This document shows positions 1-64,000 of a stretch of DNA of 64,000 bases, one piece after another. Below the pieces are notes generated by a model that saw only the letters and a list, made by a program, of their open reading frames with translations, ran no database searches and was not told where the DNA came from. Location of the stretch: contig JAGLUP010000002.1 of NCBI GenBank assembly GCA_023134715.1, positions 160,430 through 224,429 of the forward strand, read 5' to 3'. Position numbers and translations under genes: made by a program. This DNA is from Candidatus Parcubacteria bacterium. Lineage in GTDB: Bacteria; Patescibacteriota; Minisyncoccia; Minisyncoccales; JAGLUP01. Position 1 is the stretch's first letter. Each line of letters begins with the position of its first letter.

Positions 1-20
1 CGCAGGAAACTGAATTTTAA

Positions 21-110
21 AAGCGAAAATTCTAGGGTTTTCTGAGACGCGTCGGAGCCCTTTAGGGTAAAGCGCGAAGAAAATCCAGAATTTGAGCTAG
101 AAAAATTTTT
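21..110. repeat. Structured intergenic element, copy 1
   Basis: Arms at 29-43 and 78-91 are inverted repeats of about 14 bp with one extra base. They enclose a short inner hairpin (GCCCTTTAGGGT) and the flanking words GACGCGT and AAAGCGCGA. The same architecture and words occur at 54729-54820, and both copies end in GAGCYAGAAAAATTTT. It sits upstream of ftsW. No coding potential is visible. It may be a mobile repeat or a structured RNA; the sequence does not decide. Confidence 0.6.
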
Positions 111-126
111 ATGCTATAATTAAAAA

Positions 127-1206
127 ATGAAAGCTCGTCCTGATTACATTTTGCTTGGCATATCAATTATTTTAGTATTCTTAGGAATGTTGGTATTAGC
201 CACTGTTTCCGCGCCATTTTCCTTAGAAAAACACGGGACAACTACTTATTTCCTGTTTCATCAAATAATTTACGCTTTAATTCCCGGCATAATTCTCGGA
301 TTTACAGCATTCAAGCTTCCCTTATCTTTTATTAAAAAAAATGCCTTCAATTTTCTTTTAATAAATTTAATATTTTTAGCTCTTGTTTTCCTGCCCAAAA
401 TTGGTTTAAATTCAGGCGGAGCGGCCCGCTGGATAAGCTTGGGCCCGATTTCTTTCCAGCCATCAGAACTTTTAAAACCCTTTTTCATACTTTACTTAGC
501 GGCCTGGCTTGCCCGCCCAAGTTTTTCTAAAAAAAACTTCCTTCCATTTTTAATAATTATAGGACTTCTAAGTTTATTTTTGATCCTTCAGCCAGATATA
601 AGCACTTTAGGAATAATTGTTTTAACTGCCAGCTTAATGTATTTTTCCGCTAATACGCCTATTTTACAAAGCGTATTTATAGTTTTAGGCGGCATAGGGT
701 CTTTATTTCTTTTAATAAAAATAGCTCCATACAGATTAAATCGTATCTTAGTTTTTCTCAAACCAGAAATTGACCCTCTTGGAATAGGATATCAAATGAA
801 ACAGGCCTTAATCGCAGTAGGGTCAGGAGGTCTGCTCGGCGTAGGACTGGGAATGAGTCATCAGAAATTCGGATTTCTGCCCCAATCAATTGGAGATTCA
901 ATATTTGCTATATTTGCAGAAGAAACAGGATTTATGGGAAGCTTGCTCTTAATTCTTCTTTTTTTAGGATTTGCTTGGCAAGGCCTGAAGATTGCAAAAT
1001 CTTCAAATGATGCATTTCTTCGGCTTGCTGCGTTAGGAATCAGCTCTTGGATTGTAATCCAGGGATTTATAAACATCAGCTCAATGCTTAGAATTTTTCC
1101 TCTTACCGGCATTCCTTTGCCTTTTATCAGCTATGGAGGATCGCATTTAATCGCTGAATTAATTGGAATAGGGATACTACTCAATATCTCAAAACAAAAA
1201 CCATGA
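127..1206 (+). CDS. ftsW: SEDS-family peptidoglycan polymerase FtsW
   Basis: This 359-residue protein is hydrophobic almost throughout, with about ten membrane segments. It carries the SEDS signatures GGAARWISLGP, AEETGFMGS and PLPFISYGGS near the C-terminus. SEDS proteins polymerise lipid II into glycan strands, working with a class B PBP. RodA is the main alternative; the directly overlapping murG favours FtsW. The PBP2 and MreCD genes lie elsewhere, at 56.8-60 kb. The stop overlaps the murG start as ATGA, implying translational coupling. Confidence 0.88.
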   Translation: MKARPDYILLGISIILVFLGMLVLATVSAPFSLEKHGTTTYFLFHQIIYALIPGIILGFTAFKLPLSFIKKNAFNFLLINLIFLALVFLPKIGLNSGGAARWISLGPISFQPSELLKPFFILYLAAWLARPSFSKKNFLPFLIIIGLLSLFLILQPDISTLGIIVLTASLMYFSANTPILQSVFIVLGGIGSLFLLIKIAPYRLNRILVFLKPEIDPLGIGYQMKQALIAVGSGGLLGVGLGMSHQKFGFLPQSIGDSIFAIFAEETGFMGSLLLILLFLGFAWQGLKIAKSSNDAFLRLAALGISSWIVIQGFINISSMLRIFPLTGIPLPFISYGGSHLIAELIGIGILLNISKQKP

Positions 1207-2312
1207 AAATACTTTTTACCGGCGGCGGCACCGGAGGCCATATTTTCCCAATAATTTCTATTGTTAGAGAAATAAGAAGAATAAAACCTAAAAATAAATT
1301 AGAGTTTTTTTACCTTGGTCCAAAAGATGAATTTGCTTCAATTTTTCTTTCTCAAGAAGATATCAAAGTCAAAACAATCTTTGCCGGAAAAATCAGGCGA
1401 TATTTTTCTCTTGAAAACTTTATTGATATTTTTAGAATTTTAATCGGCATTCCTCAAGCATTTCTTTTTATCTTTTTTTCAACACCTGATATTGTCTTCA
1501 GTAAGGGAGGATACGGTTCTTTTCCGGTAGTTTTATCAGCTTGGCTCTTAAGGGTGCCGATTTTCCTTCATGAATCAGACGCGACCCCGGGATTGGTTAA
1601 TAGAATCCTGAATGAATTTGCTTTAGAAATTTTTGTTTCTTTTCCAAGAAATGAATTTTTCCCAGTTGAAAAAATGATTCTTGTTGGAAATCCGATTCGG
1701 AGAGAAATTTTAATGGGCTCAAAAGAAAAAGCAAAAGAATTGTTTAATTTAAGCGAGGAGCGTCCGGTTATTTTGGTTTTAGGGGGAAGTCAGGGCGCTC
1801 AAAAAATTAATGATATATTGTTGATAATTCTGCCGGAAATACTTAAAGAATTTGAAGTAATCCATCAATGCGGCGAAAGAAATTTTAAACAAATAAGAGC
1901 TGAAGCAAATGTAACAATTCCCAGAGGACTTCAAAAACATTATCATATTTTTCCATTTCTAAAAGAATCAGAAATGGCTCATAGCTATCAAGCGGCCGAC
2001 ATTGTAATAAGCAGAGCCGGCTCTGGAAGTATTTTTGAAATTGCCGCTTCTGGAAAACCAAGCATCTTGATTCCGCTTAAAACAGCGGCTCAAAATCATC
2101 AAATTAAAAACGCTTATCAGTATTCTCAAGCAGGAGCCGCAATTGTTATTGAAGAAGAAAATTTAACTTCTCATTTTTTTCTAAAGAAAATAAAATACTT
2201 AATTTCTCATCCTAACGAAGTTGAGGAGATGAAGAAAAAAGCTAAAGAATTTGGTCGACCAAAAGCTGCTAAAATTATTGCTGAATATATTGTGGGATAT
2301 TTATCTAAATAA
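1203..2312 (+). CDS. murG: UDP-GlcNAc:undecaprenyl-PP-MurNAc-pentapeptide GlcNAc transferase MurG
   Basis: MurG makes lipid II by adding GlcNAc to lipid I on the inner membrane face. The 369-residue length is normal. The N-terminal GGGTGGHIFP loop, the HESDATPGLVNR stretch, GGSQGAQKIN at the start of the second Rossmann domain and SRAGSGSIFE are all present (family Q is S in SGSIFE). It overlaps ftsW by 4 bp and is followed after 1 bp by gltX, so the three are probably one operon. Confidence 0.95.
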   Translation: MKILFTGGGTGGHIFPIISIVREIRRIKPKNKLEFFYLGPKDEFASIFLSQEDIKVKTIFAGKIRRYFSLENFIDIFRILIGIPQAFLFIFFSTPDIVFSKGGYGSFPVVLSAWLLRVPIFLHESDATPGLVNRILNEFALEIFVSFPRNEFFPVEKMILVGNPIRREILMGSKEKAKELFNLSEERPVILVLGGSQGAQKINDILLIILPEILKEFEVIHQCGERNFKQIRAEANVTIPRGLQKHYHIFPFLKESEMAHSYQAADIVISRAGSGSIFEIAASGKPSILIPLKTAAQNHQIKNAYQYSQAGAAIVIEEENLTSHFFLKKIKYLISHPNEVEEMKKKAKEFGRPKAAKIIAEYIVGYLSK

Positions 2313-2313
2313 T

Positions 2314-3884
<1,571 letters not shown>

Positions 3885-3889
3885 TAAAA

Positions 3890-3907
3890 AACCGATTCAT
3901 AGAACCG
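3890..3907 (-). terminator. Intrinsic terminator overlapping a stop codon
   Basis: Read on the minus strand, an imperfect CCGGTT/AATCGG stem is followed by TTTTTT. The stop codon of the small gene 3897-4112 lies within the hairpin. Confidence 0.5.
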
Positions 3908-4112
3908 GCTCATAATCGACGATAGACCACATCAGTATAAACCAAATCAAAAGAGGAATCATTCCTATCAACAACGCTTTATTTTGGCTTAAACCTATTT
4001 TTTTCATTAAGAACTCAATGAAATATCCCGTTATAAACATACAGATTATAATGCTCAAAAACATAAAAAATATCTTTCCCAAAAATACCAAAAAAATCAT
4101 AATAAAATACAT
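3897..4112 (-). CDS. Small two-TM membrane protein, unknown
   Basis: I do not recognise this 71-residue hydrophobic protein. It shows two likely membrane helices separated by a short basic loop with KKIGLSQNKALL. The frame opens at a GTG at 4121, but that codon lies inside the Shine-Dalgarno sequence AGAGGTGAT. The ATG at 4112, five bases downstream of the SD, is the better start. It follows the similar-sized gene 4124-4339 and probably forms a two-gene unit with it. Confidence 0.6.
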   Translation of the reverse strand: MYFIMIFLVFLGKIFFMFLSIIICMFITGYFIEFLMKKIGLSQNKALLIGMIPLLIWFILMWSIVDYEPVL

Positions 4113-4123
4113 CTTTATCACCT

Positions 4124-4339
4124 CTAAAAATTAATACCTTCAAGAACCATCATAGTCCCCACAAATAAAAATAATAGATATATTAGAAACCGCTCTTTAA
4201 GAATTTTTTTCTCAAAAATAAAACTTTCTTGGCGTAATTTAAATAATATTATTTTTAATTCACATATTGCACAATAGCATATGCAAATCCCCATAATTGA
4301 GAAACCAATCCCGAATAAATACCTTATTATGTCATCCAT
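4124..4339 (-). CDS. Small two-TM membrane protein, unknown
   Basis: This is a 71-residue protein with hydrophobic stretches at about residues 5-30 and 50-68, separated by a charged segment. The start is well supported by GAGGTGATAAAATG. This strong SD recurs before nearly all the small orphan proteins of this window. No family is recognised. It is the first gene of a minus-strand pair divergent from the secreted protein at 4380. Confidence 0.6.
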   Translation of the reverse strand: MDDIIRYLFGIGFSIMGICICYCAICELKIILFKLRQESFIFEKKILKERFLIYLLFLFVGTMMVLEGINF

Positions 4340-4379
4340 TTTATCACCTCAACAAATTTTCAAATATCTATGTCTTTAA

Positions 4380-4811
4380 ATGTCTATGTCTAAATTATAC
4401 AAAACCATGCTCATTTTGTCAATGATTGGCTTGATTTTGCCGTGTTTTGGCTTTGCGCAGCCAACAACGACTGAAAATGAGCCATTAGAAGCTCCAGGCA
4501 CCTTAGAGCAAGCAAAATCTCTTATAATTGAGCTTATTATGGCTATCCCGGAAGGAATGAATAGCGCATGGCAGGAAGCAAAAGAAATTTGGCAGAATAC
4601 CTGGGTAAACTGGTGGGGGAGTTATATAAAGCCAAATATTATAAAAATCGAAAACTGGATTAAAAACCTTTGGCAAGATACAACTCCAATGATTGAACAA
4701 GAATTTGAAAAAGAAAAACAAGAAATAAAACAAGATTTGGGAGAACAAGGAGAAAAAGTTAAGCAAGGAATCTGGGAGCGTTTTAAACAACTAATAAAAG
4801 ACGCCTTGTAG
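4380..4811 (+). CDS. Secreted or surface-anchored helical protein, unknown
   Basis: This 143-residue protein has a clear N-terminal signal peptide or anchor (hydrophobic from about residue 9 to 27, ending near FGFA-Q). The mature part is rich in Trp, Glu and Lys and looks amphipathic and helical, with several tryptophans (WQEAKEIWQ, WVNWWGSY). The C-terminal third is strongly charged and probably coiled-coil. An alternative ATG lies two codons in. I cannot assign a function; envelope association is inferred. Confidence 0.55.
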   Translation: MSMSKLYKTMLILSMIGLILPCFGFAQPTTTENEPLEAPGTLEQAKSLIIELIMAIPEGMNSAWQEAKEIWQNTWVNWWGSYIKPNIIKIENWIKNLWQDTTPMIEQEFEKEKQEIKQDLGEQGEKVKQGIWERFKQLIKDAL

Positions 4812-4866
4812 TTTAGTTTATGGTTTACGGTTTACGGTTATCTAAGGGGGAGTGGTATTTTTCCAC

Positions 4867-4895
4867 TTGACAGAACCTTTTGCCTGTTTTATTCT
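4867..4895 (+). promoter_or_regulatory. Sigma70-type promoter
   Basis: TTGACA (4867-4872) and TATTCT (4890-4895) are separated by 17 bp. The recombinase-like gene starts at 4942. A second TATAAT-like box follows at about 4913-4918. Confidence 0.6.
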
Positions 4896-4941
4896 AAGTA
4901 TAGAGAAGTGAGTATAATATCCCTTACACTCATAAAGCGAT

Positions 4942-6315
4942 ATGAAAAAATCTCATAAATCAATAATAGACCATATTCCCCTTTTTTTAAAACATTTGAA
5001 AAAGGAAGATTATTCTGGTCATACTGAAAAAAACTATAAACGTTATCTAAATAGATTTATATTGTGGCTTAAAAAAATAAAGAAAGAAACTCTTAAGCCA
5101 CACGAATTAACTGCTGACGATATTAAAAATTATAAATTTTATCTTTCTGTATCTAAATCTAAAAATGAAAAAACTCGCCTTTTAAAGCTTATTACTCAAA
5201 ACTACTATTTAATCGCCCTGAGAGCCATTTTGAGCTATTTTACAGCCAAAGACATAGTTTCGCTCCCAGCAGATAAAATAAAACTGCCGAAAAACGCTCA
5301 GGATGGGAAAACCATAAAATTTCTCAATTTAAACCAAGTTGAGCAACTTTTAATGATTCCTGACACTAAAATAAAAATCGGATTAAGAGACCGAGTTATT
5401 TTAGAACTTTTGATTTTTAATGGATTTAAACTGTCTAAACTCGTAAATTTAAACAGAAATGCAATTAAATCGCTTTCAAAAAGAAACATTGATTATGTTA
5501 AACAATATTTAAAATCTCGCAAAGATAAAAAAAATGCTCTACTTGTTCGTTATAGTGGTCGCAAAGATGCAGAAAGCCGTCTCACACCTCGCTCCATAGA
5601 AAGAATTATTAATAAATACGGAGAGAAAATCGGGCTTAACTTTCGGCTTACGCCTGAAATTTTACGTAAAAGTTATGCTCTTGGCCTATTAGAAGAACAA
5701 AAAAAAATAAAAATTTATAAGCCTCAAGCTCACGAAATTTCTTTTATTAAAAACTACGACATATCAATTCCTTTTCAAAAGAAAATAAAAAATGGCATAT
5801 CCCCTGCTTGGAATGTTGTTGAGTCTATTATTGAGGAAGAAATAAACTGGCTAAAAAACAATATTTCTGTTTTACCTGAAAGATATAAAAAAAACTTTTT
5901 ATTATTGAGCGATGCCCTAATTTTGCGAAAAATAGCAATTTTAATTGTAAACGGCAGGATAAGGGCTACTGAATTTAATTCTGAAAAAAATAATCTATGG
6001 AATAACTGTAGAAAAAAATCAAAACTTAATAAAATAAATCGGCATGGAAAAGAATGGCACAAAAAAATGATGAATGTGGTTTATGAATACTTTAAGCTTA
6101 AAAATTATAAAGTAGCCATAGAACCAACTCTAAATTACGGACGAGCAGATTTAGGAATTTACTCAAATTCAAAAAGAACTTCTCTAAAAGAAGTTCTTTA
6201 TATTGAAATAGGCACAGTATCCTTATATAAACTCTGGTATAATCTTTCATCAATGAAAAATGTCACTTTTCTAATTATTCCCTCTAAAAAATACGCAATA
6301 GAATTTAAAATTTAA
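4942..6315 (+). CDS. Degenerate tyrosine recombinase fused to nuclease-like domain
   Basis: Residues 1-110 resemble the SAM-like DNA-binding domain of phage integrases, and 125-250 the recombinase catalytic fold. The active site is eroded. The first Arg is Lys163 (GFKLSKL), the HxxR His is Glu239 (TPEILRKSY), and there is no GH motif or Tyr nucleophile. Residues 360-457 have a PD-(D/E)XK-like pattern: HGKEWH, then GRADLGIY with Asp403, then YIEIGT with Glu422. It is followed after 4 bp by an intact Xer gene. A DNA-binding or accessory role is inferred. Confidence 0.6.
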   Translation: MKKSHKSIIDHIPLFLKHLKKEDYSGHTEKNYKRYLNRFILWLKKIKKETLKPHELTADDIKNYKFYLSVSKSKNEKTRLLKLITQNYYLIALRAILSYFTAKDIVSLPADKIKLPKNAQDGKTIKFLNLNQVEQLLMIPDTKIKIGLRDRVILELLIFNGFKLSKLVNLNRNAIKSLSKRNIDYVKQYLKSRKDKKNALLVRYSGRKDAESRLTPRSIERIINKYGEKIGLNFRLTPEILRKSYALGLLEEQKKIKIYKPQAHEISFIKNYDISIPFQKKIKNGISPAWNVVESIIEEEINWLKNNISVLPERYKKNFLLLSDALILRKIAILIVNGRIRATEFNSEKNNLWNNCRKKSKLNKINRHGKEWHKKMMNVVYEYFKLKNYKVAIEPTLNYGRADLGIYSNSKRTSLKEVLYIEIGTVSLYKLWYNLSSMKNVTFLIIPSKKYAIEFKI

Positions 6316-6319
6316 TTAT

Positions 6320-7264
6320 ATGAAAAAAATACAACTTCCTGATTTAGATGATTTTCTTTTAGATCTTCAAGTTAATAATCTTTCCGAGAAAACAGTTTAT
6401 AGTTATGAACGAGATTTAGAAGTTTTTCAAAATTTTCTAAAAGAAATAAATATTGAATTTGATAATATTGATAAAAAAACAATTCTTAATTATAAGGCTT
6501 ATTTAGTTTCTCGAGACAGAAAAACAGCTAAATCTCAAAAAAGTAAAAAACGACTTAGTAGTTATTCTATAAATAAAATGTTATCTGCTATTCGTTCCTA
6601 TTTAAAATTTTTAATAGATATGGATTATAAGTCTCCCATATCTCCCAGCGAGATTAAATTAGTAAAAACCGAAAAAAAGCACCCTCGCGTTTCAGAGCTT
6701 GAAGAAATAATAAAATTAATTCAATTTCCCACGCAATTTGAAAAAAATAAGATTATTGCTTTGCGCAATCGAGCAGTGCTTGAAACTTTATTTTCTACTG
6801 GAATGAGAATTTCTGAAGTTATAAACTTAAAAAAAGAACAAATTGATAAAACAGGAAGAATCTTTATTATGGGCAAAGGCAAAAAAGAAAGATTCGTTTA
6901 TTTGACGCCGAGAGCACAAAAACATATTAAAAAATACTTAGAAGTTAGAGGTATAACAAGTTCTTCTTACCTATTTATTCCTTATAGAGGAAAAAATGTA
7001 AACTTAAAGGATAAAAAACTTTCTCCTAATTATCTAGAAGAAAAAGTTAAAAAATATCGTGAATTACTTGGATTAAATGTCCCTGTTTCTGTCCATGGTA
7101 TTCGCCATGCATTTGCAACATATTTAGCAGAAAGCGGAGCTAGCCCAGCTGCTATTCAAATATTATTAGGCCATGAATCTTTAGATACAACTACAAAATA
7201 TGTTCATGCTTCCGACCGTTATGCGCAAAAAATTCATCAAAAATTCCACCCTCTCAAGGAATAA
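6320..7264 (+). CDS. Xer-type tyrosine recombinase
   Basis: This 314-residue XerC/XerD-family recombinase has an N-terminal core-binding domain (residues 8-100) and a catalytic domain with all six residues. These are Arg163 (STGMRISEV), Lys in the GKGKKERF hairpin, His259 and Arg262 (VHGIRHAF), His285 (LLGHES) and Tyr294. It probably resolves chromosome dimers or integrates elements. Many reduced genomes use a single Xer. It lies 4 bp after the degenerate paralogue, suggesting joint expression. Confidence 0.88.
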   Translation: MKKIQLPDLDDFLLDLQVNNLSEKTVYSYERDLEVFQNFLKEINIEFDNIDKKTILNYKAYLVSRDRKTAKSQKSKKRLSSYSINKMLSAIRSYLKFLIDMDYKSPISPSEIKLVKTEKKHPRVSELEEIIKLIQFPTQFEKNKIIALRNRAVLETLFSTGMRISEVINLKKEQIDKTGRIFIMGKGKKERFVYLTPRAQKHIKKYLEVRGITSSSYLFIPYRGKNVNLKDKKLSPNYLEEKVKKYRELLGLNVPVSVHGIRHAFATYLAESGASPAAIQILLGHESLDTTTKYVHASDRYAQKIHQKFHPLKE

Positions 7265-7272
7265 TTTATTAT

Positions 7273-7974
7273 CTATGCGCCGAAACGCCTGCCTCTTTTA
7301 GAATATTCTTTAATCGCTTCTTTAAAATCTTCAACCGTAAAATCAGGCCAGGGTTTATCAGAAAAATATAACTGCGCGTCGGCTATATCCCACATCATAA
7401 ATCCTGAAGACATATGCGGCTCGCCGCCTGTTCTAATTAAATAATCCACTGGGGGCAAATTTTTAGTTAAAAGATGATTTTTAATAAATTCAGAAGTTAT
7501 CATTTTTTTGTCTGAATTTTGTTCTGTAATTTTTTTCACTGCTTCCAACATTTCATCTGTCCCGCTATAAGCGACCATAAAATTAAACTGGAATTTATTA
7601 TAATTTTTAGTCCTTTCTATTATCTGCTCCATTGGCTTTTTGACATCTTCAGGAAATTGATTTCGCCAGTCCCCTATAATATTAATTTTTACCTTGTTTT
7701 TGTGAATATCTTTATCTTCAATCAGTTCAATAAATCCTTTTTTAAACAAACTTAATAAAAATTTTATTTCTAAGGAAGAACGTTTTTTAAAATTATCCTT
7801 AGATGACGCCCAAAAAGAAAAACAAGGAATTTTTAATTCAAAAACTGCCCTTAATATCTCTTCAAGGTTTTTCTTTCCCTGTCCATGACCAAGCCAGGGC
7901 TTCAGGCCCTGAGTACTCGCCCATCTTCTATTGCCGTCAGGAACAACAGCTATGTGATTAGGAATTTTTATCAT
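7273..7974 (-). CDS. uppS: Isoprenyl (undecaprenyl) diphosphate synthase
   Basis: This cis-prenyltransferase makes the polyprenyl carrier for peptidoglycan. Motifs: VVPDGNRRWA with the catalytic Asp, FWASSKDNFKKRS, DYLIRTGGEPHMS and SKRGRRFGA at the end. The family MDGNGRWA is PDGNRRWA here. The open frame begins at 8025, but the conserved protein starts at the ATG at 7974, which overlaps the preceding gene's TGA as ATGA, giving 234 residues. The ATGA overlap couples it to a reductase that could act on polyprenyl chains. Confidence 0.92.
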   Translation of the reverse strand: MIKIPNHIAVVPDGNRRWASTQGLKPWLGHGQGKKNLEEILRAVFELKIPCFSFWASSKDNFKKRSSLEIKFLLSLFKKGFIELIEDKDIHKNKVKINIIGDWRNQFPEDVKKPMEQIIERTKNYNKFQFNFMVAYSGTDEMLEAVKKITEQNSDKKMITSEFIKNHLLTKNLPPVDYLIRTGGEPHMSSGFMMWDIADAQLYFSDKPWPDFTVEDFKEAIKEYSKRGRRFGA

Positions 7975-8921
7975 AATTTGAAAAGATAATCTCCTTGTAT
8001 TTTTACTTTTTTGGGCAAAACCCAAGGAAAATTAAATCCAAAAAAATATACTGCTTTATTAATTATATTATATAAAATAAATCTTGGTAAAAAAAATCTT
8101 TTCATTACCTCCTGATGCTTTAAAAAATGAGGAAAATGTTTTAAAAGCATTTCACAGCTTTTTAATCCCCAAATTACCCCTCCCCCACTCCAGGGCTTGG
8201 TAAGCCCGGCCGCTTCGCCGCAAAGCGTAATATCAGGATTAGAAAATTTTTGAAAACCGCAAGCAATCATTTCTGATTTTATATCTCTTAGTCCTATCCC
8301 CTGTTTTTCTAAGAATTCTTTTAAAAGCTTTTTTGCTCTTAAGGGTTTTTCTATTATACCATATTCTACCTGTTTTCCTTGTGGAATTCTCCAGATAAAC
8401 CCCCCGCCACTCTTTTGCGGCCATGTTTCAACAAAATTAGAATTATCTTTATTATGAACAAATCCCAAAATACCTAAAGAAAAATTCGGCTCATTAATAT
8501 TTAAAGTTTTTCTTACAAAAGATTGTCCGCCGTCGCATCCGATAGTTCTATCAAATCCAGAAGGTAAAGATTTAATCTGATTATCTAAAATAATCTCTGC
8601 GCCTGCTTTTTCCGCTAAACCTGCCACTAATTTATCTAATTCAGAATGATTTATTACTAAAAACTTTTCAGAAAATGAAACTTTAATAGTTTTTTTGGGA
8701 AAATGGATTAAAGTATAATCAATTTGATTTTCAATTAAATGGCGGCTCTGAGGAATATAATCTAAAATCTTTTCAGAAAAAAGACCTGAGCAGGCCTGTT
8801 TTCCTATTTCTTTCTTTTTCTCAAATACAGTAATTTTATGACCTTTTTCTGAAAGCTTCCAAGCCAGATAAAGCCCGCAAATTCCCGCTCCGATAATGGC
8901 TGTATTTAAACTCTTGGACAT
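7971..8921 (-). CDS. Geranylgeranyl reductase-family FAD oxidoreductase
   Basis: The N-terminal Rossmann motif GAGICGLYLAWKL binds FAD. The family CSG motif (QACSGLFSE) and the second FAD motif CGEAAGLTKPWSGGG follow. Family members reduce double bonds of polyprenyl chains, often in lipids. The overlap with uppS suggests the substrate is a polyprenyl phosphate or a related lipid; that is inference. Its first 16 bp overlap the end of a small membrane-protein frame. Confidence 0.85.
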   Translation of the reverse strand: MSKSLNTAIIGAGICGLYLAWKLSEKGHKITVFEKKKEIGKQACSGLFSEKILDYIPQSRHLIENQIDYTLIHFPKKTIKVSFSEKFLVINHSELDKLVAGLAEKAGAEIILDNQIKSLPSGFDRTIGCDGGQSFVRKTLNINEPNFSLGILGFVHNKDNSNFVETWPQKSGGGFIWRIPQGKQVEYGIIEKPLRAKKLLKEFLEKQGIGLRDIKSEMIACGFQKFSNPDITLCGEAAGLTKPWSGGGVIWGLKSCEMLLKHFPHFLKHQEVMKRFFLPRFILYNIINKAVYFFGFNFPWVLPKKVKIQGDYLFKL

Positions 8922-9076
8922 ATAATTTGACGTTCAATTTTTAAGGGTGTTTTTCCCTGGTCTTCAGCTGTTATGTATCCGACAGCAAAACTAAGCAGAG
9001 AAATTAAAATAACTCCGACAACTAAAATAATATCTTCTTGATTTTTTTTGACAAATTGTTTAAAGTTTGATAACAT
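8906..9076 (-). CDS. Small single-TM protein
   Basis: A 56-residue frame begins MLSNFKQFVKKNQEDI. One strongly hydrophobic helix at about residues 16-35 is followed by a short polar tail. The end overlaps the start of the reductase gene by 16 bp, which fits a three-gene unit with the reductase and uppS. No function is assigned. Confidence 0.45.
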   Translation of the reverse strand: MLSNFKQFVKKNQEDIILVVGVILISLLSFAVGYITAEDQGKTPLKIERQIICPRV

Positions 9077-9084
9077 AAAATTAA

Positions 9085-9215
9085 ATTAAAAAATAAAAGT
9101 GAAAAACGAAAAGCTACAATCTAAAATCTAAAACTTTTAATATTTAAAATAATAATTTTGAATTTTGCTTTATCATTTTGCATTTTTCATTTTGAATTTT
9201 GCATTTGACCAAGCA
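9085..9215. repeat. AT-rich dispersed repeat, copy 1
   Basis: This holds ACAATCTAAAATCTAAAAC (9116-9134) flanked by GAAAAACGAAAA-type and TTTTGCATTTTTCATTTTG-type runs. Near-identical cores occur at 11601 and 35904, each in a gene boundary. The arms can fold on themselves, but the composition is so simple that structure is uncertain. Confidence 0.55.
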
Positions 9216-9227
9216 AAGCGAGGGAAC

Positions 9228-9512
9228 ATGTCTAAGACAAAAGCTACAGGCGCGACAAAGCTGGGAAGAGATTCTCAGCCAAAATATTTAGGAGTAAAGC
9301 TTTATGAAGGCCAAAAAGCTAAGCCCGGCAGTATTATAATTCGTCAAAGAGGAACTAAATTTCTTGCCGGGAAAAATGTCAGACAAGGAAAAGATGACAC
9401 TCTTTACGCTGTGAAAGAAGGGGTTATTAAGTTTGGAACAAAAAGAAAGACAAAATTTGACGGCTCCCAAAGAATCGCTAAAGTTGTCAATGTTGAGCTG
9501 AACAAACTTTAA
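9228..9512 (+). CDS. rpmA: 50S ribosomal protein L27
   Basis: L27 reaches the peptidyl transferase centre. The sequence from [19 protein letters not shown] through [13 protein letters not shown] is typical. The open frame reaches back to 9165, but that part is translated repeat; the ATG at 9228 starts the conserved protein (94 residues). The usual partner rplU is not adjacent. Its last 26 bp overlap the convergent pyrG 3' end. Confidence 0.93.
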
Positions 9513-11109
9513 TAAATTCTCTGAATAATGGATGCGGCTTTAACGGCCTGGATTTGAATTCCGGATGAAATTGGCTTGCGACAAAAAATGGATGATTTTT
9601 CAATTCAATAATCTCTACTAAATCCCGTTTAGAATTAATGCCTGCCATTATCATTCCTTTTGCCTCTAATTGGTCTCTAAATTCATTATTCAGCTCATAA
9701 CGATGCCTGTGACGCTCGGAAATATCAGAACGCTTATATCCCCTAAAACTAATAGTTTGGGGTTTTATTTTGCATTTATAAGCGCCAAGACGCATTGTTC
9801 CCCCATATTTTTTCTCTTTTAAAAGCGCTTTTTGCTCAGGCATTACATCAATAACCGGGTATTTACATTTTGAAGAAAATTCAGTAGAGCTCGCCTGGGC
9901 TATTCCGCAAACATTTCTGGCAAATTCAATTACCGCTAACTGCATTCCCAAACATAGTCCCAAAAAAGGAATTTTGTTTTTTCGGCAAAATTCAATTGCT
10001 TTAATTTTTCCTTCCACTCCCCTATTTCCAAATCCTCCGGGAATGATTATGCCGTCATAATTTTTAATCTCTTTTACAGCTTGAGAATCTTTCTCATATT
10101 CACCTGCTGACAGCCAGGAAATTTCCGGCTTTTTTTTATGCTCCCAGCAAGCATGTTTTATTGCTTCAATTATAGAAATATAAGAATCCATTAAAGTAAA
10201 TTTTCCTGTTTCAAAATATTTTCCCACTATTCCAATTTTTACTGTTTCAGAGCTATTTTTTATTACATTTACTAATTTTTTCCAATCTTTCAAATCTTTT
10301 TTTGGCGCAGGCATTCCAAATTTGTTTAAAATTCTTTTTCCTAAATTATCTTTTTGAAAATTAATCGGCACTTCGTAAATTGACTTAATATCAGGAGCGG
10401 AAATAACATCTTGCTCGCTAATGTTGCAAAAAGTTGAAATCTTTTTTTTGCGCGGTTCGTCTAATGGAACTTCTGAACGAGCAATAATTATATCCGGCTG
10501 AATTCCAGCCATATTTAAAGTTCTTACAGCGTATTGAGTGGGCTTTGTTTTCATCTCGCCAATCATATTTGGAATTGGCAGATAGCTTACTAAAATAAAA
10601 AGAACATCTTTTGGATGTCTAAGTTTAAGCATTCTGGCGGCTTCTAAAAATAAAGAATTTTGATATTCTCCCACCGTGCCGCCAATTTCAATTAAAACAA
10701 AATCAGCTTTTACTCTTTGGACCGCTTTTTTTATTCTTGAAATTACTTCATTTGGGATATCGGGAACAACCTCAACGCATCTGCCGCCGTATTCTAAATT
10801 CCTTTCCCGATTAATAACCGCTTGATAAACTCTTCCAGTAGTAATGTAATTATGAGTAGTCAAATCTTGGTCTAAAAATCTTTCATAGTTTCCAATATCT
10901 TGGTCGCATTCTGTCCCATCATCGGTTACAAAAACCTCTCCATGCTCAATTGGGTTCATTGTTCCTGCGTCAACATTAATATAGGGATCAATTTTGATTG
11001 CCGTAATTTTGAACCCTTTGCTTTGAAGAATTTTACCGATAGAAGCCGCTGTTATCCCCTTTCCAATGCCGGACATTACGCCGCCGCCAATAAAAATATA
11101 TTTTGCCAT
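9487..11109 (-). CDS. pyrG: CTP synthase
   Basis: This enzyme aminates UTP to CTP using glutamine. It has the full family length of 540 residues. The N-terminal synthase domain begins [16 protein letters not shown] and has [16 protein letters not shown]. The C-terminal glutamine amidotransferase has the nucleophile elbow GLCLGMQ and the HPE of FHPEFKSRP. The start overlaps the rplI stop by 1 bp (TAATG), and the end overlaps rpmA by 26 bp. Confidence 0.97.
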
Positions 11110-11555
11110 TATTTCTCTTCAGTAATTATTACTTTTATTTCTACTTCTAAATTATGCTCAAATTTAAGTTTTATCGGAAACTCGCCGATTTCCTTAATCG
11201 GCTCTTTCAAATCAATTTGAGTTTTTTTAATCTCAAATCCAAGTTCTTTCAATTTTTCAGAAATTTTCTGTTGGTTTATTGACTCAAAAAGCTGTCCCTC
11301 TTCTCCAGCTTTAACTGAAATAGCAACTTCTAATCCGTCAAGCTTTGAAGCTGTTTCCTGAACATTTTTTAATTCCTGCTCTGTTTTCTTTGCTTTAATT
11401 TTTTTCCGCGATTCCAGCCATTTCAAAGCTGACGGGTCAGCGAGTTTAGCCAAATTTTTAGGAAACAAAAAATTCCTGGCATAACCATCCTTTGCATTTT
11501 TAACATCATATTTCTTGCCCATATTTTCTATGTCTTGTAAGAGTATAACCTTCAT
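11109..11555 (-). CDS. rplI: 50S ribosomal protein L9
   Basis: This 148-residue protein has the conserved N-terminal RNA-binding domain (MKVILLQDIENMGKKYDV, then GYARNFLFPK), a long charged linker helix and a C-terminal domain. L9 is reported absent from Microgenomates, so its presence argues for another CPR branch. It overlaps pyrG by 1 bp. Confidence 0.95.
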   Translation of the reverse strand: MKVILLQDIENMGKKYDVKNAKDGYARNFLFPKNLAKLADPSALKWLESRKKIKAKKTEQELKNVQETASKLDGLEVAISVKAGEEGQLFESINQQKISEKLKELGFEIKKTQIDLKEPIKEIGEFPIKLKFEHNLEVEIKVIITEEK

Positions 11556-11575
11556 AATCGCTTCGCTAAATTAAA

Positions 11576-11693
11576 AATAGAAAATGAAAAATGAAAAATC
11601 ACAATCTAAAATCTAAAACTAAAATTTTATTTTTTATTTTTTTTATCTTTTTTAATTTTTCTTTGTGGTTTTTCATTTTTAGTTTTTACTTTT
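11576..11693. repeat. AT-rich dispersed repeat, copy 2
   Basis: The core ACAATCTAAAATCTAAAAC at 11601-11619 matches the copies at 9116 and 35904. It is flanked by GAAAAATGAAAAATC on one side and TTTTTCATTTTTAG-type sequence on the other, giving an inverted-repeat tendency. It fills the rplI-ctpA boundary. Confidence 0.5.
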
Positions 11694-12914
11694 TCATTTA
11701 TTATATCTCATTTCTTTAATAATTTCAACTGCTTTGTCTAATTGAGGGTCTCTGTCTTTCTCATAATCCTCTTCGGTCATTTCTACTTCAATATCCGGCG
11801 CCAGTCCGACATCAGTAATAAGCTGGCCGTTGGGAGTCAGCCATTTCGCTATAGTAATTTTCAAACTTGTCGCGCCCGGCAGTTTTTCTAATTCCTGGAC
11901 TGAACCCTTGCCAAAAGATTTTGCGCCGATTAATTTTACTCCTAAGTTATCCTGTAAGGCACCGGCTAAAATCTCTGAAGCAGAGGCAGAGCCCTGATTT
12001 ATTAAAATTACCATTGGGTATTCTGAAAATTTAGCATTTCCTCTCGCCTTATATTCCATATTCGGCTGTTTTCCGCCAAAATCTTCAATCACAACAACAT
12101 CTCCCCTTTCTAAAAACCAACCGGCAATATCTACAGAAACCTCTAAATAACCTCCCGGATTATTTCTTAGGTCTAAAATAATTTTTTCAGATGAAGAATT
12201 TAAAATTTCAAGAGCCATTTTATCAAAATCAGAATCAGCTTTTTGTGAAAAATGATAAATTTTTACATAAGCGATATTATCATCCAAAATCTCCAATTTC
12301 AAGGAAGGCACCTTGATAACATTTCTTATAACCTTAATTTCTTCTGGCTGAGCCCATCCTTTGCGAAAAATCGTAAGAACAACCTCTGTTCCTTTTGGCC
12401 CGCGAATCAGTTTAACCACTTGCTCAATGCCAATATCAGCGGTTGAAATTCCATCTACTTCTAAAATTTTATCGCCGGGGCGAAGTCCGGCTCTTTGAGC
12501 AGGTGTATTTTCAAGAGGCGCGATTATTGTAAGTTGATTATTTCTTATGCCAATTTCCATACCTACGCCCTCAAAACTTCCGGAAATATCTTCTAAAAAT
12601 ATCTTGGAGTCCTCTGGGGGCAGGAAAACGGTGTAAGGGTCATCCAGCGATTCAACCATCCCGGAAATTGCTCCGTAAACCATTTTTTGATAATCCAATT
12701 CTTCATTATCTACATATTTCTCCTGTAATTTTATCCAAGCATCCCAAAAAAGAGAAAAGTCAACTGTATCCGGCCTGCCTAAATCTCGATTTATTACTCC
12801 TTGAATAACCAGCTTCTCTCCTTCAATTTTTCCTAAATAAAAACCAAAGCAAAGACTTATCAATGTAAAAACAATGATAACACCTCCTATAAATAAATAT
12901 CTTTTTTTAATCAT
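11694..12914 (-). CDS. S41 C-terminal processing peptidase (CtpA/Prc)
   Basis: This 406-residue protein has an N-terminal membrane anchor (residues 6-28), a PDZ domain at about 95-190 (EGVGMEIGI, AGLRPGDKILEVDG) and an S41 catalytic domain. The nucleophile lies in NQGSASASEIL and the base in GAKSFGKGSVQ. These proteases act outside the membrane, trimming proteins and modulating wall hydrolases. It is a single-gene unit by spacing. Confidence 0.93.
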   Translation of the reverse strand: MIKKRYLFIGGVIIVFTLISLCFGFYLGKIEGEKLVIQGVINRDLGRPDTVDFSLFWDAWIKLQEKYVDNEELDYQKMVYGAISGMVESLDDPYTVFLPPEDSKIFLEDISGSFEGVGMEIGIRNNQLTIIAPLENTPAQRAGLRPGDKILEVDGISTADIGIEQVVKLIRGPKGTEVVLTIFRKGWAQPEEIKVIRNVIKVPSLKLEILDDNIAYVKIYHFSQKADSDFDKMALEILNSSSEKIILDLRNNPGGYLEVSVDIAGWFLERGDVVVIEDFGGKQPNMEYKARGNAKFSEYPMVILINQGSASASEILAGALQDNLGVKLIGAKSFGKGSVQELEKLPGATSLKITIAKWLTPNGQLITDVGLAPDIEVEMTEEDYEKDRDPQLDKAVEIIKEMRYNK

Positions 12915-12955
12915 ATTTCTATTTTACTATAGCATAGCAAAATTTAAAAACAAAT

Positions 12956-14011
12956 CTACACATCCAAAATTTTTCTGAATTTTTCTATCAATTTCTCCTC
13001 TTTTCCTATTATTTTTTTAATTAAACTATTTATTTGAAAATGGAAAAAAATAATTATTCCGAAAAAAGCAGCAGTCAAACTAACTATTCTTATTATCAAA
13101 CTAAAGGCAACACCAATAGTTCCGCTTATCCCTAAAAAAGGGAAAATAAACGCTTGGCTTAATTCAAAACTTCCTAATGCTGCTGGAATAGGGACAAGAA
13201 AAATTAAAGTTATTGCGGTATTTAGGGAAAGTATTTGCTTTATGCCTACGCTGTATCCTAAAAAATAGATGACCAGCCAATAAGTCAACAAAACAAAAAA
13301 AACATCAAAAGCAGCAAGAGAAAAAACTATTATTAATTTTTTCTTTTTTTCTTTAAAAAAATAAGAGATATTTTTTTCTGCGCTATTCACGCCTTGTCCG
13401 ATTTTTCTAATAGCCCTTATTTTATTTAAACCTAAAATATCAATAAAAAAATTAAAAAAGCCCTTTTCTCCAGATGCTCCGTTAAGCGCCTTAGAATAAA
13501 AAATATAAAAAAGCCAAAAAGAAAAAATTACAATAATAGCGATTAAAAAAATAAAAATAGTAGATGGGGTAAAATAACTAAAAAGAAAAAAAAGTCCTAT
13601 AATAAAAAATATAAAAACAACGCTCAAATAAATCACCGCGTCTATTACAGTAGAAGCTGCTGCTTTGTCTAAAGGAACATCTGTTTCTTCTTTTAATAAA
13701 TAAGCTCTAACCGGCTCACCTCCAACAAATATAACCGGAGTTAAATAATTTATGCTGGAACCAATCAGCTTGGTTTTCATTACTTTTAAAAAAGAAATCT
13801 TAGAAGGATGTTGACTCTCTATGATAATTTTCCAACGCAAAGTTGATATTGAAATACCCAATAAACTTATAATTAAAATAAAAAGAAATTTTTCAAGAGA
13901 AAAAGCTGAAACAACTGAAGAAATATTATCCAAGCCAATTCTCTTCAGCACCGCCGCAAACAAAACCAAACCGAAGCAAAGTGAAAATAAAAAAAACAAA
14001 TTCTTCTTCAT
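12956..14011 (-). CDS. Flippase-like (UPF0104/MprF-TM family) membrane protein
   Basis: This 351-residue protein has about eight membrane helices. TPVIFVGGEPVRAYLL and PAALGSFELSQAF match the lysylphosphatidylglycerol-synthase transmembrane (UPF0104) family. Members are thought to flip lipids or lipid-linked molecules; no soluble synthase domain is attached. It begins 28 bp after the hydrolase gene upstream. Confidence 0.8.
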   Translation of the reverse strand: MKKNLFFLFSLCFGLVLFAAVLKRIGLDNISSVVSAFSLEKFLFILIISLLGISISTLRWKIIIESQHPSKISFLKVMKTKLIGSSINYLTPVIFVGGEPVRAYLLKEETDVPLDKAAASTVIDAVIYLSVVFIFFIIGLFFLFSYFTPSTIFIFLIAIIVIFSFWLFYIFYSKALNGASGEKGFFNFFIDILGLNKIRAIRKIGQGVNSAEKNISYFFKEKKKKLIIVFSLAAFDVFFVLLTYWLVIYFLGYSVGIKQILSLNTAITLIFLVPIPAALGSFELSQAFIFPFLGISGTIGVAFSLIIRIVSLTAAFFGIIIFFHFQINSLIKKIIGKEEKLIEKFRKILDV

Positions 14012-14038
14012 AAATAATTCTTAGAATTTAAAGTGATA

Positions 14039-14596
14039 TTATAATTCATTCTTGATTTTTTCAAGAAGAAAGTCAAGTTTAGTATATCCAAACTCTTGAT
14101 TAATATGTCCTGCGTTTTTGAGAATAATCAACTCTGTATCTAAATTTTCAGCGAGCGCTTTGCCCTTTTCAATTGGAACATATGGATCATTATCTGAACT
14201 AATCACATAAAATTTCTTGCAATTGTTTTTTATTCTATTCCAATTAAATGATTTGGTGGTAAATGTTTTATTAAGTTCATCAAATTCAGAACCACCTAAT
14301 AATCCAGTAAAGCCCGCAATAAAAAACGCTGCCTTAATTGGCTGATTCAATTTTTCAAGAACGCTTAATAAAAAAGCAGGCCCCAAACTATGACCAACAA
14401 CAATTGAATTCTCGTCTAAATATTGTTCATAATCTTTAAAAACTGCCAGCCAATTTTCTAAAGATTGATTTTCTGGAGTTGGAAATTTCGGGACAAAAAC
14501 TTTGCATTCTAATTTTTCAAGTTCGGTCTTTAACCACGGAAACCAATTCATTTCAGGATTTCCCTCGGTTCCGTGAATAATAACAACATTGGTCAT
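14039..14596 (-). CDS. RBBP9/YdeN-type alpha/beta hydrolase
   Basis: This 185-residue protein begins MTNVVIIHGTEGNPEMNWF. The nucleophile elbow is VGHSLG, the acid probably lies in SSDNDPYVP, and the His in KNAGHINQEFG. This matches the compact serine-hydrolase family RBBP9/YdeN, whose substrates are generally unknown. It starts 7 bp after the signal-peptidase-like gene. Confidence 0.85.
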   Translation of the reverse strand: MTNVVIIHGTEGNPEMNWFPWLKTELEKLECKVFVPKFPTPENQSLENWLAVFKDYEQYLDENSIVVGHSLGPAFLLSVLEKLNQPIKAAFFIAGFTGLLGGSEFDELNKTFTTKSFNWNRIKNNCKKFYVISSDNDPYVPIEKGKALAENLDTELIILKNAGHINQEFGYTKLDFLLEKIKNEL

Positions 14597-14603
14597 AAAT
14601 TAA

Positions 14604-15365
14604 TTATTTTTTTAAACCATCAAGCTTATAAAAAACTACGCCCTCAATGTCTTCCTTTAAAATAGGCCCAAATACTCTTGAATCTAAGCTTTTATTTCGA
14701 TTATCTCCTAACACAAAATACTCATTTTTCTTTAAAGTTAAAATTAGATTGCCAGTAGTTGTTCCATTAGCGTATGGTTCATTTAAAAACTGACCATTAA
14801 CATAAAGATCATTATCTTTAATTTCTATTTTTTCTCCTGGTAAACCAATAATTCGTGTTATTAAAAATTTATTTTTATCTTCTTGTAAACAATAAACAAC
14901 GATATCTCCATGAATAAAACGCTTATCAAGCTTATTTATCAACAAATAATCATAACTAATATAAGTAGGACTCATTGCCTCTCCTTTAACAATAAAAGGC
15001 GAAGCTATAAAAAAACGAACGGAAATAATAATAACTGAAAAAATCGCAAGCGCAACCGTTCCAGACACAATATATATTGCCAATGATTTTTTCCAATTAT
15101 TCTGATAATATTTTTTTAGAAAAAAATGAAAAACAAAAAATGCAATAATCGTAGTAAAAATTCCTGATAAAAAACTCAAATTAACAATTTTGAATATTGC
15201 TCCGCAAGTAAAACTGGCAATTCCAGAAAATATTAAAATCTTAAAAGAATTTTTATAACTCGGATTTTCAATTTTAAATAATTTTTTTGTCCAAAGCAAA
15301 ACGCCAGCAGCAATGATTAAATAAATAAAACTGAAAATTAATAATATAAAAATTATAAGTGCCAT
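14604..15365 (-). CDS. Signal peptidase I homologue lacking the catalytic dyad
   Basis: The protein has 253 residues with four predicted N-terminal membrane helices (about 1-25, 40-60, 65-82, 95-120). The S26 fold follows: box GEAMSPTY, RIIGLPGEKIE and GDNRNKSLDSRVFGP. The nucleophile Ser of GxSMxPT is Ala130 (codon at 14976-14978) and the general-base Lys before RIIGLPG is Thr170 (14856-14858). Other boxes are conserved, so the fold is under selection but canonical cleavage looks impossible. A Ser one residue after the Met could act only with altered geometry. Confidence 0.75.
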   Translation of the reverse strand: MALIIFILLIFSFIYLIIAAGVLLWTKKLFKIENPSYKNSFKILIFSGIASFTCGAIFKIVNLSFLSGIFTTIIAFFVFHFFLKKYYQNNWKKSLAIYIVSGTVALAIFSVIIISVRFFIASPFIVKGEAMSPTYISYDYLLINKLDKRFIHGDIVVYCLQEDKNKFLITRIIGLPGEKIEIKDNDLYVNGQFLNEPYANGTTTGNLILTLKKNEYFVLGDNRNKSLDSRVFGPILKEDIEGVVFYKLDGLKK

Positions 15366-15375
15366 AATATATTAA

Positions 15376-15413
15376 TCGTGCTTGGCTGTTGTGTTTGGCT
15401 AAGCCAAGCACAA
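15376..15413. repeat. Inverted repeat in gene boundary
   Basis: GTGCTTGGCT and AGCCAAGCAC form a 10-bp stem, and a shifted alternative TTGTGTTTGGCT/AGCCAAGCACAA overlaps it. It lies between the signal-peptidase homologue and the metallohydrolase. No U-run follows, so it is not clearly a terminator. Confidence 0.5.
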
Positions 15414-15415
15414 CA

Positions 15416-16006
15416 TTATTTCTTAACTTTAAACATTTTTCCGTGTCCGGGAATTACATAATCGGCTATTTCTAAAATTCTATCCCTACTTTCTCTTAAT
15501 GCTTTTTCATCTTTTGCATAAGGGTCTTTGTGTTCTATCAAGCTTTGCTTATCTGTTTTTTGCTCCTCGTTATCCATCCACCAAAAGACATCGCCAGCTA
15601 TTATCACTTTGCCCAAATCCTTTGTATCTGCTAAAACAGAGCAATGAAATTGATCATGTCCAGGCGTTTTAATAATTTGAATTTCAGTATTTGGAATCTT
15701 GCCCTTGTGTTCCCCTATTTTTCCATCAAAAGAATAAGTATTGCTGTTATCTAAAATAACAGCATTTTCAAAAATACCAACCAAAAGAGAATGGTCTAAA
15801 TGAGTATGAGTTAAAATTACATAATCAATTTGGACTAAAGACAAATTTTCTTTACTTAAAGCGGATAATAATAATTTTCTGTCCATTCCCGGATCAATAA
15901 TTATATTCAAATTAACATCTTGAATTAAAGTAGCAGTTGAAGAGGCAAATTCCTCTCCATTTATTTCTCTTGCATATCCCTCAATTAAGATTTTAACTTT
16001 TGTCAT
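15416..16006 (-). CDS. Metallo-beta-lactamase-fold hydrolase
   Basis: This 196-residue protein has the zinc ligands of the MBL fold: HTHLDHS, the His of TPGHDQFHC, the Asp of IAGDVFWW and a final PGHG. It is closest in feel to MBLAC1-like single-domain hydrolases. The substrate is unknown. Confidence 0.85.
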   Translation of the reverse strand: MTKVKILIEGYAREINGEEFASSTATLIQDVNLNIIIDPGMDRKLLLSALSKENLSLVQIDYVILTHTHLDHSLLVGIFENAVILDNSNTYSFDGKIGEHKGKIPNTEIQIIKTPGHDQFHCSVLADTKDLGKVIIAGDVFWWMDNEEQKTDKQSLIEHKDPYAKDEKALRESRDRILEIADYVIPGHGKMFKVKK

Positions 16007-16048
16007 AATATACTAAAATTTAACCTTTAAGGTTAAATCTCTATAATT

Positions 16049-16702
16049 TTACTCGTTTTCTATAACTTTTTTTATTTCAGATGTCTTGAAAATTTTTTCC
16101 ACATCTCTATAGTTAAACTGTTTTCCCTCAACTGTTGTCCATTCTTCTTCTATGCTCTCCCATGGAAATAAATATGAAAACGGAGATATCCCCTTTTCTT
16201 CACATTCCTTCTTGCTTAAATCCCTTGTTTCGTTAGTTAGCTTGCCATAAAAAACAATTTCTACGCCTTCAACTTTTTGATAAGAATAATCTATATGGTC
16301 TGCCGCATAAATTATTTTACAATCTGGAAACATTTCTTTTAAATCTTTCACTGCCATTGACGCTGTAACTCCAAAGCAATGATTTTGTTCTACTAATAAA
16401 AATGTTGGTTTTTCTGGCAGATCTATTTTTGGTAAAGATAGAAGACATCTTAATTCTATTTTATTATTTTTAAAAAGATATTTATATTGGACAGGAAGCA
16501 TTCTCAGCAAGCCACACTTAAACGTAAGATAAGCTCCGGGAAAAGCAGCGCCACGAAGTATCGGCACGACAGCATCTATTTTTATATCTTTTTCTTTAAT
16601 GTATCCTGCGACTTTGTCATGCAATTTTTCCAAAGTTTTCCCATATTCTTCCCATGAAACTTGTTTAAAATCTTCTTTTTTATATTTTGCTAAATAACTC
16701 AT
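16049..16702 (-). CDS. Phosphoribosyltransferase-fold protein, degenerate PRPP loop
   Basis: The 217-residue sequence has PRTase features: VDAVVPILRGAAFPGAYL, then LLVEQNHCFGVTASMAVKDL where the PRPP loop (usually VDDxxxTGxT) should be. The two acidic residues are EQ here and the loop is CFGVTAS. It may bind a different ligand or be inactive. It lies between csaA and the metallohydrolase gene. Confidence 0.6.
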   Translation of the reverse strand: MSYLAKYKKEDFKQVSWEEYGKTLEKLHDKVAGYIKEKDIKIDAVVPILRGAAFPGAYLTFKCGLLRMLPVQYKYLFKNNKIELRCLLSLPKIDLPEKPTFLLVEQNHCFGVTASMAVKDLKEMFPDCKIIYAADHIDYSYQKVEGVEIVFYGKLTNETRDLSKKECEEKGISPFSYLFPWESIEEEWTTVEGKQFNYRDVEKIFKTSEIKKVIENE

Positions 16703-16717
16703 AAAAAATATATTTAT

Positions 16718-17050
16718 TTAATATAATTTTGCTCCTATTTCAATATCGCGCTCTGGCTGGATTAAAACACATTCCCCGTCTGAATCAGGAACTCCTAATG
16801 TTAAAACTTCTGAAACCTCTGGACCAATTTGTCTAGGAGGAAAATTTACAACAGCAAGAACTAACATCCCATTAAGGTCTTCTTTGGTATATTTTGCCAC
16901 AAGCTGAGCGCAGGATTTTTTAATTCCTATTTCTTCGCCAAAATCTATCTTCAGCTTGTAAGATGGTTTTCTCGCTTCTGGAAAATCCTCCACTTCAATA
17001 ATTTTTCCTACCCGGATATCTAATTTTTGAAAATCCTCAATTGTCGCCAT
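16718..17050 (-). CDS. csaA: CsaA-type tRNA-binding protein
   Basis: This 110-residue single OB-fold protein begins MATIEDFQKLDIRVGKIIE. It has FPEARKPSYKLKIDFG, KKSCAQLV and AVVNFPPRQIGPEVSEVL, the hallmarks of CsaA. Members bind tRNA and have been described as export-related chaperones. Confidence 0.93.
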   Translation of the reverse strand: MATIEDFQKLDIRVGKIIEVEDFPEARKPSYKLKIDFGEEIGIKKSCAQLVAKYTKEDLNGMLVLAVVNFPPRQIGPEVSEVLTLGVPDSDGECVLIQPERDIEIGAKLY

Positions 17051-17092
17051 AAAAATAAAATTTAAAACCCAAGATTAAATCTTTCAAACTTT

Positions 17093-17944
17093 CTATTCTA
17101 TTATTTCAGATTCACACCCATTTTTTAGCTCTCGATTCTGTATCTTGTCACAGATAGATGAATTTGGTTTATCAAGAATAGCGTTCAAATAACATTCGTC
17201 TTTCGTATATTGATCTTGTATCTTGTCACAGATAGATGAATCTCTTTTAGCTACAGCGACATTCCTATAACACATATCTTTAGAAAGTTGCTCTTCGTCT
17301 ACTTTGTCACAGATAGATGAATCCTGTTTAGCTATAGCAACTTCCATATAACAAAAACTTTTTCCAAACTGATCTTTTATCTTCTTTTCACAAATAGATG
17401 GATCTCTTTTGCCAGAAGCGACGCCACAATAACAGACATCTTTTATCCTTTGATCTTGCATCTTTTCACAAACAGACAGATCTGCCAAGTTTTCAAAGCA
17501 ATTCCAATAGCACTTATCGATCATTGTCTGATCTTTTATCTTCTCACAAATAGAAAAATCTTTTTTAACTTTAGCTATCTCTGAATAGCAAGAATCTTTA
17601 AATGATTGATGCAGTTTTTCACAAATTGACAGATCTTGTTTAATTATAGCAACATTCGAATAACAAAAATCTCTGTTAAATTTATCTTCTATTTTTTTAC
17701 AAATAGATAAATCTTTTTTGGTCATAGCAACATCCGTATAATAATAAATATAACAAAGGTCTCTTTCCCTTGAACTCTGCATTTTACCACATATATTTTG
17801 AATTTCAGTTTCAGTAAGTGGAAGCAATTTTTTATTTTTTTCTATTGTGTCAATAAAAATAGCCCCGCAAATTATTAAAATAGCAACTATTCCAATTATT
17901 ATCAAAAAAACAACTCTTTTTGATTTTGAAAAATAAATATTCAT
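17093..17944 (-). CDS. Membrane-anchored Cys-repeat protein
   Basis: Residues 10-32 form one transmembrane helix. The rest is about nine tandem repeats of roughly 25 residues, consensus SICxKIxDQxxKDxCYxxVAxxKxD, with two Cys per unit and invariant spacing of about 11-12 residues between them. The tail is probably extracellular, where paired cysteines could form disulfides. It looks like a solenoid of helix pairs. I cannot name the family or function. The last repeat is degenerate. Confidence 0.65.
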   Translation of the reverse strand: MNIYFSKSKRVVFLIIIGIVAILIICGAIFIDTIEKNKKLLPLTETEIQNICGKMQSSRERDLCYIYYYTDVAMTKKDLSICKKIEDKFNRDFCYSNVAIIKQDLSICEKLHQSFKDSCYSEIAKVKKDFSICEKIKDQTMIDKCYWNCFENLADLSVCEKMQDQRIKDVCYCGVASGKRDPSICEKKIKDQFGKSFCYMEVAIAKQDSSICDKVDEEQLSKDMCYRNVAVAKRDSSICDKIQDQYTKDECYLNAILDKPNSSICDKIQNRELKNGCESEIIE

Positions 17945-18050
17945 AATTTTTTGGTTTTCTTTGCCATAATTAAAATTTAAAACTTACTTTCAATTATTTT
18001 ACCAAATTAAAAACCTTAAATCAAGAACAAAAAAATCAATAGGAAATTCT

Positions 18051-19658
18051 TTAATTTTCTAAAAATAAACGGGCTAATCTTATTTCATCATAGGAGAAAG
18101 TATCTCCCAAAATTGCCCTGGCTGGAGCTAATTGCCAGCAACGAGATTCCTGAAAAGCTAAATTTATTTCTTCAAGAACGCATTCAGGCGGCCGCAAATA
18201 TTCTAAATTAATATCCGCGCGGTCTTTAACTAATTTTTCCAAATGGCTCATAATAGTTGCTTCTGTTAATTCTCTTTGTTTAGCTATTTTTTTAATCCCC
18301 ATTTTAGCGTCAACCAAAGCCTTTGTTTTCATATAAGTTGAAATGGATTTTGCTCCTCCTTTTGGAAGAGATTCTAAAAATCGCTTTTGTAATTTTCTTT
18401 TGTTTGCTTCTTCTATAAATTCAACCGCTTTTTGCGATAATTGTTTAAGTGTTTCATCCAGCTCCATAATATCTTCATTGACCAAGAGAGCCAAATCATT
18501 CAACCCTTTGAGCTTTAAACCAGCCAAAGAACTTAAACGGGAAAGAGCCACATAGCCCATTCCTTTTAAAAAAGATTTAGAAAGGTTAATTTCAGCGGCA
18601 TCAAGATTCATTCCCTGGCTCTTATGAATTGTTATAGCCCATGCCAGGCGAAGAGGAAATTGATTGATTTCCGCCTTAATCATATTGTCTTCTTCAATCA
18701 TCCATCTGGCAGGCGCGACTTCAATACGCTCGCCCCTGAAAGTTTCCACAATAGGCAGGCCTTCATCATTAAATCCAATAATTTTTCCTAAAGTGCCATT
18801 CATATAGCCAGCGTCAAAATTATTTTTCACAAACATCACTTTAGCTCCCTGCTTAAGAGCTAATCTTTCCGGAGCCAAACAAGTTTTTTTAAGAATAGCC
18901 ACAATATTTTCATTCCCGTTTGATTTCATATGATAAACAATCTCTTCCTCATTTATTTTATTTAATTCATAATTATTAATCGCGTCAACATCAATATTAT
19001 GGGTATAAAGCCGAACAGGAGCAAGGGGAAAAGTTTTTTCCTCATCTTCCCTATTAAGCAATATTCGGCGAGATTCCTGAAGATTATTATTCCGAATATG
19101 ATTTAATAAATCTGCCAGCTCATTATCTTTTTGGCGATGCTGTTCCGCAAGATAGCATATTTTCATATTCATTTTAGGCCAAATATCTGATTCAATTATA
19201 AATTTTGGCTTGCCTTGCTTTTGCACTGGAGGAAGCTGAAAAAAATCTCCTGAACAAACAACCTGCATGCCGCCGAAAGCTTCAACATTGCCTTTAAACG
19301 CCTGGCAGATGCAGTTAACTATATCAAACTGAAAAGAATGAAGCATTGAAACTTCATCAATAATAAGAACATTAGTATCCTTAAATTTCTTTCGAAGATA
19401 AGATTTTTTTAGCAATTTTTTAATATCCAGCTCCGTGAGTTTTTCTTTTATCCCCAACCCTGACCAGGAATGAATAGTAATTCCATTCATATGAGTGGCG
19501 GCGATTCCAGTAGAAGCTGTCACTGCCACTTTCCTGCGATTCTTTTTTAAATAAGAAATATATTTATTCAATAAAAAAGTTTTTCCGCTTCCAGGCGGAC
19601 CAGTTAAATACACATTATGCCCAAGTTTTAATATATCTAAGGCCTCCTGCTGAGTCAT
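18051..19658 (-). CDS. Pif1-family DNA helicase with C-terminal HTH
   Basis: A 5'-3' SF1B helicase of 535 residues. Walker A is GPPGSGKT (about 20-27). Then follow TASTGIAATHMNG, Walker B IIDEVSML, CSGDFFQLPPV and LAEQHRQ; motif VI region is AWAITIHKSQGMNLD and VALSRL. Residues 455-490 form a helix-turn-helix (GIKKIAKQRELTEATIMSHL). It may restart forks or resolve structured DNA. No gene shares its promoter region: a terminator lies just upstream. Confidence 0.9.
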   Translation of the reverse strand: MTQQEALDILKLGHNVYLTGPPGSGKTFLLNKYISYLKKNRRKVAVTASTGIAATHMNGITIHSWSGLGIKEKLTELDIKKLLKKSYLRKKFKDTNVLIIDEVSMLHSFQFDIVNCICQAFKGNVEAFGGMQVVCSGDFFQLPPVQKQGKPKFIIESDIWPKMNMKICYLAEQHRQKDNELADLLNHIRNNNLQESRRILLNREDEEKTFPLAPVRLYTHNIDVDAINNYELNKINEEEIVYHMKSNGNENIVAILKKTCLAPERLALKQGAKVMFVKNNFDAGYMNGTLGKIIGFNDEGLPIVETFRGERIEVAPARWMIEEDNMIKAEINQFPLRLAWAITIHKSQGMNLDAAEINLSKSFLKGMGYVALSRLSSLAGLKLKGLNDLALLVNEDIMELDETLKQLSQKAVEFIEEANKRKLQKRFLESLPKGGAKSISTYMKTKALVDAKMGIKKIAKQRELTEATIMSHLEKLVKDRADINLEYLRPPECVLEEINLAFQESRCWQLAPARAILGDTFSYDEIRLARLFLEN

Positions 19659-19690
19659 ATTTTCATTTTATTATTTTATTTATTTTTGTG

Positions 19691-19715
19691 AAAAAGGTGG
19701 GCTGACCACCTTTTT
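19691..19715. terminator. Bidirectional intrinsic terminator
   Basis: AAAAAGGTGG-GCTGA-CCACCTTTTT is a perfect 10-bp stem with T-runs on both strands. It separates the broken thermonuclease gene from the helicase gene. Confidence 0.85.
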
Positions 19716-19756
19716 TTGACTAATGGTTGATGATTGTCAACCAATTGTCAACCAAT

Positions 19757-20315
19757 TCACTGGTTGGCTCTGTGAAAATTTTTAGCTTCTGCTTCTTCAG
19801 TACTACAAAGCCATCTATCTTTTCTAAGCAAATTGATTTTGGTTTTAGAATAATATTTATCTCCGGGCAAATGATAATATTTTTTACCCTCCTCGTTTAT
19901 ATTACCTTTAATTACGCATTCTCCATCAAATTGAGATTCTCCGCAAGAACCCCAAATTCCCAAAAAATCTATCATATTTATCAATATCAAATTCTAAAAC
20001 CACATTTCTGTCTAAAACCAGTTCCTCATTTTTTTCTTTTGCCTGAGAACAAAAACAAGTTTCATAATCCGGACCATCAAGCTCCGGAGTGTCAATCCCA
20101 AGATAGCGGACATTAAAAACCTGGCCGGTTTTAATATCTTTCACCCTGATAGTATCTCCGTCAACCACTCTCCACACTTCTACTTCAACCTCTTTAATCC
20201 CTCTAACTTCAGAAAGCTTAGATTGATTTTGATAAATATCAAACCCAAACAACAAAGAAAACAAAACCACCAAAACCCCCAAAATAATTTTCAATAAATT
20301 CCTCCCATTTTTCAT
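19757..20315 (-). pseudogene. Broken membrane-anchored thermonuclease (SNase family)
   Basis: The 5' frame (from 20315) encodes a TM anchor and the start of an SNase domain (VVDGDTIRVKD, VRYLGIDTPELDG, FDIDKYDRF). It then shifts out of frame; the reading continues in another frame as FLGIWGSCGESQFDG and CVIKGN, the usual C-terminal domain. The middle of the SNase fold, with later catalytic residues, is missing. So an internal deletion with frameshift is the simplest reading. A second copy of the same C-terminal piece lies at 34026-34246. Confidence 0.75.
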
Positions 20316-20351
20316 AAATTTATTGTTTAGTAATTATATCTCTATTCTATC

Positions 20352-20377
20352 AAAAAATCGCCTTTTTGGCGATTTTT
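20352..20377. terminator. Bidirectional intrinsic terminator
   Basis: AAAAATCGCC-TTTTT-GGCGATTTTTT forms a strong stem with T-runs on both strands. It separates the gene pair ending at 20430 from the thermonuclease pseudogene. Confidence 0.85.
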
Positions 20378-20429
20378 TTAAATCAGCAACTAACGCAATT
20401 AATAAAAGCACGACAAAATAACAATAATC

Positions 20430-20624
20430 TTAAATTTTATGATTGCCCGTTTTTAATCCTCCAAATTTATTTTCATAGCTTTTGATTAAATTAGACTGTT
20501 CTATATTAGCATCTCTCGCTGCCTTATTTATTATTTTTTTTTGTTCACCTGACGATAAGCTAAAAAAATCTGTTTTTGATTTATTTGATCCTCTTTTTAG
20601 AAATTTGGATATTTTTTTAATCAT
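20430..20624 (-). CDS. Small basic protein next to zeta-toxin-like remnant
   Basis: This 64-residue Lys-rich protein contains SLSSGEQKKIINKAARDANI. Its ATG overlaps the stop of the chimeric gene upstream (ATGA). It is probably the downstream partner of a former kinase-like gene. No family is recognised. Confidence 0.45.
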   Translation of the reverse strand: MIKKISKFLKRGSNKSKTDFFSLSSGEQKKIINKAARDANIEQSNLIKSYENKFGGLKTGNHKI

Positions 20625-21142
20625 AATTTTAATCTTAATGATTTAATAGTATATTCCATTCTTAAATGATTGTCAATGTCTTCAATATTAAACCAAGTCT
20701 TTTCAACTCTATTAGAATAATTTTTTTTAATCAAAAAAATTTGTATCTTATCTTTAAAATCTGCTTTTATCTTTTTCATATTTTCTTTCGCATTAAAGAA
20801 TGATTTTATAAATACTTCTTTTGGAACATGTCTGCCTTCTAATTTTTCCCTTTTTTTTGTAAAATCCCATGCAATTAGAGGGTCTTGGTATATATAAAAA
20901 ATTGCGGCAATACGATTTTTCTTAATAGACCTCTCTACATTACTATAAGAAATCTTGTAATTAGCAAATGTACCGTCAATTACCTCCTCCACTTCCACCT
21001 CAACAACCTGAAGCTCCTCATTTTCCCCAACTCCAGAAAGCTCAGATTGATTTTGATAAATATCAAACCCAAACAACAAAGAAAACAAAACCACCAAGAC
21101 CCCCAAAATAATTTTCAATAACCTTTTCCCATTTTTAAACAT
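20621..21142 (-). pseudogene. Chimera: thermonuclease N-terminus joined to zeta-toxin-like C-terminal half
   Basis: The first 35 or so codons match the thermonuclease pseudogene nearly base for base (TM anchor LLKIILGVLVVLFSLLFGFD). The match lasts up to EEVIDGT, where the SNase domain should start. Instead the frame continues as FYIYQDPLIAWDFTKKRE, GRHVPKEVFIKSFF and so on, which resembles the C-terminal half of zeta-toxin-like P-loop kinases. The Walker A half is missing. The frame is open for 173 residues, so a product is possible, but it looks like recombinational debris. Confidence 0.5.
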
Positions 21143-21501
21143 AACCTTATTCTAAATTAATTTTTTAACTTTTATTTATTTGGCTTTTTATAATTCTAAA
21201 TTTTTTCTGCAAAGCTAAACTCCGCGGGCAATTAGAGAGTTAGCTATTTTATTATTCTACCCTACCGCTTTTTTGCTTAAATTTCAAGACAAATAAAAAA
21301 ACGAAACTGATTGATTTTATTTTAGAGGAAAAAATGGAAACAAAAAAAACAGAGGTTTTGACCCTGCTTTTGCTGAACTAACTCCCAAAATTCAAATCAT
21401 TTCCACCTCATATTTTTTGTTTTTATTGTTGGGCATTGATAAAATGTATTAAAAAATTTAACAACTTTTTCTTTTTTAATACGACTTAATATAGGTATAG
21501 A
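21143..21501. other. AT-rich intergenic stretch, nothing convincing
   Basis: These 359 bp hold only short open stretches. CTAAACTCCGCGGG at about 21216 and a purine-rich GAGGAAAAAATGG followed by a 15-codon frame near 21333 are the only marks. I see no RNA gene, and no terminator for the gene pair downstream. Confidence 0.5.
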
Positions 21502-21921
21502 TTATTTTCTGATTTCTTCTCGGGGAGTTTCAAATTTATTAATATACATATCATATAAACTGTTATCTCTAATCAAATCGTAAGCAATTCCAAATATCGA
21601 TAAAACAATCAAAAAAATAGCACCTATTATTAACCCATTTAAAATTTTTACAGATTTATCAGTGAAGGCTTGTTGGGTTAACATTTTTGATAGTTTTTCT
21701 TTCTGTTTTTCTATTTCTTTTGCTTGTTTGTCAAATTGTTTTTTATACCTATTTAATGCTCCTTGAAGTTCCCTCATTTCCCTATTGGTATTTTTAATCC
21801 ACTCAAGTAATTTTAGTTGGCTAATCCTTAAGTCACCCGTAGAACCGACTAATCCCGTCTCCTCTGCTTCTTTTAAGAAATTAATGGGATCTTTAAAATT
21901 TCCTGATTCATTTTTGCTCAT
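21502..21921 (-). CDS. Coiled-coil protein with C-terminal TM segment
   Basis: This 139-residue protein has a long charged helix at about residues 45-85 (RELQGALNRYKKQFDKQAKE) that is probably coiled-coil. One hydrophobic helix follows at about 94-116, then a short tail. Its start overlaps the end of the 243-residue gene upstream by 14 bp, so the two are a unit. Function unknown; a membrane-tethered partner is plausible. Confidence 0.55.
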   Translation of the reverse strand: MSKNESGNFKDPINFLKEAEETGLVGSTGDLRISQLKLLEWIKNTNREMRELQGALNRYKKQFDKQAKEIEKQKEKLSKMLTQQAFTDKSVKILNGLIIGAIFLIVLSIFGIAYDLIRDNSLYDMYINKFETPREEIRK

Positions 21922-22639
21922 AATTATTCAAAAATTTATTTATATTGTCGTATGTCATCTCTCCGGATGCTTTATCTAATATTTTTTTTATATCTTCAAC
22001 AGTCAAATTATATTCATTTATTTTCTCTGATATAGTGTTTATGTCATACCGTAAAACTAATCTTTTATCATCTACTGGATCAGAAATTTTCCTTAAACTA
22101 TCAATTTTAATAAATCTATTTATTTCCCAAGTATCGATGTTATCTTTTTCGGTGAATACTAAAGAAATATTTTTTATTTTCCTACTTTCAGCAAAATAAC
22201 AATCTTTTTTTAATAATTGATTTTGCAATATTGTGTTTGAGCTTTCGTCTAAATCTGTGATAAAATCCACTATAAATCCTATTCTTCCTATAAACAAGGC
22301 TTGATCTTCTATAAAGTAAGAATAAATTTGTTTTACTTTTGATAGATAAATATTTTTCACTTCTTCAAATTTTTGTTTTTCGCTCACTTGCTGGAAGAAA
22401 TCAATCCGTGGGATAGCAACATCACAACGAAAGATACCATCTTTTGACTGAAGCATTATTCTAGGAATCTCCAACGGTGCATCAATGGGCAACGGTAAAA
22501 TAGTGGGCTCACCGTCAAAAAGAACTCCTGTCTTCACCTTTAAGTCATTAGCAATTTTAACTTTGTCAATGGGATTAAAGTTTTTAGGAAACAAAGCGAA
22601 TTGAATTTTTTGAACTTTAAAATTTACACTTGTAGACAT
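21908..22639 (-). CDS. Hypothetical protein, first gene of a pair
   Basis: A soluble-looking 243-residue protein beginning MSTSVNFKVQKIQFALFPK. I recognise no motif. Secondary structure looks mixed, with a possible helical C-terminal segment ending NINKFLNNYEQK. It is coupled by overlap to the coiled-coil TM protein. Confidence 0.5.
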   Translation of the reverse strand: MSTSVNFKVQKIQFALFPKNFNPIDKVKIANDLKVKTGVLFDGEPTILPLPIDAPLEIPRIMLQSKDGIFRCDVAIPRIDFFQQVSEKQKFEEVKNIYLSKVKQIYSYFIEDQALFIGRIGFIVDFITDLDESSNTILQNQLLKKDCYFAESRKIKNISLVFTEKDNIDTWEINRFIKIDSLRKISDPVDDKRLVLRYDINTISEKINEYNLTVEDIKKILDKASGEMTYDNINKFLNNYEQK

Positions 22640-22721
22640 ATTTTTTTTCTTATAAATTAAAAACTGATTTAATTTTAACTTAACAAATTTTTACATAATT
22701 CTGTTGGTCTTGAGCTATATT

Positions 22722-23747
22722 TTACTTCCAGCCCTGACCAATTATTTTCCACATTACTTGCTCCTGCGGAATTTGAATTTGACCTTGAGGCGTTTGTTGA
22801 GCCATTGAAACTTGACCTCTTTTATATTCTAAAATTAGTTCAAAATAATTTGTTGCTATTTGACTCTCAATAAAGGCAATTTTGTATTCTTTTCTATTTA
22901 TTGCTTTGCCCTCGCCTAATTCAATTTCTGGATTCCATAAAACATCCAATTCCATCTCTTTTTTGTATTCTTCGTATAATTTGGTAATTGAATCCGCTAA
23001 CTCCTTATCAGTATAAGTTATAGTTTTAATTCCTAAATCCTCTTTTGCCTCTTTTCTGCCAATAAGGTACTGATGGGAGTAAAGTTTTTCCGTGAGAAAA
23101 TCAACAATTTTATCAATTTCTTCATCAGCCATCGGATTTCTTTGGCTCTTTAATAATCGTTTTGCTAAAATTCTAATTAAGTTATGAGTTCTATTGACAT
23201 TTCCGAGAGCCAAAGGATGAATTTGAGGATTTGATTCCATAAATTTATTAAAAATTTTCGTCAAGTCCTCATCATTTTTAATCCCAAATTTATTTTTCGC
23301 TAAATCAAAATAAGCCATTACATCCTCTACGGAAATAGGAATTTTATTCTGCGGATTTTTTGGGTCCTGCGGGTTGAAAACATTAGCGGTTGAAGGGTCA
23401 ATTGGCGAAAGCTCAGACAAATCGCTGGTAATAATTTCATCGCCCCCTAAAGCAATCATTGTTGCCGCGCTATGAGCTTTATATGGGATTAAAACAGAAA
23501 AGTTGTCGCAGTATTCACGAATCATTGAAACCAAACGCCAAGGCACCATTGTGTCTCCGCCAGTAGAATACAAAAATAAATCAATTTTATCTGTTTTGCC
23601 GATTTTTCTTAACTGACTACTGATTACCGGAATAATATCCATAGCAATTCTGGCATTGACTGGTCCCTTTCTATCACTGGTTAGATAAGTGATGACTTTT
23701 GACCCTCTTTTTTCTTCAATTTTTTTAATTAAATCTTGTGTTGCCAT
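22722..23747 (-). CDS. SDH_sah-type serine protease (ClpP/SppA fold)
   Basis: This 341-residue protein resembles the serine dehydrogenase proteinase family (PF01972), a ClpP/crotonase-fold relative. YSTGGDTMVPWRLVSMI provides the oxyanion region and PYKAHSAATMIALGGDEI the nucleophile Ser. A downstream helical part holds the acidic or His partners. There is no TM segment, so it is probably cytoplasmic. Substrate unknown. Confidence 0.75.
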   Translation of the reverse strand: MATQDLIKKIEEKRGSKVITYLTSDRKGPVNARIAMDIIPVISSQLRKIGKTDKIDLFLYSTGGDTMVPWRLVSMIREYCDNFSVLIPYKAHSAATMIALGGDEIITSDLSELSPIDPSTANVFNPQDPKNPQNKIPISVEDVMAYFDLAKNKFGIKNDEDLTKIFNKFMESNPQIHPLALGNVNRTHNLIRILAKRLLKSQRNPMADEEIDKIVDFLTEKLYSHQYLIGRKEAKEDLGIKTITYTDKELADSITKLYEEYKKEMELDVLWNPEIELGEGKAINRKEYKIAFIESQIATNYFELILEYKRGQVSMAQQTPQGQIQIPQEQVMWKIIGQGWK

Positions 23748-23924
23748 ATTATTAATATAATATCACATTTTTAAATATTTTTCAACTTTTGGGATGTCTT
23801 TAATTTTCCAAGATTTTTCTGAAAAAGGTGACTGGGTTCATTTTTTCTATTTTTTCATTTCTCAAAATGAAATTAAAAAAATTGAACGAATTAATTCACT
23901 AAAAGCTGACGAGGAAAGATAAAA

Positions 23925-24110
23925 CTATTTGCCCTTATGTTTTGTCTTATCGACTAACGTAAAAGTTTTTGCCTTACCACCGTAAGGCGGAACTCTATCA
24001 CCCTTGGAAAGAGTAATTTCAAACTTTGTGCCTGCTGGCCTATATTGGCCAGATTTAGGCGCCTTCTGTCCCGTCTTAATTCTAATTTTGCGTGATTGTC
24101 TATTTTTCAT
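23925..24110 (-). CDS. Small YjzC-like protein
   Basis: A 61-residue basic protein with GQKAPKSGQYRP near residue 14 and LSKGDRVPPYGG, resembling the small YjzC-type family by motif memory only. Function unknown. Confidence 0.5.
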   Translation of the reverse strand: MKNRQSRKIRIKTGQKAPKSGQYRPAGTKFEITLSKGDRVPPYGGKAKTFTLVDKTKHKGK

Positions 24111-24187
24111 TTCATTTATTCTAAATTAATTTTTTATTTATTTTTCTAAAGAAAATGCCTGACCCCATTTTTGTTCATGAAAAATTA

Positions 24188-24910
24188 TTATTTTAACTTA
24201 GGATAAATTATATCATCAAGAATGCCACTGGAATTAGGACGCCCCGTTAAAAGACCTAAATAATAATTTTTTTGTTCTGATAAATTCAATTTTCTATACA
24301 ATAATTTCAAATATGAATCGAAATCGTTTTTTGAATTTAAATTTATCATTGATTTTGAATTTAGAACACATAATAAAATTTTTATACCAGCTCTTACTGA
24401 ATCTAACTGCACTTTTTTGTTATTTGCTACGCTTATAAAATCTCTTCCAAATTTAGATCCAGTAAAATTGGGGTCAAAATTTTTGTATACATCATAAAAT
24501 GGGTCTTTTTGTTGCCCGTGTTTCTGTATTAAGCAAAATACTTCTATTGCCACAATTTTGCTATTGTATTTAGCAGTAAAATCTGGTTGAGAAATCTTTT
24601 TCTTCGCTTTAAGCGGGATGATACTTGTAAAACCAAAATGCTGTAACCAAAATATAGATCGTAATTCAGCCAAAAAAGCTTCTAATGCTTCAATCGTTAA
24701 ATCTTTTGGCTTAAAGTCTAATCTTTGCAAAAGATCAGGAAAAGACAAATTCGTAACCTTGCATGCATCTTCCATCTTTTCCAAAATTTCTGATATTACT
24801 TTTGGATCATTCAATCTTTCGTCTTTTATTTTGCTGTATAAATTATCCAAATAAACTAATAAATTATCCTTTGAAAAAAAGTTTGTATTTGTTTTTATTT
24901 TATCAATCAT
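24188..24910 (-). CDS. Hypothetical protein, possible PD-(D/E)XK fold
   Basis: This 240-residue protein has helical N-terminal 90 residues, then ISQPDFTAKYNSKIVAIEVF. The Asp, a beta-hairpin and the IEV strand match the core of PD-(D/E)XK nucleases, although the usual Lys is not evident. It ends a group of island genes. The match is inference from spacing. Confidence 0.45.
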   Translation of the reverse strand: MIDKIKTNTNFFSKDNLLVYLDNLYSKIKDERLNDPKVISEILEKMEDACKVTNLSFPDLLQRLDFKPKDLTIEALEAFLAELRSIFWLQHFGFTSIIPLKAKKKISQPDFTAKYNSKIVAIEVFCLIQKHGQQKDPFYDVYKNFDPNFTGSKFGRDFISVANNKKVQLDSVRAGIKILLCVLNSKSMINLNSKNDFDSYLKLLYRKLNLSEQKNYYLGLLTGRPNSSGILDDIIYPKLK

Positions 24911-24965
24911 TAGTTTCGGTAAAAATAAATCGTGGAAAAATGATAATTCTTAATTTTTTCTTGTG

Positions 24966-25415
24966 TCATAAATCATATTTATATCATTATAATGCTCTAA
25001 TTATATCATTGCTGTTTTCTTAATTGAATCTAAAACCCAATCTCCTCTTAGTTTGTCTTTCATATTTTCAACTTCTTTGAGGGAAAACCATTGAGCGTCA
25101 AGAATTTCATCTTTGGGGAAATTAAGTCGTCCGTCAATTATTTTAGCTCTAAAAGAATGCTTTACTGGAGCTTTTGCGTTCTCGTGAAAAATATCTATTT
25201 TTTTTAATAGTTCAACATTATAACCAGTTTCTTCTTTAGCTTCCTTAACAGCAGTTTCTTCAATTGATAAACCCTGCTCTACCCTACCAGCAGGAAGATT
25301 CCATTTTCCATAACATTGAGCCTGCTTTTCTTGAACTAATAAAAACTTGCCATCTTTTTCAATAACCACTCCAGCTGCGACACCTATTTTAACTAAATTT
25401 TCCATAAATTTTATT
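24966..25415. repeat. 450-bp direct repeat, copy A (Nudix gene)
   Basis: This matches 32329-32778 end to end at 450 bp, with about ten differences by eye, most of them C/T or A/G. It spans the whole Nudix gene plus its 5' and 3' flanks, and both copies point the same way. The two copies bracket about 6.9 kb of the island. Confidence 0.9.
25001..25405 (-). CDS. Nudix hydrolase, copy A
   Basis: This 134-residue single-domain protein has AAGVVIEKDGKFLLVQEK and a Nudix box in PAGRVEQGLSIEETAVKEAK then EETGY. The box is atypical: the first conserved Glu is Leu and the Arg is Lys, while the metal-binding EE is kept. Members hydrolyse nucleoside diphosphate derivatives. It starts 8 bp after the 214-residue gene and is almost identical to the copy at 32364. 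Confidence 0.85.
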   Translation of the reverse strand: MENLVKIGVAAGVVIEKDGKFLLVQEKQAQCYGKWNLPAGRVEQGLSIEETAVKEAKEETGYNVELLKKIDIFHENAKAPVKHSFRAKIIDGRLNFPKDEILDAQWFSLKEVENMKDKLRGDWVLDSIKKTAMI

Positions 25416-26058
25416 ATAATAAAAACATTTTTTTCACAAGTTTTCTAGGATTATACTCATTGTAACCATAATTAGGCCAAATTTCTCCAATATGGATTTT
25501 CCAAACCCCATCCTTATTCTTATTTGTATTAATAAACATTATTTTTGAGAAAGGAAACCCTGTTATATAAATGGACCTCGCTGTTTTTTCTAAGTTAATG
25601 CCTTTGTGGCCATCAAAAAAAATTACTAAAATCGCAGAACTTTTTGTATACTTTTTTTGTATTTTAGAAAGAAGATGAATTAATCCTTTTGTATCTTTTT
25701 CTTTTTGAAAGTGTCCAAAACGCTTTAGTTGGAAAATCCAGGCAACGTTTTTCTTTCCATAAAAGCTTCCAACTGGTGAAATTGCAACATCAACTAAATC
25801 ATTCTCTTCATTATGGATTTCAATCAAGTCTTTAGCCTCATCTACTGTAAGCGGCTTAGAATTTTTTTCATAATATTTTAAATATTTTGGATTTAATTTA
25901 ATGCCAACAACACAATCAAAACCATTTTCTATTTCAAAAAATCCTTTTAGAATAATCGCTGCTCCCAACTCATAATCTTTTCCCATCAGACGTTTACCAT
26001 ACTTTTTTATGTATAGTCTAATTGTCTTGTCGTCTAGGTATATATAATCACCATGCAT
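25414..26058 (-). CDS. Hypothetical protein, possible PD-(D/E)XK (QxK) nuclease
   Basis: This 214-residue protein contains DLVDVAISPVGSF followed by WIFQLKRFG. An Asp, then about 18 residues, then QxK on a strand fits the QxK variant of PD-(D/E)XK enzymes. A later segment SSAILVIFFDGHKG could be another core strand. Island context with restriction remnants supports a nucleic-acid role, but this is inference. Confidence 0.45.
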   Translation of the reverse strand: MHGDYIYLDDKTIRLYIKKYGKRLMGKDYELGAAIILKGFFEIENGFDCVVGIKLNPKYLKYYEKNSKPLTVDEAKDLIEIHNEENDLVDVAISPVGSFYGKKNVAWIFQLKRFGHFQKEKDTKGLIHLLSKIQKKYTKSSAILVIFFDGHKGINLEKTARSIYITGFPFSKIMFINTNKNKDGVWKIHIGEIWPNYGYNEYNPRKLVKKMFLL

Positions 26059-26166
26059 AATTTATAATAAACAACTATATGGCATGTCGCCATAATTTTA
26101 TTTTAAGCTTAAGATGTTCCAATTTTTCTCGTTTTCATAAGAATAATTTTCGTTTATGGATATTTT

Positions 26167-26352
26167 TTAATTCGCTTCTTCATAACATTTATCGCAAAGC
26201 TTTTTTCTATGTAAGGAATGTAAAAATTTATCTTTTATATTTTTTGCATAATAAAAATCACCAGTGTTTATTTGCCCTCTGCATTTCATGCAAGCATGAC
26301 TTATTCTGGCCTTTGTTTTCTTAAAAAATTTTAGATTATCATATTTGCTCAT
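26167..26352 (-). CDS. Small zinc-ribbon protein
   Basis: This 61-residue protein has CMKCRGQINTGDFYYAK then HRKKLCDKCYEE. The CxxC...HxxxxCxxC pattern suggests one zinc site. It precedes the 214-residue gene and follows the Mrr-like gene. Function unknown. Confidence 0.55.
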   Translation of the reverse strand: MSKYDNLKFFKKTKARISHACMKCRGQINTGDFYYAKNIKDKFLHSLHRKKLCDKCYEEAN

Positions 26353-26368
26353 AGTTTAAATTAAGATT

Positions 26369-27412
26369 TTATTCTCTAATTTCGTTTATTAATTTCTTTT
26401 CGGGTTTTTTTAAAACAGATTCGACTATAGATATATTTTTTGATCTGGCTAATTGTTTTATTTCACGCTTTACGTCAGAAGAATTTGTGAAAATATATCC
26501 TCTACTGCAACCAATATCTAACATCTTTCCGGAAAAAATAAAGACATCTGCAACACTTATGGATCCAGTCTTACACTCACAAAAAATTCTAATACTCTCT
26601 TTTGTGTTTTCTGCGATATTATCAATCTCATGTTCTACGCCTGAATGGCCAAGCAGATACACACCACACATTGTCTGAAAATTTTTTTTCCTTAAAAGAT
26701 AATCGATACCGTGTTCAAGCCACAGGTTGTCATTTATAAAAGAAATGGTACCTGGGTTAAATCTATGAATTATAATGTTTTCTGTTTTATTAATGAAGTT
26801 GATCTTTTCGCCACAAATACAATCTACTGAATGAAATCGATCTATACTGATTAAGGATTTGCATTTTTTGCAGAAATATACGGGGTGTCCCACAAGAATA
26901 TCAAGTGCTATCTTTTTTTTAGTTTCGAAACTATCCATTAAATTGTTTACCTTGTTTGACTTTTCTCGAAGCTTTCGTCTTATTTTGAGATTATAATCTT
27001 TTCTTTCTTTCTCGAGTTTTTCTTTCAATTCTTTTTCAATCTCTATTCGTTGTTCCTTCGTCGCATGTCTTAATTTTCTAATTAATCTAAAAGTATAGGC
27101 TCCTCTTGAGCTAACTCTAATCCTACTTTGATAAGGGGTTACAGGAGAAGAATATCGGTGTGGCGACGAATGTAACAAATGATAGTCGAGGTCTGTCTTT
27201 TTTAAACTCTCTTTTGCTATTTCTAAAATTTTATTTATCTCCTCAGTAAGTTCCTTAATCTTACAAAAAAGTTCGTTTAAATCATAATCCAAAAGAAGGT
27301 TAGACCTTATTAGATTTTGAACCCTTGGGTCGTTTTCTACTAATTCCCTTGCTGTTTTTTTTATATACTTTAAAGCGGGTAATTTTAAGTTTGGTGGCGA
27401 ATGAAGTTCCAT
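26369..27412 (-). CDS. Mrr-like restriction endonuclease with zinc ribbon
   Basis: The 347-residue protein has a helical, charged N-terminal half (coiled coil about 118-160), a zinc ribbon (Cys181, Cys184, Cys198, Cys200) and a C-terminal nuclease-like domain. In the latter, GVEHEIDNIAENT supplies Glu260/Asp264 and RIFCECKTGSI supplies Glu279-x-Lys281. That is the E-D-ExK layout of Mrr/archaeal Holliday-junction-type PD-(D/E)XK enzymes. No methylase is adjacent, so a type IV-like or repair role is possible. Confidence 0.65.
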   Translation of the reverse strand: MELHSPPNLKLPALKYIKKTARELVENDPRVQNLIRSNLLLDYDLNELFCKIKELTEEINKILEIAKESLKKTDLDYHLLHSSPHRYSSPVTPYQSRIRVSSRGAYTFRLIRKLRHATKEQRIEIEKELKEKLEKERKDYNLKIRRKLREKSNKVNNLMDSFETKKKIALDILVGHPVYFCKKCKSLISIDRFHSVDCICGEKINFINKTENIIIHRFNPGTISFINDNLWLEHGIDYLLRKKNFQTMCGVYLLGHSGVEHEIDNIAENTKESIRIFCECKTGSISVADVFIFSGKMLDIGCSRGYIFTNSSDVKREIKQLARSKNISIVESVLKKPEKKLINEIRE

Positions 27413-27571
27413 AATTTTATATTTTAATTATTAATTAATTATTGTTATTTAATTTTCTGAAAAAGGTGGTTGACGCCATTTAATGTGGACCCCATTTAAT
27501 GATTTAATGACCCTATTTAACAAATCTACTTTAATTCCTTAGAAATTGAGTCAGCGAGGTTGCTATGCCGC

Positions 27572-28087
27572 CTACTTTAATCTTTTAATCTCTTTTTTTA
27601 TTTCTTTGATTACTTCTGGATTATGGATTATCTTATCTTTACCTTCGGTTATTGAAATAATATAAAATACCTTTCCGCCGTATTTTGTGGTAAATTTTTC
27701 GTGCGTTTTTTTCTGCTGTTCTTTTTCGTTGATTATTTGCGTAATATATTCAAAGCCCGCGGGTTTTATTTGAAGACCGATATATTTTTCGTGAATTTTA
27801 ATAAAATAATCAACATTATATCTTCTATCCCATTCATCGGAAGCAGGTTCAATTTTAACTCCGAGGGTTTTTTCAAGTTGTCCGTATATTGTTTGAATCT
27901 CTGATTGATAACCATCAAAAGTTCTATTTATAACCAGGTTGTATATAAAGTTTATACAATCCTCTTCGGTAACATTTTCTATTTCGGCTTTACAAACATC
28001 GGTAACTTTAATAAATAATATTTTTCCAAGTTGCTCAAGGTGTTGTTTTGAATAAGCTTTGTCTAAATAAAATTTTAGCCTAATTTT
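27572..28087 (-). pseudogene. Remnant of MjaI-type restriction endonuclease
   Basis: The minus-strand frame is open for 171 codons with no usable start; an in-frame stop lies just upstream at 28088-28090. It reads KIRLKFYLDKAYSKQHLEQL, then VINRTFDGYQ, WDRRYNVDYFIK, YIGLQIKPAG and FTTKYGGKVFYI. By memory this matches the C-terminal half of MjaI-family (CTAG) enzymes, including the D...QxK core. The N-terminal half is missing. A partner DNA methyltransferase fragment lies at 29348. Confidence 0.6.
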
Positions 28088-28287
28088 TTATATTTATTAT
28101 TTATGATACATTCTTGAAATACAACTGCACTTAAAGAACATTTTAAAAAAATAAAATTTAAAGCTTGTTCTGAATCATAATTATTTCTTCTTAGAATTTT
28201 AAAAAAATCCCAAAAAGAAAATTTATCATGAAGAATAAAAAAATTTTCATTGTTTTTAACAAATTGTCGATTCAAGATTTTCTTCAT
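28075..28287 (-). CDS. Short frame between R-M remnants, unknown
   Basis: A 70-codon frame beginning MKKILNRQFVKNNENFF ends 13 bp inside the MjaI-type remnant in a different frame. It may be a small gene or part of the frameshifted 5' region. No motif is recognised. Confidence 0.25.
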   Translation of the reverse strand: MKKILNRQFVKNNENFFILHDKFSFWDFFKILRRNNYDSEQALNFIFLKCSLSAVVFQECIINNKYKKLG

Positions 28288-28334
28288 AATTTATTTTACT
28301 AGACTAATATAATATCTCTTGCTAGTATAGTAGC

Positions 28335-29351
28335 ATGAGATATCATATTCTTACAACTGTCAAATTTGCTAATGAATGTATTGAAAACGGCATTTATGGA
28401 GCTACTAATTCTAACTGGCTAGCCAATATTGAGTTTGGCGACTTTGTTTTTATTTCACAATTTAATTATAAATCACAAAACATTTATGGACCGTTTAAAG
28501 TTGCAGAAACTTTATTCTACGATAAAAATATAATTTATCCAAATCAAAAATATTATTATCGTATTAAGCTTGATCCAAGTAAGGTTAAAGTAATCGACGA
28601 AACTGATTTATATTTAAATGGCATTAAAAATGAAAATATAGATTTGGCATATTATATTATTAATTTAATACAACAAAATAAACATCTTCATTCAATAAGC
28701 CTTGTTGAACAAGAAGGAAAATTTATTTTAGAAACTATAGAAAAATTGGGCAATAAAACTAAAATAGAAAGCGTTAATAATCATTCTTTAGATTTCGAGA
28801 CACACAAGGTTGATACAAATTTTTTGATAGCGAAAAATAAACTATTCAAAAAATTATCTTTTTCTTCCGAAAGCGATTTGGAAGCTTTTATTTTATTAAA
28901 TTTAAAAAATGAAAATAGTATATTATACAAACAAATTGATAAAATTTTAAATGAATTTCAAAAAAATTATCTTGGTAATTCAATAACTTATAACCAATTT
29001 ATTTTTGGCAATGCCTATCCAGCAGATATTGTAATTATCAATAAGGAAAATATAAATATCTTCGAACTAAAAAAAGACATCCTTGATCAAAACCCACTCT
29101 CAATTTTAAGAAAAGAAATGAAAAAATACTGTTATTACTCTTTATTTTCTCGTAGAATACAAAATAAAGATATTAAACGAATGAATTTTTTCCTTCTTAC
29201 CCTAAAAGATGCTAATAATAAAACCAAAAAAGATCTTTATCGTGAGTTTAGTAATATAAACAATTTTGTAAGTAATTTAAGAGAAAATAATTTTATTATT
29301 CTCGAATATTATATTGATAATGGTCGTTTATTTATAAAAAAAGTAAACTAA
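28335..29351 (+). CDS. EVE-domain protein fused to PD-(D/E)XK nuclease
   Basis: Residues 1-90 resemble an EVE/PUA-like domain: GIYGATNSNWL, GDFVFISQF, then YGPFKVAETLFYDKNIIYP and YYYRIKL. EVE domains bind modified bases. The C-terminal 150 residues have AYPADIVIINKENINIFELK with Asp231, Glu244 and Lys246, an NucS/DUF91-like nuclease core. Such a fusion suggests modification-dependent restriction. It is the only plus-strand gene in this part and sits exactly between broken MjaI-type R and M genes. Confidence 0.65.
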   Translation: MRYHILTTVKFANECIENGIYGATNSNWLANIEFGDFVFISQFNYKSQNIYGPFKVAETLFYDKNIIYPNQKYYYRIKLDPSKVKVIDETDLYLNGIKNENIDLAYYIINLIQQNKHLHSISLVEQEGKFILETIEKLGNKTKIESVNNHSLDFETHKVDTNFLIAKNKLFKKLSFSSESDLEAFILLNLKNENSILYKQIDKILNEFQKNYLGNSITYNQFIFGNAYPADIVIINKENINIFELKKDILDQNPLSILRKEMKKYCYYSLFSRRIQNKDIKRMNFFLLTLKDANNKTKKDLYREFSNINNFVSNLRENNFIILEYYIDNGRLFIKKVN

Positions 29352-29710
29352 GTTTTTTGCCAAATAATAGCTCCTATATAATCAAAACCGATAGTTTCGC
29401 AAAATTTAATTATTTCTGTTCTAATTGGAATAATTTTATATCTACCATAATAAACCGCGCGAGCAAATTGATCGCCTATGTTTATGCAAAGCCTACAACC
29501 ATCATTCAAAACCCTAAAACACTCTTTCCATACTAAATTTAGGTTATTAATATAATTTTCATAACTATCATTGAAGCCAATCTGATCTGACGAGCCATAA
29601 TCTTTTAATTGCCAATAGGGTGGTGAAGTAATCACGAGATGAACAGAATTATTTTTTAATTCTGGCATATTTCTGGAATCGCCTATTATAACCTTGTGAT
29701 TAGTTTTCAT
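29348..29710 (-). pseudogene. Truncated DNA methyltransferase (beta-class, MjaI-type)
   Basis: The 120 residues start normally (MKTNHKVIIGDSRNMPEL) and contain the catalytic motif ITSPPYW and GSSDQIGF, typical of N4-C or N6-A methyltransferases. They stop after GAIIWQKT, where the family continues for well over a hundred residues including the AdoMet-binding FxGxG motif. The stop overlaps the EVE-nuclease gene end by 4 bp, so the 3' two thirds were probably replaced. Confidence 0.75.
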
Positions 29711-29785
29711 ATTTTCATATTTTATTATTCCAATTATTAGAATAAAAATTTGGGTTGCGTAGTTTTAATTATCTATGCTTTATTA

Positions 29786-29882
29786 TAACAAAAAACCGCT
29801 TCTGCGGAAAGGCGGAGGCGGGGTTTTCAATGTTTGTTTGTAAATAAAAAAGCCTTGCGGAAGCAGGGCGGGGTTGTTTTGG
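29786..29882 (-). repeat. Two REP-like GC-rich terminator hairpins
   Basis: Two hairpins (about 29786-29826 and 29846-29882) share the pattern AAAAAA-GCCTT or CCGCTT...GGCGGGGTTTT-like. Read on the minus strand each ends in a T-run. They lie just downstream of the PspC gene. Related copies are at 30727, 34238 and 34622. Confidence 0.65.
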
Positions 29883-29892
29883 TCGGATAATT

Positions 29893-30087
29893 TTATTTAC
29901 TTGGTTTTTCAGGGACGACAAAAGCAGAAATAATATAAACAAAAATACCTGGGGCAAAACCAGTAAAAACAACAATCAAAAGCCAAGTAATTCTCAAAAT
30001 AGCAGGGTCTATATTTAAATATTCCCCTATTCCTCCAATAACTCCCGCGAAGATTCTATTTTTCTCGCTTCTATATAATTTTTTCAT
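29893..30087 (-). CDS. PspC-domain protein
   Basis: This 64-residue protein is a single PspC domain: KKLYRSEKNRIFAGVIGGIG, then LNIDPAILRITWLL, and a TM helix with FAPGIFVYIISAFVVP. PspC proteins sense membrane stress with PspA or act alone. PspA/B are not adjacent. Confidence 0.9.
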   Translation of the reverse strand: MKKLYRSEKNRIFAGVIGGIGEYLNIDPAILRITWLLIVVFTGFAPGIFVYIISAFVVPEKPSK

Positions 30088-30218
30088 AATTTTTATTTAT
30101 TTTTATTTATATTTTTATTATAACAAAAAATTATTGTTTTGGTAATTTTATTTTCTTTTTCTGATTTAGTAAAATTTTAAGTAAAAGAATAGTCGCAGGA
30201 TATACTGCGACATAAATT

Positions 30219-30614
30219 TTAATGACTTGGTGGATCACTTTTTTCACTTAGCTCTATTTTGAAAAAGCTTTGATCATCGGGGTCAATTTCTCCGACAAAA
30301 ACTTCCATACTCCCTCCGTCATGATTGCAACAAAGAGAGTTTCCGACGAAATGGCATATATCAACAGCCAAATCATCTCTTAACCTCTTTGTTCTTTCTT
30401 GACTAGAAAGAAAATCAACGTAAACAAGTATTTTATTTCCTATTTGTTTTTTAATATTTATCCCGTCGACATAAATCTCTGTCTTATCGTCAAATTTCAC
30501 AATCACCTCCTTAGATTCCACCTTTAACTTTTCTACTATAATCCGTGTAACCAAACTTGCTACACCATCCCTTGACTCTCCTTCTGGAAGTCCTTCAATC
30601 CTTATAATTGGCAT
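30219..30614 (-). CDS. Tautomerase-like protein
   Basis: From the ATG at 30614 the protein starts MPIIRIEGLPEGE, matching the 4-oxalocrotonate tautomerase family where Pro1 becomes the catalytic base. The rest of the 131 residues, including SLCCNHDGG, is longer than a 4-OT monomer, so it may be a diverged fusion. The open frame reaches a TTG at 30680, and a GGAGAG site favours a TTG at about 30647. The start is therefore uncertain. Confidence 0.45.
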   Translation of the reverse strand: MPIIRIEGLPEGESRDGVASLVTRIIVEKLKVESKEVIVKFDDKTEIYVDGINIKKQIGNKILVYVDFLSSQERTKRLRDDLAVDICHFVGNSLCCNHDGGSMEVFVGEIDPDDQSFFKIELSEKSDPPSH

Positions 30615-30726
30615 TTTCTTTTTTATTTCGGTATTTTTTTTATTCAATTCTTTCTCTCCAGATTTAATTGTAAGGAGCAATTTCTATTTTAAAGAATAGC
30701 ATAAAATTAAGGTTCTGTCAATTTTT

Positions 30727-30768
30727 TAATATAAAAAAGCCTTGCGAAGGCAAGGCGGGGTTGTTTTG
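30727..30768 (-). repeat. REP-like terminator hairpin
   Basis: AAAAAAGCCTTGCGAAGGCAAGGC-GGGGTTG resembles the element at 29846 closely. On the minus strand GCCTTGCCTTCGCAAGGC is followed by TTTTTT. It lies downstream of the secreted nuclease gene. Confidence 0.65.
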
Positions 30769-30877
30769 GAATAAAGTTTAAAATTTGGGGTTAAATTTTT
30801 AATTTTTCAAATTCGTCAATATCTTTATTTTTTCTCACATTATCCAAGGAAGTGATTGAGGTCGAACCTCAGCCGCT

Positions 30878-31963
30878 TTAATCATCGTCTATTAAATCTG
30901 TTCTGAACTTTGCATAGATTGGATAATGGTCCGAGACATCCCAGACTAATTCTTTGTCACTGAGCGCGTATTCTTCGTCAAAATAAAAAACTGCCGCGCT
31001 GTTACTCATATATTCGTGACTAAGTGTAGCATTTATCATAACTATTCTATCATAAGTCCAGTCAGTTTTAGTCATAGTATCCATATCATTAGTAATTACC
31101 CAATGGTATTTATAGGATTTAAAAGGATTAATATCGTCATCTTCATCAAAATAACTTCCATCTGCGTTAAAATCTCCCATAACTATAATATCTTTTTCGT
31201 TGGGGTCTTTTGCTAAAATTGAATCAACGACATCCGCAAGATAGCTAATTTCGGAGTCGGCATCATCCGGCTTAACGTGAATTCCCGCAAGAGTAAAGTC
31301 AAAATTTCCTTTTTTGAAAGAAGCTATATATGGCTCTCTTTGAAAAACATCGTTTATATCATTATACACATAAGCAGAGCCCTCAATAAATTCTATTTCA
31401 TCGGTATTATAGAAATAAGCATAAGCTTCCTTGCTGCTTCCTCTGCCAAGCCTTTCACTTCTTTGAAAAGCATATTTTTGATAACCAGCCGCTTCGTTTA
31501 TTTTTTGAAGGTAATAAGGAGCGGTTTCTTCTTTTGCGTCTCTAATTTCTTGAACAAGCATAACATCAAATTCTTGAGCGATTCTTTTCAGCATATCCAT
31601 TACGTCATTTTTCTCTCTTTTCGTTTTTCCAAATATCTGAATATTGAAGGCGGCAACTTTAATCGGTTTTACTTCTGAACACTTATTATTTTTACATTCA
31701 CAGCCAAATACTTCGTGTACCTCCTGACAATTAATTCCACAAACCTTATTTTCTAAAACTTCCGGCGTCTGACCCGCGCGATAACACTTGCAATCACAAA
31801 GAGAAAGATTGCACTCATTACTTTGTTCACATTCTTTGCTATCCTCTAATTCTTGTTGAAAGAACAAAAATGAAAAACCGATAGAAGTTATTATTAAAAC
31901 AATTATTGAACTTTTTTTCAAGTTGGTTATTTTTTTATTTTTTGGCATATTATTTATTGACAT
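30878..31963 (-). CDS. Membrane-anchored DNase I-like endonuclease
   Basis: The 361-residue protein has a TM anchor (about 18-37) and a Cys-rich segment with about 11 Cys (CEQSNECNLSLCDCKC). The endonuclease/exonuclease/phosphatase fold follows. Family motifs are AAFNIQIFG, VQEIRD, GIHVKP, MGDFNADGSYF and a final SDHYPI. It is probably exposed outside the cell, where it could degrade nucleic acids for scavenging. Confidence 0.85.
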   Translation of the reverse strand: MSINNMPKNKKITNLKKSSIIVLIITSIGFSFLFFQQELEDSKECEQSNECNLSLCDCKCYRAGQTPEVLENKVCGINCQEVHEVFGCECKNNKCSEVKPIKVAAFNIQIFGKTKREKNDVMDMLKRIAQEFDVMLVQEIRDAKEETAPYYLQKINEAAGYQKYAFQRSERLGRGSSKEAYAYFYNTDEIEFIEGSAYVYNDINDVFQREPYIASFKKGNFDFTLAGIHVKPDDADSEISYLADVVDSILAKDPNEKDIIVMGDFNADGSYFDEDDDINPFKSYKYHWVITNDMDTMTKTDWTYDRIVMINATLSHEYMSNSAAVFYFDEEYALSDKELVWDVSDHYPIYAKFRTDLIDDD

Positions 31964-32328
31964 GGAAAGTCCTATCCTTATAACAGATTTCTTTTCCGGG
32001 AAGTAATTCTACTTTTGGTAGATATGAGTAAATTTCATCTTAGTGTATTATACCTGCATTTCACTCAAAAACAATATCTGCGCTATATTTGAAACAAGCG
32101 AAATCCCATCGGTTTCGCTTTTTAATTTCTATCCAAGAAGGCGACAAAAAAGAGATTTTGCAATTCCCCTAAATAGTGAGTTTGACAATTTCGCCGTGTT
32201 TATTCAGAATATTTATCTTCCTTTTTGTCTATTCTCTTTTTCAATGTTGTTTCCAACCGTGCATTCTTTGTAAATATGATATACTTCTGTTTTTTCGTCT
32301 GTATGATATGGTTTAACTTTTTTGGGTT
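31964..32328. other. Gap with one short frame
   Basis: Between the nuclease gene and Nudix copy B this stretch holds only the 39-residue frame listed at 32213. The rest shows a rearranged look, with short broken frames on both strands and no terminator. Confidence 0.4.
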
Positions 32329-32332
32329 TCAT
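32213..32332 (-). CDS. Short hypothetical protein, possibly truncated
   Basis: A 39-residue frame starts MKPKKVKPYHTDEKTEVYH and contains YKECTVGNNIEKENR. The pattern suggests the N-terminal part of a small zinc-binding protein. Its ATG falls in the first bases of the 450-bp repeat B, so the repeat boundary coincides with the gene start. Confidence 0.35.
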   Translation of the reverse strand: MKPKKVKPYHTDEKTEVYHIYKECTVGNNIEKENRQKGR

Positions 32333-32778
32333 AAATTTTATTTATATCATTATAATGCTCTAATTATATCATTGCTGTTTTCTTAATTGAATCTAAAACC
32401 CAATCTCCTCTTAGTTTGTCTTTCATATTTTCAACTTCTTTGAGGGAAAACCATTGAGCGTCAAGAATTTCATCTTTGGGGAAATTAAGTTGTCCGTCAA
32501 TTATTTTAGCTCTAAAAGAATGCTTTACTGGAGCTTTTGCGTTCTCGTGAAAAATATCTATTTTTTTTAATAGTTCAACATTATAACCAGTTTCTTCTTT
32601 AGCTTCCTTAACGGCAGTTTCTTCAATTGATAAACCTTGCTCTACTCTGCCAGCAGGAAGATTCCATTTTCCATAACATTGAGCCTGCTTTTCTTGAACT
32701 AATAAAAACTTGCCATCTTTTTCAATAACCACTCCAGCTGCGATATTTATTTTAACTAAATTTTCCATAAATTTTATT
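32329..32778. repeat. 450-bp direct repeat, copy B (Nudix gene)
   Basis: Same length and orientation as copy A at 24966-25415, with about ten differences. Copy B lies about 7.4 kb away, so recombination between the two could delete or duplicate the island interior. Confidence 0.9.
32364..32768 (-). CDS. Nudix hydrolase, copy B
   Basis: Nearly identical to the Nudix protein at 25001: only positions 8-9 (GV versus NI) and one Arg/Gln differ. It has the same altered Nudix box with Leu for the first Glu. It follows a GTCAGCCACCTTTTTC element. As both copies are intact, function is probably retained. Confidence 0.85.
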   Translation of the reverse strand: MENLVKINIAAGVVIEKDGKFLLVQEKQAQCYGKWNLPAGRVEQGLSIEETAVKEAKEETGYNVELLKKIDIFHENAKAPVKHSFRAKIIDGQLNFPKDEILDAQWFSLKEVENMKDKLRGDWVLDSIKKTAMI

Positions 32779-32809
32779 TATTTTTTGAAAAAGGTGGCTG
32801 ACTGGATTT

Positions 32810-33184
32810 TTAACTTAAATACTTTTTTATTCTATCGCGGTCCTCATTTTCTTTTTCACCCTTAAAATATATCTGAATAAATTCAACTTTACAAGTTTGA
32901 GAATAAAAAGCGTAAATAACTCGTATTCCGCTTTTTGAGCCTCGTCCTTTTAGCGCCTTGCAGGCAAATTTTTTGATTTTGCAAATTTGTACTATTTCCG
33001 TACAAAAACCTTTGATTGGAAAAATGCTTTGATTGTCAATGCGTTTAAGGTGATAAAGCTCAATAGCGTTGCGTTTTGCAGTTTCTAAATCTTCCTCAAG
33101 CGTTCTATATTTTTTGAGAAGTCGCTTGAGGTCTTTTTGAAAAAGGTTAATTTCACTGTATTTAATCTTCGTCGGTTTTGTCAT
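32810..33184 (-). CDS. RelE/HigB-like toxin of type II TA
   Basis: A 124-residue basic protein with LFQKDLKRLLKKYRTLEEDL, then KGRGSKSGIRVIYAFYSQ and VEFIQIYFKGEKENED. The motif order fits the RelE/HigB mRNA-interferase fold. Its start overlaps the antitoxin gene by 23 bp, as is common in antitoxin-first operons. Confidence 0.7.
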   Translation of the reverse strand: MTKPTKIKYSEINLFQKDLKRLLKKYRTLEEDLETAKRNAIELYHLKRIDNQSIFPIKGFCTEIVQICKIKKFACKALKGRGSKSGIRVIYAFYSQTCKVEFIQIYFKGEKENEDRDRIKKYLS

Positions 33185-33953
33185 ATTTTCTTACTGATGT
33201 TTCGGGCGTGCGGTAAAACACCGACTCAAAATCAAGCGGTTTTCCGTCTTCCGCGCTAATCCACGGGACATCTTTATGTGATAAATCTGTTAATTGACTG
33301 GCTGTTAAATCAGAAAGTCGTTGTAATTCCCAATCAATATGCTTCTGTTCTTGGCCATTTAAAATGCTTAATTCCGGCTCAATTGCCGGATTGACCAAAT
33401 ACTTGGTTTGAGGATATTGGTAAAACTTGCTTTTTACGATTTCCACATCGCCATCTTTCACCATATCTTTGATAAGATTTTCAAACAAAAGCGGCGTTGG
33501 CCCATGATGATTTTTCATATACACTAAACCCATCAACTGGTCCTCATATTTTTCGTAATAGTCAAAATCTATAAAATAAAGCAATTTATACAAAACCGTC
33601 ATGCCAACATTCGGCTTGCCGCCGACTTTTTTTAAAATGTAAAGCAAAATTTGTCGAAACTTATCTGCTTTTTCTTGCGGAACGCTTATTCTAATCTCAT
33701 TTTCTTGCTTTTGAGTTTGTTTTTTCTTTTTTTCCACTTTTACGATTGTCTTTATTCCTTCCTTGCTTTGCAAAAAATTTTGAAAAGAAATGTTAAAAAT
33801 TTCCGCCAGCTTTTTTGCTTCGGTAATAGTTAAATCCCGCCCGCCTTGTTCTATTTGAACATAAGTCGGACGGGAAATGCTTAATTCAGACGCCAAAAAC
33901 TCCTGCGTCAAATTGCGCTTTTTCCGTTGTTGTTGAATGAATTTTGCAAGCAT
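33162..33953 (-). CDS. XRE-HTH plus Panacea (DUF4065) antitoxin
   Basis: This 263-residue protein has an XRE-type helix-turn-helix at about residues 4-58 (RNLTQEFLASELSISRPTYV). A DUF4065/SocA-like Panacea domain follows at about 105-215 (TVLYKLLYFIDFDYYEKY, YMKNHHGPTP). Panacea domains act as antitoxin scaffolds paired with many toxins. The RelE-like gene overlaps its 3' end, so this is a complete TA pair. Confidence 0.75.
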   Translation of the reverse strand: MLAKFIQQQRKKRNLTQEFLASELSISRPTYVQIEQGGRDLTITEAKKLAEIFNISFQNFLQSKEGIKTIVKVEKKKKQTQKQENEIRISVPQEKADKFRQILLYILKKVGGKPNVGMTVLYKLLYFIDFDYYEKYEDQLMGLVYMKNHHGPTPLLFENLIKDMVKDGDVEIVKSKFYQYPQTKYLVNPAIEPELSILNGQEQKHIDWELQRLSDLTASQLTDLSHKDVPWISAEDGKPLDFESVFYRTPETSVRKYDKTDED

Positions 33954-34025
33954 AGTGATTATAGTATAGGCGATGTAAAATTATTTGTCAATAGCAATGT
34001 CAAAAAGTTATACACACCCTATATT

Positions 34026-34246
34026 TCACTGGTTGGCTCTGTGAAAATTTTTGGCTTCTGCTTCTTCAATAGAGCAAAGCCATTTGTCTTCTTCAAAAAG
34101 ATTAATCGTGGTTAGAGAGTAATGTTTATCTCCGGGAAGATGATAATATTTTCGATATTTTTGGCTTGTGTGACGGCTAACATTGCCCTTAATTACGCAT
34201 TTTCCATCAAATTGAGATTCTCCGCAAGAACCCCAAATTCCCAAAA
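34026..34246 (-). pseudogene. Orphan C-terminal piece of thermonuclease
   Basis: It encodes FLGIWGSCGESQFDG, CVIKGN, YYHLPGDKHY and WLCSIEEAEAKNF, homologous to the tail of the thermonuclease pseudogene at 19757. The homologous part begins at exactly the same residue (FLGIW) in both, immediately after a T-run. Here it is preceded by a REP-like hairpin instead of an SNase domain. The frame opens further to 34310 in unrelated sequence. Confidence 0.6.
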
Positions 34247-34276
34247 AACCGCTTCTGCTAAAAGGCGGATTTGGGA
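34238..34276 (-). repeat. REP-like hairpin
   Basis: CCAAAAAACCGCTTCTGC...GGCGGATTTGGGATTTT matches the left part of the 29786 element. It lies between the NYN remnant and the thermonuclease tail. Confidence 0.55.
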
Positions 34277-34402
34277 TTTTCGTTTTTTGCAGAATGTGGC
34301 TCTCTCCCACTTGACAAGGGGTGTGAATTTGCTATTGTTAAAGTATTAAGACGAAAGGGAATCCGAACGGTTTACTGCCTAAGGAGACCCTTTCTTTTTT
34401 TA

Positions 34403-34618
34403 TTACTGTATTTTTCTTTTAACTCCTTCGTTACCCAAATAATCAAAATACATAGGCATAAGTTTTCTATATAATGAAGAAGCGAATTGTTTATTTGGAA
34501 AAAGTATTTTCTTAAATCTATTTTCTTCAATCAAAAAATCCACGAGCATTTTATAATCTCCATCTCCAGAAACAAGAACTATTTTATCAAATGGTTCTTT
34601 TTTGTATAATTTTTTCAT
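34403..34618 (-). pseudogene. C-terminal fragment of NYN-domain RNase (LabA/DUF88)
   Basis: The 71 residues contain DKIVLVSGDGDYKMLVDFL and KKILFPNKQFASSLYRKL, the second half of NYN domains with the SGDGD metal site. The first metal-binding Asp and the N-terminal strands are absent, so it looks truncated. A REP-like hairpin adjoins the 5' end. Confidence 0.6.
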
Positions 34619-34621
34619 TAC

Positions 34622-34660
34622 ATTAAAAAACCGCTTTTACTGAAAGGCGGAGGCGGGGGT
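34622..34660 (-). repeat. REP-like terminator hairpin downstream of tRNA-Lys
   Basis: AAAAAACCGCTTTTACTGAAAGGCGGAGGCGGGGG resembles the 29786 element. On the minus strand it ends in a T-run and could terminate the tRNA transcript. Confidence 0.6.
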
Positions 34661-34697
34661 GTTATAGTTTACACTGAGGAGCGAAGCGACGAAGTGT

Positions 34698-34770
34698 GCG
34701 CTCGGAGGGGATCGAACCCCCGACCATCGGCTTAAAAGGCCGCTGCTCTACCTAACTGAGCTACGAGCGC
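34698..34770 (-). tRNA. tRNA-Lys (anticodon TTT)
   Basis: Read on the minus strand the 73 bases fold as acceptor GCGCTCG/CGAGCGC, D stem GCTC/GAGC, anticodon loop CTTTTAA, T arm GGGGG-TTCGATC-CCCTC. No CCA is encoded. The first anticodon-stem pair would be G-A. It marks the boundary between the accessory island and the dnaJ operon. Confidence 0.93.
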
Positions 34771-34789
34771 AAGTGCCGCGAATCAGCGG

Positions 34790-35866
34790 CTATATTCCTT
34801 CTTTCTTTAATTGCTCTAAAAGTTGTTTTTGATTTTTGCTTAATTTTTGCGGTGTCTGGATAACCAGCTCTACATACATACTTCCTCTTCCCCAGCCGGA
34901 AAAATGAGGAATTCCTTTTCGAGAAAGCCGTAAAACTTTTCCTGATTCAGTTCCATCAGGAATTTTTAACTCAATTTTCTTGCCTTCTAAGCTTGGTATT
35001 TCAATCTTGTCTCCCAAACATGCCTGTGAAAAACTAATAGGAGCGCTATGATAAATATCATCGCCGCTTCTTTTGAACGCCGAATGTTTTTTAACTAAAA
35101 TTCTGATATATAAATCGCCGGGATTGCCGCCTCTTTTTCCCGCTTCTCCTTCGCCTGTGATTTTAATTACCTGATTTGTGTCAACTCCGGCTGGAATAGA
35201 AATTCTAATTTCTTTATCTTTTTTAATTCTTCCTTCGCCCTTGCAGACATTACAAAGTTTTTCAGGTTTAGTCCCCTCTCCTTTACATTCCGGACAAGTA
35301 GTATATCTCTGGAAAGAGCCCAAAAATGTTTTTTTAATTTGCTGGACCTCTCCGGCGCCTCTACAGGTAAAACATTCTTTGACAGAAGAGCCGGGCTCAG
35401 CTCCGCTTCCCTGACATCTGTCGCAAACAGCTGCTTTATACAAAGAAACTTTCTTTTCTTTGCCTGTTAAAACATCTTCAAGCGTAATTTGTATATCAAC
35501 CTGAATGTCCTGGCCTCTTTTAATATTCTTTTTTCTTGCCTGGTCTCCACTGAAAAAACTTCCAAAAATTTCTCCTAAATCTCCCATATCAAATTCTACG
35601 CCTTGGCCAGCTCCTTGGCCAAAACCAAATCCAGCAGCGCCCGGGTCAAATCCCCCGGCTTGGCCCTCAAAAACTCTGCCAAATTGATCATATTGCGCTC
35701 GCTTCTGCTTACTGGAAAGAACCTGATACGCTTCATTAAGCTCTTTAAATTTTTTCTCATCTCCTCCTTTGTCTGGATGATATTTATGAGCTAATTTACG
35801 GTAGGCCTTTTTTATGTCTTGTTCTGAAGCGTCGCGAGCAACGCCTAATGTTTGATAATAATCCAT
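34790..35866 (-). CDS. dnaJ: Chaperone DnaJ
   Basis: This 358-residue type I J-protein has a J domain with HPD (HKYHPDKGG), a Gly/Phe-rich linker, four CxxCxGxG zinc repeats ([32 protein letters not shown]) and the C-terminal substrate-binding part. It stimulates DnaK ATPase. It is the last gene after grpE, DUF3467 and dnaK. Confidence 0.97.
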
Positions 35867-35871
35867 AATGA

Positions 35872-35974
35872 AATTGAAAATGAAAAGCGAAAAAAGAAAA
35901 ACTACAATCTAAAATCTAAAATTTAATCTTTTTTAATTTTTATCTGTCGTTTTTCATTTTTAGTTTTCAGTTTT
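35872..35974. repeat. AT-rich dispersed repeat, copy 3
   Basis: The core ACAATCTAAAATCTAAAA at 35904-35921 equals the copies at 9116 and 11601. Flanks are GAAAAAGAAAAACT and TTTTTCATTTTTAG-like, as in copy 2. It lies between dnaK and dnaJ. Confidence 0.5.
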
Positions 35975-37873
35975 TCATTTTTCTTTGTATTCTCCTTCTT
36001 CCGGCTTTTTTTCCTCATCTTCTGGCTTTTTTTCTTCAGGTTTTTTTTCAGATTCTGGCTTTTTTTCCTCCGTCTGTTTATACATTTCTGTTCCGATTTT
36101 TTGAATCGCCTCGGATAATTCTGATGTCTTGCTCTTTATATCCTCTATATTATCACCATCTTTAACCTGTTTCAAGTTCTCTATTTTTTCTTCAATTTCT
36201 TTTTTGGAGTCAGCGGAAACCTTGTCTCCTGCGTCTTTAATGGTTTTTTCAGTGGTATAAACCAAACTGTTAGCCATATTTTTTGCTTCAATTAATTCCT
36301 GCTTTTTTTTATCGTCTTCTTTATGAAGCTCCGCGTCTTTTTTCATTTTCTCCACTTCTTCTTTTGATACGCCGGAAGAACCCTCAATTCTAATTGACTG
36401 GGTTTTGCCGCTCGCCTTATCTTTAGCAGACACTTCTAGAATTCCATTAGCGTCAATATCAAAACTTACTTCAATCTGGGGAACTCCGCGAGGAGCCGGA
36501 GGAATGCCGTCTAAAATAAATCTTCCTAATGTCTTGTTATCGCTTGCCATTGGTCTTTCGCCTTGAAGCACATGGACTTCTACTGAAGGTTGATTCTCGG
36601 CCGCGGTAGAAAAAACTTGTGTTTCAGCCGCTGGAACAGTGGTATTTTTGGAAATTAAAATTGTATTTACACTGCCTAATGTTTCAATTCCCAAAGAAAG
36701 AGGAGTTACATCTAAAAGTAAAACATCTTTCACGCTTCCTTGTAAAATGCCGGCCTGGACAGCGGCTCCGACAGCTACCACTTCGTCTGGATTAATTTCT
36801 TTATTCGCTTCTTTTCCAAAAAGATTTTTAATCTCTTCCTGAATTTTAGGCATTCTTGTCTGCCCGCCGACTAAAATTATTTCCTTAATATCTTTGGCTT
36901 CCATATCCGCCTCTTTCAAGGCCTGCTTAGTAAGTTCAATAGATTTATCAATATAATCTTTGACTAAATTCTCAAATTCAGCCCTTGCTAATTTATAAAG
37001 AAGATGTTTTGGTCCGGCGCTGTCTGAAGTGACAAAAGGAATATTAATTTCGCTTTCTAAGGTAGTTGATAATTCAATTTTTGCTTTTTCAGCCGCTTCT
37101 TTTAATCGCTGTAAAGCTAAATTATCTTTAGATAAATCAATGCCTTGGTCTTGTTTAAATTTATCTACAAGCCAATCAATTATTTTTTGGTCAAAATCAT
37201 CCCCGCCTAAATGACTATTCCCGCCTGTGGCTTTTACCTCTACTGTGTCCTCGCTTACATCTAAGACAGAAATATCAAAAGTTCCTCCGCCAAAATCATA
37301 GACAACGATTTTTTGCTCGCCTTTTTTTGTCAAACCGTAAGCCAACGCGGCCGCAGTCGGCTCGTTGATTACCCTTCTAACTTTAAATCCAGCGATTTCT
37401 CCCGCTATTTTCGTCGCTTTTCTTTGAGAATCATCAAAATAAGCCGGGCAGGTAATAATTGCTTCTTCAATTTTTTCTCCTAATTTTTCTTCTGCGTCGC
37501 TTTTTAATTTTTGCAAAATCATTGCTGAAATCTCAACCGGCTTATGCCATTTATCTCCCATTTTAACTTCAACCCCGCCATCAGACGCTTCTTTAAGCTC
37601 ATAAGGCAATAGTTTTTTATCTTTCTGAACTTCTTTATCAGAAAAACGATGGCCTATTAATCGTTTTATAGAGAAGATAGTATTTTCAGGATTAGTTATT
37701 TGCTGTCTTCGCGCTAAAATTCCCACCAATCGCTCTTGATTTTTTGTTAACGCTACAATAGACGGAGTGGTTCTGGCTCCTTCTTTATTTTCAATTATTT
37801 TTGGTTCTCCAGCTTCAACAACAGCCATAGCTGAAAAAGTTGTGCCTAAATCAATGCCTAATATTTTTGACAT
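35975..37873 (-). CDS. dnaK: Chaperone DnaK
   Basis: This 632-residue Hsp70 begins [18 protein letters not shown]. It has [27 protein letters not shown] and the substrate-binding domain with [16 protein letters not shown]. The C-terminal tail is an acidic-basic run of Lys, Pro and Glu. It works with GrpE and DnaJ encoded alongside. Confidence 0.98.
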
Positions 37874-37957
37874 AATTAAAAAAATTTCTAATTTCTAATT
37901 CTTAATTTTTAAACATTTAAAATTAGAAATTTAAAATTTAAAATTAATCTATTGAAT

Positions 37958-38251
37958 TTATTTATCTTCTCCTGCGAATCCGATTTTTTGTTCCGGGACT
38001 GCTGTTGCTTCTATTTTACCAAATTGCTCTTCATATCTTCCTAAATTTTCCTGCAACGCGCTAATCATTCTTTTCAAATGGGCAGGATTCATAATGACTC
38101 TGGAATTCAAAATTCCATTTGGAGGCGATACTAAGAAAAAATCTAAAATAAATTCATCTTTAGTATGCAAAATCTGCATTAAATTTGAATAAACTCCTCT
38201 TAAATCTTCGTCTCTGACTTTAATTTTTATTTCTCTTTTTTGCTGTTCCAT
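37958..38251 (-). CDS. DUF3467 protein
   Basis: This 97-residue protein has the DUF3467 pattern: YSNLMQILHTKDEFILDFF, then SRVIMNPAHLKRMISAL. Members are small and widespread but uncharacterised. Its place between grpE and dnaK suggests co-expression with the Hsp70 system. Confidence 0.85.
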   Translation of the reverse strand: MEQQKREIKIKVRDEDLRGVYSNLMQILHTKDEFILDFFLVSPPNGILNSRVIMNPAHLKRMISALQENLGRYEEQFGKIEATAVPEQKIGFAGEDK

Positions 38252-38272
38252 AACTTTAAATTGTTATATTGT

Positions 38273-38770
38273 TTATTTCGCGACCTTGACTTTGGCAGGT
38301 CTGATGACCTTGCCTTTTAAAATATATCCTTTTTCAATTTCTTCTATAATTATATCCGAATCTTTATCTTTTGCTTCAGCTTGTTCTACTGCTTCATGAA
38401 AATTTGGGTCAAACTCTTTTTCGCTTGTTTCAATTTCCTCTATTCCTTGTGTTTTTAAAAATTCTTGAAATTGATTTTTGATTTTTAACAACCCGTCCAC
38501 ATCAGCATTATTTTTTAAATCCTCTGATACTTTACTTTCAGCTAAATAAAAATTATCTAAAATTGGCAAAATTTTTAAAATAAACTCTCTTTGAACATAA
38601 TCTAAAATTTCTTTAGCTCTCTCTGCCTCTTCTTTTTTATAATTTGAAAAATCAGCTTGCGCTCTTTGCCAGCCAGCCAGATACTCATCTCTTAATTTCT
38701 CGCATCCTTCTAATTTTTGCTTGAAATCTGTTTGTTTCTGAACTTTTTTTTCTTTTTTCTTCTTTTCCAT
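38273..38770 (-). CDS. grpE: Nucleotide exchange factor GrpE
   Basis: A 165-residue protein with a long N-terminal helix, a typical YLAGWQRAQADFSNYKKE and the C-terminal beta domain KGYILKGKVIRPAKVKV. It releases ADP from DnaK. It is the first gene of the operon; no hrcA precedes it and I see no CIRCE-type inverted repeat upstream. Confidence 0.95.
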   Translation of the reverse strand: MEKKKKEKKVQKQTDFKQKLEGCEKLRDEYLAGWQRAQADFSNYKKEEAERAKEILDYVQREFILKILPILDNFYLAESKVSEDLKNNADVDGLLKIKNQFQEFLKTQGIEEIETSEKEFDPNFHEAVEQAEAKDKDSDIIIEEIEKGYILKGKVIRPAKVKVAK

Positions 38771-38788
38771 AATCTAAAATATATTCTA

Positions 38789-38817
38789 ATTATATAAAAT
38801 AAATAGACAAAAGTCAA
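38789..38817 (-). promoter_or_regulatory. grpE operon promoter
   Basis: On the minus strand TTGACT (38812-38817) and TATAAT (38789-38794) are separated by 17 bp, about 20 bp before the grpE start. Confidence 0.8.
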
Positions 38818-38830
38818 ATCCGATAGTAAA

Positions 38831-38870
38831 ACAAAAAACCCACAGAGCTAAGCTCCGCAGGTTTTTTGTT
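38831..38870 (-). terminator. Intrinsic terminator
   Basis: ACAAAAAACC pairs with GGTTTTTTGT around an inner GAGC/GCTC stem. It lies downstream of the minus-strand small gene 38949 and upstream of the grpE promoter. Confidence 0.75.
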
Positions 38871-38948
38871 TATTTCTATTCACCTTTTTCCAACCCACAA
38901 ACTTTTTTATGAGCTCGAAAAAATAAGAAAGAGAAAAAAATTTCTTTT

Positions 38949-39242
38949 CTACCTTGCCCTTAGGAATTCAGGGGTAAGGTAATCTTTAACATAGTCGGTT
39001 AAATCATTGGCGATATCAATTAAAATATGATAGTCCTTCTCTTCTTGATATTTCTCTACGGCCTCAAGTATAACCTGCTTAACCATTCCATGGCTATGTC
39101 CAATTTCTTCAAGTATCCGAGCAGCCATTGCAGTGGCTTCGGTATCCTTCTCTTCAAAAAGTGAATCCACTAGACATTTCTGTAGTTCACTGATGTTTTT
39201 TTCCTTATTTGCTTTACTTATCCGTACAAAAATATTTGTCAT
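38949..39242 (-). CDS. Small helical protein in unit A
   Basis: A 97-residue, mostly helical acidic protein (SKANKEKNISELQKCLVDSL, AARILEEIGHSHG). The SD GGAGG lies 8 bases before the ATG. No family is recognised. It is enclosed by the complementary AAGAAAGAGA/TCTCTTTCTT words and preceded by a conserved leader hairpin. Confidence 0.6.
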   Translation of the reverse strand: MTNIFVRISKANKEKNISELQKCLVDSLFEEKDTEATAMAARILEEIGHSHGMVKQVILEAVEKYQEEKDYHILIDIANDLTDYVKDYLTPEFLRAR

Positions 39243-39269
39243 TGTTTTTACCTCCGCAGGAATAATGTC

Positions 39270-39363
39270 ATTCTCCTGCCGATTGAAATTCCAAAATTCG
39301 CGTAAATTCGTGTCAATATTTGTTTAAATTTGCGATACTTAGAACCTCAATCAGCAGGAGAAT
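39270..39363 (-). promoter_or_regulatory. Leader hairpin before SD (unit A)
   Basis: ATTCTCCTGCCGATTGAAATTC (as two blocks, 39270-39291) is complementary to 39342-39363 over about 20 bp with few mismatches. The loop is about 50 nt. The same stem, with a 7-8 nt loop, occurs at 40436-40487 ahead of the unit B ORF. It ends about 10 bp before the SD. Confidence 0.65.
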
Positions 39364-39365
39364 GT

Positions 39366-39429
39366 TTCTTGCCTCGCCGAAGTATAGATGTATGGCGGGC
39401 TTGCCTCGCCGAAGTTTAAACGAAGGCGG
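39366..39429. repeat. Tandem GC-rich hairpins
   Basis: CTTGCCTCGCCGAAGTTTAA and a near-identical first copy, each ending in GGCGGG, form two tandem hairpins. They lie inside the leader of unit A and are absent from unit B, so they look like a later insertion. Confidence 0.6.
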
Positions 39430-39513
39430 GTTTCTCTTTCTTTTTTTGCCCTCCATAGTTTTAACGAAGGAGGGTTTTTTTTATTTAAAGAGCTGTCTTT
39501 TATTTCTAACAAG

Positions 39514-39577
39514 GAGAGAGCTCTTTTCAAATTTACACAGACCCGACGTGTGTATTTTGTTTAAAAAGAATTCTCTC
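39514..39577. repeat. Inverted repeat upstream of hicBA
   Basis: GAGAGAGCTCTTTT (39514-39527) pairs with AAAAGAATTCTCTC (39563-39577). The equivalent at 40574-40613 has a shorter loop. It lies between the divergent promoters of unit A and the TA operon, where an autoregulator might bind. Confidence 0.6.
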
Positions 39578-39591
39578 GTTGCTAATTTTGC

Positions 39592-39619
39592 TTGACATTG
39601 TGTTTAAAAATTATAGAAT
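39592..39619 (+). promoter_or_regulatory. hicBA-like operon promoter
   Basis: TTGACA (39592-39597) and TAGAAT (39614-39619) are 16 bp apart. The sequence between and after is almost identical to the promoter at 40621-40648. Confidence 0.75.
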
Positions 39620-39654
39620 AAAATTAGATTAAAAAATAATTTAGTTTTAAATTT

Positions 39655-39903
39655 ATGCGTATTTATACTTTTCGAACTATCATTGAACCAGACGAAAATA
39701 ATACTTTTCATGGTTATGTTCCATCTCTTCCTGGCTGTCATACTTGGGGAGAAACAATTGAAGAAACAAAAATAAATTTAAAAGATGCGATAAAATGTCA
39801 TATTCAAGGACTTTTGAAAGATAAAGAGTTTATTCCTCAAGATAAAGAAAGTTTAGAATTTATTCAAACTTTTACTGAAAAAGAACTTGTGAAAGCAATG
39901 TAA
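39655..39903 (+). CDS. HicB-like antitoxin
   Basis: This 82-residue protein is the degenerate-RNase-H-fold half of HicB: FRTIIEPDENNTFHGYVPSL then PGCHTWGETIEETKINLKDA. It has no separate DNA-binding domain. The HicA-like toxin follows after 4 bp; antitoxin-first order is found in some HicBA loci. Confidence 0.85.
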   Translation: MRIYTFRTIIEPDENNTFHGYVPSLPGCHTWGETIEETKINLKDAIKCHIQGLLKDKEFIPQDKESLEFIQTFTEKELVKAM

Positions 39904-39907
39904 TTAT

Positions 39908-40138
39908 ATGCCGAAATTGCCTGTTATAAAATCTAAAGAATTGGCAAAATTTTTAAATAAGATTGGATTTTTTGAATATCATCAAACAGGAAGTCATATT
40001 CAATTTAAGCATTCAGACGGCAGAAGAACAACTATTTCTTTTCATCCTGGGAAAGATATTCCTCGGGGAACGCTTAAGGCGATTCTTAGAGATTTAAAAA
40101 TCTCAAATGAAGAATTTATAAAATTATTAAAAAAATAA
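39908..40138 (+). CDS. HicA-like toxin (mRNA interferase)
   Basis: This 76-residue protein has the double-stranded-RNA-binding-like HicA fold: KLPVIKSKELAKFLNKIGF, GSHIQFKHSDGRRTT and HPGKDIPRGTLKAILRDL. The catalytic His lies in TGSHIQF. Partner of the gene just upstream. Confidence 0.9.
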   Translation: MPKLPVIKSKELAKFLNKIGFFEYHQTGSHIQFKHSDGRRTTISFHPGKDIPRGTLKAILRDLKISNEEFIKLLKK

Positions 40139-40316
40139 TAGGCCAATCCATAGGTCTGTTTTTTTTATTCTGTTTTTTATTTTTTACCCTGAACCCTATG
40201 TGGTTTAGGGCTTCTTCCAACCCACAATTTTACAAAAATGGTCTAAGCCCGTCTTGGACCATTTTTGAAGTTTATGGGCTCGAAAAAATAAAGAAAGAGA
40301 AAATTCATGGTCTAAT

Positions 40317-40409
40317 TTATCGCGCATAATTTTTTAGACCATTTCTTATATTTTCCGTGAATTCTTTAATCTTCTTTGTTATTTCTTCCATCAAAATTAT
40401 TATATCCAT
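40317..40409 (-). CDS. 30-residue small protein in unit B
   Basis: The frame reads MDIIILMEEITKKIKEFTEN and ends NGLKNYAR. The SD AGAGGTG lies six bases before the ATG. It occupies the same place as the ORFs in units A and C. The size is at the limit of prediction; support comes from the SD and conserved context. Confidence 0.45.
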   Translation of the reverse strand: MDIIILMEEITKKIKEFTENIRNGLKNYAR

Positions 40410-40435
40410 TTTTACACCTCTGCGGAAATAATATT

Positions 40436-40487
40436 ATTCTCCTGCTGGTTGGGGTCCAAGATTTAGAACCTCAATCAGCAGGAGAAT
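40436..40487 (-). promoter_or_regulatory. Leader hairpin before SD (unit B)
   Basis: A 12-bp perfect stem ATTCTCCTGCTG/CAGCAGGAGAAT continues with G-U tolerant pairing to a loop of about 8 nt. The outer arms are conserved with 39270-39363, with compensating C/T and G/A changes. Confidence 0.7.
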
Positions 40488-40573
40488 AGCTACAGGCTTG
40501 TCGGTATCTGATACCGACAGACATTTTCTCTTTCTTTTTTTTATTTAAAGAGCTGTTTATTGTTTCTAACAAG

Positions 40574-40613
40574 GAGAGAACTCTTTTCAAATTTTTTTAA
40601 AAAGAATTCTCTC
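40574..40613. repeat. Inverted repeat upstream of RelE-like TA operon
   Basis: GAGAGAACTCTTTT pairs with AAAAGAATTCTCTC (one mismatch) around a 12-nt loop. It equals the element at 39514-39577 and lies between the divergent promoters. Confidence 0.65.
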
Positions 40614-40620
40614 ATTACTA

Positions 40621-40648
40621 TTGACATTATGTTTAAAAATTATAGAAT
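40621..40648 (+). promoter_or_regulatory. TA operon promoter
   Basis: TTGACA (40621-40626), 16 bp, TAGAAT (40643-40648). It is nearly identical to the promoter at 39592 although the TA genes are unrelated. Confidence 0.75.
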
Positions 40649-40672
40649 AAAATAAAGATTAAATTTATATTT

Positions 40673-40879
40673 ATGGCTCAAGCACTATTAGATAATAAAT
40701 TACAAATGTCACGACTTCAAGAAGAAGTAAAAATTCTTCGTTCTTTTGTGATTGGTATTGCCGGAAAAGATAAAGAGGGAGAATATAAGCCAGAATTTGT
40801 CAAAAAAATATTAAAAGCGTCTCAAGAAAAACCAGAACATAGATTTAAAGATAAAAAATCTTTTCTTTCAATGATTTAA
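40673..40879 (+). CDS. Putative antitoxin of RelE-like pair
   Basis: This 68-residue protein (ALLDNKLQMSRLQEEVKILR) is mostly helical and charged with a C-terminal PEHRFKDKKSFLSM tail. Placement 6 bp before a RelE-type toxin makes it the antitoxin by context. Sequence alone does not prove the family. Confidence 0.6.
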   Translation: MAQALLDNKLQMSRLQEEVKILRSFVIGIAGKDKEGEYKPEFVKKILKASQEKPEHRFKDKKSFLSMI

Positions 40880-40885
40880 AAATTC

Positions 40886-41149
40886 ATGATAATTCTTGTT
40901 TATAGTAATTATTTTTTAAAATCTGCGAGAAAGCTTCCTAAAATACAACAAAATAAACTTGCAGAACTTCTTGAAAAATTTCAGAAAAATCCATTTTCTT
41001 CTGAATTACATACTAAATCTCTTACTGGAAAATTAGCTGGATTTTACTCTTTTAGAATTACTCGCGATTGGCGAGTAATTTTTCAATTTCTATCATCTGA
41101 GAAAATACAGCTTATAGATATTGGACACAGAAAAGATATTTACAAATAA
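40886..41149 (+). CDS. RelE/ParE-family toxin
   Basis: The 87-residue protein has the RelE/YoeB-like pattern: SNYFLKSARKLPKIQQNKLA, LTGKLAGFYSFRITRDWRVI and LIDIGHRKDIY. Toxins of this fold cleave mRNA on the ribosome or poison gyrase; which applies here is open. Confidence 0.85.
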   Translation: MIILVYSNYFLKSARKLPKIQQNKLAELLEKFQKNPFSSELHTKSLTGKLAGFYSFRITRDWRVIFQFLSSEKIQLIDIGHRKDIYK

Positions 41150-41219
41150 TATTAACCTTTTTCCAACCCACAAAATCTGTTTTCTGGACTCGAAAAAATA
41201 AAGAAAGAAAAAAAATATT

Positions 41220-41453
41220 TTAGAACCAATCACTGTAATGAGAACCAGTAAAATAAAATGTTCCAACCGCTAAAGCCAACCTTATTATACCTCTCATCAT
41301 ATAGTATGTGCCCTCTGCTGGTATTTCTTCCATACAAAAACCAGATACTATATCCATACATCCGATTGCAAATAAATATAAACCTACTATGCTAAATAGT
41401 ACCAAAAATAGAACCTTAGCTATAGTCATTAAATATGTTTTTACACGTTCCAT
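41220..41453 (-). CDS. Small membrane protein in unit C
   Basis: The 77-residue protein has two hydrophobic helices (about 8-32 and 52-68) linked by DIVSGFCMEEIPAEG. The SD AAGGTGA precedes the ATG by eight bases. No family is recognised. Confidence 0.55.
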   Translation of the reverse strand: MERVKTYLMTIAKVLFLVLFSIVGLYLFAIGCMDIVSGFCMEEIPAEGTYYMMRGIIRLALAVGTFYFTGSHYSDWF

Positions 41454-41757
41454 TTTAGTTTCACCTTATATATATCTGCCGTCACTAGAAAACCTGACAT
41501 TATCAGATTTCTTCAAGGCATTAAACTGACAACTAATTATTTAATTATCAATTCACTGCCCTGAAGATTTTCTCTTTCTTTTTTGCCCGCCTAATTGTCC
41601 GACCCGCCTGCATCGTTATGCGAAGCATTGCGGGCAGGAGGACTTTTGACGGATTATTTTATTCAAAGAGCTGTTATTAAAGAAAAACAGACAACTATGG
41701 AGAGAGGTCTGTTTTTCGTGAATAATTAAAATCAGTTTCTCTCTCCTAACATTTTTA

Positions 41758-41785
41758 ATTATACCATAAAAGCAAAATTTGTCAA
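41758..41785 (-). promoter_or_regulatory. Promoter of unit C
   Basis: TTGACA (41780-41785 on the minus strand) and TATAAT (41758-41763) are 16 bp apart, a near-consensus sigma70 promoter pointing towards 41453. Confidence 0.8.
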
Positions 41786-41804
41786 GTTCAAGTTAAAAAA
41801 AGAC

Positions 41805-41823
41805 AGCATAGATTTTCTATGCT
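41805..41823 (-). terminator. Intrinsic terminator overlapping a stop codon
   Basis: AGCATAG-AAAAT-CTATGCT on the minus strand is followed by GTCTTTTTTT. The TAG of the left arm is the stop codon of the small gene 41817-41975. Confidence 0.85.
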
Positions 41824-41975
41824 GGGGTTTGAGAACATTTCTTTTCTAATTCTTTAAGCGCCCTTTCGCCTTTTCTTACTTCTTTAAAACCTTCTTTTAC
41901 TTCCTTTGTGTTGGGTACAAATATCTCTACCTCCGACACATCTATCTCCACATCATCTATCTCCACATCATCCAC
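41817..41975 (-). CDS. 52-residue acidic small protein
   Basis: A frame starting with GTG encodes a tandem DDVEI-DDVEI-DVSEVEI repeat, then a Lys-rich C-terminal helix (KEVRKGERALKELEKK). The SD AGAGGTGAT lies six bases upstream. The terminator overlaps its stop. Unknown function; compact design argues that it is real. Confidence 0.55.
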   Translation of the reverse strand: MDDVEIDDVEIDVSEVEIFVPNTKEVKEGFKEVRKGERALKELEKKCSQTPA

Positions 41976-42096
41976 TTCAATCACCTCTTTTTATATTTTA
42001 TTTTTAATATCTTCATATTACACTCTAATCCAAAAATGTCAACTTTTAATTCTTTTCCACAGGGTTTTTAAAAAAAATGTGTTAAAATAGTTTAAT

Positions 42097-43011
42097 ATGA
42101 TTAAGACAATTAAATACAAAAAAATAACATGGCTTGATATTCAAAGGCCTGATGAAAAAGATATTGAATATCTTCGTTCTAATTTTAATTTCCATCCTAT
42201 TATTTTGGCTGAGCTTATCCCTCCGTCTTATTTCAGCAAGGTTAAAAAATTTGATAATTATATTTATTTTATTTTTTACTATCCATTTCATGACAACTTA
42301 AAAAGGCAAACTCGCGCCCGGGAGCTTGATGTTTTAGTAACTAAAAATGTCATTATTACCAGCCATTATCAACCAATTATGCCTTTAAAAACCATTTGGG
42401 ACGCCTGTAATTTATATGAAGAAGAAAAACAAAAATACTTAGGCCAGGGAACCGGTTTTCTTCTTTATTCTATTTTAGACAAAACCTTTAACGAATGCTT
42501 GTTAAAGCTTAATAGAATTGAAAAAAGAATTAATTTTGTTGAAAATAAAATTTTTGCCGAAAAAGAAAAAGAAATGGTAAGAGAAATCTCAATTGTTAAA
42601 AGAGATATTATTGATTTTTACAGGATAATAGAGCCGCAAAAATCAGTAATAAATTCTCTGGTTTTAGAAGGAGAAAAATTCTGGGGCAGAAAATTTTTGC
42701 CTTATTTCTCTAATTTAACAAGTTCTTTTGGTGTTTGCTGGAATAGAATAAGGAGTTTTCAAGATATTATAAAGGCTTTGGAAGAAACAAATAATTCCCT
42801 TCTTACCAATAAAATCAATGAAATCGTTAAAATTTTAACAATTTTTTCAGTTATTGTTTTTCCTTTAACTTTACTTGCGTCAATCTTTGGAATGAACACT
42901 AAATATCTTCCTCTTGTTGGCGCCAAGCATGATTTTTGGATAATTTTGGGAGTTATGGGTATTGGAACTTTATTTATGTTAAAACTTTTTAAAAAGAAAA
43001 AATGGCTATGA
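42097..43011 (+). CDS. CorA-family Mg2+/Co2+ transporter
   Basis: This 304-residue protein has a large cytoplasmic N-terminal domain and two C-terminal TM helices. The loop between them holds the selectivity motif in SIFGMNTKYLP. CorA forms pentameric magnesium channels. Its stop overlaps the ATG at 43008 of the next gene (ATGA). Confidence 0.92.
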   Translation: MIKTIKYKKITWLDIQRPDEKDIEYLRSNFNFHPIILAELIPPSYFSKVKKFDNYIYFIFYYPFHDNLKRQTRARELDVLVTKNVIITSHYQPIMPLKTIWDACNLYEEEKQKYLGQGTGFLLYSILDKTFNECLLKLNRIEKRINFVENKIFAEKEKEMVREISIVKRDIIDFYRIIEPQKSVINSLVLEGEKFWGRKFLPYFSNLTSSFGVCWNRIRSFQDIIKALEETNNSLLTNKINEIVKILTIFSVIVFPLTLLASIFGMNTKYLPLVGAKHDFWIILGVMGIGTLFMLKLFKKKKWL

Positions 43012-44597
43012 TAAAAAGCCAAAAGTTATTTATAATTTTCGGTTTATTAGTAATTCTCGCGATAGCGGGTTTTTTTCGGCTTTCGCAAATAGAAAGTATG
43101 CCCGGAGGGTTATTTCCTGACGAAGCGGCAAATGGCCAGGACGCTATTCTAATTCTACAAGGCGAGCATGCTCCTTTTTTTGAAAAAGGGCTTGGAAGAG
43201 AAGCTTTATATTTTTATCTGCTCGCAGTAAGCACTGCTATTTTCGGAATAGGTGTCTGGCAAATTCACCTTGTTTCCGCTCTAATTGGAATTTTAACTGT
43301 TCTGGCAGTATGGCTTTTAGCTAAAAAATTATTCAACAATAAAATCGCTTTTTTAACAAGTTTTTTCTTAGCTGTCTCAACATGGCATGTCACTCTTTCC
43401 CGAACTGGCTTCCGGGCTATTTTAATTCCCCTACTCTCCTGTCTTTTCTTTTATTTTCTTTATTCTACTTACAAAGAACCAATTAAAAAGAAACGTATTT
43501 TATGGGCTGTTTTAAGCGGTATTTCGCTTGGCTTGGGATTTTATACTTATATTGCGTTTCGGGCAATAGTTGGAATTATAGGCCTATTGGCGATTATTTT
43601 ATTTTTAATAAAAAAACAAGTTTTCAAAAAATTCTGGAAAGAAATACTTATCGGACTAATCGCAATGTTTTTGGTCTTATCTCCTTTAATTATTTATTTT
43701 ATTGACCATCCCGGCTCTTTCACGGGCCGCGCCGGCTGTGTCTCTATTTTTAGCCAAGATTTAAATAAAGGCGATGTTTTGGGAACTTTCTTAGAAGTGT
43801 GCAAAAAAACCTTTTGGATGTTTTTCACAGAAGGAGATTTAAACTGGCGTCATAATGTTTCCGGCTTTTCTATGCTAAATCCTTTAATCGGCTTATTTTT
43901 CGCGAGCTTTATTTTTGCATGTCCTATAATTTTTTTAAAAGAAAAAATTTGGGAAATAAAAAATCTTAAAAATAAACTTTGGAAATATTTTAAATATATA
44001 TTTTTAATTATCTGGTTCGGCGCTATGCTTGGGCCTGAAATTTTAAGCGCGGAAGGAATTCCTCATGGATTAAGAGCAATCGGAGCAATTCCGGCAGTAT
44101 TTTTCTTTCCAGCCATAATGATTAATTTTTTCTGGCAAAAAATTAACTCTTTAATAGGGTCTAAAAATAATAAAATATTTTTAGCTGCAACCTTTGGAAT
44201 TCTTTTATTATCAAGCTTGCTTTATAATTATACTTTATATTTCGGCGTAAGCGCTATTTCGCCTGATTTTCATTACGCTTATCGTTCTGACTTAACAATT
44301 GTCAGCGATTATCTTAATCAACGCAACTTCAAAGAAAAAACTTATTTGGTCTTAGACGAATATTCAGTTCAAACGCCTGATTATCTTACTACAGAAAATA
44401 ATCAACCATATATTTTAGTTAATCCGGAAAGAAGTTACCAGACCAAACTATCTCCAGGAGATCAAATTATTTTTACTCAATCAACAATTTTTGACACTAA
44501 AAAATTTGAACAAGAACACCCTGAAGCTAAAATGATAAAACAAAAATTTAATCAATTTTCACAAGAAATAATGCGCGTTTACGAATATGAATATTAA
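43008..44597 (+). CDS. GT-C (GT39/ArnT-like) membrane glycosyltransferase
   Basis: About 529 residues with some eleven TM helices. The first loop has GLFPDEAANGQDA, the GT-C acidic motif for polyprenyl-phosphate sugar transfer. A longer start at 43002 is possible, but the ATGA overlap with corA favours 43008. It probably transfers sugars to lipids, proteins or wall polymers at the outer face. It overlaps the next GT-C gene by 11 bp. Confidence 0.85.
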   Translation: MIKSQKLFIIFGLLVILAIAGFFRLSQIESMPGGLFPDEAANGQDAILILQGEHAPFFEKGLGREALYFYLLAVSTAIFGIGVWQIHLVSALIGILTVLAVWLLAKKLFNNKIAFLTSFFLAVSTWHVTLSRTGFRAILIPLLSCLFFYFLYSTYKEPIKKKRILWAVLSGISLGLGFYTYIAFRAIVGIIGLLAIILFLIKKQVFKKFWKEILIGLIAMFLVLSPLIIYFIDHPGSFTGRAGCVSIFSQDLNKGDVLGTFLEVCKKTFWMFFTEGDLNWRHNVSGFSMLNPLIGLFFASFIFACPIIFLKEKIWEIKNLKNKLWKYFKYIFLIIWFGAMLGPEILSAEGIPHGLRAIGAIPAVFFFPAIMINFFWQKINSLIGSKNNKIFLAATFGILLLSSLLYNYTLYFGVSAISPDFHYAYRSDLTIVSDYLNQRNFKEKTYLVLDEYSVQTPDYLTTENNQPYILVNPERSYQTKLSPGDQIIFTQSTIFDTKKFEQEHPEAKMIKQKFNQFSQEIMRVYEYEY

Positions 44598-46053
44598 AAA
44601 AATAATTTTATTGCCTTTTATTCTAATAATAGCCGCTGTGCTGCGGATTTATAATCTTGCCGCGATATCTTTATGGCACGACGAGGCGTTTTCAGGACTC
44701 TTAATGAGATATGATTTAGGAGAAATGCTATACCGTATTGGATTAGACGTCCATCCGCCGTTTTATTATCTTATTTTAAGAATCTGGGATTTTTGCTTTG
44801 GCAACTCTTTATTTTCTTTGCGAATGTTTAGCGTTTTTTTCAGCATCTTGATTATTTTAGCTGTTTATCTTTTCGTTAAACAAGCTTTTAAAAATAAAAA
44901 ACTGGCTCTTTTTTCCTCAGTTATCACGGCTCTTAATTGTTTTCAAATTCAATACGCGCAAGAAGCGAGAATGTACACTTTGGGCGCTTTTTTAATTATT
45001 ATTTCCAGCTATTTTCTTTTAAGGGCGTTGGATAAAGGCGGGAAAAAATCGCCTTGGCTTTGGTGGGGACTATATATAGTAGCTGTAATCGCTGGCATTT
45101 ATACTCATTATTATATTTTCTTCTCTATCGCGGCTCAAGCGCTTTTCGTTGTTTATTATCTTTTTAAACATTCAAGGCAGAATTTTAAACTTGCCGTTGG
45201 CTCTTATTTATTAATAGCTCTTTCCTATATCCCATGGTTAGGCATATTTTTTAAACAATTGAGTCAGGTTCAGGAAAGCTATTGGATTCCTGCTATGAAC
45301 ATCTGGTCTATCCCCTGCACTTTTTATAAATTAAGCACCGGGGCTGGAATTAACGCTTCTGAATGCGCTTCTATTTTAATTATAATGATGATTGCGATTA
45401 TAGCCGCAATCATTTATGCTTTAAGAAAAAATAAAACGCCGGCTAAGTGGCTGACTCTTTCTCTGCTTATTATTCCTTTTGTAGTGGCAATCGGAATGTC
45501 TCTTAAGACCTCTATTTATCTTGACCGTTATTTTATTTTTGTTTCTGCTTTTTATATAATCCTGATTTGCTCGGCTATTTTGGAAATTAAAAATAAATTT
45601 ATCAGAAATACCTTAATCATAGTTGCTATTTTAGGAAGCTTAATTGGTTATGCCCATTACTGGAATGACCTTGATATTAAAGACAAACCAGGAATGGCTG
45701 GAGCAGCGGCCTATTTGAATCAAGAAGTAAAACCAGATGATAAAATCTATATTGGCTCTTCTTTTGTTTGTTTTACTTTTAGATATTATAATGAAACACG
45801 GGTTGAGCCGCTTCTTTTCGCTCCGAACGAACTTTCGCATTTCTCAGGCACGGCCCTGCTTTCTCCAAAAGATATTATTAAAAATTTTGACCAGCCAAAA
45901 AAAGATGATGTTGTTTGGTTCATAAACACCACTGGCTTTGGCAATTATCAGCCGGAAACGCCTAGACACTGGATTAAACAACAAGAAAAAGGATTCCAAG
46001 ACGCCCACCCATACCAGGGCTGGATTATCGTAACCCAGTACAAAGTCCAATAA
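44587..46053 (+). CDS. GT-C (GT39-like) membrane glycosyltransferase
   Basis: This 488-residue polytopic protein begins with RIYNLAAISLWHDEAFSGLL, which carries the GT-C HDEA motif, followed by DVHPPFYYLIL. A soluble extracytoplasmic C-terminal domain holds the last 120 residues. It forms a tandem pair with the previous gene. Acceptors are unknown. Confidence 0.87.
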   Translation: MNIKKIILLPFILIIAAVLRIYNLAAISLWHDEAFSGLLMRYDLGEMLYRIGLDVHPPFYYLILRIWDFCFGNSLFSLRMFSVFFSILIILAVYLFVKQAFKNKKLALFSSVITALNCFQIQYAQEARMYTLGAFLIIISSYFLLRALDKGGKKSPWLWWGLYIVAVIAGIYTHYYIFFSIAAQALFVVYYLFKHSRQNFKLAVGSYLLIALSYIPWLGIFFKQLSQVQESYWIPAMNIWSIPCTFYKLSTGAGINASECASILIIMMIAIIAAIIYALRKNKTPAKWLTLSLLIIPFVVAIGMSLKTSIYLDRYFIFVSAFYIILICSAILEIKNKFIRNTLIIVAILGSLIGYAHYWNDLDIKDKPGMAGAAAYLNQEVKPDDKIYIGSSFVCFTFRYYNETRVEPLLFAPNELSHFSGTALLSPKDIIKNFDQPKKDDVVWFINTTGFGNYQPETPRHWIKQQEKGFQDAHPYQGWIIVTQYKVQ

Positions 46054-46101
46054 ACCCAATAAATGCTTTTCTCTATTTATTACTATTTCTCTTTTTAAAT
46101 T

Positions 46102-46141
46102 GTATAACACATATACAACGATCGTTGTATATGTGTTATAC
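46102..46141. repeat. 40-bp perfect palindrome, copy 1
   Basis: GTATAACACATATACAACGA is followed directly by its exact reverse complement, with no spacer. It matches 46905-46944 except for A/C at one arm position and the compensating T/G in the other. A flanking ATTTAAxxAGAGAA word is also shared. It follows the terminator of the small gene 46233 on the minus strand. Confidence 0.95.
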
Positions 46142-46182
46142 TCTAAATTCTATAAACAAGCTCTATAAACAAGCCCTGTATA

Positions 46183-46214
46183 AAAAAATCTCTCTTAATT
46201 AAAAGAGAGTTTTT
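46183..46214 (-). terminator. Intrinsic terminator
   Basis: AAAAATCTCTCTT pairs with AAAGAGAGTTTTT around AATTA. On the minus strand the stem ends in ATTTTTTT. It terminates the small-gene pair 46407/46233. A near-identical hairpin is at 46978-47008. Confidence 0.85.
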
Positions 46215-46232
46215 GTTTGTTTTTTCAGCCGT

Positions 46233-46394
46233 TCAGCCCTTAGGAAAGGCTTGTTTGTGTAATTTTTCCTTCATATTCTTTACATCTTCCATTATTTTAT
46301 TTATGGCCGCTATCATCTCATTCATTTTATTTTCAATCTGAATATCTTTTTGCGATAGACCCTCATCAATAGATAATTCTTTAATTTTTTCCAT
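46233..46394 (-). CDS. 53-residue coiled-coil small protein
   Basis: It reads MEKIKELSIDEGLSQKDIQI and continues as a helix rich in Glu, Lys and Met. The SD GAGGTGA lies 6 bases before the ATG. It follows the 123-residue gene after 12 bp. No family known. Confidence 0.55.
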   Translation of the reverse strand: MEKIKELSIDEGLSQKDIQIENKMNEMIAAINKIMEDVKNMKEKLHKQAFPKG

Positions 46395-46406
46395 TCTTTT
46401 CACCTC

Positions 46407-46778
46407 TTAATATTTTCTTTTCTTTTCTATCAATACTGGAAGGCCATACTTTCCAGTGCCTACATATTTAATATACCATGTCTCGCCTTTTTTTATCTCT
46501 GGATGTAGTTCTTCAACTCTTACTCGCTCTCCATTTTTAAATACTATTTCTGTTTGCTCTTCTCTCTCCATAGAACTCCACCCGCCAGGGATATAAGGCA
46601 TAATTAAAACTGCTTCTACTTCTCCCTTTATTTCATTTTCAATTTGAAAATCTGCTATTATCGCTCTTATCCTCCTGCGTCTTTTCAATGAAAAATAGAG
46701 CAGAACAGCAACCGCCACAACTATTCCTGCTATAAAACCCTCATATCTTCCAAAATACTGCGCATATGTTGTATCCAT
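46407..46778 (-). CDS. Small membrane protein with cytoplasmic tail
   Basis: This 123-residue protein starts at the ATG at 46778 behind AGGTGATGTG; a GTG at 46784 lies in the SD and is unlikely. One TM helix at about residues 13-33 is followed by KRRRRIRAII, a positive-inside signal, and a beta-rich tail that could be an NfeD/OB-like domain (RVEELHPEIKKGETWYIKY). Function unknown. Confidence 0.6.
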   Translation of the reverse strand: MDTTYAQYFGRYEGFIAGIVVAVAVLLYFSLKRRRRIRAIIADFQIENEIKGEVEAVLIMPYIPGGWSSMEREEQTEIVFKNGERVRVEELHPEIKKGETWYIKYVGTGKYGLPVLIEKKRKY

Positions 46779-46838
46779 TTTCACATCACCTTTTTTATTT
46801 TTTATTTTTTAATTTGCTATTTCTTGCTTATAATATAT

Positions 46839-46866
46839 ATTATATTAAAATAGAACAAAAAGTCAA
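46839..46866 (-). promoter_or_regulatory. Promoter of small-gene pair
   Basis: TTGACT and TATAAT on the minus strand are 16 bp apart, about 60 bp before 46778 and 40 bp after palindrome copy 2. Confidence 0.8.
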
Positions 46867-46904
46867 CTAAAATAATTTCCTTTATTGACTTCTCTACTTA
46901 AATT

Positions 46905-46944
46905 GTATAACACATATACCACGATCGTGGTATATGTGTTATAC
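46905..46944. repeat. 40-bp perfect palindrome, copy 2
   Basis: GTATAACACATATACCACGA followed by its exact reverse complement. The arm base that differs from copy 1 is changed in both arms, keeping perfect symmetry. It lies between the terminator of gene 47007 and the promoter for the gene pair 46778/46394. Confidence 0.95.
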
Positions 46945-46977
46945 TCTAAATTCTCTAAATTTTATAAACCTTGTATA

Positions 46978-47008
46978 AAAAAATCTCTCTTTTATTAAGA
47001 GAGTTTTT
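46978..47008 (-). terminator. Intrinsic terminator
   Basis: AAAAATCTCTCTT/AAGAGAGTTTTT stem, T-run on the minus strand. It touches the stop codon of gene 47007-47219. Confidence 0.85.
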
Positions 47009-47219
47009 AAACTGACTTGGCTCCAAGACGCAAAGATCCTTTTGTTCTTTCGTCTAAACTGCTTTGAAATTTTTTAATTTCTTTATTTTCCGCAGATAAA
47101 CGGTTTATGGCGTCTATTATTTCGTCAAGTTTTTCTCTATGTTCAATCGCCATAAGCGTTAAATTCACCACAGGACCTTTTTCAGATATAACAGGACCTA
47201 ATTTTTTAATTTTTGCCAT
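47007..47219 (-). CDS. Small helical protein, unknown
   Basis: A 70-residue protein starting MAKIKKLGPVISEKGPVVN with a helical middle. The SD GAGGTGATAAG is followed by the ATG at 47219; the GTG at 47228 lies within the SD. It has its own promoter and terminator. No family known. Confidence 0.55.
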   Translation of the reverse strand: MAKIKKLGPVISEKGPVVNLTLMAIEHREKLDEIIDAINRLSAENKEIKKFQSSLDERTKGSLRLGAKSV

Positions 47220-47260
47220 TCTTATCACCTCTTTTGTTTTAAATAGTACTACGCATAATC

Positions 47261-47288
47261 ATTCTATAAAATTCTTACAAAAAGTCAA
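47261..47288 (-). promoter_or_regulatory. Promoter of small gene 47007
   Basis: TTGACT (47283-47288 on the minus strand) and TAGAAT (47261-47266) are 16 bp apart. The -35 box overlaps the end of ftsQ. Confidence 0.75.
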
Positions 47289-48061
47289 TCTTTGTATTTG
47301 TAATAAACTTTGCTGAATCTTAAATCAATATATTCTAAATTTTTTCTTTGCTCTTTGGGAATTTCCTGTTCTAAAACCAAACTTAATTCTGTAATCTGCC
47401 AATCAATATTTTTTTCTAAATTAAAATAAATTTCCCATTTCTCTAAAGTTTTAAAGTTCAATCTCTTATCCGATACTATCAAAACTTCCTCTAAATCAAC
47501 TTTTGATTCTTTTTTTATTTTTGTTTCTACCTCTAAAATCTGAGAAAGCGGTTCTTTTTCAATTACTTGTTTCCCTAATTTTACATCCTCGATCCTTTCC
47601 AAACCCCTAATCTTCAAAAATGGTCCAAGCCCGTTTTCGGCCATTTTTTGAAAAATTATTCCTTGATTGTCAAATAAAAAACAATCTTGCTCCTGACACC
47701 AAGTTGCCACACCAACCCTTTCTGTGATGATAATGTCTAAGGCATCGGGAAACCCTCTCTTTATTTCAATTTCAGCTATCTGTGGAAAATCATTTAAAAT
47801 CATCTTTTCTATTTTATTTGGTTTGGCTAAAAAAATACTTCCAACCTCTTTTTCAACTAAATCTTTAATATCCTGCGTTGAAACTTTTTCCTCTCCCGTA
47901 ATAACAATCTTTCTAACTTGAAAAATTGAAGAAAAACAAATTAAATAAAAAAATCCGATTAAAAACAATAATGCTATAATCGCTTGCCAGAAAAACCGAT
48001 TTTTAAAAATTGGAATTCTTCTTTTGACTCTATATGGTTTTCTCCATTGACTTTTTCGCAT
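47285..48061 (-). CDS. ftsQ: Cell division protein FtsQ/DivIB
   Basis: The 258-residue protein has a short basic N-terminus, one TM helix (about 27-47) and a POTRA domain (FQVRKIVITGEEKVSTQDI). The FtsQ domain with PDALDIIITERVGVATW follows. It is a bitopic divisome scaffold. It lies away from ftsW and murG. Confidence 0.88.
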   Translation of the reverse strand: MRKSQWRKPYRVKRRIPIFKNRFFWQAIIALLFLIGFFYLICFSSIFQVRKIVITGEEKVSTQDIKDLVEKEVGSIFLAKPNKIEKMILNDFPQIAEIEIKRGFPDALDIIITERVGVATWCQEQDCFLFDNQGIIFQKMAENGLGPFLKIRGLERIEDVKLGKQVIEKEPLSQILEVETKIKKESKVDLEEVLIVSDKRLNFKTLEKWEIYFNLEKNIDWQITELSLVLEQEIPKEQRKNLEYIDLRFSKVYYKYKD

Positions 48062-48075
48062 AATTATATTATATT
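48047..48075 (+). promoter_or_regulatory. Promoter inside the first codons of ftsQ
   Basis: TTGACT (48047-48052) and TATATT (48070-48075) are 17 bp apart, pointing towards the small gene at 48129. The -35 box lies within the first five codons of ftsQ (SQ codons antisense). Confidence 0.65.
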
Positions 48076-48128
48076 AAAATTATAGAACATTAATTCTTGA
48101 ATAATCAAAAAGGGAGGAGGTGAAAAAA

Positions 48129-48419
48129 ATGGATGTGATGGCAATTTATTTGGTAATTGGTCTTGTTTTTGCATTTTTGATTGCGTTACAAATTGATGCA
48201 AAAACAGAGCAGGAAAAAAACTTTGAAAGAATGATGTTTAACATTACATGGATTGCATGGATAATTGTTGTCCCTCTGTGGTTAAAATATGGAGAAGAAT
48301 TATTTAAAAACCTGCTGAATAAATCATTAAGGTGCCTACGGGCGCTTTTTTTTATAAACCTCGCCTATGCTTTCTTGCTATCTCTATTATATAATTCAAC
48401 CAATATTTTTGAGAAATAA
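48129..48419 (+). CDS. Small membrane protein; frame runs through a terminator
   Basis: The ATG at 48129 follows GGGAGGAGGTG; a GTG at 48120 is part of the SD. The 96-residue frame has TM helices at about residues 3-23 and 38-54. It does not stop before the hairpin at 48329-48346 with its T-run, but runs on into the antisense of the FemAB gene. The true protein probably ended near LLNKSL (about residue 66), so a stop codon may have been lost. Confidence 0.5.
   Translation: MDVMAIYLVIGLVFAFLIALQIDAKTEQEKNFERMMFNITWIAWIIVVPLWLKYGEELFKNLLNKSLRCLRALFFINLAYAFLLSLLYNSTNIFEK
48329..48352 (+). terminator. Intrinsic terminator
   Basis: AAGGTGCC-TACG-GGGCGCTT (one G-U pair) followed by eight T. It lies inside the open frame of the small gene 48129. 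Confidence 0.7.
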
Positions 48420-49401
48420 CAAAATCCTGGGTTTTTACATATTCCTTTTTATATCCACCAAAACCTTTTTTGAACAAAGTCAAACCCCACCAAGGGTGTT
48501 TTTTTGAAAATGATTCAGGGGCGATCCCCCAGAAATTATAAATCTCGCACCCTCTTTTCTTTGCTTCTTTTATCGCTTCCCATTGCATAAGATAAGAAAC
48601 AGGAATTTTTGAATATTTGTGTGAAGAAGCGCCCTGATGATAAAAAGCTTTGCCTTGCCAAAAAATAATCATTGAAGAGGCAACAACTTCATTTTTATAC
48701 TTTCCTAAAAAAATTGAAATCTGATTATCTGAATTAAAAGCTAAAAATTCGTTTTTTAAATAATTTAAAGAAAACGGCGCAAAATGATGACGGGAAACTG
48801 TTTCCTGATATAGCTCATTAAACTTTTCAACATCTTTTACGTTCTGACTTTGAATTATTTCAATATCTTTATCTTTTAATCCCTGCCTGATTAAATAACG
48901 TGTTGTCTTTCTCATATTCGTCAGAAGTTCTTCTTCTGATGGACTTATATCTAATTCCCATGTTATTTCTGGATGCATATGAATTGGCGCGTCTCTAAAT
49001 CCTAAATCTTTAAAAATCTTAATATTTTCCTCATTTTTCTGCCAAATGGGACTTATGCGAATAAAGCTGCAATTTTCTTCTCTTGCAAGCTTTCTTAATT
49101 CTTCTAATAAAAGTTTCAGAGACCCGACGTCTGAACTTTTTTTGATTACGGGCGCGTGAGGCGCGAATAGAAAGGTTCCTCTTTTTGCTTCAACCTTAAT
49201 CACTAAGGCAACGCTCACCAATAATGGGTCTAGGTCGGGTCTAGACCATTTGAAAATGCCGAATCGCCAAATTTTGCTTCCAGTCGCTTTTTGAAATTCT
49301 CCCCAGTTCCAGGAATCCAAAAAAGTCTTGTCTTTACATTCCAAAAGAAAATCTTCCCATATTTGCTTATTACTTATTTCCCTGATTTGACAATTTTGCA
49401 T
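48352..49401 (-). CDS. FemAB-family aminoacyltransferase
   Basis: A GNAT-fold protein of 349 residues. Family segments: SWNWGEFQKATGSKIWRFGI, LFAPHAPVIKK, TTRYLIRQGLKDKDI and HQGASSHKYSKIPVSYLMQW. FemAB/FemX proteins add amino acids from aminoacyl-tRNA to the peptidoglycan stem peptide. It is monocistronic, and its first codons contain a promoter for the divergent small gene at 49480. Confidence 0.9.
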   Translation of the reverse strand: MQNCQIREISNKQIWEDFLLECKDKTFLDSWNWGEFQKATGSKIWRFGIFKWSRPDLDPLLVSVALVIKVEAKRGTFLFAPHAPVIKKSSDVGSLKLLLEELRKLAREENCSFIRISPIWQKNEENIKIFKDLGFRDAPIHMHPEITWELDISPSEEELLTNMRKTTRYLIRQGLKDKDIEIIQSQNVKDVEKFNELYQETVSRHHFAPFSLNYLKNEFLAFNSDNQISIFLGKYKNEVVASSMIIFWQGKAFYHQGASSHKYSKIPVSYLMQWEAIKEAKKRGCEIYNFWGIAPESFSKKHPWWGLTLFKKGFGGYKKEYVKTQDFVISQKYWLNYIIEIARKHRRGL

Positions 49402-49504
49402 AATAGTGATAAATTATTGATATATTGAGGTTTTATTGAACCTTAAAAAATTAATGAAAAATTTAAATGAGGTGATAAAATGATAAATATAGAATTACAT
49501 GGAA
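49370..49504. repeat. Duplicated promoter-leader, copy 1
   Basis: This and 49760-49880 share about 110 bp: the 5' end of the FemAB gene, a promoter, a small hairpin (AGGTT-TTATTG-AACCT), the SD and the first eight codons (MINIELHG). Confidence 0.9.
49387..49415 (+). promoter_or_regulatory. Promoter inside first codons of FemAB gene
   Basis: TTGACA (49387-49392), 17 bp, TAAATT (49410-49415). The -35 box is antisense to codons 3-6 of the FemAB gene. Confidence 0.65.
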
Positions 49505-49725
49505 GGGATGAAAATAAGATGAAAGTAATAGACAAAATAGTAGATATAGTAGAAATAGTATTAGGATTAGGAATGTTATTTACAGGCGGATATGCTGCGA
49601 TATTCCTTTACCCAACAGCAGGTTTGACTTCCGAAACAATACCATCGCTAGCTATAGCAGGTGGACTGCCAATCGGGTTAGGATTTTTCCTATTCCTTGA
49701 CGGAATTGATTTTTGGAACCGCTGA
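49480..49725 (+). CDS. MINIELHG-tagged small membrane protein
   Basis: This 81-residue protein begins with the MINIELHG octapeptide shared with the gene at 49856. Two TM helices follow (about 22-48 and 57-76). The SD GAGGTGA lies 5 bases before the ATG. Function unknown. Confidence 0.6.
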   Translation: MINIELHGRDENKMKVIDKIVDIVEIVLGLGMLFTGGYAAIFLYPTAGLTSETIPSLAIAGGLPIGLGFFLFLDGIDFWNR

Positions 49726-49758
49726 GAGAAAACAATTCTTCTCTCGGCTATTTTTTTT
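49724..49758 (+). terminator. Intrinsic terminator at stop codon
   Basis: GAGAGAA pairs with TTCTCTC, followed a few bases on by a T-run. The stem begins at the stop codon of gene 49480. Confidence 0.7.
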
Positions 49759-49759
49759 A

Positions 49760-49880
49760 TTATTAATTTCTCTGATTTGACAATTTTGCATAATAGTGAT
49801 AAATTATTAATACATTGAGGTTTTATTGAACCTTAAAAATTTAAGAGGTGATAAAATGATAAATATAGAATTACACGGAA
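49760..49880. repeat. Duplicated promoter-leader, copy 2
   Basis: Second copy of the 49370 element. It carries a dead fragment of the FemAB start (antisense ATGCAAAATTGTCAAATC), which shows the direction of duplication. Promoter TTGACA-17-TAAATT is at 49777-49805. Confidence 0.9.
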
Positions 49881-50176
49881 TGGAACAAAAAGAGGCAAAA
49901 AATTTGAAAGAAAAAATATTTGAAATGATATGGGAAAAATTCCCAGAACCAATAGCCAGGAACGTAGTAATTAGTACTCTAAATACAATAATTGAAGATG
50001 TATATGGACTAAAAAAACAAAGATTTAGAATAATTACACCGTCGCACGATAAAACAGGAAAGAAAATTGTAGCAATGATAGAAAAAATGATAGCAGATAA
50101 CTTTGAAGAATATTATATTGAGTGGATTCAGTGTGAATTTCGAAGCCCTTTCTATCCAGATCCTGAGGGTGTATAA
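49856..50176 (+). CDS. MINIELHG-tagged small soluble protein
   Basis: The 106-residue protein starts MINIELHGMEQKEAKNLKEK. The frame opens at 49826, but the SD GAGGTGATAAAATG sets the start at 49856. It continues as a compact alpha/beta protein (RFRIITPSHDKTGKKIVAM). The rest has no similarity to the 81-residue neighbour. No family recognised. Confidence 0.6.
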   Translation: MINIELHGMEQKEAKNLKEKIFEMIWEKFPEPIARNVVISTLNTIIEDVYGLKKQRFRIITPSHDKTGKKIVAMIEKMIADNFEEYYIEWIQCEFRSPFYPDPEGV

Positions 50177-50188
50177 CCCCTGCTCTGA

Positions 50189-50220
50189 AAGATTCAAGTA
50201 AAACTTGAATCTTCTTTTTT
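50189..50220 (+). terminator. Intrinsic terminator
   Basis: AAGATTCAAGT-AAA-ACTTGAATCTT, perfect 11-bp stem, then a T-run. It ends the small-gene unit before the convergent murF. Confidence 0.9.
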
Positions 50221-50230
50221 ATAAAATCGT

Positions 50231-51865
50231 TTAATCTTTTAGTTCTTTTATCAATTTTTTGGGGACGCGGCTTTCTAAAAGTATTATATCACCTTTTTGG
50301 CTAAAACTATTTATTTTTTCAAAAATCTGTTTTGGATTTTCTAAAAATAAAATGTTTTGTTCTGACATCCCGCTTTTAATAGCGGATTCTTTCATATTAT
50401 TATAACATTCTTTTGTGGTAATTATTGCCAAATCGCAAACTTCGCCTATTTTCTCTCCTATTTCCTGATGAACCTGTTCCGCTGCTTTGCCTAATTCAAT
50501 AAGACAGGGCATAATAATTATTTTTTTTCCTTGCCAAATTTTTAAATACTCTAAATGAGAAATTACTCCGTTAGGATTTGCCGAATAAGAAGCGTCTATA
50601 ATATTTATCCCCTGTTTATTTTTAATTAATTTTCCAGAGCCAGACATTGGCTCAATTTTTGCGCAAGCCCTGGAAATTTGTTTTAAATTCATTCCTAATT
50701 CTTTAGCGCAGCAAGCTGCGGCTAAAATGTTCTCTATATTTTTAGCTCCTAATAAATTTACTTTAAATTCTGCAAAATCCCCATCTTTTGAAAAAACCTT
50801 AAAAGAAACAAACTCTTTCTCCACTTCTATATTGTATGCCCAAAAATCCATTTTTTCTTTGATTGAATAAAATTTTGAATTTCCGCCTCGGGTGGAGATT
50901 TTTGATTTAATATTTTCATTATCTCCATTCAATATAGCTGTTCCGTCTTCTGGCAAGCTTTCAATTAGCTCAAATTTGGTTTTAATTATGTTTTCCTGCG
51001 AGCCAAAAGTCGCCATATGCTGTTGGTTTATTCCTGTTAAAATACCGATTTTGGGTTTAGCAATATCGCAAAGCAGTTTTATCCCTCCCCTATTATAAGC
51101 TCCCATTTCGCAAATGAAAATTTTATGTTCTGGTTTCAAATTGTTTAAAATACATTGAGAAATTCCTATTTCTGAATTTTGATGCTTGGTTGTTTTTAAA
51201 ATTTTATCTTTTCCGAATTTCTCTGATAAAATTGTATATAAAAATTCTTTGGTTGAGGTTTTACCATAGCTTCCGGTAATTCCAATAACTAAAAGATTTT
51301 TATATTTTTCTCTTTTTATCGTTGCTTTCTTAATAATTCGGTTTCTTAATAAAACAGTAAACGGCTGAAAAGCAAGAACGATTAGGGAAACAACAATCGG
51401 TGTAAAAATATCAAATAATAATAAGCCAACTAAGGGACGACTATAATAAAATAAATTAAAAAACAAAAATCCGATTGTAAAGATAAAAACTATAAAGAAT
51501 AAAAATCTGATTTTTATAGTAAGCACTGGCTTTAAAAAACTCTTTGAAATATAATCGTTTATAGCTTTTGCCGCTTCAATAAAATAAATAGCAAAAAACG
51601 CGAAAACTAAAGATAAAAGAAAAAAATCAGCTATTTTGTCAAAAAAGCCGGGCTGAACCGAAATATACTGCAAAATAAAAAAACCGCAAAGAATTATGAT
51701 TTTTGAAAAAAATAGTTTATTTAATAAGAGCTGTTTTCCTTTTGCGGTTTGAAAATGCGCTTTAAATCTTCCGATGTGATATTCTTTTAATTGCCAAAGA
51801 TAAAGCCAAAACAAAATCGCTTTTACTGTTCTGATAAACCAAAAAATTCCTAAAATATGAAGCAT
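50231..51865 (-). CDS. murF: MurF-type Mur ligase with N-terminal membrane domain
   Basis: This 544-residue protein has about five TM helices in residues 1-180, then a Mur ligase. ITGSYGKTSTKEFL is the ATP loop, KTTKHQNSEIG and EMGAYNRGGI are conserved, and a C-terminal domain holds DASYSANPNGV. MurF adds D-Ala-D-Ala to the UDP-MurNAc tripeptide. The TM domain is an unusual addition that could anchor the step at the membrane. It starts 3 bp after the hydrolase gene. Confidence 0.88.
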   Translation of the reverse strand: MLHILGIFWFIRTVKAILFWLYLWQLKEYHIGRFKAHFQTAKGKQLLLNKLFFSKIIILCGFFILQYISVQPGFFDKIADFFLLSLVFAFFAIYFIEAAKAINDYISKSFLKPVLTIKIRFLFFIVFIFTIGFLFFNLFYYSRPLVGLLLFDIFTPIVVSLIVLAFQPFTVLLRNRIIKKATIKREKYKNLLVIGITGSYGKTSTKEFLYTILSEKFGKDKILKTTKHQNSEIGISQCILNNLKPEHKIFICEMGAYNRGGIKLLCDIAKPKIGILTGINQQHMATFGSQENIIKTKFELIESLPEDGTAILNGDNENIKSKISTRGGNSKFYSIKEKMDFWAYNIEVEKEFVSFKVFSKDGDFAEFKVNLLGAKNIENILAAACCAKELGMNLKQISRACAKIEPMSGSGKLIKNKQGINIIDASYSANPNGVISHLEYLKIWQGKKIIIMPCLIELGKAAEQVHQEIGEKIGEVCDLAIITTKECYNNMKESAIKSGMSEQNILFLENPKQIFEKINSFSQKGDIILLESRVPKKLIKELKD

Positions 51866-51868
51866 AAT

Positions 51869-52570
51869 TTATAAAATAAATTTTAAAATAATTTCTGATA
51901 ATTTTTCCGGACATTTTAGATAAGGAAAATGGCCGATATTTTTTAAAATTTCTAATTTAGAATTTGGAATTTTCCTATTCATTAGATAAGCGTCGGAAAT
52001 TGGAGTCATCTTGTCTTTATCGCCCCAAATAATCAATGTTGAAATTTTTATTTTTGAAAGGTGAAAAGTTAAATCCTCTTCAATTATTTTTTTAAATGTC
52101 TCTCGCATTACTCCTTTTGCCTTGAAATAATCTGTTTTTCTTAAAATATATTTATAAAAAATTTTCCGGGTCAAGGAAAATCCTGGCAGCCACTTGACTT
52201 TTTTAGCCCCTGCTAAAAAATTCAAGTGATTTGTTTTTGGCTTGATGCCGGCGCTGGAGACCAAAATTAATTTTTCAACTTTTTCCGGATATTTAGCGCT
52301 AAATTTTATAGCCACCCTTCCGCCAAAAGAATGTCCTAATAAAAAAAAGTTTTTTAGTTTTTTCTGAACAATAAAATTTTTGACCCATTCTACATAATCA
52401 TCAACATCCCAGGGTTTTGGAGGGTCAGAGCTTTTTCCAAATCCAGGCAAATCAGGCGCAATAACCTGAAAATTATTTTTTGAAAGCAAATCCCCTGTTT
52501 TTCGCCATTTTTCAGAAAACGAGCCCCAGCCGTGTAAAATTAAAATTGTTTTTTCTTGACTTTGTTGCAT
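51869..52570 (-). CDS. Alpha/beta hydrolase
   Basis: A 233-residue hydrolase: LHGWGSFSEKW (oxyanion), PGFGKSSDPP, nucleophile LGHSFGGR, acid in IWGDKDKMTP and base in NIGHFPYLKCPE. The substrate is unknown. It is coupled to murF, and its first codons contain a promoter for the divergent small gene at 52616. Confidence 0.88.
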   Translation of the reverse strand: MQQSQEKTILILHGWGSFSEKWRKTGDLLSKNNFQVIAPDLPGFGKSSDPPKPWDVDDYVEWVKNFIVQKKLKNFFLLGHSFGGRVAIKFSAKYPEKVEKLILVSSAGIKPKTNHLNFLAGAKKVKWLPGFSLTRKIFYKYILRKTDYFKAKGVMRETFKKIIEEDLTFHLSKIKISTLIIWGDKDKMTPISDAYLMNRKIPNSKLEILKNIGHFPYLKCPEKLSEIILKFIL

Positions 52571-52583
52571 AAAATGTTATAAT
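52556..52583 (+). promoter_or_regulatory. Promoter inside first codons of hydrolase gene
   Basis: TTGACT (52556-52561), 16 bp, TATAAT (52578-52583). It points to the small gene at 52616. The -35 box is antisense to codons 4-5 of the hydrolase gene. Confidence 0.75.
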
Positions 52584-52615
52584 TTTTATATAAAATTGAA
52601 CATTACAAAAAGAAA

Positions 52616-52900
52616 ATGGAACAATGGATTATTGTATTAGGGATTATTGTTTATGGAATGATTGCGATTGTAGCTAGGGGAGTTTTTGATATAATATGGA
52701 AAGACTGGACTACTGCCGACCGTAATTTATTTGCCGCTCTCTGGTGGCTTCCCTTGATAATAAGTATGGCATACGCTTTCTGCACGGGAATAAGCGCAGC
52801 AATGAATGAAGTAATAGTCGGGATAGTAAGCTGGATAAAAATAATTCACGAAATAGGAAAAAGAATAGGAATGAAAATTAATAAAATAGATTTAGGATAG
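52616..52900 (+). CDS. Small membrane protein, unknown
   Basis: A 94-residue protein with TM helices at about residues 3-25 and 40-60 and a short amphipathic tail. Unlike its size-mates it lacks a strong SD (only AAAAAGAAA). It has its own promoter and a terminator over its stop codon. Confidence 0.55.
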   Translation: MEQWIIVLGIIVYGMIAIVARGVFDIIWKDWTTADRNLFAALWWLPLIISMAYAFCTGISAAMNEVIVGIVSWIKIIHEIGKRIGMKINKIDLG

Positions 52901-52922
52901 TTTCTCTATCCTATTTTATTTT
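52894..52922 (+). terminator. Terminator overlapping stop codon
   Basis: AGGATAG-TTTCT-CTATCCT then TTTTATTTTT. The TAG in the left arm is the stop of gene 52616. An outer AAAATAG/CTATTTT pairing is possible. It lies at the serS end too, so may act both ways. Confidence 0.8.
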
Positions 52923-54174
52923 TGCCAATATATTTTTGGAGAACTTTAGGAATTAAAACAGAACCGTCTTTTTGCTGATAATTTTCAATAATAGCAATCA
53001 GGGTTCTGCCGATTGCAAAAGCAGTGCCATTAACAGTATGAACAAATTCTAATTTTTGCGTTTTAGAATCTTTATACCTTATATTTAATCGTCTTGCCTG
53101 AAAATCAGTACAATTTGAAGTAGAGTGAGTCTCGCGATATTTATTTTCCGAAGGAATCCAGGTTTCAATATCATACTGACTGGCAGTCGGAAACGCCATA
53201 TCACCGCTGCAATTTTTAACTACTTGATAAGGAAGATTTAATTCTTTCATTAATTTTTCTTCTAAATTCAGAAAAAATTCATGCTCTTCTTTTGATTTTT
53301 CAGGTTCGCAAAAACTAAACATTTCAATCTTATCAAACTGATGAACCCGTAAAATTCCTCTTGTATCTTTTCCGTAAGAACCTGCTTCTTCTCTAAAACA
53401 AGTAGAAAAAGCCACATATCTTTTTGGAAGTTCTTTTTGTGCAAAAATTTCATCTTTATGCATTGGACCAATTGATTGCTCTGCTGTGCCAACTAAAAAT
53501 AAATTATCTTTTTCAAAAAAGTATCTTTCTGCCAAATCTTCTTTCGTCGCAATATAGCCCATTGCCTCCATTATTTCTGATTTTATCATTACTGGCGGAG
53601 CGACTGGCGCAAATCCCTTTTTTAAAACCGTATTAAAAACAAAATTTACCAAAGCAAATTCTAAAAGCACTGCCTCATTTTTTAAATAACCAAAACGACT
53701 GCCTGAAACTTTTGCCGCTCTCTTTATGTCAATTAAATCCAGGTTCTCAGCGATTTCTAAATAATCTTTATTCTTAAAGTCAAACTTTATTTTCTCTCCT
53801 ACTTCTTGCAGAACCTTATTGTCCGCATCGCTCTTGCCAACTGGCACATCATCAAAAGGTAAATTAGGCACCAATAGCATTAATTTTTTATATTCTTTTT
53901 CAATTTTCTGAAATTGTTTTTTTGTTTTATCGCTTTGTTTATCAATTTTCCGCATTTCTGAAATAATCTTTTTTTTATCTTTCTTGTCTTTCGCGGCAAC
54001 AATATCTTTACTCGCCTTATTCTTTTTCGCCCTGAACTCATCTAAAATAATCATTATCTCGCGTCTTTGTTTGTCTAACTCTAAAAGCAGGTCAATATCA
54101 ACTTTGACTTGTTTTTTTGCGCAGCCCTGTTTTACTTTTTCCGGGTTGTTTCTTATAAATTTTATATCAAGCAT
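52906..54174 (-). CDS. serS: Seryl-tRNA synthetase
   Basis: This class II synthetase of 422 residues has an N-terminal coiled-coil arm (LRAKKNKASKDI...) and motif 2 in RYVAFSTCFREEAGSYG. Motif 3 has AIGRTLIAIIENYQ. The start overlaps the upstream membrane-protein gene by 8 bp. Confidence 0.97.
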   Translation of the reverse strand: MLDIKFIRNNPEKVKQGCAKKQVKVDIDLLLELDKQRREIMIILDEFRAKKNKASKDIVAAKDKKDKKKIISEMRKIDKQSDKTKKQFQKIEKEYKKLMLLVPNLPFDDVPVGKSDADNKVLQEVGEKIKFDFKNKDYLEIAENLDLIDIKRAAKVSGSRFGYLKNEAVLLEFALVNFVFNTVLKKGFAPVAPPVMIKSEIMEAMGYIATKEDLAERYFFEKDNLFLVGTAEQSIGPMHKDEIFAQKELPKRYVAFSTCFREEAGSYGKDTRGILRVHQFDKIEMFSFCEPEKSKEEHEFFLNLEEKLMKELNLPYQVVKNCSGDMAFPTASQYDIETWIPSENKYRETHSTSNCTDFQARRLNIRYKDSKTQKLEFVHTVNGTAFAIGRTLIAIIENYQQKDGSVLIPKVLQKYIGKNKIG

Positions 54175-54661
54175 TTTTTTTAACCCTATAAATTTTTCTA
54201 ATTATTAATATAACGCCGATTATTCCTAAAATTACGCATAAAACATAATTTTGCGGCATTGAAGCTAGTCCTAAGAAAGGATTAAAATGAGATGGCCAAA
54301 AAGGAAAAACATCGCGATGAGTAAATGAATCAAAAACAATATGCGTCCAGCAACCAAGAAGAGAGCCGATAAAAATATTAGAAGCGGTGAACGACTGTTT
54401 TAAATTAATTTTTAAAGAAATTTTTTCAAGCTTGTTTTTAAAAGCAAGGATTAAAAAACTAATTACTAAAGCGCCTATCAAACCGCCTAAAAAAGTATGG
54501 AAAAATCTGTGATAAGGATAGCCCATTTTAAAAATTATTATGAATAATGGCTCTAAATCTAAAATCACATTGCCCAATAGAAAAGCAAAAAAATTGAAAA
54601 ATTTGAAAAATATTGTTCCGAAAAAAATTCCGGGACCTAAATGAAATGGTGTAACAGGCAT
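54167..54661 (-). CDS. DUF4184/YdjM-like membrane hydrolase-family protein
   Basis: The 164-residue protein begins MPVTPFHLGPGIFFG. It has about four TM helices with YHRFFHTFLGGL and CWTHIVFDSFTHRD, His/Asp patterns typical of the membrane-bound metal-dependent hydrolase family. Function is unknown. Confidence 0.7.
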   Translation of the reverse strand: MPVTPFHLGPGIFFGTIFFKFFNFFAFLLGNVILDLEPLFIIIFKMGYPYHRFFHTFLGGLIGALVISFLILAFKNKLEKISLKINLKQSFTASNIFIGSLLGCWTHIVFDSFTHRDVFPFWPSHFNPFLGLASMPQNYVLCVILGIIGVILIIRKIYRVKKNA

Positions 54662-54728
54662 GTTCCTTCGCCCTCTCGGGCTCAGTCAAATTAAAAATTA
54701 AAAATGAAAAATTAAAAATTACTTTTTA

Positions 54729-54820
54729 ATGCGAGAATTCTGGATTTTCTGATGCGTGTAGGGCTCCCGCCTTAGCGGGATAAAGCGCGAAGAAAATTCA
54801 GATTTGAGCCAGAAAAATTT
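54729..54820. repeat. Structured intergenic element, copy 2
   Basis: Outer arms ATTCTGGATTTTCT and AGAAAATTCAGAT at 54737 and 54791 enclose GATGCGTGTAGGG, an inner CTCCCGC/GCGGGAT hairpin and AAAGCGCGA. It matches 21-110 in order and in the ending GAGCCAGAAAAATTTT. Preceded by low-complexity AT sequence. Confidence 0.65.
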
Positions 54821-54827
54821 TAAAAAA

Positions 54828-56294
54828 TTATTTTTGTTTTGGCTTCATTAAAGGAAATATCTGACATTCACGCATGGGCTTGTTCATAAAAAAGCTAAAC
54901 AATCGTTCACTCATACCAAAACCAGCTGTCGGAGGCATACCATATTCCAGAGCTTCCACAAAATCCTTGTCGTTCATCTGGGCTTCCTCGTCACCCGCTT
55001 CACGCAATTTTTGCTGGGCTTCAAATCTTTGTTTTTGATCAATCGGGTCATTTAACTCTGAATAGCCATTAGCTAATTCACTGCCAGCTAAAATAACATG
55101 AAAACGTTCAACCAGCTCTGGGTGTTTGACTATTTTTTTAGCTAAAGGCGAAGTAATTAATGGCTCATTGATTAAAAATCCCGGACCAGCTAATTTTTTT
55201 CGGCAGTATTTCCACAAATTATCAATAGCGCGCGCCTCATTTAATCCTTTTTTATCATAAACAATTTTTAGTTCTTTTAATTTTTTTTCAATGGCTTTTA
55301 AGTTAGCTGATGAAATATCTATTTTGGTATATTTTTTAATAACTGATTTATAGTCATATCTTTTCCATTCCTTGCTTAGGTCTATATCAAAATCCCCTAT
55401 TTTAAATTTAAGCGTGTTAAAAGTTTTCTTAGCCACATATTTGAATAATTCTTCAGTGAGCTTCATGCAGTCCTTGTAATCAGCGTAAGCCCAGTAAAAT
55501 TCTACTTGAGTGTAATCTTGAAGATGTTCCGCGTCCATTCCTTCGTTTCTAAATTGCCTGCCTATTTCAAAAGTTTTTTCAAAACCAGCTATCATCAAAC
55601 GTTTTTGCCAAAGTTCACCAGTGGAAATTCTTAAATAAACATCCATATCTAATGCGTTGTGATGAGTTATAAACGGTCGAGCGTCTGCCCCGCCTGTTGC
55701 GATTTCCAGCACCGGCGTTTCTACTTCCAGAAAACCGCGGCTTGTTAAAAACTCGCGGACGCTATTCCAAAAAATCGCTTTTTTTTCAATCATTTCTTTT
55801 ACTTCTGGATTAAATAAAATATCCAAATATCTTTTTCTGTATCTTTCTTCAACATCCTGTAGTCCATGCCATTTTTCAGGCAAAGGCAGTAAGCTTTTGC
55901 TCAACATTTTGAAATCAATTGTTTCAATGGTTTTTTCTCCTTTTTTAGTTTTAAATAAAACTCCCCTGATTTCAATAAAATCGCCAATATCAAAATGAGC
56001 CAGAAAAAACTGATAGCTTTTTTCGCCTAAATTATTTTTTTTAAAATACGCCTGAATCTTTCCTGTCCCGTCTTCAAAATGAATAAAGCAGGAACCGCCA
56101 TGCTCTCTTACTGAACGAATTCTGCCGCTTAAAATAATCACTTTTTCTGATTTAGAAAGAGTAGTAAATTTCTTTAAGGCGTCTTCTATTTGATGGGTTC
56201 TTTTCGTTGTTGACGGATAAACTAAAAACCCGGCTCTTTCAATTGCCTTAAGTTTTTTTATTCGTATTTTTTGAAGATTTTCTTTATTTGCCAT
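54828..56294 (-). CDS. lysS: Lysyl-tRNA synthetase (class II)
   Basis: This 488-residue protein has an N-terminal OB-fold anticodon-binding domain (VIILSGRIRSVREHGGSCF) and the class II core: motif 2 FEIGRQFRNEGMDAEH and motif 3 GFGMSERLF near the C-terminus. It charges the tRNA-Lys at 34698. Confidence 0.97.
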   Translation of the reverse strand: MANKENLQKIRIKKLKAIERAGFLVYPSTTKRTHQIEDALKKFTTLSKSEKVIILSGRIRSVREHGGSCFIHFEDGTGKIQAYFKKNNLGEKSYQFFLAHFDIGDFIEIRGVLFKTKKGEKTIETIDFKMLSKSLLPLPEKWHGLQDVEERYRKRYLDILFNPEVKEMIEKKAIFWNSVREFLTSRGFLEVETPVLEIATGGADARPFITHHNALDMDVYLRISTGELWQKRLMIAGFEKTFEIGRQFRNEGMDAEHLQDYTQVEFYWAYADYKDCMKLTEELFKYVAKKTFNTLKFKIGDFDIDLSKEWKRYDYKSVIKKYTKIDISSANLKAIEKKLKELKIVYDKKGLNEARAIDNLWKYCRKKLAGPGFLINEPLITSPLAKKIVKHPELVERFHVILAGSELANGYSELNDPIDQKQRFEAQQKLREAGDEEAQMNDKDFVEALEYGMPPTAGFGMSERLFSFFMNKPMRECQIFPLMKPKQK

Positions 56295-56337
56295 TATATT
56301 ATTTTACCTTATTTTAAATCTAAAATCAAAAAAAATC

Positions 56338-56361
56338 CCCAAAAAACTTATGTTTTTTGGG
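56338..56361 (-). terminator. Intrinsic terminator
   Basis: CCCAAAAAAC/GTTTTTTGGG stem, then ATTTTTTTT on the minus strand. It ends the CBS gene before lysS. Confidence 0.9.
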
Positions 56362-56369
56362 AATATGTA

Positions 56370-56771
56370 TTATATCGCTTTTATTATATCACTATTAGAG
56401 ACCAATCCAACCATATATCCTTCTTCGTCAATCACGGGAAGTCTTCTTTTGTCTATCTCTGCCATCAATACAACAGCTTGTCCCATGCTTGCGCAAGAAG
56501 AAACCACTACTAAAGGATAAGACATTATACTCTCTACCTTGGAGCACACCGGATCTTTTCCTTTAGCAATTAGTTCATTTAAGATATCTTTTCTGGTAAC
56601 AATTCCAAAATTTTCCCAATGTTTGCTGCCACCGCCTTCCATTTCAACTAATAAACTACTTACTTGTCTGTCACGCATTAAATCTATCGCGTCTTGGACA
56701 GTATCTCCAGCTTTTATCGCTATAAATCCTTTCGTCATAACATCCTCCACCTTAATTACTGTTCCTGCCAT
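56370..56771 (-). CDS. CBS-domain pair protein
   Basis: This 133-residue protein consists of two CBS motifs (VEDVMTKGFIAIKAGDTVQ, VESIMSYPLVVVSSCASMG) as a Bateman module. Such modules bind adenylates. The SD GAGGTGA sits one base from an ATG at 56777 and seven from the ATG at 56771; the latter is favoured. It is a one-gene unit. Confidence 0.9.
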   Translation of the reverse strand: MAGTVIKVEDVMTKGFIAIKAGDTVQDAIDLMRDRQVSSLLVEMEGGGSKHWENFGIVTRKDILNELIAKGKDPVCSKVESIMSYPLVVVSSCASMGQAVVLMAEIDKRRLPVIDEEGYMVGLVSNSDIIKAI

Positions 56772-56838
56772 TTTCATTCACCTCATTTTATTTTTTCCAG
56801 CTCTGTAAAATTAAAGAGCCACTATCAAAATACACTAA

Positions 56839-58776
56839 TTACTCATCTTTGTCAAGATTTTCTGAAAAATACCATTCTAAAACATCTTTAGCTACCGGCA
56901 AAGTAGCTACCTGCCCTTCTTCAACATCTTCTACCATCACGGTTAAAACAATTTCCGGGTTTTCTATCGGCGCAAAAACCGTAATCCAGCTATGATAATA
57001 TCCTTTTTTAGCTGTTTGAGCTGTTCCAGTTTTTGCCGCTGATTTAACCGGCAAAGAATTCAGCCAATTAACAGCCGAACCATAAGCAACTGTTTCTCTC
57101 ATTCCCTGACGAATTATTTTTAAATTTTCTTGAGCAACAAATCCTTGACTAAGAACCTTTGGCTCTTTTGTTTGAACAATATGCGGCTGATAAAGAACGC
57201 CTCCATTAGCCACAGCTGAAAAAGCGTTAACTACCTGCAGAGGAGTAACAGAAATATATTGCTGGCCGATAGATAAATAATAAGTGTCGCCGTCATACCA
57301 TGCCTCATTAAGATTTTCTTTTTTCCAGACAGGGTCGGGAACAATGCCTTCGCCTTCTTGCGGCAAATCAATCCCAGTTTTGCTTCCCCAGCCAAAATTC
57401 CCAAGCCATTTTTTTATTTTTGTCGGACCTAATCCTTTAAAATCTTCGTATCCGCCACCTATAATATAAAAAAATACATTACAGGATTCAGCAATCGCTT
57501 TATAAATATCAACTCTTCCGTGTGTTTTCCAATCATTAAAATCTTTCCAGATTTCCGGATTCCACTGATCTTGAACAGAAATTTTTCCCTTGCAAATAAA
57601 ATTGGTCTTATCTGTTATAACTCCTTCCTCTAAGGCCGCTGTGCCAATCAAAGGTTTAATTGTTGAGCCAGTAGGATAACCAATTCCAGAAATTGCTTTA
57701 TTGAAAAGAGGATCCAATGGATTGTCTATAATTTCTTTATAATCTTCTTGAGAAATGCCTTGTGAAAATAAATTATTATCAAAGTCAGGAATAGAAACCA
57801 TAGCCAGCACGCCTCCATTATTAGGATTTAAAGCCACTGCTATTGCTTTTTCCGCTCCTACATTCTGAAGAGTTTTTTCTAATGACTCTTTTATTTTTCT
57901 TTGAAGGCCGGCATCAAGACAAAGAACCAAATTGTCTCCTGGCTCTGGTAAAGAAACGATTTTTTCTATTTTTTGGTTTCCAAAAGCGTCTTTTTCAATT
58001 AAAAATTCTCCTGATTTACCCCGTAATGTCTTTTCATAAAATTTCTCTAAACCGGTCTTGCCGATATAATCATTAACTGAATAATTTTGAAAATCTTCCA
58101 ATTCCTGTTTATTAATATTCCCTGTATAACCAATTAAATGAGCAAAAATCGCGCCATCTTTATAATCTCTGATTATATTTTTCTCAATTCTAAAACCAGA
58201 AAATTCCTGATTTTGAATTTTTATTTCAAAAGAAATTAAAGCTTTATGGTTAAGATTTTTAAAAATTAAAACTTTTGCTAATTCACTATTCTCAATTTTT
58301 TCTTCAATAAAATCTGTTTCTTCTCCAATAAGTTTGGCAACTTCATAAAAAAGCTCTTTCCTCTCTTCGGTTGTCTGGGGCAAATCCTGCTTATCACAGA
58401 TTAAATCAAAGCTTACCTGATTCCGAACAAGTTGCTCTCCTTTGCTGTCGTAAATCACTCCCCGTTCAGACCTGATTGGGTAAATCCTTGTTTTATTTTC
58501 TTCAGCTAATGTTGAAAATTTTTCGGCTTCAAGAACTTGAAACTGAAAGGTTTTTAAAAAAAGACCTAAAATTAAAATTAAAGAAAAAACGCAAAAACCT
58601 TGGAGCATTCTTCTGGAAAGAGGAGTTTCCATTCTTTTTTCTGAAATCCCTGTTTTTTCTTCCTGTTTTTGAGCAAGGTCATCTAAAAAAATTTCCTGCG
58701 GCTCAATATCTTCTTTATGCCGCAAAGAAATCTTTCTATTTTTAAAATCTTTTTTTAAAAAATGGAAATCTAACAT
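56839..58776 (-). CDS. mrdA: Penicillin-binding protein 2 (class B transpeptidase)
   Basis: This 645-residue protein has a TM anchor (about 58-78), a dimerisation domain and a transpeptidase domain. Active-site motifs are STIK (GYPTGSTIKP), SCN (IAESCNVFF) and KTG (SAAKTGTAQ). It crosslinks peptidoglycan for elongation, with RodA/MreCD. It overlaps mreD by 35 bp. Confidence 0.94.
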   Translation of the reverse strand: MLDFHFLKKDFKNRKISLRHKEDIEPQEIFLDDLAQKQEEKTGISEKRMETPLSRRMLQGFCVFSLILILGLFLKTFQFQVLEAEKFSTLAEENKTRIYPIRSERGVIYDSKGEQLVRNQVSFDLICDKQDLPQTTEERKELFYEVAKLIGEETDFIEEKIENSELAKVLIFKNLNHKALISFEIKIQNQEFSGFRIEKNIIRDYKDGAIFAHLIGYTGNINKQELEDFQNYSVNDYIGKTGLEKFYEKTLRGKSGEFLIEKDAFGNQKIEKIVSLPEPGDNLVLCLDAGLQRKIKESLEKTLQNVGAEKAIAVALNPNNGGVLAMVSIPDFDNNLFSQGISQEDYKEIIDNPLDPLFNKAISGIGYPTGSTIKPLIGTAALEEGVITDKTNFICKGKISVQDQWNPEIWKDFNDWKTHGRVDIYKAIAESCNVFFYIIGGGYEDFKGLGPTKIKKWLGNFGWGSKTGIDLPQEGEGIVPDPVWKKENLNEAWYDGDTYYLSIGQQYISVTPLQVVNAFSAVANGGVLYQPHIVQTKEPKVLSQGFVAQENLKIIRQGMRETVAYGSAVNWLNSLPVKSAAKTGTAQTAKKGYYHSWITVFAPIENPEIVLTVMVEDVEEGQVATLPVAKDVLEWYFSENLDKDE

Positions 58777-59056
58777 ATTTGTTTAACATTAATTTTATAA
58801 AACAAGCTGTCCCGGTTAAAATTAAAATTTTGAGTCCAAAAATGTTTTCAGAAAAAACATCTAAAAAAAATCCGCCGATAAAAGCGCTTAAAATTCCATC
58901 TTTTTTCTTGGGATCCTCAAAAAAATTTATAAGAAGCGCTGATATTAAAATAAGATTTGGAACCATTCCATTTATGCTAAAATGAACCAAAAAACTGGTC
59001 TGCAGTAAGGCCAAAATATAAAAAAATATAATTATAATTGCTAATTTTCTAATCAT
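58742..59056 (-). CDS. mreD: Rod shape-determining protein MreD
   Basis: The 104-residue protein is at the short end of the MreD family, with three to four TM helices (LAIIIIFFYILALLQTSFL; IGGFFLDVFSE). Position between mreC and mrdA supports the call; sequence alone is weak. Confidence 0.75.
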   Translation of the reverse strand: MIRKLAIIIIFFYILALLQTSFLVHFSINGMVPNLILISALLINFFEDPKKKDGILSAFIGGFFLDVFSENIFGLKILILTGTACFIKLMLNKYVRFPFFKKRF

Positions 59057-59079
59057 CTTGTTATAAATCGCAAGATAGA

Positions 59080-59185
59080 AAACGAAGAAAACAAATTTTG
59101 AAATCGTGGGGTCCCGATAGGTGAAAGCTATCGGGATAGGGCGCGGTTAGGGGGAAACGATTTCAAAATTTAGTTTTCGGAGTTT
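59080..59185. repeat. Structured intergenic element, third related hairpin
   Basis: Arms 59087-59107 and 59157-59178 form a 21-bp stem with one bulged base. Inside are GGGG, a TCCCGATAG/CTATCGGGA hairpin and TAGGGCGCG. The outer arms differ from the elements at 21 and 54729, but the inner GGG-TCCCG...CGGGATA-GCGCG order is the same. It separates mreC from mreD. Confidence 0.6.
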
Positions 59186-59198
59186 TTGCAACGCATTA

Positions 59199-60002
59199 TT
59201 AATATTCGGTGATAATAAATAAAGTTTCTATGTCTTTGAGAGAAAAAAATGGCTCAATTTCCGCCTGCTGAAAGGGTTGAACATCATCTTGTTTGATTTC
59301 TTTAATCCTGCCGACTAAAAGCCCTTTTGGAAAAATTCCGCCTAAAGAAGTAGTGATAATAATATCGTGTTTTTTAATTTCTTTGTCTTGAGGAATAAGA
59401 TTAAAATAAAGCGCTGAATTTGTTTTTCCTTCAATCACTCCATAAACTTCGTCCTTGTCTTCTGATTGAATTTTGGCGTCAAAACTGATTTCAGGATTAG
59501 AAATTAACATTACTTTTGAAAAATCATCATAAACCTCGTCAATTCTGCCGCAAAGGGCTTTTTGCGAAGTAACCACTGCCCTGCCTTTTAAAATGCCATG
59601 TTTTAAGCCCTTATTTATTAAAATAAAATCTTGGGAAATGTCTTTACTAATTATTTCAGCCAAAATTAATTTGAAATCTTTTTGAAGCTCAATGTCTAAT
59701 GCCTGCCTTAACATCTCATTTTCTTTTTTTAATTCTTTCAGCCATGTATTTTCGCTAATAAGTTCTTGATTATCAGATAAAAGTTTTTTGTTTTCTTCTC
59801 CTAAAGATTTTGAACGAGAAATAAAGTCAAAAAAATCAGAAACTTTATTTCCTTTTTGCCAAAAATTTTCTTGAATCGGCGCAGATATGGAATAAATAAA
59901 ATTTCTGACTGGCTTTGACAAACCGGTTAAATTCAAAATCCCAAAAAAACAAATTATCAAAATCACTGTTGCTGTTATATTTATTTTTAGAAACGGCTTC
60001 AT
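59199..60002 (-). CDS. mreC: Rod shape-determining protein MreC
   Basis: A 267-residue bitopic protein: TM at about 8-28, coiled coil at about 65-95 and a C-terminal beta domain (GRIDEVYDDFSKVMLISNP, GIFPKGLLVGRI). MreC organises the elongasome. No mreB lies in the window. Confidence 0.92.
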   Translation of the reverse strand: MKPFLKINITATVILIICFFGILNLTGLSKPVRNFIYSISAPIQENFWQKGNKVSDFFDFISRSKSLGEENKKLLSDNQELISENTWLKELKKENEMLRQALDIELQKDFKLILAEIISKDISQDFILINKGLKHGILKGRAVVTSQKALCGRIDEVYDDFSKVMLISNPEISFDAKIQSEDKDEVYGVIEGKTNSALYFNLIPQDKEIKKHDIIITTSLGGIFPKGLLVGRIKEIKQDDVQPFQQAEIEPFFSLKDIETLFIITEY

Positions 60003-60037
60003 TAACCTATTATAACGAATTTTTAATAAAAGAAAAT

Positions 60038-60059
60038 CCCCAAATAATTTTATTTGGGG
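60038..60059 (-). terminator. Intrinsic terminator
   Basis: CCCCAAATA/TATTTGGGG stem, followed on the minus strand by ATTTTCTTTT. It ends the dehydrogenase gene before mreC. Confidence 0.85.
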
Positions 60060-60072
60060 TTATGTTTTTAGG

Positions 60073-61236
60073 TTATTTTTTTAACCTTTTCATTACCTCA
60101 TCGCCCATGGCTGATGTTCCAAGAAGTTTATTTGGATCATCGTCAGCAGAGAGAAGATCAGCCGTACGATATCCCTCTTTTAAAACACTGTTTACTGCGG
60201 TTTCTATCGCATTAGCTCCATTTACAACGCCGATATGCCTAAGCATCATTGCGCCTGCAAGAATGCGGCCGAGTGGATTAGCCACATCTTTTCCAGTAAG
60301 CGTAGGAGCTGTTCCTGCTCCGCTTTCAAACATAGCCGCGCCTGTCTCGGGATTAATAGCTGAACTATGCATCATGCCCAAACCACCGACAGCCACAGCT
60401 GCGCCATCTGACAAAATATCACCATGCTCATTGCCGCAAACAATAACGCCGCGTAGTTTAGCAGGCGTAAATAAAAGGCCATTACCCGAGTCAACAAGTT
60501 GATGGATAAGCGGCACATCAGGAAATTCTTCTTTGCCAATCCTTGCAGCTATCTTTTGCCAGAAAACATAAGTTGGTATAACATTTGACTTATCAATTGA
60601 AATAACAGGCAAGTTTGCGTCTTTAGCATACGAGAACGCCGCTCTCATATATTTTTCTATTGTCTTTTTACGATAATATCCGAGATTAGTAACTATTTCT
60701 TCTTCGCCAGTTACTTCATGCTTTAGCTTTATGCCAAGCTTGCGTTTTACCCAATCTGGAATATAACCAGCTAAATCCTGATTGCCGAAATAGGTGTCTT
60801 CAAGAAGGAAACGAATCCAGATCTGTTGTACCCCTTGTTCTGGTATCATTTCCGGCCTTACTTTGGCAAGATGAGCAAACTCCTGACGGTAAATCATAGG
60901 ACGAAAATTAAGAAGAAGTCCCATTTCTTTTCTTAAGGTAAGCAATGCTTTTGCTTCAGGCTTCATCTTCGGGTATTCCGCTCCAATTGTATCATCAAAT
61001 TTTGGATCACCTACTCCGCCAAAAAATATAGTACCGATTTCTACCGCTCTCCTAAGTGATTTTTCTGGCAAAGTATCGCCATAGTTGTCCCAAGTATTCC
61101 AACCCATAGGAGTTTGTTCAAATACAATTTCAATTCCATCAAGTTTTGCCGCTTTTATAACAACACGGCATGCTTGTTCCATCATTTCCGGTCCTGCTCC
61201 ATCGCCCTTAACAAGAGCGACTATTTTTTCTTCCAT
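60073..61236 (-). CDS. Isocitrate/isopropylmalate dehydrogenase-family protein
   Basis: The 387-residue protein is a beta-decarboxylating dehydrogenase: VKGDGAGPEMMEQ, LLNFRPMIYR, then VISIDKSNVIPTY, CGNEHGDILSDGAA and ESGAGTAPTLTGKDVANP. It oxidises a 2-hydroxy acid with NAD(P). Substrate (isopropylmalate, isocitrate or homoisocitrate) cannot be set. Its base composition looks higher in GC than neighbours. Its promoter matches the aconitase-family gene upstream, suggesting a two-step pathway. Confidence 0.85.
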   Translation of the reverse strand: MEEKIVALVKGDGAGPEMMEQACRVVIKAAKLDGIEIVFEQTPMGWNTWDNYGDTLPEKSLRRAVEIGTIFFGGVGDPKFDDTIGAEYPKMKPEAKALLTLRKEMGLLLNFRPMIYRQEFAHLAKVRPEMIPEQGVQQIWIRFLLEDTYFGNQDLAGYIPDWVKRKLGIKLKHEVTGEEEIVTNLGYYRKKTIEKYMRAAFSYAKDANLPVISIDKSNVIPTYVFWQKIAARIGKEEFPDVPLIHQLVDSGNGLLFTPAKLRGVIVCGNEHGDILSDGAAVAVGGLGMMHSSAINPETGAAMFESGAGTAPTLTGKDVANPLGRILAGAMMLRHIGVVNGANAIETAVNSVLKEGYRTADLLSADDDPNKLLGTSAMGDEVMKRLKK

Positions 61237-61261
61237 TTTTAATGTACCTCTTTTTTTTATA

Positions 61262-61282
61262 ATTCTATTTTAAAAATAGAAC
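61262..61282. promoter_or_regulatory. Operator-like inverted repeat before dehydrogenase
   Basis: TTCTATTTT and AAAATAGAA arms downstream of the promoter. It corresponds to the better 23-bp palindrome at 63404-63426. It lies between the -10 box and the SD (AGAGGTAC). Confidence 0.6.
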
Positions 61283-61288
61283 TCTTTT

Positions 61289-61316
61289 ATCCTAACAAAA
61301 TAAAACAGAAAAGCAA
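61289..61316 (-). promoter_or_regulatory. Promoter of the dehydrogenase gene
   Basis: TTGCTT and TAGGAT on the minus strand, 16 bp apart, identical in boxes and spacing to 63432-63459. Confidence 0.65.
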
Positions 61317-61327
61317 GTAAAAAAAGT

Positions 61328-61349
61328 CCCCGGACATTCCTGTCCAGGG
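61328..61349 (-). terminator. Intrinsic terminator
   Basis: CCCCGGACA/TGTCCAGGG stem with one mismatch, then ACTTTTTTT on the minus strand, downstream of the aconitase-family gene. Confidence 0.8.
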
Positions 61350-61361
61350 TTATTTGTTTTT

Positions 61362-63377
61362 TTATATCTTTCCTTCTGCCTGTAGTTCTGCCGCAAGCTT
61401 AAGCATAATGCCCACGCTTCCGCCATTTTTAATAAGGTCTTTCCGGCGCTCTGATATCTCGAACTCAACACAATTATTGTCGCCCCATTCTATAATTCCT
61501 TTCTTCCAGTCAACTAATAAATCTTCTGGCTCTTCATTGAAAAGACGCTCAATAATTTCCTTTGGCAAGGTAATACACAAAAGCCCATTGTTGAACATAT
61601 TATTTTCAAAAATACGCGCAAAACTCTGAGCAATGACACATCCTATTCCCGCTCCCTCAATGGCCCATGGCGCATGTTCTCTTGAAGAACCGCAGGCAAA
61701 ATTTTTGCCAGCGACTATTATGGCTGACTTATAAAGTTTCTTCCTGTCTTCAGAAGACATAGGAGCGCCCTCAAGACAATGCTCGCCAAACTTTTTCTTT
61801 TCTATCTCGTTTAAATATTTTGCGGGAATTATTTCGTCTGTGTCTGCGTTCTTTTTGGGAGATTTCGCTTCGGCTGTATCTATAGCGCTATTATTCTTCA
61901 AAAAGAATGCCTTGCCTGAAAAATCTCTATCCTTTTCTGCGCCGACAGAACTCAATAAACTGCCATAATCCGGCGTCTCAAACGGTTTTTCTTTCCAGTC
62001 AGTTAGCTGAACAGCGGCTTTTTCAATAAAATGGTATTTAAGCACGGTCTCGCACATTTCAACTGTTGGCTCGGTTATTTCGCCTTTTAAAGCAGTTAAA
62101 GCGGCTGTCGCAGGTGAAACCAAATGCACCATTCCGCCCTCTCCCATCCGTTTACGATAATTGCGATTCGTAGTGGAAACGCAAACTTCTCCTGGAGCAA
62201 GAACTCCACAGCTCATGCCAAGACAAGCACCGCAAGTTGGACCGCTTACAAAACATCCTGCTTTTATAAATATCTCAATCAATCCTTCTACAAGCGCTCT
62301 TTGATAAATGTATTGAGTAGCAGGCACAACTATGCAGCGGATATTATCTGCCACTTTCCCGCCTATTAAACTAAAAATCATAGCCGCTATTCTTAAATCT
62401 TCAATTCTGCCGTTTGTGCAAGAACCAATATATACTTGATCTACTTGCTTGCCCGCAAATTCCGCAACATTTACAACATCGCCAGGCGAATAATTGATAG
62501 TAGTGACCGGAACCATATTTGAAACATCAATTTCAATTACCTGGTCATACTCTGCATCTGGATCGCTATTAAAACGTTGTAAATCAGCAAGTATCGTACT
62601 ATAACTAATACTTCTTGGATAGTCAGGATAATTCCTTATAATAGCAGGCCAAAGATAATCAATCATACGTTCATCAACCATCATCATTCCAGAAGTCGCT
62701 CCTGCTTCCACTGCCATATTCGCAATTGTCATTCTGCCTTCCATGCTCATCTTTCTTATTACTGATCCGCCAAATTCAAGAACAGCATTAGTCGCTCCGT
62801 CAACGCCAATTTTCTTAATAAGCGCTAAAATAATATCCTTAGCAAAAACATTCGCTGGCAATTTACCAATAAAATTTACACGAATAACTTTCTGTGGCGG
62901 ACACACCCAAAGTCCAGTGATAACACCTGTTTCCGAATCTGTTGTGCCAACGCCTGCCGTAAAAGCGCAAAATGCGCCATGTGTACAAGTATGACTGTCT
63001 CCCATAATGCCAATTTGCCCGGGATATATCCATCCTTTTTCTGGAATAATAGCGTGGCAAATGCCGTTCCTGCCGACATCAAGAAATTCAATATTATGTT
63101 TCCTGCTCCATACGCGCATAATTCTCCCTTGAATAGCCGAAGCTGTATCTTTCGCTGGATTAACATGGTCAATCATTGTCTTAATTTTGTTTGGATTAAA
63201 TACCACATCACATCCACGGTCTTGCGCGTCTATTATACCAGGCGGTGGAGTGATTTCGTGTCCCCAGACCCGATCAACTTGCAACACCATACTTCCGTCA
63301 GCAAGCGTCCTCAATAAATGCTTCTCTATAGTTTTTCTATAAGCTGTTTTTCCTGTTTTTATCTCATCCTTTTTCAT
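61362..63377 (-). CDS. Fused LeuC/LeuD-type aconitase-family hydratase
   Basis: This 671-residue protein has a large-subunit domain (GIMGDSHTCTHGAF, YIGSCTNGRIEDL, GCFVSGPTCGACLG with the 4Fe-4S Cys). A small-subunit swivel domain sits at the C-terminus (GKNFACGSSREHAPWAIEG). Isopropylmalate isomerases have separate LeuC/LeuD; aconitases are longer. It could be homoaconitase- or isopropylmalate-isomerase-like. It shares leader and operator with the dehydrogenase. Confidence 0.85.
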   Translation of the reverse strand: MKKDEIKTGKTAYRKTIEKHLLRTLADGSMVLQVDRVWGHEITPPPGIIDAQDRGCDVVFNPNKIKTMIDHVNPAKDTASAIQGRIMRVWSRKHNIEFLDVGRNGICHAIIPEKGWIYPGQIGIMGDSHTCTHGAFCAFTAGVGTTDSETGVITGLWVCPPQKVIRVNFIGKLPANVFAKDIILALIKKIGVDGATNAVLEFGGSVIRKMSMEGRMTIANMAVEAGATSGMMMVDERMIDYLWPAIIRNYPDYPRSISYSTILADLQRFNSDPDAEYDQVIEIDVSNMVPVTTINYSPGDVVNVAEFAGKQVDQVYIGSCTNGRIEDLRIAAMIFSLIGGKVADNIRCIVVPATQYIYQRALVEGLIEIFIKAGCFVSGPTCGACLGMSCGVLAPGEVCVSTTNRNYRKRMGEGGMVHLVSPATAALTALKGEITEPTVEMCETVLKYHFIEKAAVQLTDWKEKPFETPDYGSLLSSVGAEKDRDFSGKAFFLKNNSAIDTAEAKSPKKNADTDEIIPAKYLNEIEKKKFGEHCLEGAPMSSEDRKKLYKSAIIVAGKNFACGSSREHAPWAIEGAGIGCVIAQSFARIFENNMFNNGLLCITLPKEIIERLFNEEPEDLLVDWKKGIIEWGDNNCVEFEISERRKDLIKNGGSVGIMLKLAAELQAEGKI

Positions 63378-63403
63378 TTTTTAATGTACACCTCTTTTTT
63401 TTT

Positions 63404-63426
63404 AGTTCTATTTTGAAAATAGAACT
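63404..63426. promoter_or_regulatory. Operator-like palindrome before aconitase-family gene
   Basis: AGTTCTATTTT-G-AAAATAGAACT: perfect 11-bp arms around one base, between promoter and SD. The near copy at 61262 suggests a shared regulator or RNA hairpin. Confidence 0.75.
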
Positions 63427-63431
63427 CTTTT

Positions 63432-63459
63432 ATCCTAACAAAATAGAATAAAAAAGCAA
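63432..63459 (-). promoter_or_regulatory. Promoter of the aconitase-family gene
   Basis: TTGCTT (63454-63459 on the minus strand), 16 bp, TAGGAT (63432-63437). Confidence 0.65.
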
Positions 63460-63486
63460 CCCCACACTTTTAGAAAAAAGTGGGGG
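63460..63486 (-). terminator. rRNA operon terminator
   Basis: CCCCAC...TTTT / AAAAGTGGGG stem with a 2-nt bulge, followed by TTGCTTTTTT on the minus strand. The -35 box of the next gene falls in the T-run. Confidence 0.8.
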
Positions 63487-63504
63487 GCAAAACAAAAAGA
63501 CGCT

Positions 63505-63618
63505 ATAGTGGCAGCTACCTACTTTCGCAGGAAAACCTACTATCATCGGCCTTAGAGTATTTCACTTCTGAGTTCGAAATGGGATCAGGTGGGACAACTC
63601 CAGTATAGCCGCCACTAC
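63505..63618 (-). rRNA. rrf: 5S ribosomal RNA
   Basis: The minus strand has TAGTGGCGGCTATACTGG, then CCCATTTCGAACTCAGAAG and a closing GCCACTA. The ends pair over at least seven bases. Ends are approximate. Confidence 0.93.
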
Positions 63619-63654
63619 AACGTCCTTTTTAAAAAAGTAATTTTATTGTGCGCT

Positions 63655-64000
<346 letters not shown>

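What the first reader, a model, noticed from the sequence alone, without database searches (positions are those of the whole stretch)
38890..41785. Three copies of a structured leader/small-ORF transcription unit
Units A, B and C share, in order on the minus strand, ACAGCTCTTTxAATAA, AAAGAAAGAGA, a tiny ORF, TCTCTTTCTTT, and GAGxCCA...TGTGGGTTGG. The 5' and 3' words are complementary, so the RNA could close as a panhandle around the ORF. The ORFs (97, 30 and 77 residues) are unrelated, so selection seems to be on the RNA frame, not the protein. Leaders are 145-290 nt long. This could be a new RNA family, a regulatory leader, or a mobile cassette.
Basis: partly seen in the sequence, partly recalled or inferred. 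Interest (0 to 1): 0.8.

Follow-up and report, generated by a model that had tools for sequence, protein, structure and literature searches.

The report
rRNA-style RNA frame around small genes
In a group of very small, mostly uncultured bacteria (Patescibacteria), many short unrelated genes are each wrapped in the same folded RNA frame, which begins with the RNA-polymerase signal normally used for ribosomal RNA and closes into a long helix around the gene; no known RNA family matches it.

Summary
The three units belong to 11 in this genome, all on contig C5. Covariance models of the 3' hairpin find relatives in 34 further genomes of the order and in further families of the class. The shared frame is: strong promoter; boxA (rRNA-type antitermination signal; exact in the 16S leaders of two unit-bearing genomes); 5' panhandle strand; a strong hairpin P2, often carrying the Shine-Dalgarno; a short ORF; 3' panhandle strand; conserved hairpin P3. 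The panhandle and P3 covary. P2 stems stay paired with different sequences. Rfam has no match. ORFs are real but mostly unrelated. At one site (rplU-recR) nine genomes carry P3 hairpins and unrelated cargo, while 21 of 40 have almost no gap. Best mechanism: Nus factors bound at boxA hold the 5' strand by RNA polymerase until the 3' strand emerges, as for rRNA leader-trailer helices; the helix then protects the message or releases it through RNase III, and P2 gates translation. Structure is well supported; mechanism is inferred. How cargo is exchanged is unknown.

The parts
38881..39577 (-). Unit A, whole (leader hairpin to P3)
39513..39577 (-). Unit A upstream leader hairpin GAGAGAATTCTTTT/AAAAGAGCTCTCTC (own-genome addition; 93% repeat of that of unit B)
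39481..39496 (-). Unit A boxA (ACAGCTCTTTAAATAA)
   Evidence: same type of motif in 16S leaders of G004 and G110
39431..39443 (-). Unit A panhandle 5' strand AAAGAAAGAGAAA
39269..39364 (-). Unit A P2 hairpin (ATTCTCCTGC...CGGCAGGAGAAT), just upstream of the Shine-Dalgarno
   Evidence: I1; same type as the P2 hairpins folded
38949..39242 (-). Unit A cargo ORF, 97 aa, no significant family
38924..38936 (-). Unit A panhandle 3' strand TTTCTCTTTCTTA
38881..38925 (-). Unit A P3 hairpin (TTTTTTCGAGCTCATAAA..TTTGTGGGTTGGAAAAAG)
   Evidence: 68.4 bits, the hit includes the 3' strand
40208..40612 (-). Unit B, whole
40573..40612 (-). Unit B upstream leader hairpin
40541..40556 (-). Unit B boxA (ACAGCTCTTTAAATAA)
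40525..40537 (-). Unit B panhandle 5' strand
40435..40488 (-). Unit B P2 hairpin, -31.2 kcal/mol, z -9
   Evidence: (I22)
40317..40409 (-). Unit B cargo ORF, 30 aa
40290..40302 (-). Unit B panhandle 3' strand TTTCTCTTTCTTT
40208..40289 (-). Unit B P3 hairpin with a long variable apical extension
41154..41785 (-). Unit C, whole, with its promoter
41758..41785 (-). Unit C promoter TTGACA / TATAAT
   Evidence: same arrangement in 13 units of other genomes
41682..41746 (-). Unit C attenuator-like leader: GGAGAG can pair with the loop of the terminator-like hairpin GAAAAACAGAC..GTCTGTTTTTC (own-genome addition)
41659..41674 (-). Unit C boxA (ACAGCTCTTTGAATAA)
41569..41581 (-). Unit C panhandle 5' strand
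41478..41567 (-). Unit C second leader type (AATCTTCAGGGCAGTG...), shared with two other units of this genome that carry unrelated ORFs
41220..41453 (-). Unit C cargo ORF, 77 aa, membrane-like
41200..41212 (-). Unit C panhandle 3' strand TTTTTCTTTCTTT (one G-U pair)
41154..41199 (-). Unit C P3 hairpin
39655..40138 (+). HicB/HicA toxin-antitoxin pair, divergent from unit A; neighbour, not part of the frame
40673..41149 (+). DUF2683 protein plus RelE/YoeB-like toxin, divergent from unit B; neighbour, not part of the frame

Best explanation
Each unit is a small protein-coding gene whose transcript has a conserved, rRNA-precursor-like frame. Shown by sequence comparison: boxA near the 5' end; a strand just downstream of boxA that pairs across the ORF with a strand just after the stop codon; a strong hairpin P2 next to the start codon, often containing the Shine-Dalgarno; a conserved hairpin P3 after the panhandle; repetition of the whole frame around different ORFs, singly or in tandem. 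Inferred: NusB/S10 bind boxA on the nascent RNA and stay with RNA polymerase, so the 5' strand is held at the exit channel until the 3' strand emerges, as proposed for rRNA leader-trailer helices. The closed helix and P3 then protect the small message or, in tandem arrays, let RNase III release each one; P2 sets translation. The frame works as a standard expression chassis whose cargo differs between genomes at the same site.
For: Eleven units in this genome. P3 model hits in 35 of 247 genomes of the order and 22 of 383 sampled in the class. P3: 9 of 19 pairs change on both sides, 0 of 500 shuffles as good, slid controls far worse. Panhandle: cognate strands pair better than swapped ones, 0 of 5000 permutations, z -5.7, 42 units; strand sequences change together, e.g. 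AAAGAAAGAGAAA here, AAAGGAAGGGAAA in G110, GGGAAAGTT in G356. P2: each copy folds strongly (z -5 to -11) with different stems. boxA: strict motif in 8 of 11 own and 16 of 86 other units, against about 0.1 and 0.4 in shuffles and none on the reverse strand; identical boxA in the 16S leaders of G004 and G110. NusB and RNase III genes found in G000, G017, G110 and G391. Tandem array in G017 repeats the frame per cistron. The rRNA analogy is from PMC10250234.
Against: No expression or binding data. Only 31 of 86 other-genome hits have a clear boxA upstream, so P3 also occurs without boxA or panhandle. G119 has a full unit but no NusB or RNase III hit at 95% completeness. Panhandle strands are purine/pyrimidine-rich, so single copies pair well by chance; only the pooled test is decisive (15 of 42 rank in the best tenth). 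In this genome the own 16S leader has a boxA with one mismatch, and hairpins are inserted between boxA and the 5' strand in several units, against the tight spacing seen in E. coli rRNA.
Confidence: 0.55

Rival explanations
1. Mobile gene cassettes. The conserved 3' and 5' frame is chiefly a DNA recombination site, integron-like, and the RNA folds are its by-product.
For: Same rplU-recR site holds unrelated cargo in 9 genomes and is nearly empty in 21 of 40, including genus-mates of an occupied genome. Tandem arrays of unrelated ORFs. Leader types are shared between unrelated ORFs.
Against: No attC core (RYYYAAC/GTTRRRY) conserved in P3; panhandle strands covary within a unit across the ORF, which a recombination site does not require; most units have their own promoter; no target duplication seen on comparing occupied and empty sites; no recombinase noticed among the neighbouring genes read.
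Confidence: 0.2
2. A regulon of small-protein mRNAs read by one trans-acting factor or ligand (riboswitch-like or protein-binding), with P2 as the sensor that hides the Shine-Dalgarno and P3 and panhandle as accessory stability elements; boxA is secondary.
For: P2 has conserved inner motifs (GAAUUG..AGCUC or CAGAGAG..UGCCUG) with variable covarying stems, and its 3' strand often contains GGTGA/GGAGG. BoxA itself can repress translation outside rRNA (PMC5725501).
Against: Leader types differ within one genome; cargo has no common pathway, which is unusual for a ligand switch.
Confidence: 0.2
3. A non-coding RNA family; the ORFs are incidental.
For: ORFs in the window are unrelated and short; RNA elements are better conserved than proteins.
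Against: Cargo homologues at 40% identity in two genomes, DUF1523 above cut-off, good ribosome-binding sites and ORFs filling the space between the strands.
Confidence: 0.04
4. Chance words in AT-rich DNA plus a recent local duplication.
For: Units A and B share a 93% identical 60-nt leader block; several words are low in complexity.
Against: Recurrence in many genera with compensatory changes.
Confidence: 0.01

Closest known systems
Bacterial rRNA operon leader: boxA plus leader-trailer helix (E. coli rrn; PMC10250234)
   Same: boxA near the 5' end (identical motif in 16S leaders of G004 and G110), then a strand shortly downstream that pairs with a strand after the RNA body; repeated per cistron in tandem arrays as before 16S and 23S.
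   Different: The body is a small ORF, not rRNA; P2 and P3 hairpins are new; many copies per genome with different cargo.
BoxA-regulated mRNAs such as suhB (PMC5725501)
   Same: boxA in the 5' UTR of a protein-coding gene, close to the ribosome-binding region.
   Different: suhB is not described there as having a panhandle or 3' hairpin; here boxA starts a multi-part frame shared by unrelated genes.
Integron gene cassettes (from general knowledge)
   Same: Arrays of small unrelated ORFs separated by a conserved palindromic element.
   Different: No attC core, own promoters in most units, frame on both sides of the ORF, no integrase noticed.
Rfam families, release 15
   Same: None; best sub-threshold hits in the window are terminator-like leaders well below cut-off.
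   Different: No match to the units at gathering threshold in the window or in ten relatives.

Membership tests
rRNA-type boxA antitermination element | GYTCTTTRA-type boxA in the transcript leader | tested here: met
   10 of 11 own and 31 of 86 other-genome units, strongly above shuffles
rRNA-type boxA antitermination element | Same motif in the organism's own rRNA leader | tested here: inconclusive
   exact in G004 and G110, within 2 mismatches in G000, G087 and G391, not seen in 6 other readable leaders
rRNA-type boxA antitermination element | NusB encoded in the genome | tested here: inconclusive
   4 of 5 unit-bearing genomes; not found in G119
rRNA-type boxA antitermination element | NusB/S10 bind it and RNA polymerase becomes termination-resistant | not testable with these tools
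   needs binding and transcription assays
rRNA leader-trailer helix | Complementary strands flanking the RNA body, conserved by covariation | tested here: met
   0 of 5000 permutations
rRNA leader-trailer helix | Body is 16S or 23S rRNA | tested here: not met
   the body is a short ORF
Integron attC cassette | RYYYAAC/GTTRRRY core in the palindrome | tested here: not met
   P3 alignment
Integron attC cassette | Linked IntI integrase | not tested
   no dedicated search for integrases was made
Intrinsic terminator | G+C-rich hairpin followed by a U run | tested here: not met
   P3 has U-rich 5' and A-rich 3' strands, no U run after it, and often a separate terminator or a further unit downstream
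Any Rfam family | Score at or above the gathering threshold | tested here: not met

The most novel reading that the evidence does not exclude
Patescibacteria use an rRNA-style transcription and folding system (boxA, leader-trailer helix, dedicated end hairpins) as a universal mRNA chassis for a changing set of small accessory proteins, and have a way, still unknown, to swap cargo in and out of the chassis at fixed chromosomal sites.
Probability: 0.35. Interest if true: 0.92.

Novelty: categorically new. Interest (0 to 1): 0.8.

Why it matters
It is an RNA family absent from Rfam, found in dozens of Patescibacteria genomes, that combines the rRNA antitermination signal with a panhandle around protein-coding genes. 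If the mechanism holds, Nus-factor-guided co-transcriptional RNA folding is not only for rRNA but a general expression device. It also points to a pool of small, largely unannotated, often membrane-like or secreted-looking proteins in these bacteria, and gives a sequence handle (the P3 model) to find them.

Tried and rejected
A viral contig with an exact 20-mer match is a chance hit inside a phage tape-measure gene. The 20-mer pattern with 3 mismatches was too loose in relatives, about as frequent as its reversed control. The stricter P3 pattern found no viral contig and only two MAGs, whose contig lengths equal those of G114 and G113. A first swap test of the panhandle cut the 3' strands too short through a faulty pattern; the corrected test is. 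Rfam at lax threshold in the window gave only sub-threshold hits. Self-splicing introns were dropped for lack of any Rfam match. Target-site duplications were looked for by comparing occupied and empty rplU-recR sites and none could be defined. PHROGs gave no phage family for six cargo proteins. Literature searches found no description of this element; subscription journals and preprints are not covered.
Full report
Observation. The three units are present on the minus strand at the stated place. Small corrections: the 3' pyrimidine strand differs slightly in A and C, copy A reads GAGCTCA, and TGTGGGTTGG pairs with the neighbouring GAGxCCA rather than with the 5' word. Two toxin-antitoxin pairs on the plus strand (HicBA, and a DUF2683 protein with a RelE/YoeB-like toxin) lie between the units; they are neighbours, not parts of the frame.

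Copies in the own genome. Pattern searches of the 762-kb genome found 11 copies of the 3' element, all on contig C5 (224 kb), none on the other contigs. Reading C5 shows the same order each time: promoter or end of the previous unit, boxA, AAAGAAAGAGAAA, a structured leader, a Shine-Dalgarno, a short ORF, TTTCTCTTTCTTT (or a G-U pairing variant), and the hairpin CGAGCYCA..TGTGGGTTGG. Some units stand in tandem, each with its own boxA. Leader types X (ATTCTCCTGC hairpin) and Y (AATCTTCAGGGCAGTG) are each shared by unrelated ORFs. In this genome five units, and a sixth copy (L038 about 13420-13710) that has no P3, also carry a terminator-like hairpin upstream of boxA whose loop can pair with GGAGAG near the 5' end; the sixth copy has a different stem that is still paired.

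Relatives. A covariance model of the 3' hairpin (R1) found 22 other genomes of the order. A better model from 38 sequences (R2) found 34 others (35 of 247 genomes in all) and 22 of 383 genomes sampled from the class, including families outside the order; at the threshold used, less than one false genome is expected per search, though E-values from the short calibration are rough. Two hits by exact pattern carry public titles, both 'Patescibacteria group bacterium'. P3 pairs covary: 9 of 19 pairs changed on both sides, 0 of 500 shuffles as good, and sliding the pairing by 1-3 columns destroys it.

Panhandle. In other genera the strand after boxA and the strand after the ORF have different but still complementary sequences: GGGGAAGGGAA/TTCCCTTTCCCC type in G017, G090 and G119, AAAGGAAGGGAAA/TTTCCCTTCCTTT in G110, GAAAAAAGGGAAGGAAA in G391, AAAAAAGGGAAAGTT in G356. 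Because the strands are low in complexity, a swap control was used: cognate strands pair better than strands swapped among units, sum -694 against -593 +/- 18 kcal/mol, 0 of 5000 permutations.

P2. Next to the start codon lies a hairpin of about 50 nt which folds strongly in every copy tested (-24 to -38 kcal/mol, z -5 to -11), with conserved inner motifs and stems that differ in sequence but stay paired. In most of the other-genome copies the 3' strand contains a Shine-Dalgarno-like GGTGA or GGAGG (read), so it could hide the ribosome-binding site; that function is inferred.

boxA. The 5' word resembles the published boxA consensus GYTCTTTAANA (PMC5725501); many other-genome copies (GTTCTTTAAAA) match it exactly. 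It occurs in the right place far above shuffled controls, typically 14-20 nt after a TTGACA/TATAAT promoter. The 16S leaders of G004 and G110 contain the identical AGTTCTTTGAAA; those of G000, G087 and G391 a close variant; six other readable leaders none. NusB and RNase III genes lie close together in G000, G017, G110 and G391 but were not found in G119. About two thirds of the P3 hits in other genomes lack a clear boxA upstream, so P3 is the most widespread part and the full frame is a subset.

Cargo. ORFs range from 29 to 234 aa. Most have no family. DUF1523 scores above the Pfam cut-off and DUF244 at it. Many begin with a hydrophobic stretch. One pair of homologues at 40% identity was found in units of G000 and G005, and a weaker pair in G426 and G464, so at least these proteins are real.

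Same site, different cargo. Nine genomes have P3 hits between rplU and recR (G000, G017, G046, G056, G058, G086, G110, G113, G114; full boxA-led units are clear in five of the other genomes) with unrelated ORFs; among 40 genomes in which both genes could be placed, 21 have a gap of at most 140 nt with no unit, and 10 have a longer gap without a P3 hit. G110 is occupied while its genus-mates G004 and G049 are not. Another unit site of the own genome has the same neighbouring genes in G058, again with different cargo. How units come and go is unknown.

Mechanism. In E. coli rRNA, boxA-bound Nus factors are proposed to keep the leader strand at the RNA-polymerase exit so that it pairs with the trailer when that emerges, and a helix of more than 17 bp is needed for active 30S subunits (PMC10250234). 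The unit anatomy has the same parts in the same order, around an ORF. I therefore favour an rRNA-style folding and antitermination frame used as a chassis for small messages. Shown: anatomy, covariation, recurrence, boxA identity with rRNA in two genomes. Inferred: Nus binding, helix formation during transcription, protection or RNase III release, translation control by P2. It works like an rRNA leader-trailer system but is not a member of it, since the body is not rRNA.

Limits. No transcript data; genomes are mostly fragmented assemblies; the literature search covers open-licence papers only.

Noticed in passing
L162 (G113) about 200-834 and L259 (G017) about 1220-1893, minus strand: Between unit and recR both genomes carry a second transcript-like region with its own promoter and boxA-like AGTWCKTTGAAAATT, the shared blocks GGAGAGAATTGTTCTGAAAAT and TCAGGATAGTCCTCTCC, and no obvious ORF; not in Rfam, not tmRNA. 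Possibly a non-coding RNA using the same type of leader.
   Followed up: partly
G000 C5:146771-148284 (+) and window 63506-64000 (-): 16S lies about 76 kb from, and on the opposite strand to, a 23S 3' end and 5S at the contig end, so the rRNA genes may be unlinked. Whether another 23S follows the 16S was not checked.
   Followed up: no
window 39475-39624 and 40535-40653: A 93-97% identical block spans the start of units A and B and the divergent promoters of two unrelated toxin-antitoxin pairs (HicBA and RelE/YoeB-like), as if unit leader and TA promoter had been copied together.
   Followed up: partly
G119 (single 661-kb contig): A unit-bearing genome estimated 95% complete has no hit for NusB (PF01029) or RNase III (PF14622).
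   Followed up: no
L038 13420-13710 (G000): A promoter, attenuator-like hairpin and boxA unit with a 45-aa ORF but no P3, just upstream of two complete units; a possible degenerate or minimal unit.
   Followed up: partly
L146 (G471) about 950-1530: A P3-like hairpin follows a long GC-rich, apparently structured region without a clear small ORF; no Rfam match.
   Followed up: no
L114 (G052) 2010-2250: Small ORF with a P3 hairpin but a short leader without boxA or panhandle, showing that P3 can occur alone.
   Followed up: no

Follow-up and report, generated by a model that had tools for sequence, protein, structure and literature searches.

Short dispersed palindromes that accompany a gene are known from the REP/RAYT system (TnpA-REP, Y1 HUH transposases), in which the members of one gene family each lie between palindromes of their own. 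Among mobile elements with a homologue of a Cas protein, casposons employ Cas1 as integrase. In small-genome bacteria, the Rickettsia palindromic elements (RPE), of about 105-150 bp, are repeats that enter protein genes (PMC2229807, PMC10969869); a 2007 review gives the spread of such short elements as an open question (PMC2229807). Here, we analyzed a pair of long palindromes from a Patescibacteria genome, and the pattern of their relatives points to a candidate miniature mobile element of a kind that seems not to have been described before.

The window (the whole 64-kb stretch of DNA analyzed) holds two palindromic elements (Table 1), which are its longest near-palindromes. The initial annotation had described both as exact palindromes of 20+20 bp with a spacer of 0, differing at one arm position with a compensating change in the other arm, and had placed each behind a near-identical terminator of a small-protein gene with flanks common to both; all of these points were confirmed. 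The two copies have A and C, respectively, at position 16 and T and G at position 25, and each terminator is a hairpin with a T-run that belongs to a small minus-strand ORF. We calculated that, at the 32.5% G+C of the window, a single perfect 20-bp arm match would be expected by chance in 64 kb with a probability of ~6e-7. The flanks of the two copies are 93% identical over 70 nt; beyond these lie the terminator and then a stretch of 35 nt with the start and RBS. Since the flanks, terminator and start/RBS stretch are common to both sites, they represent one local duplicated unit. The tandem small-protein genes of this unit were rejected as partners of the palindromes, as they have no family match and were not seen at the other copies. 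Elsewhere in the window (4942-7264), two adjacent ORFs (457 and 314 aa) were named tyrosine-recombinase-like from their translations, and the first extends into an additional region at its C-terminus; they are unlinked to the palindromes.

Table 1. Positions and context of the palindromes and their neighboring features (window coordinates unless a contig, locus or genome is named)
Feature	Position	Strand	Remark
Palindromic element, copy 1, GTATAACACATATACAACGATCGTTGTATATGTGTTATAC	46102..46141	.	pair 16/25 is A/T
Palindromic element, copy 2, GTATAACACATATACCACGATCGTGGTATATGTGTTATAC	46905..46944	.	pair 16/25 is C/G
Centre of copy 1, family core ACGATCGT	46118..46125	.	(nearly) invariant in alignments A1 and A3
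Terminator-like hairpin by copy 1	46190..46215	-	duplicated unit, outside element
Terminator-like hairpin by copy 2	46985..47008	-	near-identical to that by copy 1
Small ORF, 56 aa	46233..46403	-	3′ end toward copy 1; duplicated unit, outside element
Small ORF, 73 aa	47007..47228	-	3′ end toward copy 2; start/RBS region common with 56-aa ORF
ORF between both copies, 125 aa	46407..46784	-	no confident family; not Cas2-like
Gene-bearing copy of the window genome	C9:116749-116788 and 117423-117462		palindromes around 185-aa gene
RAYT-flanking palindromes, locus L222	195-221, 1189-1235, 1944-1986		separate REP-like family
Genic copy, MurF-type (G043, G086, G078)			one site, in frame
Genic copy, MurC-type (G040, G086)			in frame
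Genic copy, enolase (G078, G089, G100)			at N/C domain junction, in frame
Genic copies, RsmH (G100), CysS (G086), MnmA (G176)			in frame

A search of the assembly (761,603 bases, 12 contigs) showed that the 40-mer occurs 11 times in near-identical form, spread over five contigs. The concern that the repeat might be confined to contig joins of this assembly was removed by the whole-genome and order searches, in which the copies lay away from joins and were also found in relatives. Except at the window pair, the flanks of the 11 copies are unrelated, and similarity ends at the palindrome ends. The expectation of perfect palindromes behind terminators throughout failed: eight of the 11 copies have a C/T mismatch at pair 16/25, and the majority are not preceded by a terminator. 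The association with terminators is thus a property of the duplicated window unit, not of the palindrome family. The bare 15-mer half-site gave chance-level matches in collections of genome contigs and of viral contigs, none with a paired half-site. A parent transposon in which such repeats would form the single ends on either side of a larger gene was also considered and rejected, as the window genome has no clear isolated half-sites. On contig C9 of this genome (locus L010, 1560-1600), 85 bp from a 40-mer copy, lies a second perfect palindrome of other sequence (AAATAACAAATCAGGCCGATCGGCCTGATTTGTTATTT, centred on CCGATCGG), which is terminator-like or a diverged relative.

The C16/T25 state was also observed in one copy of a relative (G080, contig C4). 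Because a single substitution separates C/T from A/T and likewise from C/G, the two states of the window, the compensatory change between the two copies needs no selection. The simplest history is that the window pair represents two opposite one-step corrections of a quasi-palindrome rather than compensated mutations, presumably through hairpin-templated quasi-palindrome correction. Selection acting on the symmetry of just these two sites would be compatible with the main explanation developed below and could draw on the perfection of both window copies and on the double-sided changes in the wider family; in view of the C16/T25 copies here and in G080, and of the single change that separates each window state from them, we regard it as unlikely.

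The window genome is the sole member of its family and genus in the genome set searched. In a first pattern search of the order, the window arms recurred in G080 (two copies) and G100 (one copy), in both with the centre CGGCCG in place of CGATCG. A covariance model built from 14 copies extended the family to 13 genomes, and a second model (R2), built from 20 diverse members, had matches in 58 of the 247 genomes available for the order (E <= 0.01) and, in a phylum-wide sample of 379 genomes, in 32 (E <= 0.001). Since R2 favors palindromes as such and gives only approximate E-values, the matches were read through; nearly all have the centre [A/G/C]CG(AT/GC)CG[T/C/G] and arms particular to each genome. 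The related palindromes are 36-40 bp long with the core ACG(AT/GC)CGT, and their arms vary between genomes yet stay complementary, as illustrated by CTGTGCCATAAATACTACGATCGTAGTATTTATGGCACAG beside TTGTGACAAAATTACTACGATCGTAGTAATTTTGTCACAA in G185 and by TCGTAGTAAATTTCCTACGATCGTAGGAAATTTACTACGA in G049. Arm length differs by one base per side among family members. In the 20-member alignment, 92.3% of cells are paired, 14 of 20 pairs show changes on both sides, and covariation is 0.471 compared with 0.176 after shuffling (0/500) and <= 0.148 in slid controls, the pairing and covariation figures leaning upward because some of the members had been recovered with a model that favors symmetry. Covariation is visible even between copies inside one genome. 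The earlier claim that symmetry is being kept agrees with the family as a whole, where compensatory changes are frequent and significant; in the window genome, where most copies retain the C16/T25 mismatch, symmetry is maintained less strictly.

In several genomes, palindrome pairs 600-840 bp apart enclose one gene, and the enclosed protein matches Pfam PF20803 (PaaX_M, a central Cas2-like domain) with E-values of 1e-15 to 6e-24 in seven cases. These proteins are ~180 aa long and consist of a winged helix and the Cas2-like (PaaX_M) domain. Their matches to TIGR01573 (cas2) are weaker than those to PF20803, with five of eight exceeding the 24.5-bit cut-off, and their best score with TIGR02277 (PaaX) is 41.8 bits, which is sub-threshold against the curated full-length cut-off of 264.55. 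A profile search of solved structures returned PaaX (PDB 8a39), Cas2 and VapD chains, all weakly. Nine columns are invariant among 21 aligned proteins (alignment A4), including the Asp of the FDIP motif (D122), which, from the Pfam and TIGR matches, we take to be the metal-binding Asp of Cas2. No relatives of the protein were found on phages, on plasmids or in IMG/VR.

The gene-bearing copy of the window genome encodes a 185-aa protein (MKIPLTDKFLWDLYSVF...); the gene starts 30 bp from the centre of one palindrome and stops 90 bp short of the centre of the other, and its neighbors are SdpI and a GDSL lipase. Three PF20803 genes were counted in this genome (on C9, on C7 and one further). The C7 gene (locus L392, G000 C7:62126-65362) has a different perfect palindrome, CAAATACTTTACCTGCGGCCGCAGGTAAAGTATTTG, ~155 bp upstream. 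The bracketed gene could not be detected from the window. Of the functions that the initial annotation had proposed (dimeric operator, RNA hairpin or recombinase target), the last comes nearest to our reading, and the impression of a functional-looking repeat was sound, but the Cas2-like partner was missed.

PF20803 genes are present in 97 of the 247 genomes of the order, with up to 13 genes per genome; the search for this family also gave matches in Thermus and Sulfolobus. We sought the core palindrome within 300 bp of 73 distinct Cas2-like genes with complete flanks. A CG..CG core palindrome was found at 51 of them and on both sides at 35, the C9 gene of the window genome included, whereas the control loci (29 rsmH and 12 RAYT loci, together 147 kb) had none. 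When flanks were scanned without specifying the core, 62 of 73 flank palindromes still carried it, and the 147-kb control gave four palindromes, none with the core. The core palindrome is absent at 22 of the 73 genes, several of which have perfect palindromes of other centres. At two loci (L453 and L424), Cas2-like genes are flanked by repeated identical perfect palindromes with a non-CG centre (GCTATAGC and GCCATGGC); the core is therefore not universal. At the level of genomes, 45 of the 58 palindrome-positive ones carry a Cas2-like gene (247 genomes; Fisher p 1.4e-11), and within-family permutation of the co-occurrence gave a mean of 33.5, with none of 20000 permutations as high as observed. 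The 13 palindrome-positive genomes that lack a PaaX_M gene include G080, which is 98% complete. Moreover, arm distance is correlated with protein distance, with a modest Mantel r of 0.31 (0/2000 permutations as high) that became 0.29 when same-genome pairs were excluded.

Away from any Cas2-like gene, 98 solo palindromes were classified by position: 48 lie between tandem genes, 10 between convergent and 10 between divergent genes, 24 inside ORFs of >= 90 aa, and 6 at edges. Many of the genic copies lie within conserved genes and in frame (Table 1). At the palindrome site, the RsmH loop is shorter in relatives; compared with relatives, the rsmH copy amounts to a net +9 aa and the MurF copies to ~+7 aa. 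The reuse of the same genic sites in different families may reflect common descent or target preference. Additionally, G079 and G081, two genomes of the same genus as G080, lack the copy that G080 has between rnpA and yidD, and the filled and empty sites differ by ~60 bp, not exactly 38-40. Taken with the +9 aa in RsmH and ~+7 aa in MurF, this difference indicates that insertion is not a clean +40 bp. Inspection by eye of the 11 window-genome copies, at which exact insertion points are not fixable, revealed no target-site duplication or constant target. Dispersal, in-frame genic copies and absence from sister genomes are together best read as mobility.

Other inserts and repeats were seen at some of these places. 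The RsmH loop of G089, G043 and G165 (loci L231, L239 and L256) carries other unusual in-frame inserts, comprising tandem GGGACAGGAGA repeats, what is possibly a decayed hairpin, and a CCCCGTTA...TAACGGGG hairpin, and it looks like an insertion-tolerant hot spot. A ~72-bp repeat (locus L214, ~1754-1830) is scattered over G080, G081 and G079 in dozens of copies; it also lies after yidD in G080 and is missing there in G079 and G081. This repeat is probably a REP/BIME of another system.

Overall, we consider it likely that the window palindromes represent a miniature mobile element in its solo form, the full form of which would consist of a palindrome, a winged-helix/Cas2-like (PaaX_M) gene and a second palindrome, with the encoded protein mobilizing the DNA. 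From sequence comparison, we infer that the protein binds, cleaves and moves the palindrome. In the putative mechanism, the protein would work as a symmetric dimer, its winged helix reading the variable palindrome arms and its Cas2-like domain, with the Cas2 aspartate kept, acting on the conserved ACG(AT/GC)CGT centre. The action of the dimer would copy or insert the palindrome at new places, and inserted copies would persist where harm is small, that is, in intergenic regions, 3′ of genes and in in-frame protein loops. Symmetry could be restored via hairpin-templated correction, selection for a dimer site, or both. We propose that arms and protein co-evolve, which would give each genome its own arm sequence.

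Alternatively, the winged-helix/Cas2-like protein could be a PaaX-like repressor, with the bracketing palindromes as its operators in autoregulation and the dispersed copies as its regulon. PaaX is the nearest named regulator (by the sub-threshold TIGR02277 match and PDB 8a39 in the profile search), long dyads fit dimers, and palindrome centres lie a median of 58 bp before the Cas2-like gene start, a plausible autoregulatory position. However, the second copy usually lies ~27 bp after the stop codon, and divergent intergenes hold just 10 of the classified solo copies, against the 48 tandem, 10 convergent and 24 genic ones. In-frame positions within enolase, MurF and RsmH, the copy missing from sister species, and an arm length that varies by one base per side also speak against operators, and we find this explanation quite improbable.

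Instead, it might be a different enzyme, whether Y1/RAYT or part of the host machinery, that moves the palindromes, with the Cas2-like gene as cargo between two copies. Some genomes have the palindromes without PaaX_M, and the window genome does have a RAYT-like Y1 gene, its only one (locus L222, G000 C6:73702-76926). That gene has palindromes of its own on its flanks, which are GC-rich, perfect and of odd length (GACCCACGGAGCTTAGCTCC-N-GGAGCTAAGCTCCGTGGGTC), and RAYT was rejected as the mobilizer because these differ from the 40-mer family. Furthermore, no CG..CG palindrome lies near any of 12 RAYT (Y1) loci from six genomes, and the arm sequence tracks the sequence of the Cas2-like protein, which leaves the cargo explanation very doubtful. 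Finally, a transcribed hairpin retained for its RNA fold, as an mRNA-stabilizing or processing signal, would suit the very stable predicted fold (z -8.15), the compensatory changes and the position behind terminators in the window, but is extremely improbable given that no Rfam family reaches its gathering score for the element, that copies occur in divergent intergenes and within reading frames, that one gene family is bracketed on both sides, and that the conserved part is a self-complementary centre, symmetric on both strands.

We therefore return to the mobile element with a Cas2-like gene as the preferred explanation. Its bolder form, in which the Cas2-like protein alone would mobilize palindromic DNA, yielding minimal elements throughout the phylum and solo palindromes that recode essential proteins, is in our judgment evenly balanced between true and false. 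If the Cas2-like protein moves DNA, it would represent a transposase-like class of Cas2-fold enzymes outside CRISPR and casposons. The phylum-wide family offers a candidate cognate protein, testable palindromes, and natural pairs of arm and protein for specificity swaps. It also suggests a possible function for stand-alone Cas2-like genes in bacteria with very small genomes, which are easily annotated as CRISPR Cas2, and the linkage between palindrome and Cas2-like gene bears on the origin of Cas2. A search of published, largely open-access papers returned none whose title or abstract describes palindromic repeats of Patescibacteria, a PaaX/Cas2-like protein or a Cas2-linked transposon of this kind, and the system is new as far as these papers go.

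Each known system shares part of this arrangement. MITEs and solo terminal inverted repeats of insertion sequences (IS) likewise copy the ends of an element that carries a gene and are not autonomous themselves, but here each end is a complete palindrome, and a known transposase is absent between the ends. Casposons also harbor a Cas protein homologue within a mobile element, whereas here just a Cas2-like domain lies between the ends. PaaX repressors and Cas2 resemble the bracketed proteins in the order of winged helix and Cas2-like domain and in the aspartate of the Cas2 FDI motif, which is invariant in A4. However, the proteins described here fall below PaaX in length and score, and they are multi-copy (up to 13 per genome) and palindrome-bracketed; a CRISPR Cas2 role is not implied. 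Similar to the palindromes of this study, RPE are found both between genes and in frame within conserved genes of small-genome bacteria, but our element is 36-40 bp long and tied to a Cas2-like gene, whereas the RPE sources, in their accessible text, name no mobilizing gene (PMC2229807, PMC10969869). With REP/RAYT, the system has in common that its palindromes are short and dispersed, that they bracket a single gene family to which they are matched, that they are specific to each genome, and that solo copies occur alongside in that genome. In contrast to REP/RAYT, the bracketed protein is a winged-helix/Cas2-like protein (PF20803) with no match to Y1 (PF01797), and the palindrome is full and of even length, with an ACG(AT/GC)CGT centre and no conserved foot tetranucleotide seen. 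By the features that define membership, the system is not REP/RAYT, not RPE and not full PaaX. Mobile palindromic repeats with a cognate gene are already known, and the new part is the Cas2-like cognate gene; by analogy, the layout is that of REP/RAYT with a non-homologous protein.
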